Assembly: GCA_005888755.1 (NCBI GenBank)
Contig: VBBQ01000038.1
Location: forward strand, 28,180 to 62,186
Origin: Candidatus Bathyarchaeota archaeon
GTDB lineage: Archaea; Thermoproteota; Bathyarchaeia; 40CM-2-53-6
Length of the DNA: 34,007 bases
Direction: 5' to 3'
In this document: one piece after another, positions 1-34,007 of the stretch
Numbering within the stretch: the stretch's first letter is position 1
Layout of the letters: every line of letters begins with the position of its first letter
Position numbers and translations under genes: made by a program
Notes under the pieces: generated by a model
Told to the model about the DNA's origin: nothing
Databases searched by the model: none
The model's input: the letters and a program-made list of their open reading frames with translations, nothing else

Positions 1-265
1 CGACGAAACCCTGAGGATTCCCATCCCATCTAGCCCTGAACTGTGCCCTGAATCCTGAGACTCGCCCAGAAACCCTGCCAGACAGCAAAAGTCCTCGGAG
101 GAGGGGGGGGGGTCTTAGCGATCGCGTCTCGCGACGCAAGAACGGGGAAGTTCGGACTGGCCGCCGAAAGTAAACTGGATCACATAGCATTGCGTACGTT
201 CCCAAGGATTCTCGAATGCTTGTAGGATTAAGGTTGAAGTGGGACCCTAGCAATTCACCGTTCTC

Positions 266-1093
266 ATGCAGACTGCAGTCGAGCAAGTTGCAAAGCTCAA
301 CAATGGAGTCATGATTCCGCGTCTCGGCCTCGGAGTATACCAGTCGCCTCCGGGACAGGTAACCCAGCGAGCGGTAGAGTACGCGTTGAAGGTCGGATAC
401 CGCCACATCGACACTGCACGGATCTACGGTAACGAATCAGACGTCGGCGCTGCCGTCCGCAAGAGTGGGATCAGACGAGAGGATGTATTCATAACAACAA
501 AACTTTGGAACAGCGATCACGGATACGAGACAGCGCTCAAAGCCTGCGATGAGAGTCTCAAGCGGCTCGGACTGAAATATCTTGACCTCTATCTCATCCA
601 CTGGCCTGTTCCTGAGATCAGGAACGAGACCTGGGACGCTTTAGCCAAATTATTGAAGGATGGGAAATGCCGATCTATCGGCGTCAGCAACTACACCATC
701 CAGCATCTAACCGAGCTGCTCGAAGACGCAGATGTGGTTCCGATGGTGAACCAGGTGGAGTTCAGCCCCTTCCTCTACCAGAAACAACTCCTAGACTACT
801 GCGAGAAGAACAAGATACAGGTTGAAGCGTACAGCCCGTTGACGCAGGGCACGAGGCTCAACCATCCTAGAATCCAGCAGATCGCCAAGAAACACAACAA
901 AACCCCAGCACAGGTCCTAATACGCTGGAGCCTCCAACACAACCTCGTAACCATACCAAAGTCAGTCAGAGAGGAAAGGATCAAGGAGAACAGTGAGGTG
1001 TTCGACTACAATCTCACAAGCGAGGATATGAGAGTACTTGATTCGCTGGACGAGAACTTTCGAAACTCCTGGGACCCGACAAACGCGCCCTGA
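266..1093 (+). CDS. Aldo/keto reductase
   Basis: Predicted cytosolic NADPH-dependent oxidoreductase that reduces small aldehydes or ketones (275 aa, the usual length for a short AKR). The AKR catalytic tetrad is visible at Asp49, Tyr54, Lys79 and His112, inside YRHIDTARIYGNE, TTKLW and LIHWP. The C-terminal part carries the TIPKS element that binds the 2'-phosphate side of the cofactor. The start is an ATG; no clear Shine-Dalgarno is seen. The gene stands alone, and a T-rich run (1103-1114) just after its TGA stop could end transcription. The physiological substrate cannot be read from the sequence; 2,5-diketo-gluconate reductase-like annotations are common for this branch but often unproven. 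Confidence 0.93.
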   Translation: MQTAVEQVAKLNNGVMIPRLGLGVYQSPPGQVTQRAVEYALKVGYRHIDTARIYGNESDVGAAVRKSGIRREDVFITTKLWNSDHGYETALKACDESLKRLGLKYLDLYLIHWPVPEIRNETWDALAKLLKDGKCRSIGVSNYTIQHLTELLEDADVVPMVNQVEFSPFLYQKQLLDYCEKNKIQVEAYSPLTQGTRLNHPRIQQIAKKHNKTPAQVLIRWSLQHNLVTIPKSVREERIKENSEVFDYNLTSEDMRVLDSLDENFRNSWDPTNAP

Positions 1094-1161
1094 CAATCTC
1101 GATTTTTTCTTTCTCCGGTCTCTATACTACTTATCCACCGACCAACCCGCCAATCCTCGTA

Positions 1162-1389
1162 TTGATCTGCGCCGAGTGTCTCAGAGACCTACCTGACGTG
1201 GTCAAAGCCGACGACTCCAACCTCTACCTCTGCGGACTATGCCACGAAAAAGAGAGAGTCCACTGGAAAATACTCTTATCGACAGATATGGAAGAACAAG
1301 CGTTCCTCGCCAACACGCTCAGAGTGATCGAGCGAGCCGAGCTATCTCGTCCAAAGGACTACGGAAGAACACCGCGAACGCAAAGATAG
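1162..1389 (+). CDS. Small zinc-ribbon protein, unknown function
   Basis: Putative 75-aa protein with two CxxC knuckles (Cys3/Cys6 and Cys24/Cys27) near the N-terminus, spaced as in a treble-clef or zinc ribbon, followed by a polar, partly helical tail. It starts at TTG. A TATA-like stretch (TCTATACTACTTAT, 1121-1134) lies about 30-40 bases upstream, which fits a near-leaderless transcript, the common arrangement in archaea. I do not recognise the family. It is short and could be a chance frame, but the paired cysteines and the well-placed promoter support it. Confidence 0.5.
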   Translation: MICAECLRDLPDVVKADDSNLYLCGLCHEKERVHWKILLSTDMEEQAFLANTLRVIERAELSRPKDYGRTPRTQR

Positions 1390-1431
1390 GAAAGCCGAGG
1401 AATCAGCTGAAACTATCCAGAGAGCATGTGA

Positions 1432-1998
1432 CTAGAAGGATTTGCCGCAGGACCCGCAGAACCGAGTCCCAGCCGCACTCCGCGCCCCACACTTGTTGCA
1501 GACAATTCCCTGCATCTGAGGAGGTTGTTGCTGGAGCATAGCAGCCGTCGGCATTGCCGGCGCCATTCCAGCATAGCCCGTTGAGAACGGAGTCTGGAAC
1601 CGTGAGATGTTCGATCGTATGATCCCGTAAGCCTTCTCCGCATCGCTGTTCGGTAGATCGTTGAGATTCAAGGCATCACCCCCAAACCTTAACGTAATCT
1701 TCACGGTTGATCGAAGTATTCCCTTGTCGAGAATCGCGTTCGCAACATCCGTATAGTTGAAATCTGTAAAGTCCTTCTTCAAACCCAGAGCATGGGGGTG
1801 ACGCAGAATAATCCGCTGAGAAGTCAAAACCACAGAATCAATGTTGATCTTTGGATGATAGATCTTCTGCTGGATAAACAACTCAACCTGCTCACCAGGC
1901 CCAAGTATCTGCGCAATGTCAGAAGGGACATTTCCCAAGACCAGAACCTTCCAGCAAGCTTCAAGGATAATCGGCAATATCTGTTTTTCAGTACCCAA
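1432..1998 (-). CDS. PH-like domain protein with C-terminal zinc ribbon
   Basis: Uncharacterised 188-aa protein. Residues about 30-130 look like a small bacterial or archaeal PH (YokE/bPH-type) domain, with alternating beta strands around VVLTSQRIILRH. A Met/Pro/Gln-rich linker follows (about 137-162), then a C-terminal zinc ribbon with Cys167, Cys170, Cys181 and Cys184 (CNKC...CGSC). Proteins of this layout are widespread, and their exact job is generally unknown. The longest reading starts at TTG (1998), but the domain seems to begin around residue 22-30, so an internal TTG near VLGNVP is also possible. It runs opposite to the flanking genes. Confidence 0.75.
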   Translation of the reverse strand: MGTEKQILPIILEACWKVLVLGNVPSDIAQILGPGEQVELFIQQKIYHPKINIDSVVLTSQRIILRHPHALGLKKDFTDFNYTDVANAILDKGILRSTVKITLRFGGDALNLNDLPNSDAEKAYGIIRSNISRFQTPFSTGYAGMAPAMPTAAMLQQQPPQMQGIVCNKCGARSAAGTRFCGSCGKSF

Positions 1999-2157
1999 CT
2001 ATCTGTCCCGAAAAATCAGAATTCAGGGGACCCGTCACTCCGTTGAAGCGACAGTTTTACAGAAACCGGGATTCATAGTCCCCTCACTATATCATGGAAG
2101 ACTCGATTCTTTCAACGACTAAATAGATCGGACGGAGTCTGGGCTCTTGAATCAATA

Positions 2158-2592
2158 ATGCAAGCTCAAACTCGGATGTCAAAAGGCGAACTATTGCTAG
2201 AGATGCAAGGCAAGACAGTATCGCGTACAATCAAAGAGATCAGCCCAATGGGCGTCAGAATGCAGATCAACGACGAGGGACAAGCAACCGGCAAGTTCAA
2301 CGCAAACACAATCAACACAGTCAACACAGTCAACGTCTTCCTCAAGACCGACGGCACCAACGAATGGGAGGCCAAAGGCCTCCAGACCACCGAGGAAGGC
2401 GATATGATCGTCGTCAGCAGCCGCGGAACCGGTCGCATGGCGAACCCTACCACAGGAACATGGCAAGGCGACGCCGTCTTCATGACCCAGTCTCCGAAAC
2501 TCGCATGGCTCAACAACACCAAAGGCTGGATAGAAGGCAGCGGCGACATGGCCCAAGGCACCTATCACGGCAAAATCTACGCCAAGAAGTAG
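2158..2592 (+). CDS. Conserved-looking hypothetical protein, beta-rich
   Basis: Protein of 144 aa with no recognised domain. The sequence alternates polar and hydrophobic residues with many Gly, Thr and Asn, as in an all-beta barrel or jelly-roll, and there is no signal peptide or membrane segment. Residues 51-59 contain a short repeat (NTVNTVN) encoded by direct repeats of AACACAGTC. It starts with ATG. A perfect hairpin lies downstream, between this gene and the convergent gene at 2694-2933. I do not recognise the function. Confidence 0.7.
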   Translation: MQAQTRMSKGELLLEMQGKTVSRTIKEISPMGVRMQINDEGQATGKFNANTINTVNTVNVFLKTDGTNEWEAKGLQTTEEGDMIVVSSRGTGRMANPTTGTWQGDAVFMTQSPKLAWLNNTKGWIEGSGDMAQGTYHGKIYAKK

Positions 2593-2641
2593 CAAACAGA
2601 CAGTATTCAGTCAAACCTCAATTATTCTTTTTCTTGCGAGA

Positions 2642-2657
2642 CCAGGCAAACGCCTGG
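2642..2657. terminator. Short perfect hairpin between convergent genes
   Basis: Six-base inverted repeat CCAGGC/GCCTGG around an AAAC loop, 50 bases after the stop of the plus-strand gene and 37 bases beyond the stop of the minus-strand gene. A T-rich tract (about 2623-2633) precedes it on the plus strand. The position suggests a shared end of transcription. Archaeal termination usually depends on U-tracts rather than hairpins, so the assignment is tentative. Confidence 0.35.
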
Positions 2658-2693
2658 CCCGACCGAACCTAAAGAATGCACTGTAGACCACGA

Positions 2694-2933
2694 TCAGGCT
2701 AGGAGGCTAGCGGTAGCTTTCGTAAGCTTCCGGATCTCCTCTTCCAGCGGATCCAGCTCGACCTTCTTGTACAAGAAGGGAACACCGACCACCATGCAGA
2801 ACCATTCAGCCATCTCCTTCGCATCAGGGAAGATGAAGACAGTCCCGTCCACAGTCGTTACCGTCCAGCCATTCTCCACCTGGTCAATCTTGTAAGACAA
2901 CTTTATCGTCCGAATGCTAGAAAACTTGTCCAA
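2694..2933 (-). CDS. Hypothetical protein, 79 aa
   Basis: Small protein starting at TTG. The first 40 residues form a plausible beta-meander (KLSYKIDQVENGWTVTTVDG, TVFIFP). It then has a helix (AKEMAEWFCMVVGV) and a charged C-terminal helix. The pattern is reminiscent of small beta-beta-alpha archaeal proteins, but no family is recognised. It lies alone on the minus strand, with 203 bases of apparently non-coding DNA (2934-3136) behind its start. Confidence 0.55.
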   Translation of the reverse strand: MDKFSSIRTIKLSYKIDQVENGWTVTTVDGTVFIFPDAKEMAEWFCMVVGVPFLYKKVELDPLEEEIRKLTKATASLLA

Positions 2934-3136
2934 GTCTCACTCACTGCCATCCAAGATGAATCTACGAGCCTAGAACCGCCTTTACAGATTGGGCCCGTCG
3001 CCTCACGACAGGACTCGCTCAACCGGCGATATGAGAATGGTGTTCCCGCTCCATCATGGCCGAAGAACCTCGCTTCAGAGCTAGGACACGCGAAGGAGGC
3101 CTTTGAAAGACCCAGGATACCCGAAAGTAGGCAGAA

Positions 3137-3610
3137 TTACCCGCGTATTCTCTCGACACTCAGCGGCTTCAGCTTTCCCTCAAGCCACAAGCCCGCATAG
3201 TTCTCTTCTCGTGGAACCCACTCCAGCCTAACCGGGCCTAGCTTCTTGAGAGAATCCCTCGCCTCTTCGCTCAGCTCGATGAGTTTGGAATCCTCAACCC
3301 GCCATTGTCCATTAACCTGGTTTACCACAAGCTGGGAGTCCGAACGTACCAGAATCTCACCAACGTTACCCTGAATTCTTCCATTTGACTTGTCCGCCCA
3401 CCGTTCCTCGATCAGCGCCAGAGCCTTGAGCAACGCGTAGTACTCTGCCTCATTGTTAGTCCTGTCTCCAAGAAGCTGCCAATAGATCCTGAATTTCGCA
3501 GGATCGATCTTGTCGGACGATTCCATGTAGGCGATTGCAATCTTCGCCTTTCGAGGCAGGCTATTTTGCTCGTTCCCCCGACTCTCTCCGTCGATATAGA
3601 AGACTGGCAA
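3137..3610 (-). CDS. RNase HI-like protein, probable fourth-ligand loss
   Basis: Protein of 157 aa with the RNase H fold of the archaeal/RVT_3 type. RNase HI cleaves RNA in RNA-DNA hybrids using four acidic residues. Three equivalents are present: Asp7 in FYIDGES, Glu54 in TNNEAEYYAL, and Asp91 in VRSDSQLVVNQ. The C-terminal motif is VPREENYAG, where related proteins read VPREEN..AD, so the fourth acidic ligand appears to be replaced (Gly140). The TTG start sits 26 bases behind the stop of the SpoIIM-like gene, so it is probably the last gene of that operon. It may be a weak nuclease or a nucleic-acid-binding derivative; this is inference. Confidence 0.8.
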   Translation of the reverse strand: MPVFYIDGESRGNEQNSLPRKAKIAIAYMESSDKIDPAKFRIYWQLLGDRTNNEAEYYALLKALALIEERWADKSNGRIQGNVGEILVRSDSQLVVNQVNGQWRVEDSKLIELSEEARDSLKKLGPVRLEWVPREENYAGLWLEGKLKPLSVERIRG

Positions 3611-3636
3611 ATTCTGGTCCGAGCCCAGTTTAGTGG

Positions 3637-5244
3637 CTAGAAGGTCCAGCCGAACATCTTCATGACAAACGGCGTAACGTCAGCCTCGATCAAGCCCGCT
3701 ATGAAGAAGAGCGGTGCAAGCCCTACGACAACGTAGACAGCCAGCCTCATAGTTTTTGAAAGGTACGCATCACTTTCCGGCCCAGGTCGAAACTTGGTCT
3801 TCAAAGCCGCATATCCCAGTCTCATCCCAGCTGATCCTGCCAAGAGAAACGATGGAATCTCGATAATTCCATGCGGCAAGATAGCCGCAGAGAACATTGT
3901 CAAGCTCGGCGAGAGCTGTGGACCCACCAGAACTCCAAGCGTGAAACCTGTGAACATTATCGAGATGAAGCTTGGAGCCCCAAACCCCAGCCCGGAAAAC
4001 GCAGTTGCAAAAGAGACGAACCAATTGTTGAGAAAAATAGCGACGCCGTCAACGGGTGTCGCGGCCGTAAACTGTCGGAAGTCAGGGTTGCCGTGTCCTG
4101 GTTGAGCGCCAAGGCCCAAGAGACTGCTTCCCACCCCGCTAACAGACACGTTGTATCCCATGTAGATTCCTATAGCAAGAGCTGCAAGAGATGCAGCATG
4201 AAAGGGAAGATTTCTAGGTCCAACGACAAACCTGAGCCCTTCCCCTAGCCCAGCTCTAATCTTAAGCCAGACCGCACGCGGCAACATACGCATTACATCT
4301 TGCCAAAGGAGGTTGGAGATCTGGAACGGGGTCTCAGCAACCGACTGTCCTGCGTGGTAGTATATCATCGACTTTGTCAGGTGAAGCATCGGCGTTAGGA
4401 TGAAGCTCAAGGTCACTACGATGAAGGCCGTTGAAAGTGAAGCCGCCACTCCTAACCCGTTCGCCAGGTAAGTAACTAGGAGGAGAAGACCTTGGAATAT
4501 GATTCGAACAATCGAGTAAGTCAAGGTGAGCCCGAGATTCTGGCTTGCGACTCTAAAGCTCCGGCGGACGGCTCCCATGCCAGAGGCCCCATCCACAACT
4601 ACTGCAGGGTACGAATACACGGTGAACACAGACAATATTAGAGATGCAAAGAAGAGCGGTTGAAACGCGTAGGAAGCGGCAAGAAGTGCAACCACCCCTG
4701 CAGGACTGTTTATGTTCGCGAGTGAAGCTACTATCAACCCGAGACCTATCGCTGCAGGACCCCAGGTAACAAGGTTCGAGAGCAGCAGAGTCCACGCCAT
4801 CGACATCCACCTCCTGGAGCCATTAGATACAACTGAAGAGATTGGGACGCTCTCGCTGTTCCAGGCTTCCAAGTATATTCCATATTCGGAAGAGTAAACC
4901 CAGCCTCCTCCCAGAAGCGCGACAAGAATCAGCGCGACAACCACTCCTGTTGACAACGGTATGTTTGTGAACCAAAACGCGGGGTTCAGAAGAACGCCTA
5001 GCAATCCCCCTGACCTCGAGCTGATCATAGCGGCGAAGAGTCTTGCCAGCTGAGTGTCTGCAGGCTCACTGATGAGGAGAAGCATCACAGCCAGAGTTAT
5101 GACAGACTGAAGAATGAGCGATAGCCCACTCTGGAGCATTGACGGAACTATGATTGCCGGATGTTTCCTCCAAGTCCAATAGGATCTAAGAAAGATCCTG
5201 TCAAAGAAGATCCTCTTCAGACCCAGCAGCGAGTTTCTTGACAT
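3637..5244 (-). CDS. SpoIIM/DUF95-type multi-spanning membrane protein
   Basis: Long integral membrane protein (535 aa) with about ten hydrophobic segments. The C-terminal part (about residues 395-535) matches the stage II sporulation protein M/DUF95 family: an FLNNW segment, a GxxFGxxS loop, and the hallmark HGIIEIP at 458-464 followed by AGSAGMRLG. The N-terminal part (about 20-310) is a separate multi-helix block resembling polytopic DUF4013-type proteins. Archaeal SpoIIM proteins occur in non-sporulating cells and have no settled function. The start ATG directly abuts the stop of the upstream DUF4234-like gene, so the two are surely co-transcribed. Confidence 0.8.
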   Translation of the reverse strand: MSRNSLLGLKRIFFDRIFLRSYWTWRKHPAIIVPSMLQSGLSLILQSVITLAVMLLLISEPADTQLARLFAAMISSRSGGLLGVLLNPAFWFTNIPLSTGVVVALILVALLGGGWVYSSEYGIYLEAWNSESVPISSVVSNGSRRWMSMAWTLLLSNLVTWGPAAIGLGLIVASLANINSPAGVVALLAASYAFQPLFFASLILSVFTVYSYPAVVVDGASGMGAVRRSFRVASQNLGLTLTYSIVRIIFQGLLLLVTYLANGLGVAASLSTAFIVVTLSFILTPMLHLTKSMIYYHAGQSVAETPFQISNLLWQDVMRMLPRAVWLKIRAGLGEGLRFVVGPRNLPFHAASLAALAIGIYMGYNVSVSGVGSSLLGLGAQPGHGNPDFRQFTAATPVDGVAIFLNNWFVSFATAFSGLGFGAPSFISIMFTGFTLGVLVGPQLSPSLTMFSAAILPHGIIEIPSFLLAGSAGMRLGYAALKTKFRPGPESDAYLSKTMRLAVYVVVGLAPLFFIAGLIEADVTPFVMKMFGWTF

Positions 5245-6099
5245 CTAAGCAACCCCAGCACTGGTACTGGTACCATCAGGTAGCACCCGAAGTATGTCGG
5301 CTTCGAGTTGAGAATGGTAATGGAAGTGGCCTGTCGGGTCTCGGATGGATAGGTCGATCCAGAAGAGGGAAAACGCCCCGATGGTCAGATAGACCAGAAT
5401 AAGAGCGCCAGCGGCGCCCAGCACGAATGCCGAGAAAAGTTCGATCACCGAACAGATAACGACGATGACGCCCAGAGTATCGTGTGGACGAACTGGAGCA
5501 TATCTGACGGGAATGCCTTGCATCCCTATGCTTCGAAGCGTCCTGTCAACGTCCTCGAAGACCAAACTCTCCAGGCGACTGTGTTTCGCTAGATCTCGTG
5601 AGAGGCGCAATTGTGCCACCGCAAGGAAAATCCAGCCAACGAAAGGAATCAGGGACAGGAGCGCCCAGAGAACAGCACTTCTCTCCCTCTCGACTCCCGC
5701 GAGTTTGTTGAAACCTTCTTCAGCCGAGTTCAGGGGAAGAAGCGCTTGCGTGCCCGATATTCCCACCCGCGCTTCAAGCGCACTAAGAGCGCTTAAGAGT
5801 AGAGCCCGAGTTCTACTCGAATGCTCGTTTGCCCTATTCACCAATCTGAACACCAAGTAGGACCCAGCTGCGGATGCAGCCAACCCGAGGGTGCCTAGCC
5901 CACTGATAACGAGGGTCAGGTCACTTGCACCGAGACCGGCGCCCCCGGACCACCAGGCGACGGCAAAGACCGCCCACAGGAGATAGCTCGCAAGAGGCAA
6001 CAACAACCACGCAATGGGAATTTCAATGTCTGTCCTCAACCTCATCTGAACTAGAGTTGAAAGAGAAGGTTCCTGGCCGACGAGTTGCGGAGAGGTCAT
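5245..6099 (-). CDS. DUF4234-like membrane protein (paralog 1)
   Basis: Integral membrane protein of 284 aa. Hydrophobic segments lie near 28-50, 60-87, 141-163 and a double span at 208-251. The C-terminal pair ends in FSLFWIDLSIRDPTGHFHYH, the W-[IV]-x(5)-D-P-x-x-H-F pattern seen in DUF4234-like proteins. It shares its plan with the next gene upstream (6125-6946): the same helix order, an N-x-H-x-x-R element after the second span, a GW-containing third span and an R-x-E-x-L-x-x-x-D loop. It is therefore a diverged duplicate. It starts at ATG, 25 bases after that gene's stop. Function is unknown. Confidence 0.75.
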   Translation of the reverse strand: MTSPQLVGQEPSLSTLVQMRLRTDIEIPIAWLLLPLASYLLWAVFAVAWWSGGAGLGASDLTLVISGLGTLGLAASAAGSYLVFRLVNRANEHSSRTRALLLSALSALEARVGISGTQALLPLNSAEEGFNKLAGVERERSAVLWALLSLIPFVGWIFLAVAQLRLSRDLAKHSRLESLVFEDVDRTLRSIGMQGIPVRYAPVRPHDTLGVIVVICSVIELFSAFVLGAAGALILVYLTIGAFSLFWIDLSIRDPTGHFHYHSQLEADILRVLPDGTSTSAGVA

Positions 6100-6124
6100 A
6101 AGGACACAGACGGAATTTCTCGCC

Positions 6125-6946
6125 CTAGATCGGGGGTGGCGCAGGAATCGGGGCTGGAGACGGTGCAGCAGACAGCTGAGCCATAATTGTGTCCTCCATC
6201 AACATTTGTTGTTGGAAGTGGTTGTTAGGGTCAGTGACTAGCACGTAGACCCAATAAACCCCGAAGATGCTTCCGGTTATCAGGGTCAAGACAAAGTAGA
6301 GCGCAAAACTTCTTTCTGGTATCGGCGGGTTTCGGTAGGGGAAGTTTATCGGAACTCCCAGAGCATTAAAGGTTCGAAGCATGTCGTTGATGAATAGATC
6401 TTCTCTCCTCTCGTGTTTGAAGAAGTCCTTCATGAGGAAATAGCCCGCGTAAAACCAGCCGAACGGGCCGATAATCGCGTATAGGGTTGCGTTCTTCTCC
6501 ATTTGCTCAAGCCGCGTCTCTTTCACGCTTCTTTCCATGCTGTTAAGGAGAATTGAGATGTCAATACCCTTCTTCGCCGCGAGCTCCCTGGCCATGCTCA
6601 CTGCGTCTTCATAGAGGAGAATCTGCCGGTTGAAGTGGGTGTTGCGACGACTCACTAGTTTGAAGACCAAAACGGCGACCAAGACGAGCACGATGAAATA
6701 AGTGAGATATGAGAGAATTAGTGCCCCAAAAAGAGCCCCAATCAACGGTCCTATTGTTGTGATTGTGGAATTTGTGGGCGTGGTGGTCCGAGGAATGCTG
6801 GCTAGTACCGCGAAAAGGATTATGGTTGCCGCTATTCCCCCGATAATAGGGACTAATGGAACAATCGCCCAGGCGCCTGACATGTGCCTGTCGCTTTCGA
6901 GCCGCGTTCGAAGATCACGCCTCAGGTTCTCAAGTGGGATGCTCAA
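6125..6946 (-). CDS. DUF4234-like membrane protein (paralog 2)
   Basis: First gene of a minus-strand operon (273 aa). Membrane segments lie near 27-50, 64-98, 154-171 and 213-238. The last one runs into VYWVYVLVTDPNNHFQQQ, a DUF4234-type signature. The C-terminus is a proline/alanine tail (PSPAPIPAPPPI) that probably faces the cytoplasm. The TTG start is chosen because a good Shine-Dalgarno (GAGGAGT, minus strand, near 6955-6961) precedes it, and a TATA-like box lies at 6986-6994. Downstream partners are paralog 1, the SpoIIM-like protein and the RNase H-like protein. Function is unknown; a membrane complex with the SpoIIM-like protein is a reasonable guess. Confidence 0.75.
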   Translation of the reverse strand: MSIPLENLRRDLRTRLESDRHMSGAWAIVPLVPIIGGIAATIILFAVLASIPRTTTPTNSTITTIGPLIGALFGALILSYLTYFIVLVLVAVLVFKLVSRRNTHFNRQILLYEDAVSMARELAAKKGIDISILLNSMERSVKETRLEQMEKNATLYAIIGPFGWFYAGYFLMKDFFKHERREDLFINDMLRTFNALGVPINFPYRNPPIPERSFALYFVLTLITGSIFGVYWVYVLVTDPNNHFQQQMLMEDTIMAQLSAAPSPAPIPAPPPI

Positions 6947-6985
6947 GATTGTGACTCCTCTGAAATCGGGCAGGTATCGATTTTT

Positions 6986-6994
6986 CTATTTAAG
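6986..6994 (-). promoter_or_regulatory. TATA-like box for the SpoIIM/DUF4234 operon
   Basis: On the minus strand this reads CTTAAATAG, an archaeal TATA-like element about 40 bases before the TTG at 6946. It leaves room for a short leader that contains the GAGGAGT ribosome-binding site. Assigned by pattern and position only. Confidence 0.45.
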
Positions 6995-7068
6995 ACAATA
7001 GAATGTCTCTCATTTCTGCTTGTGTAGTCGGGAAAGCCTCGCTCATCGGATTTTTGGCTTGCTCAGTC

Positions 7069-7075
7069 TTTAAAT
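7069..7075 (+). promoter_or_regulatory. TATA-like box for tRNA-Gly
   Basis: TTTAAAT about 30 bases upstream of the first tRNA base, the expected distance for an archaeal TBP site giving a start a few bases before the mature 5' end. Assigned by pattern and position. Confidence 0.5.
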
Positions 7076-7143
7076 GACCCGGGCCTTTTGGGGTTCGATT
7101 TGTGCGGCCGTGGTCTAGCCTGGTCTATGATATCAGCCTGCCA

Positions 7144-7161
7144 TTGCTAGGCTTAGCAGAA
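7144..7161 (+). other. tRNA intron 1 (canonical position 37/38), 18 nt
   Basis: Bulge-helix-bulge: exon CTGC (7138-7141) pairs with intron GCAG (7156-7159). The 3-nt bulges are CAT (7142-7144) and AAC (7160-7162). Cutting after the second base of each bulge gives exactly this intron. The exon helix is the anticodon stem. Confidence 0.88.
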
Positions 7162-7176
7162 CGCTGACGACCCGGG

Positions 7177-7202
7177 AAACCGCCTCAACAGCGGTTCGGG
7201 AC
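7177..7202 (+). other. tRNA intron 2 (non-canonical, T-arm 53/54), 26 nt
   Basis: Exon CCCG (7171-7174) pairs with intron CGGG (7197-7200). The 3-nt bulges are GGA (7175-7177) and ACT (7201-7203). The intron's own helix AACCGC/GCGGTT (7178-7183 / 7191-7196) closes a 7-nt loop. Cutting after the second base of each bulge restores a perfect T-stem and a TTCAAAT loop. Confidence 0.88.
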
Positions 7203-7273
7203 TTCAAATCCCGGCGGCCGCACCAAAAATGATGGACCTGTTTGTGAGATTGTCTTGATTCGAGCAAACTCGA

Positions 7274-7435
7274 TTAGAGTCCCATGCTGTTGATTACGTT
7301 TGCAGAGTTTCCGTCCACAACAAGGATAATCTTGTCGCTTTTTCGTATCTTGACAACCCTGTCGGAATATGCGACAGCACGGCGTCGGAACAGACCTCCT
7401 CAGAAGATAGCCCAGAACTCCTCTCCAATGCCCAC
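7274..7435 (-). pseudogene. Short protein-like frame interrupted by in-frame TGA
   Basis: Read from a GTG at 7435, this 53-codon frame begins MGIGEEFWAIF, meets TGA at 7400-7402, and continues GGLFRRRAVAYSDRVVKIRK and then SDKIILVVDGNSANVINSMGL to a TAA. The part after the TGA looks like real protein (amphipathic beta strands, basic patch, normal codon choice), and the part before joins it naturally. No canonical start lies after the TGA. It could be a small gene freshly broken by one substitution (Cys, Trp, Gly or Arg codon to TGA), a sequencing error, or a recoded codon. TGA is an ordinary stop elsewhere in the window, and I see no sign of selenocysteine machinery here. Not recognised as a family. 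Confidence 0.35.
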
Positions 7436-7484
7436 ACCTGCTCAGAAAAGCAGATATTCGTCAGATTGAATCTCAAACACTCCA

Positions 7485-7880
7485 ATGAACGATCCAGAAT
7501 TCCTCAGAGCGTTCCATGAATATACGCTCTCATCTGGCGATTTCAGACACCTTGGACATCTCAGGCTCGCGTGGCTCGTTCTGAGAAGACATAGTCTTGA
7601 AGACGCATTACAGATTATTTCTCTTGGGATAAGACAGTATGCGAACTCCAAAGGGGCTAGTGGCATGTACAATGAGACCCTTACCCAGTTCTGGATACGC
7701 ATCGTGAACCATGCCATTCAAGCGCAGCCGTCCGCTCAAGAATTCGAACAGTTCATCGACACTTTTCCGATCCTGCTGGACAAACAGCTTCCATTCCATC
7801 ATTGGCGACGAGAGACGCTTGGTGGCAGCCGCGCCCGTTCCAACTGGCTGGAACCAGATTTGAAGCCACTCCCGTTCTGA
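7485..7880 (+). CDS. Conserved hypothetical protein (HLRLAWL family)
   Basis: Protein of 131 aa from a small alpha-helical family found in bacteria and archaea. From memory, members share F-x(3)-TL near the N-terminus, then H-x-x-HLR-x-AWL (here DFRHLGHLRLAWLVLR at 19-34), an internal YNET/YHET element (YNETLTQFW at 62-70) and a C-terminal ETL-x(3)-AR-x(3)-L-x-PDL-x-PLP (here ETLGGSRARSNWLEPDLKPL). The conserved His and Glu residues hint at metal binding or catalysis, but no activity is established. Starts at ATG. The next gene on the strand is the YgfZ-like gene, 123 bases away. Confidence 0.82.
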   Translation: MNDPEFLRAFHEYTLSSGDFRHLGHLRLAWLVLRRHSLEDALQIISLGIRQYANSKGASGMYNETLTQFWIRIVNHAIQAQPSAQEFEQFIDTFPILLDKQLPFHHWRRETLGGSRARSNWLEPDLKPLPF

Positions 7881-8003
7881 GCCGGTACAAACTTGAGCCG
7901 ACAGTTCTAGGAACAAAGGTCTCTCACAATACCCTCGAACTCGATCCATCCAAACGACAAGGGCTCAATCCTATTACCCCCGGTTGGACCAATGTAGGTT
8001 AGC

Positions 8004-9038
8004 ATGCCCAATCCTCTAGTCATGCACCACCAGAGCATGGGTGCTCGCCTTGAACAAGGCCGGATTCCGCTGTCTTATGCAACTCCGGTTGAAGAGTACT
8101 GGGCCATTCGAAACCGCTCAGGCATGGCTGACGTTTCGCACCTAGGTCTGCTACAAGTAACTGGAAAGGACAGACTATCCTTCCTCAACGGACTACTCAC
8201 GAATGAGATCTTGAAGCTGACTGAAGGGACCGGCATCCGCTCAGCGCTTCTCAACACAAAAGCCAGAGTCCTAGCGGACCTCTACCTCTATGCAGGAGAA
8301 GATGACCTCATCATAGATACCGGCGATGTCCCGGGAGCTAGCGTTAGAGATATCCTCGAACGTTTCATCATCACAGAGGACGTACAGGTCGAAGACATTA
8401 CTCCTGGATTCGTTCATCTGACATTGCAAGGACAGCAAGCCTCCGAGAACGCAAGAGAGCTGTTCGGGGTCACGTTTGCAGACATGAAGCCACTTCAGCA
8501 CAAAATGCTAGGGCCTACTATGATCGTTAATCGCGACAGAACTGGTCAACTTGGATACGATTTGTTAATTCCAAACGGCGAGGCGGAAGCAGTTTGGCAA
8601 AGCCTCCTTCTCAAGGGAGTAACACCCGTCGGGCAAGAGGCTCTTGAAATTCTCAGGCTTGAAGCAGGATATTCAAGATACGGGATCGACGTGGACGAGA
8701 ACACCATCATTCTAGAAGCTGGATACAAAGACGCCGTAAGCTTCAACAAAGGATGCTATCTTGGGCAAGAAGTCGTAGCCCGAGCCACCCACATTGGTCG
8801 GGTCAACAAGAATCTCGTCCAGTTCCAAACGGACTCAGATAATGTACCGAGTGTGAAATCGAAGTTTGTCTCCAATGGTAAGGAAGCAGGATATGTCACT
8901 AGCGCTGCTTTCTCTCCAGGGCTGAAAGTGGTAGTGGGCCTGGGTTACGCCCAGAGAGATTTTGCTAGGGAAGGAACCAAGCTGGTCATAGAATCAGAGA
9001 AGGGCCTACTGCCGACGGTAATAACCAAACTGGCCTAG
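8004..9038 (+). CDS. YgfZ/GcvT-like folate-binding protein
   Basis: Protein of 344 aa with the aminomethyltransferase (GcvT) fold. It has the COG0354/YgfZ signature KGCYLGQEVVAR at 249-260, including the conserved Cys251, which distinguishes YgfZ from true glycine-cleavage T-protein. YgfZ binds tetrahydrofolate and helps make or repair certain Fe-S clusters. The N-terminal folate-binding part (MADVSHLGLLQVTGKDRLSF, about 41-60) and the C-terminal beta-barrel are present, and the length is normal. No gcvH or gcvP neighbour is seen, which also argues against a T-protein role. Its stop TAG overlaps the stop of the convergent gene in one CTAG. Confidence 0.85.
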   Translation: MPNPLVMHHQSMGARLEQGRIPLSYATPVEEYWAIRNRSGMADVSHLGLLQVTGKDRLSFLNGLLTNEILKLTEGTGIRSALLNTKARVLADLYLYAGEDDLIIDTGDVPGASVRDILERFIITEDVQVEDITPGFVHLTLQGQQASENARELFGVTFADMKPLQHKMLGPTMIVNRDRTGQLGYDLLIPNGEAEAVWQSLLLKGVTPVGQEALEILRLEAGYSRYGIDVDENTIILEAGYKDAVSFNKGCYLGQEVVARATHIGRVNKNLVQFQTDSDNVPSVKSKFVSNGKEAGYVTSAAFSPGLKVVVGLGYAQRDFAREGTKLVIESEKGLLPTVITKLA

Positions 9039-9667
9039 TTCTTGTTGCCCAACTGCTTGAAGCAGGGCAGGTGCCATACCTCTAGCTGAGTAGACGTAGT
9101 TTTCCTAAAAACGACTGTTTGTGTATCGAAGGAAATATTCTTTCTGCATCCAACGCAGAAACCGCCGGCTATGTTCGGGGTATTTGTGAAAGTAACCCGC
9201 ATGTTTTCGGACTCTTGCCCAAGCTTCTGCAACTTGCTGTCGATGTAGGCTCTGAAGGCGGTGACCTCGTTGTTATGGGGGTTCACTTGCAATATCTCGT
9301 TGATCGCCTCCTCCGCATCTCCTAAGACCTTGACGATCTCTTGGAATCGGCCAAGCATCTGATTCGTCATGGCCCCATCAACCATTAGCACACCCTCTCC
9401 TAACGGTTGAATTGGTTGCGGCAATGTGCTCAGCTCACTGCTTATGCTGTCTGCAATCTTGTAGCAAAAATATGATCGGAGAAAGAGAAGACCTTCAGAG
9501 GCAGGATGGGCGTTCAATCCGTCATTGACAACTTCTAAGGCTCCGGTAAAGTTCGAGCCTTCAGCCTCCTTCATAGCCGGTTCAACAAAGTGCTTAGTTT
9601 CTTCGGGGGTGCACTTCAGCGGAACGTTGAAGGCGCCTGCAGTCGCTGCCAAGGACGAACAAACCAT
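9035..9667 (-). CDS. Hypothetical protein with C-terminal CCHC zinc finger
   Basis: Protein of 210 aa. Residues about 20-150 are helical with a TPR-like rhythm (for example FTGALEVVNDGLNAHPASEGLLFL and DAEEAINEILQVNPHNNEVT). The C-terminus carries Cys171-x2-Cys174 and His199-x2-Cys202 with a 24-residue spacer, a spacing like PARP-type or LIM-like fingers. No signal peptide is certain, although the extreme N-terminus is mildly hydrophobic. The start is an ATG. Its stop shares the CTAG at 9035-9038 with the convergent YgfZ-like gene. Function is unknown; a scaffold or nucleic-acid-binding role is only suggested. Confidence 0.65.
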   Translation of the reverse strand: MVCSSLAATAGAFNVPLKCTPEETKHFVEPAMKEAEGSNFTGALEVVNDGLNAHPASEGLLFLRSYFCYKIADSISSELSTLPQPIQPLGEGVLMVDGAMTNQMLGRFQEIVKVLGDAEEAINEILQVNPHNNEVTAFRAYIDSKLQKLGQESENMRVTFTNTPNIAGGFCVGCRKNISFDTQTVVFRKTTSTQLEVWHLPCFKQLGNKN

Positions 9668-9778
9668 ACGACGAGCGGAGCGAAAAAATGTCTTCCGTGC
9701 CTAGGAACCCACGCCTAGAGTACTACGGGTCCGCGTGGACTGTCCACGAAGATTCCGTGAAGACTCCCGCGACGAGTG

Positions 9779-10165
9779 CTAACTCGACGATTGGCGAAGT
9801 TTCTCCTCGATGCTCTTGAGCTCGCCGTGTTCTTTTATCCTAATCTTCACATCCATACTAAACGAGAGCCCGAGTCTCCGGAGGAATGAATACAATTCCT
9901 CTCCGGATATGGGTCCTCTCAGCCTTCCTTCCGCGACGAGGGAAGCGATGCTCGACTCTAACCGTTCGATTTCAGCAGGATAGTATCTGCGAGCAGTCTC
10001 CATCACTTCGGCGCCCCTACCAGCTAGGATTTTTCGAACAGTGTCTCGTGGAGATTCTGGCGGCTTTGGGGAAGGAGCTGCAGCAGGCTTGGTCTGGGAC
10101 TGCAGCAACTTCCGGCGGAGTTCCAAAACTCGCTTTTGTCTCTGAAGTTCCATATCGGAGGACAT
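9779..10165 (-). CDS. Divergent PDCD5/TFAR19-like protein
   Basis: Predicted 128-aa nucleic-acid-binding protein. From about residue 40 it tracks the canonical archaeal PDCD5 encoded at 11834-12178: R-x-IL, then P-x(4)-LE-x-x-I-x-x-L-x-x-x-GRL-x(3)-I-x-x-E-x-L, then an IKIR-like end (VKIRIKE). A basic N-terminal helix (MELQRQKRVLELRRKLLQSQ) and an Ala/Pro linker precede it, as in PDCD5. A longer frame reaches 10279, but that extension overlaps the Nep1 gene and does not look like PDCD5, so the ATG at 10165 was chosen. It lies 37 bases after the Nep1 stop, so the two are probably co-transcribed. Confidence 0.7.
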   Translation of the reverse strand: MSSDMELQRQKRVLELRRKLLQSQTKPAAAPSPKPPESPRDTVRKILAGRGAEVMETARRYYPAEIERLESSIASLVAEGRLRGPISGEELYSFLRRLGLSFSMDVKIRIKEHGELKSIEEKLRQSSS

Positions 10166-10202
10166 CGGTCTAGACCATTCGGGAAGCAATTTCCGGCTTG
10201 GT

Positions 10203-10910
10203 CTACATAAGGCTAGTTTTTGGGAAGAGTCCCGCCAAGTGCATCGTCCGCTCGTAGTCGTAAATTGCTCTCGCAACAACTGTCCACGCCTCTAAGCCTT
10301 GGTTGTGAATCTGGTATGATTCCCTTGTCTTCGAGAGAGTTTCCTTCGAGAAATGTCCCTTTGGAAATCCTCCCACCAACAATACCGGGTCGTCATGCTC
10401 TGCCAATCTCGAAGCTACATCGTCCATACGTTTGGGAAGCCCCTCTGTTGTAAGCGCTATAACATCCCCTGAGATTTCGTCGAGTAGATCTCCAATGTGC
10501 CCGGGCTTGATTGACAGAAGAGAAGGCCCTGTTGGAGGAACGACTCTTTCTTGGTAGAGTTGTTCGATTAGCGAAGTGAACCGATCAGTGTTCCTCGGAA
10601 GTCGTGTCTTCGAATCGACTTTGATGATATTGTTATCTCTCGTATGAACGTAGCATCTCAGTCCTCCTGTCAAACTAAGCGGGGAACCTAGGGCCAGGAG
10701 CAATGAGAAATGAGGGATGTCTGGACGGCCCCTCCCAGTTCCACCGGGTCCCAGCCTGAGAATAGCTGAGTGATGGTACGTCTGATCCAAGACAAGCGTG
10801 CGCGGGTCTCTTCTCTTCTTTTGCGCCCATTTCAATATCGCAGGGTGGCGAACCAGTTCATTAGGCACAAGCTCTATCGAGGACTCTGCGAGTACTAGTG
10901 ACAGGACCAA
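10203..10910 (-). CDS. nep1: Nep1/Emg1 rRNA pseudouridine methyltransferase
   Basis: SPOUT-class SAM-dependent enzyme (235 aa) that methylates N1 of a pseudouridine in helix 35 of 16S/18S rRNA and helps assemble the small subunit. Family marks: LVLAESSIELVP at the N-terminus, LDQTYHHSAI (41-50), GRGRPDIPHFSLLLALGSPL (59-78), YVHTRD, RLPRNTDRF, and a C-terminal SAM-binding knot region (LLVGGFPKGHF). The start is TTG. The rnp4 gene is divergent, with only 34 bases between the two starts, so the promoters must overlap. The PDCD5-like gene follows on the same strand. Confidence 0.93.
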   Translation of the reverse strand: MVLSLVLAESSIELVPNELVRHPAILKWAQKKRRDPRTLVLDQTYHHSAILRLGPGGTGRGRPDIPHFSLLLALGSPLSLTGGLRCYVHTRDNNIIKVDSKTRLPRNTDRFTSLIEQLYQERVVPPTGPSLLSIKPGHIGDLLDEISGDVIALTTEGLPKRMDDVASRLAEHDDPVLLVGGFPKGHFSKETLSKTRESYQIHNQGLEAWTVVARAIYDYERTMHLAGLFPKTSLM

Positions 10911-10944
10911 ATGCTGATCAATCTCATACTTCAGATGCTAGGTT

Positions 10945-11295
10945 ATGAATTTCATGGGAAGTAGGTCCACGAGACGAAACTATGGAAAGATGCGTTCAGC
11001 GGTAACCGCTGTCGCGCGTGAACGGATTGAACTTCTCCTTAGCCAAGCCATTGAAATCCTTCCTCGGGACACTGATTTGGCCAAGAGATATGTTGGACTC
11101 GCACAGAGAATCTCAACGCGAACTAAGGTCAGAATACCGAAAGACATGAAGCACTACCTCTGCAAGAACTGTGGCCAGCCCTTGATTCCCGGGAAAAACG
11201 CGCGAATCCGGCTCCGGTCCGGCAACTCGAGAATCATCATTTCATGTCTCAGCTGTGGCTCGTTTCGAAGGTATCCATACAGAAAACTAGGATAG
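10945..11295 (+). CDS. rnp4: RNase P protein component 4 (Rpp21)
   Basis: Zinc-binding subunit of archaeal RNase P, which removes 5' leaders from pre-tRNAs; it pairs with Rpp29 on the specificity side of the RNA. The protein is 116 aa: an N-terminal helical half with conserved ARERI and LAKRYVGLAQRIS (45-57), then a zinc ribbon with Cys73, Cys76, Cys101 and Cys104 and the typical RIRLRSG loop. The ATG was chosen as the most upstream start. A second ATG three codons later is also possible. It heads the ribosomal cluster that continues with S19e. Confidence 0.92.
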   Translation: MNFMGSRSTRRNYGKMRSAVTAVARERIELLLSQAIEILPRDTDLAKRYVGLAQRISTRTKVRIPKDMKHYLCKNCGQPLIPGKNARIRLRSGNSRIIISCLSCGSFRRYPYRKLG

Positions 11296-11317
11296 CTAAC
11301 GCATTTTTCCATGAAGC

Positions 11318-11326
11318 CTTATATTA
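11318..11326 (+). promoter_or_regulatory. TATA-like box upstream of S19e
   Basis: CTTATATTA, ending about 55 bases before the chosen TTG of the S19e gene and just past the rnp4 stop. A transcript from here would have a leader of about 30 bases containing AAGGA (11365-11369). It suggests the S19e-to-FtsY block has its own promoter. Confidence 0.5.
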
Positions 11327-11381
11327 CGCTGTCCTCGCCTTCCCGACGAAAATCTGGAAACAACCAAGGACGACACCAGAA

Positions 11382-11834
11382 TTGCCAACAGTATTCGAGG
11401 TTCCGGCCGAGGAACTCATAAACAAGCTAGCCAAGCACCTGAAAGAAAGTATGAGCGACATCGCACCCCCGCCCTGGACTGAGTTCGCGAAAACTGGCGC
11501 TCACAAGGAGAGGCCACCCCAGAACCCTGATTGGTGGTACTTCAGATGCGCCTCCCTTCTCCGAAAGATGTACGTACGAGGACCGGTCGGAGTGTCACGG
11601 TTGCGGGTCCAGTATGGAGGACGTGCGAGTCACGGGAATCGGCCCGCTCACCACGTACCCGCAGGAGGCTCCGCCATTAGGGAGCCCTTGCAACAGCTTC
11701 AGAAGGCAGAACTTGTCGCCATGGATGGGAAGAAAGGCCGGAAACTAACTAGGGAAGGAATGGCGCTCCTAAACCGCACGGCAGCTGAGGTTGTCAAAGA
11801 ATTGAAGGCCCGGCCTCAAGAGGCCCCAAGTTAA
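11382..11834 (+). CDS. rps19e: Ribosomal protein S19e (eS19)
   Basis: Small-subunit protein (150 aa) needed for late 16S processing. The start was set at the TTG at 11382 because family members begin PTV[YF][DE]VPAE.LI.KLA; an open frame extends 46 codons further upstream but overlaps rnp4 and is unlike the family. Diagnostic core: PPPWTEFAKTGAHKERPPQNPDWWYFRCASLLRK (split around residues 28-61) and YGGRASHGNRPAHH. The C-terminal winged-helix part ends GRKLTREGMALLNR. Its TAA stop overlaps the next ATG by one base. Confidence 0.95.
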   Translation: MPTVFEVPAEELINKLAKHLKESMSDIAPPPWTEFAKTGAHKERPPQNPDWWYFRCASLLRKMYVRGPVGVSRLRVQYGGRASHGNRPAHHVPAGGSAIREPLQQLQKAELVAMDGKKGRKLTREGMALLNRTAAEVVKELKARPQEAPS

Positions 11835-12178
11835 TGTCTAATGGAGACTACACGGACGAAGAGCTTGAAGCATTACGTCGACGAAGAATGGCCGAGCTGC
11901 AAAGATCAGCCTACGATGAACAACGTCGTTCACAAGCTCAGCAACAAGTGGACCGCCAAAAACAATCAATCATTCGCCAGATCCTCACGCCCGAAGCAAG
12001 ACAGCGACTTGCCAACATTCGAATGGTGAAGCCTGAGTTCGCCGAGGAATTGGAAATGCAACTTATACAGCTCGCTCAGTCAGGAAGGCTCCAGACACAG
12101 ATCACGGACGAGCAGCTGAAGAGAACACTGGTCCAACTACAATCGCAGAAAAAAGAGATCAAGATCAGGAGAGCGTAG
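11834..12178 (+). CDS. DNA-binding protein PDCD5/TFAR19 family
   Basis: Archaeal PDCD5 homolog (114 aa): a charged N-terminal helix (EELEALRRRRMAELQR), a Gln-rich linker, then the conserved helical core RQILTPEARQRLANIRMVKP, ...LIQLAQSGRL..QITDEQLK, and the basic tail KKEIKIRRA. Archaeal members bind DNA in vitro, and their cellular role is unsettled. The constant position beside S19e and L39e suggests a link with ribosome production or translation. Overlaps the S19e stop by one base and is followed immediately by L39e. Confidence 0.95.
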   Translation: MSNGDYTDEELEALRRRRMAELQRSAYDEQRRSQAQQQVDRQKQSIIRQILTPEARQRLANIRMVKPEFAEELEMQLIQLAQSGRLQTQITDEQLKRTLVQLQSQKKEIKIRRA

Positions 12179-12334
12179 ATGGCACGCAACAAACCCTCCG
12201 GAAAGAAGAAGCACCTATCGCACGCTCTGAATCAGGCCCAACCTGTCCCTTCATGGGTTGTAGCCAAAACCGAGGGTAAAGTCCGGCGAAACCCGAAGCA
12301 GCGACACTGGCGAGAAACAAAGATCAAGGTGTAG
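12179..12334 (+). CDS. rpl39e: Ribosomal protein L39e (eL39)
   Basis: Tiny (51 aa), very basic large-subunit protein that lines the exit tunnel. It begins MARNKPSGKKKHLSHALNQ and contains the family core VPSWVVAKT and RRNPKQRHWR. ATG follows the TAG of the PDCD5 gene with no gap. It is easily missed by length cut-offs. Confidence 0.95.
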   Translation: MARNKPSGKKKHLSHALNQAQPVPSWVVAKTEGKVRRNPKQRHWRETKIKV

Positions 12335-12390
12335 TGTAACTGACAGCAAAAAAAGCCACGATTGGAGACGATCCCGACATACAACCATCC

Positions 12391-12795
12391 GTGGAGACAG
12401 AGCTCACCAAGCCCGAAGCCGCAAAGACAAAAATTACAGAAGAGGAAACAGAAGAGCTAGAATCAGAGGCAAAGACACCAAAGGCCCCTGAAGCTCCCAA
12501 AGCTGAAGAAGCTGCTGAGGAAGAGGAGGAGATAGAGATAGTTGAGGAGAAATTCTACGATCTCAACCTACGGCGTATTTGGACTGCTCCGAGAGAAAAA
12601 CGAACACCTCGAGCGGTAAGATACGTCAGACAATACGCAGCTAATAGAATGAAAACCGACAATGTTTCGCTAAGTGAGGAGACAAACAGTCTCCTGTGGA
12701 ATCGGGGAATCAGCAAACCCCCGCGAAAGATTAGGATTCGCGTGGTCAAAGACAAAGCAGGCAAAGTCATCGTGTTTCCGGGTGAGGGAAAATGA
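12391..12795 (+). CDS. rpl31e: Ribosomal protein L31e (eL31), acidic N-terminal extension
   Basis: Large-subunit protein at the tunnel exit. The family domain is residues about 51-132 (EEKFYDLNLRRIWTAPREKR, TPRAVRYVR, and a C-terminal IRIRVVKDKAGKVIVF). Ahead of it lies an unusual extension of about 50 residues rich in Glu, Ala, Lys and Pro, including EEAAEEEEEIEIVEE. The GTG at 12391 is the first ordinary start, but the frame stays open to a CTG at 12340, which sits 8 bases after AAGGTG (12326-12331). That adds LTAKKATIGDDPDIQPS. I cannot decide between the two. aIF6 follows three bases after the stop. Confidence 0.92.
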   Translation: METELTKPEAAKTKITEEETEELESEAKTPKAPEAPKAEEAAEEEEEIEIVEEKFYDLNLRRIWTAPREKRTPRAVRYVRQYAANRMKTDNVSLSEETNSLLWNRGISKPPRKIRIRVVKDKAGKVIVFPGEGK

Positions 12796-12798
12796 ATA

Positions 12799-13464
12799 GT
12801 GCCGATCATTCTCTCTGACGTTTTCGGGGATCCGAACGTCGGAATTTTCTCTTTCGCGAACGATAACATAGCAATCTTGCCTGCAGGCCTTTCTCACAAG
12901 AAGATCAGTAGCTTCCGCGACACGTTGGGAGTAGAACCCTGCTCGGTGGGAATCGCAGATTCCAGACTTGTCGGAATCTATGTCACAGGGAACTCCAATG
13001 CCATCCTTGTCCCCTACATTACCACGGATGATGAGCTAAAGCAACTCCGCTCGACGGGGGTACACATAGAGATCCTGAGAGAGAAACGAACGGCACTGGG
13101 CAACATAATACTCTGCAATGATCACGGTGCGATAGTCGACCCTCGACTCCAACACAATACAGTCACAGCACTCGAAGAAACACTAGACGTCCCGGTCCGA
13201 CCCTCTACAATCGGAGGACTTCCCCACGTTGGGGCACTAGCCACTGCCTCAAACAAAGGGGTCCTAGTGAATCCGATCATCACTGACAATGAGAGCAGAA
13301 CCATCTCGAATGTTCTCGGCGTTCCCGTGTCAAAAGGGACCATTAACTCCGGAGTCCCATACCCCAAGGCTGGACTAGTGGTAAACTCTAGAGGTGCGAT
13401 CGTCGGGTCCCACACGTTGGGGTCCGAACTTATCACTCTAAGCAACGCTTTCCAAACGGATTAG
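12799..13464 (+). CDS. eif6: Translation initiation factor aIF6
   Basis: Anti-association factor (221 aa) that binds L14e/uL14 on the large subunit and blocks premature joining with the small subunit. It shows the pentein five-fold repeat: recurrent SVGIADSRLVGIYVTGNSN, GNIILCNDHGAIVDP, ALATASNKGVLVNPIITD and AGLVVNSRGAIVGS. Starts at GTG, with GGTGAGG (12781-12787) 11 bases upstream. Sits between L31e and LX, the standard archaeal order. Confidence 0.96.
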   Translation: MPIILSDVFGDPNVGIFSFANDNIAILPAGLSHKKISSFRDTLGVEPCSVGIADSRLVGIYVTGNSNAILVPYITTDDELKQLRSTGVHIEILREKRTALGNIILCNDHGAIVDPRLQHNTVTALEETLDVPVRPSTIGGLPHVGALATASNKGVLVNPIITDNESRTISNVLGVPVSKGTINSGVPYPKAGLVVNSRGAIVGSHTLGSELITLSNAFQTD

Positions 13465-13516
13465 GTTAAGTACCGCCCATTCGCAAACTCCGATATTCTA
13501 GGGCAAGGCTACCACG

Positions 13517-13720
13517 ATGAGTCAGGTAAGACTATTCAAGATAACCGGTGAATTGCGAAAGGGAGGAGACAAACTCCCATTCACCAAAAACATCAGGGCA
13601 GTCAAGAAAGAAGATGCTTTGCAACACCTTTACTCTGACATGGGAAGCCGCCACAAAGCACGAAGGTTCGAAATAACAGTCAAACAGATCGAAGAATTAC
13701 CTGAACCAGAGGTGGTTTGA
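13517..13720 (+). CDS. rplX: Ribosomal protein L18Ae/LX (eL20)
   Basis: Short archaeal LX form (67 aa) corresponding to one ubiquitin-like half of eukaryotic eL20: VRLFKITGELRKG, FTKNIRAVKKEDALQHLYSDMGSRHKARRFEI, ending EELPEPEVV. ATG start. The TGA stop shares its A with the ATG of prefoldin alpha, so the pair is translationally coupled. Confidence 0.93.
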   Translation: MSQVRLFKITGELRKGGDKLPFTKNIRAVKKEDALQHLYSDMGSRHKARRFEITVKQIEELPEPEVV

Positions 13721-14190
13721 TGGCGAGCTCCAAGAAGCAGCTGGCCGCTCCCCGGAACCTAGACGAGGAAATGCGCCAGCTACTTGTCGAGATCAGAATG
13801 CTGGAAGGATCCGCCCGGGTTCTCTCCTCGAGACTTGACATCGTAACAGGGGCCCTCTCCGAAACCCAGACCGCCAAACAAACGCTAGAAGGCACGAAAG
13901 AGGCTGGAAAGGACGTTGAGATGCTTATCCCGATAGGCTCAAGCTCATTCGTCAAAGCGAAGCTCGAAGATCCTCAGCATATCATAATCGGAGTTGGTGC
14001 GGGAGTCTGTCTAGAAAAGACGGTGGATGATTCGATTAAGGATCTCAACATGAGAGCGACCGATCTGGACAAAGCGCGGATCAACGTTACGCAACAGTTG
14101 AACCAGATCATCAACCAGACTGAGGACTACAGAGCCCGCTTGGAGGACCTCGCGCGCAAGAAGGGCGGTGGCCCGGTAGAGCTTGTTTGA
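13720..14190 (+). CDS. pfdA: Prefoldin alpha subunit
   Basis: ATP-independent holdase subunit (156 aa). Two alphas and four betas make the jellyfish-shaped hexamer that hands unfolded proteins to the thermosome. Coiled-coil helices at about 10-50 and 108-147 flank the beta-hairpin region (EMLIPIGSSSFVKAKLEDPQHIIIGVGAGVCLEKT). The ATG at 13720 was chosen over the adjacent upstream TTG. The end overlaps ftsY by 8 bases. Confidence 0.93.
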   Translation: MASSKKQLAAPRNLDEEMRQLLVEIRMLEGSARVLSSRLDIVTGALSETQTAKQTLEGTKEAGKDVEMLIPIGSSSFVKAKLEDPQHIIIGVGAGVCLEKTVDDSIKDLNMRATDLDKARINVTQQLNQIINQTEDYRARLEDLARKKGGGPVELV

Positions 14191-15088
14191 CAGGCTTAGA
14201 GCCCAGTTTTCCAACTTCTACGACCGCGTAGCCAAAACAGAGCTTCAAGGAAAGGATCTAGACAAGGTTCTAGACGAATTCCAACTCTCACTAGTTGAAA
14301 ATGATGTCGCAGTCTCTGTGGCGGACTATGTAACGACTGAATTGAAAGAGAAGCTGAAGGACGTTCAGTTTGCGAGATTCTCCGATCCTAGAGGAAGGGT
14401 CAAGGCGATTCTAGGCGATGTGCTATTGTCAGTTCTAGATAGAGCTGGAAGGCTGGATATTTTCGAGCTAGTTGAAAAGAAGAGGAGCGCCGGAGAGCCA
14501 GCGATAATCGTGTTTGTGGGTATCAACGGAACGGGAAAAACAACAAGCATCGCAAAGCTAGCCCACATTCTCCAGAAAAAAGGCAGAACATGCATACTCG
14601 CCGCCAGCGACACCTACCGCTCGGGCTCAATAGAACAGCTTGAGGAGCATGCGAGAAGAATCGGTGTAAGATTGATCAAACATCAATACGGGGCCGACCC
14701 AGCTGCCGTCGCGTTTGACGCGGTCAACTACGCGCGAGCGCACGGGGTGAACGTGGTTCTGATAGACACCGCGGGACGGATGCAGACAAACCAAAACCTG
14801 TTGGAGGAGATGCGAAAGATCGTCCGAGTCACAAAACCAGATCTGACGATTCTAGTCGTCGATGCTCTCACTGGAAACGATGCAGTAGAACAGGGCAAGG
14901 TCTTTTCCCAAGCGGTCAAGATTGATGGGATAATCCTCGCGAAACTCGACGCCGATGTTAAGGGCGGTAACGCGATATCCTTGTCTTACATAATGGGTCG
15001 GCCTGTGACCATGGTCGGGACAGGGCAGGGATATGACGATCTTGAGACGTTCCAGCCTCAGAGTATCGTAAGCAACCTAGTTGGATGA
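14183..15088 (+). CDS. ftsY: Signal recognition particle receptor FtsY
   Basis: SRP-GTPase at the membrane that receives ribosome-SRP complexes and delivers them to SecYE. 301 aa: N domain about 1-95, then the G domain with GINGTGKTT (113-121), SDTYRSGSIEQLEEHA (142-157), DTAGRM (195-200), AKLDADVKGG (253-262) and GTGQGYDDL (279-287). The guanine-specificity motif is AKLD rather than the usual TKLD. There is no acidic A domain, so the membrane contact relies on the short N-terminal helix. TTG start lies inside pfdA (8-base overlap). In many archaea secE/spt5 come next; here three other genes intervene. Confidence 0.96.
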   Translation: MFDRLRAQFSNFYDRVAKTELQGKDLDKVLDEFQLSLVENDVAVSVADYVTTELKEKLKDVQFARFSDPRGRVKAILGDVLLSVLDRAGRLDIFELVEKKRSAGEPAIIVFVGINGTGKTTSIAKLAHILQKKGRTCILAASDTYRSGSIEQLEEHARRIGVRLIKHQYGADPAAVAFDAVNYARAHGVNVVLIDTAGRMQTNQNLLEEMRKIVRVTKPDLTILVVDALTGNDAVEQGKVFSQAVKIDGIILAKLDADVKGGNAISLSYIMGRPVTMVGTGQGYDDLETFQPQSIVSNLVG

Positions 15089-15149
15089 AGGGAATCTGAC
15101 GTTATCCTAGGAGGGACGTTGTTGACGTAAATCCAGGCGTTTCGCGTGT

Positions 15150-15419
15150 TTATTGTGGGGTTTCCAGGGGAATCGTAAGCTTCTGGTCCAGCTGTTTCTT
15201 GAGGTCATCCATTGTCGGAAACCGGCCTTGTTGGTGCTTCGAGAAGATGAGCTGGCCATCAAGCACAACGTCAAAGACTCCTTTGTCTGCTGGTTTCAGC
15301 GACACCGTCAGTTTCCGGTTGAGCGGCATACCGTAGGTCGCGAGAAGTTGACCGACCATTTCCATCGCCCTCGGCTGATGTCCACACGGCTGGCAGTACG
15401 TTATTTCTAGGTCAACCAT
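15150..15419 (-). CDS. SelW/Rdx-type thioredoxin-fold protein (Cys form)
   Basis: Small redox protein of the SelT/SelW/SelH (Rdx) family. It has the CxxC redox motif YCQPCGHQPRA close to the N-terminus (Cys9 and Cys12 from the ATG), the place where animal SelW has selenocysteine. The C-terminal half GVFDVVLDGQLIFSKHQQGRFP matches the family's substrate-side GxFEVxxxGxLVFSKxxxGRFP. Either the ATG at 15419 or the TTG at 15428 may start it. A minus-strand TATA-like box (15451-15457) would place the transcript start near 15427, so the message is probably leaderless or nearly so. It is divergent from argF. Confidence 0.85.
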   Translation of the reverse strand: MVDLEITYCQPCGHQPRAMEMVGQLLATYGMPLNRKLTVSLKPADKGVFDVVLDGQLIFSKHQQGRFPTMDDLKKQLDQKLTIPLETPQ

Positions 15420-15450
15420 GTTGCTCAATCACTAAATGCAGTCTGCGAGA

Positions 15451-15457
15451 TTTAAAC
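15451..15457 (-). promoter_or_regulatory. TATA-like box for the SelW-like gene
   Basis: Minus strand GGTTTAAATC context; about 25 bases upstream of the TTG/ATG pair at 15428/15419. Assigned by pattern and spacing. Confidence 0.45.
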
Positions 15458-15503
15458 CCGTTTCCACGCTACGAGATCCAACAGATACACGACTAGAGGG
15501 GTT

Positions 15504-15511
15504 CTTATAAG
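15504..15511 (+). promoter_or_regulatory. TATA box for argF
   Basis: Palindromic CTTATAAG about 50 bases upstream of the TTG of argF. It predicts a leader of about 25 bases holding GGAG (15541-15544). Confidence 0.55.
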
Positions 15512-15559
15512 AGAAGAATCCACGACCGACAAACTCTCTCGGAGAACTGTCGCAAAACC

Positions 15560-16483
15560 TTGGCGGGTCTGAAAGGAAGAGACATTCTCTCGTTGGTCGA
15601 ACTATCCCCCAGAGAAATCGATCTGATCCTAAAACGCTCTTCTCTATTGGCACGACGAAGAACGGTTCCCCAAAAGCTGAAGGGAAAAGCCGTCGCCTTG
15701 ATATTTCAGAAACCCTCGACAAGGACCCGGGTTTCCTTCGAAACAGCTGTCGCCCAGCTAGGTGGCCACCCGGTTTATCTCAGCTGGAACGAAATGCAAC
15801 TAGGAAGAGGAGAAACCATCTCGGACACTGCCAAAGTCTTGGACAGGTACGTCAAAGCCATAATGGCCAGGGTCTATTCCCATGACGATCTTGTCGTTCT
15901 CGCCGAGACCGCTGATGCTCCTGTAATCAACGGCCTCTCCGACAAGCACCATCCATGCCAAATACTCGCAGACCTCCTGACGCTGATCCAATACAAGAAG
16001 CGGCTGAAAGGCCTGAAGCTAGCGTACGTGGGCGATGGAAACAATGTTTGCAACAGCCTCTTGATAGGATGCGCCAAGACTGGAGTCAACATTGCGGTCG
16101 CGAGGCCTCCAGGCTATGGTCCGGACCCAGAGGCAGTCAAATATGCTGAAGAAGCAGCTGCAAGGTCTGGAGCATCAATCAGCATTGTTGAGGATCCTAA
16201 GGAAGCGGTAAGGGGAGCGGACGCGGTCTACACTGACACGTTCGTTTCAATGGGTATGGAGAAAGAAAAGGAGACGCGACTATCCGCCTTCATTCCAAAA
16301 TACCAGGTCACCAGGACGCTGCTCTCACACGCGAAGCCTGGGGCGATATTTCTTCACTGCCTTCCTGCTCATAGAGGCGAAGAGGTTACTGCAGACGTCA
16401 TCGATGACGCTCAGTCAGCGGTCTGGGACGAAGCGGAAAACAGATTGCATACCGCCAGAGGACTCCTCTCACTCATTATGTAA
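15560..16483 (+). CDS. argF: Ornithine carbamoyltransferase
   Basis: Makes citrulline from ornithine and carbamoyl phosphate in arginine synthesis (307 aa, normal length). Carbamoyl-phosphate site: STRTR (53-57) and HPCQ (131-134). Ornithine site: DTFVSMG and the HCLPAHRG loop (near 272-279). These separate it from aspartate carbamoyltransferase. Starts at TTG behind its own TATA box. No other arg genes are adjacent. It sits in the middle of what is usually a continuous secretion/ribosomal block, so it is an insertion relative to that order. Confidence 0.95.
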   Translation: MAGLKGRDILSLVELSPREIDLILKRSSLLARRRTVPQKLKGKAVALIFQKPSTRTRVSFETAVAQLGGHPVYLSWNEMQLGRGETISDTAKVLDRYVKAIMARVYSHDDLVVLAETADAPVINGLSDKHHPCQILADLLTLIQYKKRLKGLKLAYVGDGNNVCNSLLIGCAKTGVNIAVARPPGYGPDPEAVKYAEEAAARSGASISIVEDPKEAVRGADAVYTDTFVSMGMEKEKETRLSAFIPKYQVTRTLLSHAKPGAIFLHCLPAHRGEEVTADVIDDAQSAVWDEAENRLHTARGLLSLIM

Positions 16484-16494
16484 TCAACCTTAGA

Positions 16495-17331
16495 ATGGAA
16501 TCCTCCTCGTCGAGACTCGAAATCATTGCATCTCGAGCAGACGCCGCTTCAATCAATATCGCAGAGAACCTGATCCAAGGCTTTCAGTTTTCGAAAACGA
16601 AGCTCTTCGAACGATCAAGTCGTTCTCTATTCCCGCGATAATATCTCTCTCACGATAATCGGCGAGCTCGGAATTTTCGGTAAGCCAGAAAATCATTCCG
16701 CAAGAGGCGACATCTCTAGTATTTGCATCCAAGCACGTAAGCGCGTCCGGAAAGCTTGCTCTAACGGTACATGCCACCGGCAATCCATACCCACGAAGCA
16801 TTGTACGGTGGAAATCCCGAGCAGCTCTCGTTTGTCGATCCCTTGGGAATTATGAGAGCTCTGGGTACTTTGAGAGATGAATCGGCGAAGAAGGGTTGGC
16901 AAATTGAGGTCACAATGGAGGCAACGCATCACGGTCCGACAAGCTTCAAGATTCCGGTTGTGTTCGTTGAAATCGGTAGCGGACCTCTCGAATGGTCGGA
17001 CTCAACACTAGGGGAAAAAGGGGCCAAGGCGGCAATGGCGGCAGCGAATCCACTTAGGTCATCAACTTCCAACGCGGTGGGTTTTGGAGGTACACACTAT
17101 CCAGCCAAACACACCCGAATCTGTCTGGAGGGCAAACGAGCTATCGGACATGTCATATCTAGGCATTCGTGTGAGGGGGGAATATCAAGCACTACACTAG
17201 GACAAGTGTTCGATAAGACGGTCGGCGGATGTGAGACTGCTGTTGTTGACTGGAGGGGATTGAGCGGGAAGCAACGTCATGATCAGCTCTTACTTCTTGA
17301 AGAGTGGAGCATCGAGGTGGAAAGGTGCTAA
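16495..17331 (+). pseudogene. dtdA: D-aminoacyl-tRNA deacylase DtdA/GEK1, three frameshifts
   Basis: The intact enzyme (about 270 aa) hydrolyses D-amino acids from tRNA. The sequence is here but in pieces. Frame 1 from ATG 16495 gives LEIIASRADAASINIAENL and a stop at 16639. The next frame gives VLYSRDNISLTIIGE (from 16622). The third gives ATSLVFASKHVSASGKLA and LTVHATGNP (about 16707-16787). Frame 1 then resumes with HEALYGGNPEQLS and stays open to 17331, with the core EVTMEATHHGPTSF, FVEIGSG, AVGFGGTHYP, GHVISRH and VVDWRG. The shifts lie near 16620, 16660-16700 and 16785, all in the same direction, restoring the original frame. The two C-terminal thirds alone form a 186-codon open frame starting 16771. 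Decay or base errors both fit. Confidence 0.85.
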
Positions 17332-17353
17332 GGACGCCTAGAGACTAGGATAG

Positions 17354-17360
17354 TTAAAAT
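17354..17360 (+). promoter_or_regulatory. TATA-like box for the secE-L12 operon
   Basis: TTAAAAT in the 77-base gap before secE, about 50 bases upstream of its ATG. It would start the secE-spt5-L11-L1-L10-L12 transcript separately from the upstream genes. Confidence 0.5.
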
Positions 17361-17408
17361 AGGGAGGGCCCGGTCCATCGCACTCCAATCCATAGTCGAG
17401 GGCTTGTC

Positions 17409-17612
17409 ATGGGCATTGGAAATTTCCTTCAATCGGCGAGACGTCTATTTCACGTAGCCCAGAAGCCGGACTGGCAAGAAACCAAACTGAACATCAAGAT
17501 CATCTTAATCGGTGTGGCCATAGTTGGTGGCATTGGATTCGTTCTCAGAATCCTCTTCTGGGTGGTTGGACTGTACCAGTTGCCCTCTAGCCAGGTCACT
17601 CCCACTCGGTAG
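17409..17612 (+). CDS. secE: Preprotein translocase SecE/Sec61 gamma
   Basis: Single-span clamp subunit of the SecY translocon (67 aa). An amphipathic N-terminal helix (IGNFLQSARRLFHVAQKPDWQE) lies on the membrane. It is followed by one transmembrane segment (about 28-57, IKIILIGVAIVGGIGFVLRI). The KPDW motif is typical of the family. ATG start. Directly followed by spt5, as in most archaea. Confidence 0.92.
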   Translation: MGIGNFLQSARRLFHVAQKPDWQETKLNIKIILIGVAIVGGIGFVLRILFWVVGLYQLPSSQVTPTR

Positions 17613-17625
17613 TGAGCAAAAGACC

Positions 17626-18123
17626 TTGGCAACCCAGACTCAGAAGACATCGATTTATGCAGTCCGAACGACGAGTGGACAAGAGAGAACAGTGGTTGAC
17701 CTTATGGCTAGCAGGATCCAGCCTAAGAAACTCCCGATCGTAGCGATACTCGCTCCAGAAGTAATCAAAGGCTACATCTTCGTCGAGGCGATGGGGCCAC
17801 ATTTTGTTGATGAGGCAATTGCAGGGACGAGGCACGCTAGAACCAGAACGAAGGGAGTCGTCTCTCTCGCAGCGATCGAACGATTCATAGTAACCAGACC
17901 CGTAATCGAAGAGCTAAGCGTCGGCAACCTCGTGGAGGTCGTTGGTGGACCGTTCAGAGGTCTGAAAGCGAAAATCACACACGTCGACAAAGTGAAACAG
18001 GAAGTCGTCATTGAGCTTCTGGAGGAAGGCTTTGCGACGCTGCCGATAACAGTGCACGCTGACTACGTGAAGCTCGTAAGTAGAGGAGAGGTAGAGGAAG
18101 CTGGCCGACAAGAAAACAGTTGA
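17626..18123 (+). CDS. spt5: Transcription elongation factor Spt5/NusG
   Basis: Binds the RNA polymerase clamp and, with Spt4, raises processivity (165 aa). NGN domain about 8-90 (IYAVRTTSGQERTVVDLMAS, GYIFVEA); KOW domain about 95-150 with VGNLVEVVGGPFRGLKAKI. The TTG at 17626 was chosen because homology starts there; a longer frame runs back into secE but is out of family. The tail overlaps the start of L11 by 23 bases if L11 begins at CTG 18101. Confidence 0.93.
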   Translation: MATQTQKTSIYAVRTTSGQERTVVDLMASRIQPKKLPIVAILAPEVIKGYIFVEAMGPHFVDEAIAGTRHARTRTKGVVSLAAIERFIVTRPVIEELSVGNLVEVVGGPFRGLKAKITHVDKVKQEVVIELLEEGFATLPITVHADYVKLVSRGEVEEAGRQENS

Positions 18124-18592
18124 CGCGATAATAGACGGCGGCAAAGCCACAGCAGGTGTGCCCCTCGGTCCTCAGCTAGGACCTTTAGGAGTAAACATCC
18201 TGCAGATTGTCAACAAGATCAACGAGCTCACAAAAGCATACGCGGGAATGAAAGTCCCCGTAAAGATTCTCGTCAACGTCGAAGACAAGAGCTTCGAAGT
18301 CGAGATCGGGACGCCGACCACCTCTGCCTTGATAGTCAAGGAGTTGGGGATCGAAAAGGGATCAGCAACACCCAAAGCCACGAAAGTCGGCAATTTGTCT
18401 CCCGAACAGATTGTGAAGATCGCCCAGATGAAACGGACGGATAGCTACGCCCGAACCCTGAAGTCCGCTGTAAAAGAGGTTGCTGGGGCATGTGTAAGCA
18501 TGGGCGTGACAGTAGACGCCAAAGAACCGAAAGAGTTCATCAAGAACCTCGACGCAGGCCAGTATGACGCAGCGCTAAAGGAATTACAATAG
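18101..18592 (+). CDS. rpl11: Ribosomal protein L11 (uL11), apparent CTG start
   Basis: Base of the GTPase stalk on 23S rRNA (163 aa). The first ordinary start in frame is the GTG at 18158, but it would remove the conserved N-terminus. Reading from the CTG at 18101 gives MADKKTVDAIIDGGKATAGV, which matches the family opening (A-[DE]-KKTV-x(5)-GGKAT), and an in-frame TAG lies 9 bases upstream at 18092-18094, so no ATG, GTG or TTG start is available. GAGGT (18088-18092) sits 8 bases before the CTG. The body holds PLGPQLGPLGVN and the C-terminal RNA-binding domain. Confidence 0.93.
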   Translation: MADKKTVDAIIDGGKATAGVPLGPQLGPLGVNILQIVNKINELTKAYAGMKVPVKILVNVEDKSFEVEIGTPTTSALIVKELGIEKGSATPKATKVGNLSPEQIVKIAQMKRTDSYARTLKSAVKEVAGACVSMGVTVDAKEPKEFIKNLDAGQYDAALKELQ

Positions 18593-18604
18593 GAGAACGC
18601 TAAG

Positions 18605-19267
18605 ATGCCCCTGTCTAAAGATTCGATCACAAAAGCACTTGCTGACGTGAGGAGCAAGACAGAGAAGAGGAAATTCACTCAGGCAATCGAACTATCAGTC
18701 AAGCTTCGCGAGTTAGACCTGAAGAAGCCTGAGGCGAGAATCAACGAGAACCTCGAACTCCCAACAGCTGCAGACAAGGACTCGAAAGTGGCAGTGATAG
18801 CTGGCGGCGACCTGGCTGTTAGAGCCAAGAACGCAGGAGCCGATATTATCATCGGGCGCGAGGATCTCGACAAACTAGGTCGAGCGAAAAAAGAAGCTCG
18901 GAAGATCGCCCAGAACTACGACTTTTTCGTCGCAGAAGCTCCACTGATGCCGCAGGTCGGGAAGACCCTTGGACAGATTCTCGGACCCAGAGGCAAGATG
19001 CCGACACCTATTCCTCCGACCGCACCGATTGACGATATCATCAAGCGCCAGCGCCGCAATGTCCGGCTCAAGATGAAGGATCAGCCGGTGATTCAGGTCA
19101 AGGTAGGGACAGAAGACATGTCAGACGATGTTCTAGTACAGAACATCCAGACAGTCATCTCAAGACTGGAGGCCAAGCTGGAGAAAGGTCCTAAGAATAT
19201 CAAAGGCGTTTCGATCAAAGCTTCAATGGGACCTCTAGTAAAGATACCACTGGCTATGGCGGCATAA
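18605..19267 (+). CDS. rpl1: Ribosomal protein L1 (uL1)
   Basis: Forms the L1 stalk that guides exit of deacylated tRNA; in many archaea it also represses its own mRNA. 220 aa with the family core GPRGKMPTPIPP, preceded by APLMPQVGKTLGQIL, and a C-terminal KNIKGVSIKASMGPLVKI. ATG start with GGAG just upstream, 12 bases after L11. Confidence 0.95.
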   Translation: MPLSKDSITKALADVRSKTEKRKFTQAIELSVKLRELDLKKPEARINENLELPTAADKDSKVAVIAGGDLAVRAKNAGADIIIGREDLDKLGRAKKEARKIAQNYDFFVAEAPLMPQVGKTLGQILGPRGKMPTPIPPTAPIDDIIKRQRRNVRLKMKDQPVIQVKVGTEDMSDDVLVQNIQTVISRLEAKLEKGPKNIKGVSIKASMGPLVKIPLAMAA

Positions 19268-19271
19268 GACA

Positions 19272-20147
19272 ATGTCAACGACCCGCAAGGTAGCAGCATG
19301 GAAGAAGGACGCAATAGCCCAGCTGCAGGTTCTTCTGGAGAAGTATCCAGTCATAGCAGCCGCCGACTTGACCAAAGTCCGATCATCCCAGATCCACGAA
19401 CTCCGTAAACGTCTACGGGACAAGGTCGCCATGGTGGTGACCAAGAACAACCTACTGCGGAAATCAGTCGAACTATCAGAATCGAGCCATGGGAGGGTCG
19501 GGGAGTTCGTCAAAGACCTCCAAGGCTCGAACATCTTACTGTTCACCGATGTCAATCCTTACTCTTTGATCATACTGCTCGAAAAGAGCAAAGTCAGAGT
19601 CCCTGCGAAAGCCGGAGACATCGCAACAGGTGAGATCATGGTCCCAGCCGGAAACACCGGGCTTCCCCCAGGCCCAGTTATTAGCGAATTTGGAGAGATC
19701 AAGGTCCAAACGAGAATTGAGGGAGGAAGCATCTGGGTCGCGAGAGACTCGGTAGTCGCTAGAAGAGGAGACCTAATCACACCCAAAATGGCCTCTGTTC
19801 TTTCCAAACTTGGGCTCAAGCCAATGGAGGCCGGGCTCACGCTAGCTACCGCGTACGATAACGGAACCATACTCAGAGCCGACGATCTAGTCCTCGACAT
19901 CAGCACCTATCGAAAAGACGTCTTCCAAGCCATTAGCAACGCGTTCGGCCTCTCAATCGATGCGGGCTACGTGACTCCTGAGAACGCCCCGAGAATCCTA
20001 GGGAAGGGAATGCGAGAAGCTCTAGCGATTGCCGTTGAAGCAGGTTTCCTTGAAAGTGGCACGATAGAGCCTGTCCTCAGACGCGCTGTCATGAACGCGA
20101 AAGTGCTGCTACAGAAGATTCCTATCGCAATACCCGGAAACCCTTAA
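19272..20147 (+). CDS. rpl10: Ribosomal protein L10/P0 (uL10), no acidic tail
   Basis: Stalk base that carries L12 dimers (291 aa). The N-terminal rRNA-binding domain (ELRKRLRDKVAMVVTKNNLL) and the P0-specific insertion (GNTGLPPGPVISEFGEIKVQTRIEGGSIWVARDSVV, about 118-160) are clear. The helical spine for L12 dimers lies at about 230-285. It ends IPIAIPGNP, so the acidic linker and LGALFG tail found in euryarchaeal and eukaryotic P0 are absent. The stop is genuine in this frame. Starts at ATG, five bases after L1. Confidence 0.95.
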   Translation: MSTTRKVAAWKKDAIAQLQVLLEKYPVIAAADLTKVRSSQIHELRKRLRDKVAMVVTKNNLLRKSVELSESSHGRVGEFVKDLQGSNILLFTDVNPYSLIILLEKSKVRVPAKAGDIATGEIMVPAGNTGLPPGPVISEFGEIKVQTRIEGGSIWVARDSVVARRGDLITPKMASVLSKLGLKPMEAGLTLATAYDNGTILRADDLVLDISTYRKDVFQAISNAFGLSIDAGYVTPENAPRILGKGMREALAIAVEAGFLESGTIEPVLRRAVMNAKVLLQKIPIAIPGNP

Positions 20148-20208
20148 GTGCAAGAATTGACGCTCGACTAAAATCCAAACAAATCCTGAGAAAAGAGGAA
20201 AAAGCCCA

Positions 20209-20511
20209 ATGAAGTATGTTTACGCCGCACTACTGCTGCACTCATCAGCGCAGCCTGTAACAGAAGAGAACGTGAAGAAAGTCGTAACCGCAGCAGGTAG
20301 CAAAGTCGAAGAAGCTCAAGTAAAGGCCTTGGTAGCGGCATTGTCTGAAGTCAACATTGACGAAGCTCTGAAGTCGGCCAGCGTAATGGCGGCACCCGTC
20401 GCAGCCCCAGCGGCACCAACCGAGTCAAAGAAGGAAGACAAGAAACCGGCTGAGGAAGAGAAGAAGAAGGAAGAAGAGGCCCTAGCAGGACTCGGGGCGC
20501 TATTCGGTTAG
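20209..20511 (+). CDS. rpl12: Ribosomal protein L12/P1
   Basis: Archaeal P1-type stalk protein (100 aa) that recruits translational GTPases. Helical dimerisation half [20 protein letters not shown] to about residue 60, an Ala/Pro hinge, then a Lys/Glu-rich linker and the factor-binding tail [16 protein letters not shown] start. Since L10 here lacks this tail, L12 is the only stalk protein in the cluster that carries it. Confidence 0.96.
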
Positions 20512-20598
20512 AGGAAGAGCAAGGAGGTTCGCGGTATAGCTCCGCACAGTCTTCTCCTCGAATCCACAACCCTCTAAAGCAATTCACTCAGCCAAGCT

Positions 20599-20606
20599 TC
20601 TATACT
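20599..20606 (+). promoter_or_regulatory. TATA-like box for alaS
   Basis: TCTATACT within the 124-base gap after L12, about 30 bases before the TTG start. GGAGGG (20621-20626) lies 9 bases before the TTG. The synthetase genes therefore probably have their own promoter. Confidence 0.5.
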
Positions 20607-20635
20607 TCCAGAACAATCGTGGAGGGATACGATAG

Positions 20636-23425
20636 TTGCCAGAGATCAACCCGGAAGAATTTGCCCTCCCGTACTTCAAAGAAATCGGCTTCTTTCGAAG
20701 AAAATGTCCATCCTGCAAAAGTAACTACTGGGCGGCTCCTGATCAGAGTACTTGCGGTGAGGTCCCGTGCGCATCATATTCTTTCATCGGAAACCCCCCC
20801 ACAAAACAGCGTTACAGCCTGGCGGAGATGCGCATCCAGTTTATGGACTATTTCGCCGAACGCGGACACACGCGGATCAAGCCATATCCGATCGTGGCCC
20901 GCTGGCGTAACGATGTATACCTCGTAGGCGCGTCAATCTATGACTTCCAACCCTACGTAACAGAAGGGAGCATGCCCCCTCCAGCGAACCCGCTGGTCAT
21001 CAGCCAGCCCTGCATCCGTTTCACAGACATCGAATCGGTTGGCGCTGCAGGCCGACACATGTCCATCTTTGAGATGGGTGGAGCACACGCGTTCAATTAT
21101 CCGAACAAGGAAATCTACTGGAAAGACCAGACGGTAAGCTACCACCACAAATTGCTAACAGACGTGATGGGTGTCCCGTCCGAATCGGTCACTTACAAAG
21201 AGCACTTCTGGTCAGGTGGAGGAAATGCGGGCCCCGATTTGGAAGGAATCGTCTCTGGACTGGAAATATCGACACTTGTCTTCATGCAGTACAAGGTCCA
21301 AGGTGAAGAACTCATAGCATTACCAATCCGGACAGTGGACACAGGCTACGGGATGGAAAGATGGGCATGGCTGTCCCAAGGCTCCCCAAGCGGATTCCAC
21401 GCAGTATACGGCCCCCTGCTCGCGCAGGTTATTGACCTAGCGAAGGTCGACCTCGACGAGAACACATTATCCTCGCTAACGAGGGCGGCCGGAATCTATG
21501 GAGCCGGCAGCCGAGCGGCAAGAGAAGCGTACATCGAAGCTACGGCACTGGAGACCGGCCGCGACAAAGACGCGTTCCGCTCCATCGTCCAGACACTAGA
21601 AGCCGCATTCGCAATCACCGACCACACCAAGGCGATTTCCTTCCTACTCGCCGAAGGCGTCGTCCCTTCCAACGTAGGTGAAGGCTACCTAACCCGGCTC
21701 ATCATCCGTCGAGCAGCAAGGCTTGCTCGACAAGCTGGAATCCTTCAGGAACTTCCCCGCATAATCGAGGGACAGATCAAAATGTGGGGCGGAGAATTCC
21801 ATCTCCTCCGAGAGATGAGAGGAGAGATACTGGAAGGTCTCCAAATCGAGGTAGAGAAATACGAAGAGACAATCAGCAAGGGTTCAGAAGCAGTACTCAG
21901 ACTCTCAAAGGAACTCTCGAGTCAAGGCATTCGAAAGATTCCCACAGATCAGCTGGTTCTGCTCTACGATTCCCAAGGCCTGGCTCCCGAGATTGTGCAA
22001 GAAAGCGCGGAGAAGGTCGGAGTAGAGGTCGAAGTCCCCGAGAACTTCTTGACGCTAGTCGCGGAACGACACTCAAAACCGACCACGAGTCTTGAAACCT
22101 CCTCCGAGCCTGAATTGGAAGCGCGGCTAAAGGATCTTCCAGCAACCAGTGCGTTATACTATGACGACGCCTATCGGACGAGTTTCCGGGCGAAGATAGT
22201 CGCGAGAGTCGCGGAAAACACGGTCGTGTTGGACCAGACCTGTTTCTATCCTGAGGGAGGTGGCCAGCCTAGCGACCGCGGCGAGTTGCGATTTGGAGAC
22301 CGGAAGGTGAAGGTCACAAACGTCCAAAAGGTCGGAAACACTATCGTTCACTTTCTGGACCATCCCGTCGATCAGGAAATCGATCTGGTTGAGGGAGAGA
22401 TCGATTGGCAGCGACGCGTGAACCTGATGCGCCATCATACTGGCACCCACGCGCTGATCGGTGCGGCACGTAGAGTGTTAGGCGAGCACGTCTGGCAAGC
22501 AGGGGTGCAAAAGGAAGTGGAGAGCAGCAGGCTAGACATCACACACTACCGAGAGATTACTCCGAAGGAAAGGGAACGGATCGAACGCCTAGTCAACCAA
22601 GTCATCTTACGAGACATACCCGTACAAGTGGCATGGATGGCGCGTGAGAAGGCAGAGGCGAAGTACGGATATAGACTCTATCAGGGTGGAGCAGTCCCAG
22701 GATCCAAGATTCGAGTAGTGAGAATCCAGGGATGGGACGCTGAGGCTTGCGGCGGAACACACTGCAAGAGAACCGGAGAGCTAGGCGTCTTCAAGATCGA
22801 GAAAGCCAGCAAACTGCAAGATGGCGTAGAGAGGATTGTTTTCTCGGCAGGAGAGCCCGCTCTGAAGCGGATCAATCAGCAGAGCGAAGCACTTGCAAAG
22901 GCGAGTGAGGTCTTGAAGACAACGCCTGAAAAGCTTCCAGAGTCCATCAAGGCATTAGTCGCTGAAAGAGACTCCCTACTGAGAGAAGTCGAAAAGGTCC
23001 ACGCAAAGACTACCGAGTCTCACGTCAAACAGCTTGCGAAGAAAGCAATCACTATCGGAACAGTAAGACTCGTACTATCAAAGACGGCCAAGAGAAAAGG
23101 CATCGACACTGTGGAGGTCGCAAATCGGCTCAAGGAATCCGACCCCAACATGATCGCGATAATATTCGAAGTATCCGAGCGCGTCCAGGTGGTTGCCGCA
23201 GCCGGTGACGAGGCCGTCAAAGCAGGTGTCAACGCCGGCCAGATCGTCTCAGAAGCCTCCAAGGTCCTAGGTGGAGGAGGAGGGGGTAGACCATTCTTCG
23301 CCATAGGCGGCGGATCATCCAAAGACAAAGTAGACGAGGCGCTGAAGATCGCAGAACAAGTCGTCACAAGACAGCTCAGCATGGTAGTCCCAGTGGAGGG
23401 AATCAGAAATGCCAGCCAAGCTTGA
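20636..23425 (+). CDS. alaS: Alanyl-tRNA synthetase, archaeal type
   Basis: Class II synthetase charging tRNA-Ala (929 aa). It has the archaeal N-terminal module with a Cys cluster (CPSCKSNYW...STCGEVPC), then the catalytic core (motif around RFTDIESVGAAGRH). The editing domain has its metal ligands: H601-x3-H605 in HHTGTHAL, and C705/H709 in CGGTHC. The C-terminal domain contains the Gly-rich VLGGGGGGRPFFAIGGG. TTG start. The end overlaps leuS by 17 bases, suggesting one transcript for both synthetases. Confidence 0.97.
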   Translation: MPEINPEEFALPYFKEIGFFRRKCPSCKSNYWAAPDQSTCGEVPCASYSFIGNPPTKQRYSLAEMRIQFMDYFAERGHTRIKPYPIVARWRNDVYLVGASIYDFQPYVTEGSMPPPANPLVISQPCIRFTDIESVGAAGRHMSIFEMGGAHAFNYPNKEIYWKDQTVSYHHKLLTDVMGVPSESVTYKEHFWSGGGNAGPDLEGIVSGLEISTLVFMQYKVQGEELIALPIRTVDTGYGMERWAWLSQGSPSGFHAVYGPLLAQVIDLAKVDLDENTLSSLTRAAGIYGAGSRAAREAYIEATALETGRDKDAFRSIVQTLEAAFAITDHTKAISFLLAEGVVPSNVGEGYLTRLIIRRAARLARQAGILQELPRIIEGQIKMWGGEFHLLREMRGEILEGLQIEVEKYEETISKGSEAVLRLSKELSSQGIRKIPTDQLVLLYDSQGLAPEIVQESAEKVGVEVEVPENFLTLVAERHSKPTTSLETSSEPELEARLKDLPATSALYYDDAYRTSFRAKIVARVAENTVVLDQTCFYPEGGGQPSDRGELRFGDRKVKVTNVQKVGNTIVHFLDHPVDQEIDLVEGEIDWQRRVNLMRHHTGTHALIGAARRVLGEHVWQAGVQKEVESSRLDITHYREITPKERERIERLVNQVILRDIPVQVAWMAREKAEAKYGYRLYQGGAVPGSKIRVVRIQGWDAEACGGTHCKRTGELGVFKIEKASKLQDGVERIVFSAGEPALKRINQQSEALAKASEVLKTTPEKLPESIKALVAERDSLLREVEKVHAKTTESHVKQLAKKAITIGTVRLVLSKTAKRKGIDTVEVANRLKESDPNMIAIIFEVSERVQVVAAAGDEAVKAGVNAGQIVSEASKVLGGGGGGRPFFAIGGGSSKDKVDEALKIAEQVVTRQLSMVVPVEGIRNASQA

Positions 23426-26333
23426 CTGGCGCGCCTTGGAAAGAAGTTGGCAGAAAAAGTGGAACTGGCGCAAGATCTACGAGACGAACCTAGACCCCCG
23501 CAAGCCCAAGTACTACGTGACGGCTGCATACCCCTACCCTAACTCTCCCCAGCACGTAGGCCACGCGAGAACCTACACCATCGCCGACGTTAACGCCCGA
23601 TATCACCGGATGAAAGGCTACAACACCCTCTTCCCAATGGGCTTCCATTACACAGGCACCCCACTATTCGCCATGAGCAAACGCCTGGGTGAAGGCGACC
23701 CCGAGATCGTTGAGACTTTCACAAAGGTCTACGGCATTCCGCCGGCAATGTTGGAGAAGTTGAAGGACCCGAAGTCGATGGCCTCCTACTTCCGCGAAGA
23801 TATCAAGAAAGGAATGATGGAGATCGGGTTCTCGATCGACTGGCGACGAGAGTTCACGACCGTCGACCCTCTGTACAATCGCTACATCGAATGGCACTTC
23901 CAGATCTTGAACCGGAAGGGGCTCATCACTAAGGGCACGCATCCTGTCGCCTGGTGCCCTAACGACAAGAGCCCTGTAGGGGTCGTAGACACTCAGGGAG
24001 ACGTGGAGCCTGACATCGGGGAATCCTATCTTGTCAAGTTCCGGAAGGACGACGTAATCTACCCCACCTCGACTCTGAGGCCAGAGACTGTCTTTGGAGT
24101 TACAAACCTCTGGATTAATCCCGACGCCACTTACGTTAGAGCGAAGGTGGACGGCGAGCTTTGGGTCGTCATCAAGGAAGCGGTCGAGAAACTTCAACAC
24201 CAGAATCACAAGGTCACCATAGAACGTGAAATACCGGCAAGCGAGCTGCTGTGGAAGACCGTCCAGAATCCAGTCACCAACAACGAAATTCCAATCCTAC
24301 CCGGAAGCTTCGTGGAACCCGACAACGGTACCGGCGTTGTCATGTCTGTCCCAGGACACGCTCCCTATGATTACCAAGCCCTGACTGATCTCAAGAAAAG
24401 GTATGCCAATTCAGCGGAGTCACAACAGGTCCTGCAGGACACCAAGCCGATCTCGATCATCCGGCTAGAAGGCTTCTCCGATCTTCCGGCCGCAGATTTG
24501 ATCGGGAAATTCAAAGTCAAAGACCAGAACGACCCACATCTAGAACACGCAACACAGGAACTCTATTCGAAAGAATTCCACGATGGCATAATGAGAGAAA
24601 ACACAGGCAGTTACTCAGGAATGCTCGTCGCTAAAGCCAGGGAGGCCATAGTCCGAGAACTCGCGAGTCAGGGAAAAATTGAGACCTTACTGGAACTGAG
24701 AAACGCTCCCGTAGTCTGTCGCTGCGGGACCAAGTGCTTGGTTCACATCTTGGAGAACCAGTGGTTCATCAACTACGGCGACCCGGAATGGAAGAAGCTC
24801 GCACACAAATGCCTAGATCAGATGGCCATCCTTCCGGAAGAATTGCGAGGAGAATTCAATTACACGATAGACTGGTTGAGAGAAAGGGCCTGCGCAAGGG
24901 CTGTGGGCCTAGGGACGAAGCTTCCATGGGACCAGAACTGGATTATCGAGGCCCTATCCGACTCAGTCGTGTACATGGCCTATTACATCCTATCCAAGTA
25001 CTTCACCAAAGACTGGGTAATCTTCAAGAAATTCGAAAATGACACGTCGAGATTGCCCGACGCTTTCTTCAACTTCACGCTACTAGGAGAGGGAACCATT
25101 GACACTGTTGCGGAGCAGACCAGGATTCCAAAGAGGATCCTGAACGCCATCCGAGCAGAGTTTCAATACTTCTACCCTGTAGACATGCGCCACTCTGCCC
25201 GAGACCTCGTCTCCAACCACCTATCCTTCTACATCTTTCACCACTCAAGTCTATTCCCTGAGAAACAGTGGCCAAAGGGAATCGTGGCCAACGGGTTTGT
25301 CCTGATGGAAGGCGCGAAGATGTCGAAATCTCTAGAGAACATCATACCGCTACGGCAGGGGATTGCCAAGTTCGGATCTGATCCCGTCCGGGTAGGAGTG
25401 ATGGCGACTGCTGAACTGGGTCAGGACACGGATTTCAGCGAAGGGCTCGCATTGTCAATTCAGGAAAGACTCTCTGCACTGATAGGACAGGCTAGAAAAC
25501 TGGGAGCGAAGAAAACAGCTGGGAAACCGAAATTCTCCACTTTGGACCGGTGGATGGTGAGTCGTCTGAGCAGCGCCGTCCAGAGCGCCACAAATGCACT
25601 CGACAGGCTGAGAGTCAGGGAAGCCATCAACATCATTCTCTATCAACTCGACAACGACATTGCCTGGTACAAGCGAAGACTTGGACCCAAGAAACCAAGG
25701 TCGGACAATCGCGACCGAATCCTACGAAAAGTTCTGGAGACTAGGACAAGAATGATGGCCCCGCTCACACCCCATACGGCAGAAGAGATCTGGAGCCGCA
25801 TTGGAAACAAGGGATTCGTAGTTCAAGCCGACTGGCCTCAAGAAAGCGAGAATGAGAAAGACGCCCTAGCAGAACGAGCAGAGGCACTCATTCGACAAGC
25901 GTTAGAAGATACCGGCGAGATCTTGAAAGCCACAGGCATCACCCCGAAGCGAATTGCCTACTACACCGCATCAGATTGGAAATGGGAAGTCTATCTCAAG
26001 GCATTGAAGGCGGCCAAGGAGAAGATGAGACAGGGCGATTTCATCAAGGACGTCATGGGAGATCCCCAGTTACGATCTCTAGGCAAGGCTGCTGTTGATT
26101 ATGCTGCTAAGGCGATTCAACAGGCAAACCAGATGCCGGACGAGATGAGACAGTCACGTTTGCGAGACGGGGTTACAGCGGAGAGCACTATCTTCGCTGA
26201 CTCAGTCGACTTCTATCAACGAGAATTCAAATGCACGGTCGATCTTTGGAATGAAGGAGATCCAAGCATAAACGACCCAAAGGGACGGGCTAGAATGTCT
26301 GAACCGTACCGGCCAGCAATCTATCTAGAATAA
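23409..26333 (+). CDS. leuS: Leucyl-tRNA synthetase, archaeal/eukaryal type
   Basis: Class Ia synthetase charging tRNA-Leu (974 aa). HIGH-type signature HVGH at 49-52 (PYPNSPQHVGHARTY), a CP1 editing domain between about 170 and 470 (TSTLRPETVFG, and GTGVVMSVPGHAPYDY), and KMSKS at 637-641 in the class signature GAKMSKSLENI. Anticodon-binding helices and the archaeal C-terminal extension follow. The ATG lies inside alaS. Full length, no missing signature. Confidence 0.97.
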   Translation: MPAKLDWRALERSWQKKWNWRKIYETNLDPRKPKYYVTAAYPYPNSPQHVGHARTYTIADVNARYHRMKGYNTLFPMGFHYTGTPLFAMSKRLGEGDPEIVETFTKVYGIPPAMLEKLKDPKSMASYFREDIKKGMMEIGFSIDWRREFTTVDPLYNRYIEWHFQILNRKGLITKGTHPVAWCPNDKSPVGVVDTQGDVEPDIGESYLVKFRKDDVIYPTSTLRPETVFGVTNLWINPDATYVRAKVDGELWVVIKEAVEKLQHQNHKVTIEREIPASELLWKTVQNPVTNNEIPILPGSFVEPDNGTGVVMSVPGHAPYDYQALTDLKKRYANSAESQQVLQDTKPISIIRLEGFSDLPAADLIGKFKVKDQNDPHLEHATQELYSKEFHDGIMRENTGSYSGMLVAKAREAIVRELASQGKIETLLELRNAPVVCRCGTKCLVHILENQWFINYGDPEWKKLAHKCLDQMAILPEELRGEFNYTIDWLRERACARAVGLGTKLPWDQNWIIEALSDSVVYMAYYILSKYFTKDWVIFKKFENDTSRLPDAFFNFTLLGEGTIDTVAEQTRIPKRILNAIRAEFQYFYPVDMRHSARDLVSNHLSFYIFHHSSLFPEKQWPKGIVANGFVLMEGAKMSKSLENIIPLRQGIAKFGSDPVRVGVMATAELGQDTDFSEGLALSIQERLSALIGQARKLGAKKTAGKPKFSTLDRWMVSRLSSAVQSATNALDRLRVREAINIILYQLDNDIAWYKRRLGPKKPRSDNRDRILRKVLETRTRMMAPLTPHTAEEIWSRIGNKGFVVQADWPQESENEKDALAERAEALIRQALEDTGEILKATGITPKRIAYYTASDWKWEVYLKALKAAKEKMRQGDFIKDVMGDPQLRSLGKAAVDYAAKAIQQANQMPDEMRQSRLRDGVTAESTIFADSVDFYQREFKCTVDLWNEGDPSINDPKGRARMSEPYRPAIYLE

Positions 26334-26339
26334 TCTGTA

Positions 26340-26633
26340 CTAAAGGACCCTGACTGCGACGTGGCAGGATGGGCAGAACTGGTAGATGGTGAAAATGTCA
26401 GAGGCTGCTTCCTTTCCCTCCTCGATGTTATGGACCATTATTGCCACCATCTCTTCCATGCAAGGAGAGTGGTGTGAGTCTTCCATCGGTGTGACCTCGA
26501 CCTTCGCACCTTCAGGCATGTTCTTCTCTAGAACCACCACCAAGTCCTCTGAGTTCTTCAATGGAAACTCGTCGAATGGCATGTGGGGAAAACCGTTGAG
26601 TAGCTGAGGGCTCTTCTTAGCCGTCTTTTTCAA
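26340..26633 (-). CDS. Hypothetical protein with C-terminal CxxCH
   Basis: Protein of 97 aa starting at TTG, tail-to-tail with leuS (6 bases between stops). Candidate metal ligands are His54/His55, Cys58, Cys87, Cys90 and His91; the end reads QFCPSCHVAVRVL. The middle has a beta strand (EDLVVVLEKNMPEGAKVEVT) and an acidic helix. Family not recognised. A minus-strand TATA-like CTTAAACC lies about 60 bases before the start. Confidence 0.65.
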   Translation of the reverse strand: MKKTAKKSPQLLNGFPHMPFDEFPLKNSEDLVVVLEKNMPEGAKVEVTPMEDSHHSPCMEEMVAIMVHNIEEGKEAASDIFTIYQFCPSCHVAVRVL

Positions 26634-26928
26634 TCCATATCCCGGAATTCTATGTCTTCTACAGGGTATCGAATTGTAGCCTGCGAATGACCTGGTTTAA
26701 GCCTTGAGTAACTCGCAGTGCGTGGTTCGGGAGCTTTGGGGAACTTTCACTCTTGCGGCGCGAGGGTCGGTCGCTAAGACCTCCTATTTTCTGGAACGCC
26801 TAGCGATATGGTGGTGATAATGGGTGAGATGGGCTGATCAAGGTGTAATCTGGGCTTAGATGGGTTGGCGAAAAACGCACTTAGCCTAGTGAATTTAGCG
26901 ATGATCTTGAGGCGACGTCCCAGATTCG

Positions 26929-26944
26929 GGATCAGGGCTGAAAA
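26929..26944 (+). repeat. 16-base direct repeat, copy 1
   Basis: GGATCAGGGCTGAAAA, identical to 27176-27191, in the gene-free stretch; spacing 247 bases. Confidence 0.75.
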
Positions 26945-27175
26945 CGGGGGATTTTGCACTTGACCGGATTCTTCTGCAACGGTTCCTTGCGTCCCGAGAT
27001 ACACTGTGCAAGACCCTCCCTCCCCAGGGATCGATTTCCTGTCCAGCGGAGCCTCTGGCCGAGATGTGCGATTCAGTGCGTAATCCAAGGCTTGGTTGGG
27101 GAGGCGAATCTGGGGGTTTTAACGGGTCATTCCCGAACGATTAGAGGGAAATCTAGAGAGCCCCGCTCCTTTTCA

Positions 27176-27191
27176 GGATCAGGGCTGAAAA
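27176..27191 (+). repeat. 16-base direct repeat, copy 2
   Basis: Identical to 26929-26944. It ends 20 bases before the stop of the minus-strand zinc protein gene, so it would lie in that gene's 3' region. Confidence 0.75.
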
Positions 27192-27211
27192 TAGGCGAGT
27201 CCGGGGCCGGT

Positions 27212-27427
27212 TCAGGCGTCATGTCCGAACCGACGCTTGAACTTGCGGATTGGATGTTGTTTTTCGATGGAAAACCAGTCTCCGCCGCAATGGTTGGGGC
27301 AGGCCTTCTCGTCAAGCTGCAGCATTTCTCCCTCAGAATAGTTGAGCTGTCTTCTCCTCTCCTCGAACGTCCGCTCAAACTTGACCGCGCATTTCACGCA
27401 GCGAAGCTCCAAGACTACTCTAACCAT
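27212..27427 (-). CDS. Small zinc-binding protein, unknown function
   Basis: Protein of 71 aa: a beta strand leading into Cys10-x2-Cys13, a charged helix (KFERTFEERRRQLNYSEGE), then Cys43-x3-Cys47 and a basic C-terminus (HPIRKFKRRFGHD). The layout resembles a small zinc ribbon with an inserted helix. ATG start; divergent from the NSUN-like gene, whose AT-rich promoter region (27467-27477) may serve both. Confidence 0.7.
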   Translation of the reverse strand: MVRVVLELRCVKCAVKFERTFEERRRQLNYSEGEMLQLDEKACPNHCGGDWFSIEKQHPIRKFKRRFGHDA

Positions 27428-27509
27428 CCCCGGGACACTTTACTTCTCCCCGAGCCAAAGTCAAGGGTAATTAAACCAGAAAGCCTCCCAACAGTAAAGC
27501 GTTGACAAA

Positions 27510-28667
27510 TTGCTTCTAGAACTTCCCGAGAGACAGTTGCAACTTGACCCAGAACTGGATCACAGTCTGCGCGAAATCTACGGCAAACGAATCAACAAGG
27601 TGCTATCTGCAATGCAAGCGATGCCTTCACGCTACTATTTCCGGATAAACACGCTGAAGACCGACCGAGACATTGTCATCCAATCGATGACTGCCGATGG
27701 TCTGCGGGCCGAGCCTCACAATCACCTCAAGGATGCCGGGTTTCTCCACCCTTGTCCCTCCAGGATAGAAACCGATGGTAACGTTGTTGAGGCGGACAGG
27801 GTCGCTGCAGAATCTGTTCAACTAGGCGCTCATCTCTACGCTCCCGGCGTGAAACGATGCCATGGGTTGAGACCGGGCATGAAGGTAACTGTGGTCGATG
27901 GGACTGGAACCCCAGTCGGGTCTGGGATTTCCCACCAGAGCGAGACAAGTGTCTTGACCTACCGACAGGGAGTGGCAATAGAAATCCGACATAGCAGAAC
28001 GGGTTTGCCGAGCATCATGGAGACCCTGTGGTACGCTGATGGACAAATCCACCTCCAATCGCTGCCAGCAACCCTAACAAGCCATGTTCTAGACCCGAAA
28101 CCGGGAGAGACAATTGTCGACCTCAACTGTGCTCCCGGTGGCAAGACGAGTCACATCAGCCAGCTAACCCGAAATCAGGCTCGAATAATCGGGTTCGACC
28201 GGAACAAACACAAGATCCAGAAGGCGGAGGAACTCATGCACAGAATGGGCTGCGCCAACTACCAGCTCATATCGCACGACTCCAGATACGTCCACCTTGA
28301 CTACAACATCAAAGCCGACCGGGTCCTAGTGGACCCTCCTTGCACTGCTCTCGGAGTAATCCCCAAACTTGCAATCGAGACAACGATGAGGAACGTAGAG
28401 AACTCAGCAGATTATCAAAAGCAGTTTCTAACTGCCGCTTCAGGTATCACCAAGAAAGGTGGAACGGTCGTGTACAGTGTCTGCACGATTAGCAAGGAAG
28501 AATGCGAGGACACTGTCGCTCTCGCTGAGAAGGAATTAGGGCTGAAGCTCGAAGAACAAACCCCGTTCCTAGGTGAAGCCGGGTTTGACCCAGATCATCT
28601 CACGCAGAGATTCAATCCTGACATTCATGAGACGGGATATTTCATAGCCCGGTTCATCAAGAACTGA
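27510..28667 (+). CDS. RNA m5C methyltransferase, NSUN6-like with PUA domain
   Basis: SAM-dependent cytosine-C5 methyltransferase of the Nop2/Sun family (385 aa). An N-terminal RNA-binding part is followed by a PUA domain at about 94-165 (ADRVAAESVQLGAHLYAPGV), inserted ahead of the Rossmann domain as in human NSUN6, which modifies C72 of certain tRNAs. Catalytic features: DLNCAPGGKT (204-213), DPPCTALG with Cys278, and the second cysteine Cys325 in VVYSVCTISKEE. TTG start behind a GGTAATTAAACC box. The RNA target is inferred, not shown. The DHH gene follows 11 bases later. Confidence 0.92.
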   Translation: MLLELPERQLQLDPELDHSLREIYGKRINKVLSAMQAMPSRYYFRINTLKTDRDIVIQSMTADGLRAEPHNHLKDAGFLHPCPSRIETDGNVVEADRVAAESVQLGAHLYAPGVKRCHGLRPGMKVTVVDGTGTPVGSGISHQSETSVLTYRQGVAIEIRHSRTGLPSIMETLWYADGQIHLQSLPATLTSHVLDPKPGETIVDLNCAPGGKTSHISQLTRNQARIIGFDRNKHKIQKAEELMHRMGCANYQLISHDSRYVHLDYNIKADRVLVDPPCTALGVIPKLAIETTMRNVENSADYQKQFLTAASGITKKGGTVVYSVCTISKEECEDTVALAEKELGLKLEEQTPFLGEAGFDPDHLTQRFNPDIHETGYFIARFIKN

Positions 28668-28678
28668 GACTAGGACCT

Positions 28679-29863
28679 ATGGAAGGTCTTCACGGATTCC
28701 TTAACAGATTACAAGCAACGGCGTCTGCTATTCGGGAGTCCGGTATCCGAGAAGCGGTTGTTCTCCACCACGACGAAGCAGACGGGCTCACCTCTGCTGC
28801 ACTGGCAAAACTGGCCCTGTCACGTCTTGGGCTTAAGACGAGGCTAATCTGTCTCGACAAGTTGTACCCAGAGGTTGTCGAGGACATCGAAACAGGTCGT
28901 CCTCGCGTCGTAGCCTACGTCGACTTGGGCTCTGGGCATATTGATTGGTTGATCAAAGCAAATAGCGCTAGAAATCTGATCCTCGTTCTGGACCATCATG
29001 ACACATCTTCGATACATGATCCAAGTCTTTACAACCTCAACCCTGAACTTTACGGTTTTTCAGGCGAGAAAGACGCATCTTCTGCAACAGTAGCCTATTT
29101 CTTCTGCAAAGAAGTTGACCCAGGATTGACGAGCTACGCCCACCTAGCAACGATAGGATCGCTGGAGCTACCGGGCGAGACACGAGGACTCAACTTGATC
29201 GCCGTGAATGATGCGAAAGATCAGGGGCTGGTCCGGGATTCCGGAAAAGGGGATCTGAAGATCGAGGCCAAGGATATGACTCTCACAAGAACCCGAGCCT
29301 CCAGCCTCCTCAACATCCTAGGCTCAGTCGGATACTACCGAAACGGCCCAGAGATGGGCATCGAAGCGTGTACAACAGGTTTCAGCAAACAGACGATGGA
29401 CGTGGCCAAAGTGCTTGAGGAGGAAAGAAAACAAGCCAACCGGAAGATGCTCTCAACAATAACCAAAGACGGCCTATCGAAGAGGAAGAACCTCCAATGG
29501 TTTCACGCCCATGACAACTACAAAGGTATGGGAGCAAAAGTAGTGGGAAGCTTCTGCTCATACCTGCGCTACCAGCGAGTCGTCAACCCCGTCAAATACT
29601 TGATCGGGATGATGAATGTCCCACCGGAAATTCCTGGTTGGGGAATATTACCGTCCTCAATGGTGAAAGTCTCAGGAAGAGCACCTCAGATCCTCACGAA
29701 CCTTATCGAGAAGGGAACGAAACCACCGCTCTCGAAGATTCTTCCTGAATCATGCTTGAAGGTTGGCGGCTTCGGCGATGGACACTCTGTTGCAGCCTCA
29801 GGAGTCTTTCCAATGGGGAAAGAGGAAATGTTCCTTGAGGAGATAGATCGTTTAGCCGTCTAG
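28679..29863 (+). CDS. DHH/DHHA1 phosphoesterase, archaeal RecJ-like
   Basis: Protein of 394 aa in the RecJ/Cdc45/GAN superfamily. Motif I is HHDEADG (30-36), followed by VDLGSG (81-86), then the DHH motif at 105-107 (LVLDHHDTS). The C-terminal DHHA1 domain ends in GGFGDGHSVAASGVFP. Archaeal relatives act as 5'-3' exonucleases on ssDNA or RNA, or as replisome partners of GINS. The metal-binding residues appear intact, so it is probably an active nuclease. Its last codon and TAG share CTAG with the convergent P5C dehydrogenase gene. Confidence 0.9.
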   Translation: MEGLHGFLNRLQATASAIRESGIREAVVLHHDEADGLTSAALAKLALSRLGLKTRLICLDKLYPEVVEDIETGRPRVVAYVDLGSGHIDWLIKANSARNLILVLDHHDTSSIHDPSLYNLNPELYGFSGEKDASSATVAYFFCKEVDPGLTSYAHLATIGSLELPGETRGLNLIAVNDAKDQGLVRDSGKGDLKIEAKDMTLTRTRASSLLNILGSVGYYRNGPEMGIEACTTGFSKQTMDVAKVLEEERKQANRKMLSTITKDGLSKRKNLQWFHAHDNYKGMGAKVVGSFCSYLRYQRVVNPVKYLIGMMNVPPEIPGWGILPSSMVKVSGRAPQILTNLIEKGTKPPLSKILPESCLKVGGFGDGHSVAASGVFPMGKEEMFLEEIDRLAV

Positions 29864-31440
29864 GCGTCCTTGACTACGGTCTGGGCTTGTTCGTGCATGA
29901 ACTCTAGCAGATAGTATGGTCCGCCGACTCCTTTGCCCGTTGCTCCACTTCCTTTCCAGCCGCCGAAAGATTGTGAGCCCGGCCATGCACCAGTTGTCGC
30001 GCCACCTTTTCTGTTTGCATATGTGACCCCGAAGTCGATGTTCCTGAAGAAGCTATCAACCTCGCTCTGGTCATTGCTGAATATTCCTGCAGTCAACCCG
30101 AAGTCCGTATCGTTCGCTTTCTTCAACGCTTCGTCCAAGTTTTTGACTTCGTCAACAACGACGAAAGGCAAGAAGAGTTCCTCCTTCAAGAGACGATCAT
30201 TGGATGGAAGCCCTGTGACCACGATTGGTTTGACATAGTAGCCCTTGGATAGTTTCTTGTCTACAGGCAGGCTGCCTCCAGACAGTATCTTCCCGCCGTC
30301 CTTCTTTGCTAGTTCGAGATAACGCTGGTATTTCTTTACCGCCTTTTCGTTAATCACGGGTCCGACGAAAACGTCCTTGTCTCTAGGATCGCCGACTGCG
30401 AGATGGTCTACTTTGTCTTTGAGAATCTTGAGAAAATCGTTCTTGATTCCTCTCTCGACGTAGACTCGTGATGTGGCGCTGCACTTTTGCCCGCTGTACC
30501 CGAATGCTCCTCGTACAACACCCTCCGCTGCTTTCTCAAGATCTGCAGTTGAGGTGATGAGGGCGGGATTCTTGCTGCCCATTTCAGCGATGAACGGCTT
30601 CGGATATGGCTGCTTGTTCACGAAGTCCCGGTAGAGCTTCATGCCGACATCCTTTGAGCCTGTGAATGCGATGCCCGCAACGTCCAGGTTCCCGGTGATT
30701 TCGCTGCCGAACGACTCGCCCGGACCCGTGAGATAACTCAGTGCCCCAGGCGGCACTCCGGCTTTGATGAGCGTCTCATAGAGCATTAGCCCTGATAGAG
30801 GTGCGGCACTGGTGGGGTGAAATACGACTGTATTGCCTGTAACTAGCGCGGATGCGACCATGCCCGCTGCTAGGGCCAGCGGAAAGTTGAACGGTGAAAT
30901 GACTGCCCATACTCCGTAGGGGCGGAGAACGCTCTTCGAGACTTCGCCCGGTGCGCCTGGCTGCACGGGCTTCACATATCCGTCACTCTGTTCCATCAGG
31001 TCAGCATAGTAGTCGAGCATGTCGATGGCTTCGCTCGCTTCGGCGACAGCCTCGTACCGGTTCTTCCCGACCTCGTATGTGATCAGCGCTGCGAGCTGAA
31101 ACCGATTCTCCTCCATCAGGTCTGCTGCCTTCCGGATGACCGCGACTCGTTCTCTCCACGGTTTGAGGCTCCATTCTTGAAACGCGTCCTTCGCCGCTTC
31201 AATTGCTTTCTTGGCGTACTGCGCCGTTCCTTTCTGGAAATAGCCTAGGAGTATCTTGGTGTCTAGAGGGCTTCTAACATCGAATTCTCCGTTTCCTGCG
31301 AGAACTTTTCGGCCGTTGATGAACATCGGATGATGTTTCCCAAAATCAGCTTCCATCTGCTTCAGAGCAGATTCATATTTCGGGTGAATGCTCGGGTCAG
31401 CGAGCAAGGTAACATAGGTCAACTTCGTTTCAGGACTCAA
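29860..31440 (-). CDS. 1-pyrroline-5-carboxylate dehydrogenase (ALDH family)
   Basis: NAD(P)-dependent aldehyde dehydrogenase (526 aa) predicted to oxidise glutamate semialdehyde/P5C to glutamate in proline or arginine breakdown. The ALDH marks are SPFNFPL near 182-188, general base Glu286 in FIAEMGSKN, nucleophile Cys320 in SGQKCSATSRVYV, and EELFLPFV. The C-terminal GPYYLLEFMHEQAQTVV is characteristic of the P5CDH/RocA branch. TTG start. No proline dehydrogenase is in the window, so the substrate rests on the family match. Confidence 0.88.
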   Translation of the reverse strand: MSPETKLTYVTLLADPSIHPKYESALKQMEADFGKHHPMFINGRKVLAGNGEFDVRSPLDTKILLGYFQKGTAQYAKKAIEAAKDAFQEWSLKPWRERVAVIRKAADLMEENRFQLAALITYEVGKNRYEAVAEASEAIDMLDYYADLMEQSDGYVKPVQPGAPGEVSKSVLRPYGVWAVISPFNFPLALAAGMVASALVTGNTVVFHPTSAAPLSGLMLYETLIKAGVPPGALSYLTGPGESFGSEITGNLDVAGIAFTGSKDVGMKLYRDFVNKQPYPKPFIAEMGSKNPALITSTADLEKAAEGVVRGAFGYSGQKCSATSRVYVERGIKNDFLKILKDKVDHLAVGDPRDKDVFVGPVINEKAVKKYQRYLELAKKDGGKILSGGSLPVDKKLSKGYYVKPIVVTGLPSNDRLLKEELFLPFVVVDEVKNLDEALKKANDTDFGLTAGIFSNDQSEVDSFFRNIDFGVTYANRKGGATTGAWPGSQSFGGWKGSGATGKGVGGPYYLLEFMHEQAQTVVKDA

Positions 31441-31543
31441 TGCGATTCCTACCAGCTAGGCAGATTACAGGCCAAAGATAAGACTACGGCTCTGGAGAAG
31501 GCTCGCGGTCAAGGAGTTTGCTGAAGACTCAAGATTCGGGAGA

Positions 31544-31966
31544 CTATGCAGGCGCGGTACGGGAGGTTGTTCTGTAGGTAATCGCTAGCAGTCCACCTAG
31601 AATTCCTAGGACCGATCCGACCCCCGTGATGAAGTTGCCACCTGCAAAGAGTCCGACCACGGAGAATACTAGGATGACGGTTCCCCACGCGGGGTATTGG
31701 TGGGACCTGAAACTCATCACAACTGCGCTAACCAAGACGAGTATCCCGGATAGGATCAGTATGACTGCGGAGATCTTTGCGCTGGATATAGCGAGGCCGA
31801 AATTGGTCGAGCGAACGCTGTTCCCCACGAAATTGTTGAAGGTGGCTCCTGAAGCAGTGTATTTGATGATCCCGCTCGTAGAGGCTTTTGCTAATCCACC
31901 GATGAAGGTCAATATTCCTGCGAGCAGTGAGATCGCATAGGCTGGAGCTCGGTCCTGAGCCGACAA
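31544..31966 (-). CDS. Small four-helix membrane protein, unknown
   Basis: Protein of 140 aa with hydrophobic segments at about 9-29, 53-84 (possibly including a short break), 91-110 and 114-130, and a basic/Thr-rich C-terminus. Many Gly, Ala and Ser residues within the spans suggest tight helix packing. No family recognised; TTG start (31966). Lies between the P5CDH gene and the ribbon-helix-helix-like gene on the same strand. Confidence 0.65.
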   Translation of the reverse strand: MSAQDRAPAYAISLLAGILTFIGGLAKASTSGIIKYTASGATFNNFVGNSVRSTNFGLAISSAKISAVILILSGILVLVSAVVMSFRSHQYPAWGTVILVFSVVGLFAGGNFITGVGSVLGILGGLLAITYRTTSRTAPA

Positions 31967-32029
31967 CGGGTATCCCTTCAGTTAGGAATCTCTGGTTTGC
32001 TGAGAAATAAGCGTTGCCTGGGCTTAGCG

Positions 32030-32248
32030 CTAGGCAGTAATCCTGGCTCTAGCTCTTTTGGATGCGTTGCGTGCCGTCCGGGATCTTCTCGGAGATCCGC
32101 GGGCGCCTGCGCTTTCATCCTTTTTCATCCAGTCCGGGACGATAACGGCTCTGATCAGTTCCTGCATTGTTATGCCTCTCTCCTTCGCGATCTTCCGCAG
32201 CTCGGCGTAGACCATCGGGTCAAGCGACTGCATGAACTTGGTCGGCAT
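32030..32248 (-). CDS. Ribbon-helix-helix-like small DNA-binding protein
   Basis: Protein of 72 aa. It begins MPTKFMQSLDPMVYAELRKI and AKERGITMQELIRAVIVPDW, which fits the strand-helix-helix pattern of CopG/Arc repressors. A very basic tail (about 45-72, Arg/Lys/Ala-rich) could add nonspecific DNA contact. ATG start. Target unknown. Assignment is by pattern only. Confidence 0.6.
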   Translation of the reverse strand: MPTKFMQSLDPMVYAELRKIAKERGITMQELIRAVIVPDWMKKDESAGARGSPRRSRTARNASKRARARITA

Positions 32249-32355
32249 CTACTTATGCTCCCCGTATACCGGACGCATCCGCAGGATATAATTGCACGCT
32301 TTTGACTCTGAAGAGATCTCTTGCCATCTCAATATTATGCTTGGTTGAGGGTGGC

Positions 32356-32970
32356 TCATTGTTTTGCCACAGGCAATAGCTCTACGAGAGATCGCAGAGG
32401 AACTCCCTCAATACTTTCCTTCCCGCTCTTATTCGCGAGTACGACGACTCCGACAGGTTTTGCCTTTACTCCCGTCAGGGTCTCGATTGCCGCCCTGATG
32501 GTCTCTCCCATGCGGAGGATTGTGTCGACGATCAGTACTTTCTTGCCTTCGACGCTTGAGAAGCTCGGGTTAACTGCGCCCGCGACCTTCTTCTCGCCCA
32601 GTCTCTGGGGTCGCACTGAGGCGATGGGCTTATTCAAAGATCTTGCAACTATCAGTCCTAGAGCCATTCCGCCGCTCTCGATTCCCGCAACAACCTCAGG
32701 CTCTTCCATCAGTCCAGCTTCTATCGCTTCACGGACCGTGTCTGCCATCGCTCGGCCGACGAGAGTTAAACGACGAACGCTAGATCCAATAGGGTTCCAG
32801 TTTACATAGACATCGTATGTTTCTTTTGTCTTGACTCCCTCTTTGCCGTGGAGCAAAAGCCAGACAACAGTGTCCGCCTGAACCTTCAACTCATCAGCTA
32901 TCTCGTACGTCGACAGGCCTTTTTCTTTCAGCTCTCGGGCACTTTTCGCAAGCTCTTCCAGCGATCTCAC
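32356..32970 (-). CDS. HTH-phosphoribosyltransferase regulator (GfcR/OPRT-like)
   Basis: Protein of 204 aa fusing an N-terminal helix-turn-helix (about 1-45, KGLSTYEIADELKVQADTVV) to a type I phosphoribosyltransferase domain. The PRPP loop reads VLIVDTILRMGET at 145-157, where active OPRTs usually have VVDDxxTTG, so catalysis may be weakened. Family members in archaea are often annotated as orotate phosphoribosyltransferase-like; haloarchaeal GfcR is a transcription regulator of sugar metabolism. GTG start. Divergent from a nicotinate phosphoribosyltransferase gene, which may be its target (inference). Confidence 0.85.
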   Translation of the reverse strand: MRSLEELAKSARELKEKGLSTYEIADELKVQADTVVWLLLHGKEGVKTKETYDVYVNWNPIGSSVRRLTLVGRAMADTVREAIEAGLMEEPEVVAGIESGGMALGLIVARSLNKPIASVRPQRLGEKKVAGAVNPSFSSVEGKKVLIVDTILRMGETIRAAIETLTGVKAKPVGVVVLANKSGKESIEGVPLRSLVELLPVAKQ

Positions 32971-32993
32971 GTTCTAACTGACCTGTGCTATTG

Positions 32994-33008
32994 AGGCTCA
33001 TTCAGCCT
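32994..33008. promoter_or_regulatory. Inverted repeat, possible operator
   Basis: AGGCT-CATTC-AGCCT, a perfect 5-base inverted repeat between the TATA-like box and the start codon of the HTH-phosphoribosyltransferase gene. Its place fits autoregulation, but short repeats like this arise by chance. Confidence 0.3.
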
Positions 33009-33019
33009 AGTTATAACTT
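33009..33019 (-). promoter_or_regulatory. TATA-like box for the HTH-phosphoribosyltransferase gene
   Basis: Minus-strand AAGTTATAACT, about 45 bases before the GTG at 32970. The core is palindromic, so direction rests on the neighbouring gene. Confidence 0.45.
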
Positions 33020-33067
33020 GTCAGATGGTCTATCCTGAAATCAATAGAAAACACATCTCACCCTAAC

Positions 33068-33075
33068 ATTATAAT
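33068..33075 (+). promoter_or_regulatory. TATA-like box for nicotinate phosphoribosyltransferase
   Basis: ATTATAAT about 20-25 bases ahead of the GTG codons at 33091 and 33097. The spacing predicts a leaderless message beginning at or near the second GTG. Confidence 0.5.
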
Positions 33076-33090
33076 TCGATCAAACGGACC

Positions 33091-34007
33091 GTGACAGTGA
33101 CTAGTTTGAGAAGGTTCCAGGTTGCAACAGATGACGAGATCAAGAACGCAGAAACGACGGACGTCTACTTCACGCGAACAAAGGAGATTCTCGAAAAAGA
33201 GGGACTTTATGACCTTCGAGTAACCGCGGAGATAACGACAGGCTCTCTTCCAAGGACTTGGGAATGGGGCATTCTTGCCGGCGTCGAGGAAGTAGCCCAT
33301 CTTCTAGAAGGTGTACCGATAGATGTTCACTCTTTTCCAGAGGGAACTTTGTTCCATTCAGCGGACACTCAGGGTCTGAGAGTACCTGTTATGGTCCTTG
33401 AGGGCCGATACTTGGACTTCTGTCTCTACGAGACACCGGTGCTCGGATTTCTCTGCCAAGCATCCGGGATAACAACCATGGCAGCTCGGGTAAGGAGCGC
33501 AGCGGGAAAAAAGACTCTCCTCTCGTTTGGGATTCGTAGGGCTCACCCAGCTCTCTCGCCCATGATCGATCGGTCATGCTATATCGGCGGCTTTGACGAA
33601 GTGTCCAGTATCGTTGGGGCGAAGCTTCTCGGAAAAGATCCAGCTGGAACGATGCCTCACTCGCTGATAATAGCGATGGGAAACCAGGTTAAGGCATGGA
33701 AGAGTTTCAACATACTCATGCCGAAAAAAGTTCCCCGAATTGCTTTGGTTGATACCTACTATGATGAGAAGACGGAATCGATCATGGCTGCTGAAGCGCT
33801 TGGCAAAGATCTCTACGGGGTCCGACTGGATACGCCCAGCTCAAGGCGAGGGAATCTCGCCGAGATTATTCGAGAGGTGAGGTGGGAGTTGGACTCCAGA
33901 GGATACAACCATGTGAAGATCTTCGTCTCGGGGGGATTGAATGACGAATCGGTCGCTGAACTATCTCTCGCCGGAGCGGATGGGTTTGGGGTAGGGACAT
34001 CGGTCAG
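33091..34007 (+). CDS. Nicotinate phosphoribosyltransferase, 3' end cut by window
   Basis: Joins nicotinate and PRPP to nicotinate mononucleotide, the entry to NAD salvage. 305 codons are visible and still open at the window edge; family members run to roughly 390 aa. Signatures include ATDDEIKNAETTDVYFTRT at the N-terminus, GILAGVEEVAHLLEG, the ETPVLGFLCQASGI segment, FGIRRAHPALSPMIDR, GTMPHSL, LVDTYYDEKTE, RLDTPSSRRGN and the phosphate-site SGGLND. Start candidates are the GTG codons at 33091 and 33097; the TATA-like box favours a leaderless start near 33097. Divergent from the HTH-phosphoribosyltransferase regulator. Confidence 0.93.
   Translation, partial: MTVTSLRRFQVATDDEIKNAETTDVYFTRTKEILEKEGLYDLRVTAEITTGSLPRTWEWGILAGVEEVAHLLEGVPIDVHSFPEGTLFHSADTQGLRVPVMVLEGRYLDFCLYETPVLGFLCQASGITTMAARVRSAAGKKTLLSFGIRRAHPALSPMIDRSCYIGGFDEVSSIVGAKLLGKDPAGTMPHSLIIAMGNQVKAWKSFNILMPKKVPRIALVDTYYDEKTESIMAAEALGKDLYGVRLDTPSSRRGNLAEIIREVRWELDSRGYNHVKIFVSGGLNDESVAELSLAGADGFGVGTSV

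Follow-up and report, generated by a model that had tools for sequence, protein, structure and literature searches.

The question raised by this locus is whether an archaeal gene for a D-aminoacyl-tRNA deacylase, which clears tRNA of amino acids of the wrong handedness, found as pieces in three reading frames, has truly been broken in its lineage, is an intact gene carrying base errors in the contig, or is still turned into protein by less usual means. One paper (PMC3845328) calls the DTD function universal, shared by all three domains, and on that ground essential; in another (PMC10942605), archaeal DTD2 is said to protect from aldehyde-modified D-aminoacyl-tRNAs. The DNA analysed here, called the window, is a stretch of 34,007 nucleotides on contig C39. 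The draft genome to which it belongs measures 2.01 Mb in 48 contigs, is 95% complete, and has an archaeal gene content, as seen in its archaeal-type SecE, Spt5, prefoldin, and ThrRS editing domain. Scaffold N-gaps border the window on both sides (L065:19907-20000 and L066:1-18).

Positions 16495-17331 hold one D-aminoacyl-tRNA deacylase gene (DtdA/DTD2, PF04414) that runs through frames 1, 2, 3, and 1 again, and blastx against intact orthologues recovered its pieces in three frames, on the same strand and in the correct order. Frameshift-aware alignment with four intact orthologues (G016, G020, G002, and G018) placed three +1 shifts, all inside at most 213 nt of the N-terminal third (Table 1), and with these shifts allowed the alignments scored 135-198 points higher than without any shift. 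The frame of the start codon at 16495 meets stops at 16639, 16681, 16717, 16738, and 16762, so that no single frame spans the gene, and translation from the native start halts at the first of these, after 48 codons. The shifts are absent from all four orthologues, each of which is read in one frame; the window gene is thus broken relative to its intact orthologues and lacks the single full-length frame of about 270 residues. Besides the shifts, there is no nonsense mutation in the spliced coding content. The same sense of the three shifts is unremarkable, given that three unbiased single-base indels would agree by chance in one case out of four. The preliminary description of this DNA had recognised the DtdA identity, three same-direction frameshifts, a clean remainder of 186 codons, and intact neighbouring genes, and all of this held up, the flanking genes being full length in comparisons with up to seven relatives; the tight clustering of the shifts also stood, but their span, given there as about 170 bases, has to be widened to the limit stated above.

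Table 1. Features of the dtdA locus in the window (all on the plus strand)
Feature	Positions	Strand	Evidence or remark
Ornithine carbamoyltransferase, upstream neighbour, intact	15560..16483	+	PF00185/PF02729, TIGR00658 above cut-off; full length vs 7 relatives
DtdA N-terminal piece, frame 1 (MESSSSRLEIIASRADAASINIAENLI...)	16495..16638	+	Translation, blastx, frameshift-aware alignment; stop at 16639
First +1 shift interval, frame 1 to 2, position loose	16576..16630	+	Frameshift-aware alignment, four orthologues
DtdA piece, frame 2 (DQVVLYSRDNISLTIIGELGIFGKPE)	16613..16690	+	Translation, blastx, frameshift-aware alignment
Second +1 shift interval, frame 2 to 3, at AAAA run	16688..16697	+	Frameshift-aware alignment
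DtdA piece, frame 3 (IIPQEATSLVFASKHVSASGKLALTVHATGN)	16692..16784	+	Translation, blastx, alignment; partial PF04414, 25.3 bits
Third +1 shift, frame 3 to 1	16785..16788	+	Identical site vs all four orthologues
DtdA C-terminal part, open 186 codons; homology from ~16789	16771..17331	+	PF04414; PDB 2gfq, 1yqe
SecE / Sec61-gamma, downstream neighbour, intact	17409..17612	+	PF00584, TIGR00327
Transcription elongation factor Spt5 (NusG-like), intact	17626..18123	+	TIGR00405, PF03439

The C-terminal open reading frame matches PF04414 with 143.7 bits (cut-off 33.6), and its closest solved structures are 2gfq and 1yqe. The window gene shares with DTD2 (DtdA, GEK1; PF04414; 2gfq PH0006 and 1yqe AF0625) the sequence family, the motifs EATHHGPT, FVEIGS, and GFGGTHY..KHT, and the position beside secE-spt5 that DTD2 has in relatives, whereas, unlike in archaeal and plant DTD2, its frame is discontinuous, being interrupted by the three +1 shifts of the N-terminal third. 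When the pieces are joined, 68 of the 71 conserved columns that could be tested have a residue also found in intact orthologues, and the three never-seen residues are comparable with what intact orthologues themselves show. Judged by its sequence, the window gene is a member of DtdA/DTD2 by descent, with a deacylase activity that is only presumptive.

In ten close relatives (G001, G004, G005, G006, G007, G010, G013, G014, G015, and G017), with 84-90% DNA identity nearby, the same locus lies between ornithine carbamoyltransferase and SecE, and only the ends of dtdA are left there, still recognisable within the 124-173 bp that separate the carbamoyltransferase stop from secE. According to the best single-deletion fit for each relative, 752-802 bp of the dtdA locus are missing: 753 bp in G001, G005, G007, G015, and G017, 752 bp in G006, 773 bp in G010, 795 bp in G004, and 802 bp in G013 and G014. 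These fall into about four junction groups, counting G006 and G010 as one because they may share one deletion followed by trimming, and the groups match the flanking-gene tree, in which the deep branches are weak. The 753-bp group retains 5' sequence absent in the G006 group, which in turn retains 3' sequence absent in the former, and this reciprocal retention favours separate deletions behind the scar groups, at least as far as the junctions can be read. A single ancestral deletion with scars trimmed later is not favoured, since it would need the gene to be regained by the window lineage, which is nested in the clade (on those weak deep branches).

Across the genus, only three of 18 genomes have a DtdA match, namely the window genome, with the broken gene, G016, where it is fused to SecE, and G002, where it is gapped; G012 keeps a C-terminal remnant of 31 residues. 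The G002 copy is apparently open, with a gap of two N near its end. In G016 (L112:1648-2793, C113), dtdA is missing its stop and final residues, and its frame continues directly into secE, giving an apparent DtdA-SecE frame of 382 codons without an obvious separate secE start, which is either a real fusion or an assembly artefact. Within the family, the copies in the three other genera that were sampled look intact, and in the class DtdA is kept in 119 of the 128 genomes that are at least 90% complete. One class-level relative, G042 (100% complete; L109, C44:103508-104114), has a DtdA frameshifted in its C-terminal part. Separately, identity between the window and its sister G014 is about 93%, but around the genes for the SRP GTPase, carbamoyltransferase, and SecE it drops to 70-84% before rising again (window 14200-18000, L074); the dip suggests that homologous recombination may have taken place in G014 across the dtdA locus.

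Taken with this pattern, the broken frame of the window gene is quite probably that of a real and young DTD2 pseudogene, one case within a repeated loss of the gene throughout the genus, as far as comparison of genomes can tell. On this reading, same-sense shifts of one base at three sites in the N-terminal third would end translation after 48 codons, in a genus that would be losing dtdA repeatedly, with most of the gene deleted in ten close relatives at about four junctions. The shifts would then be real and the product inactive, and selection for chiral proofreading would be relaxed, or else the need would be met by an unrecognised enzyme. The preliminary description had left loss, base-calling indels, and unusual decoding side by side, and the comparison with relatives that it proposed moves the balance, given that the scars found in ten of them favour real loss and that decoding is disfavoured for the reasons given further below.

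The age of the break can be bounded. Simulations of neutral change over the conserved columns rejected, at 5%, any drift beyond about 0.05 substitutions per site. The branch leading to the window genome after it parted from G004, its closest relative at this locus, measures 0.073 for the SecE-Spt5-L11 region and 0.099 for the carbamoyltransferase gene. Since the drift limit lies below this branch length, the break, if real, is younger than the split, and would be recent and independent of the deletion in G004; the conserved family residues retained in the spliced protein also speak for young breaks.

The rival that survives best, although we consider it unlikely, is an assembly or base-calling error, whereby dtdA would be intact and the contig would hold three extra bases. 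Real lesions and three assembly indels would appear identical in the contig sequence, every conserved motif survives across the three frames, and nonsense mutations beyond the shifts are lacking, as they would be in a functional gene with errors. Besides, one of the shifts sits at an AAAA run, and the lesions are three insertions and no deletion, unlike the usual prokaryotic pseudogene, since prokaryotic pseudogenes are usually deletion-rich. Elsewhere on the contig, a TMEM175-like channel gene likewise carries a single-base indel specific to this genome, in this case a deletion near its N-terminus (L065 about 17262, window -2739). Against such an error, the orthologous genes over about 70 kb of contig are nearly all full length, which makes three independent errors in 213 nt improbable; the scaffold N-gaps point to what would be a short-read assembly, where indel errors are rare; and the mistakes would have had to strike exactly the gene that is deleted in close relatives. 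Compared with the sister G014, 37 of 195 open reading frames of the window genome show an indel or stop, and the opposite comparison gives 33 of 183. Most of these lesions sit at frame ends or are compensated wobbles of the alignment, and on inspection a few per cent of the frames are internally broken in either genome; with such a similar low rate in the sister, the window genome is not unusually error-ridden. Three +1 indels just upstream of the window were considered as a matching pattern and dropped, being apparently non-coding and beside a scaffold gap. A contig scan with the DtdA C-terminal part found one distant relative only, and no second assembly of the same species.

Much less probable still is that the 186 C-terminal codons, read from the ATG at 16771, give a functional product by themselves. 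Their frame is open and retains all the C-terminal motifs, but about 95 N-terminal residues would be missing, including the conserved SKH..LTVH..GN segment, a ribosome-binding motif is not evident on inspection of the sequence just upstream of that ATG, and the same part is deleted in relatives. The production of a full-length DtdA through three programmed +1 frameshifts or altered decoding is hardly credible: three same-sense shifts do bring the frame back, the coding content is conserved, and, as in programmed +1 frameshift genes such as prfB, the protein carries on in another frame of the same strand, but unlike those genes the window dtdA has three shifts, absent from the four intact orthologues and so not conserved as shift sites, the remaining genes of the contig are single-frame and colinear with relatives, and to our knowledge there is no precedent for a short gene with three programmed shifts.

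The preliminary description had allowed for the replacement of a lost DtdA by another deacylase, which finds no support among the known families. DTD1 (PF02580) was absent from the window genome and 60 relatives, with control genomes duly matched, the PF04414 profile search of the window genome gave a single locus in two pieces and hence no second DtdA, and the TatD family, or DTD3 (PF01026), had no match in the window genome. In the rest of its family the TatD matches are weak and partial, or there are none, and most order-level relatives have full ones. The window genome does contain the ThrRS editing domain, but the role described for this domain is the removal of L-serine (PMC3845328).

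Taken alone, the pseudogene is ordinary, sharing with common prokaryotic pseudogenes and lineage-specific losses a broken frame, deletion scars in relatives, and relaxed selection. It departs from ordinary gene loss in that a gene kept almost universally by the class shows several deletions within one genus that look separate, and the loss of all known free-standing deacylases over most of the genus is moderately interesting. In the literature searched, the coverage of which is incomplete, we found no report of DTD2 loss within an archaeal genus. We tentatively propose, as a possibility rather than as the expected outcome, that the genus is largely without a known free-standing D-aminoacyl-tRNA deacylase, either because it has an unrecognised replacement or because proofreading is dispensable there. 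The repeated loss of DTD2 without a known replacement would be a natural experiment on when this checkpoint is dispensable, and a genus losing DTD2 would be a place to seek a new deacylase.
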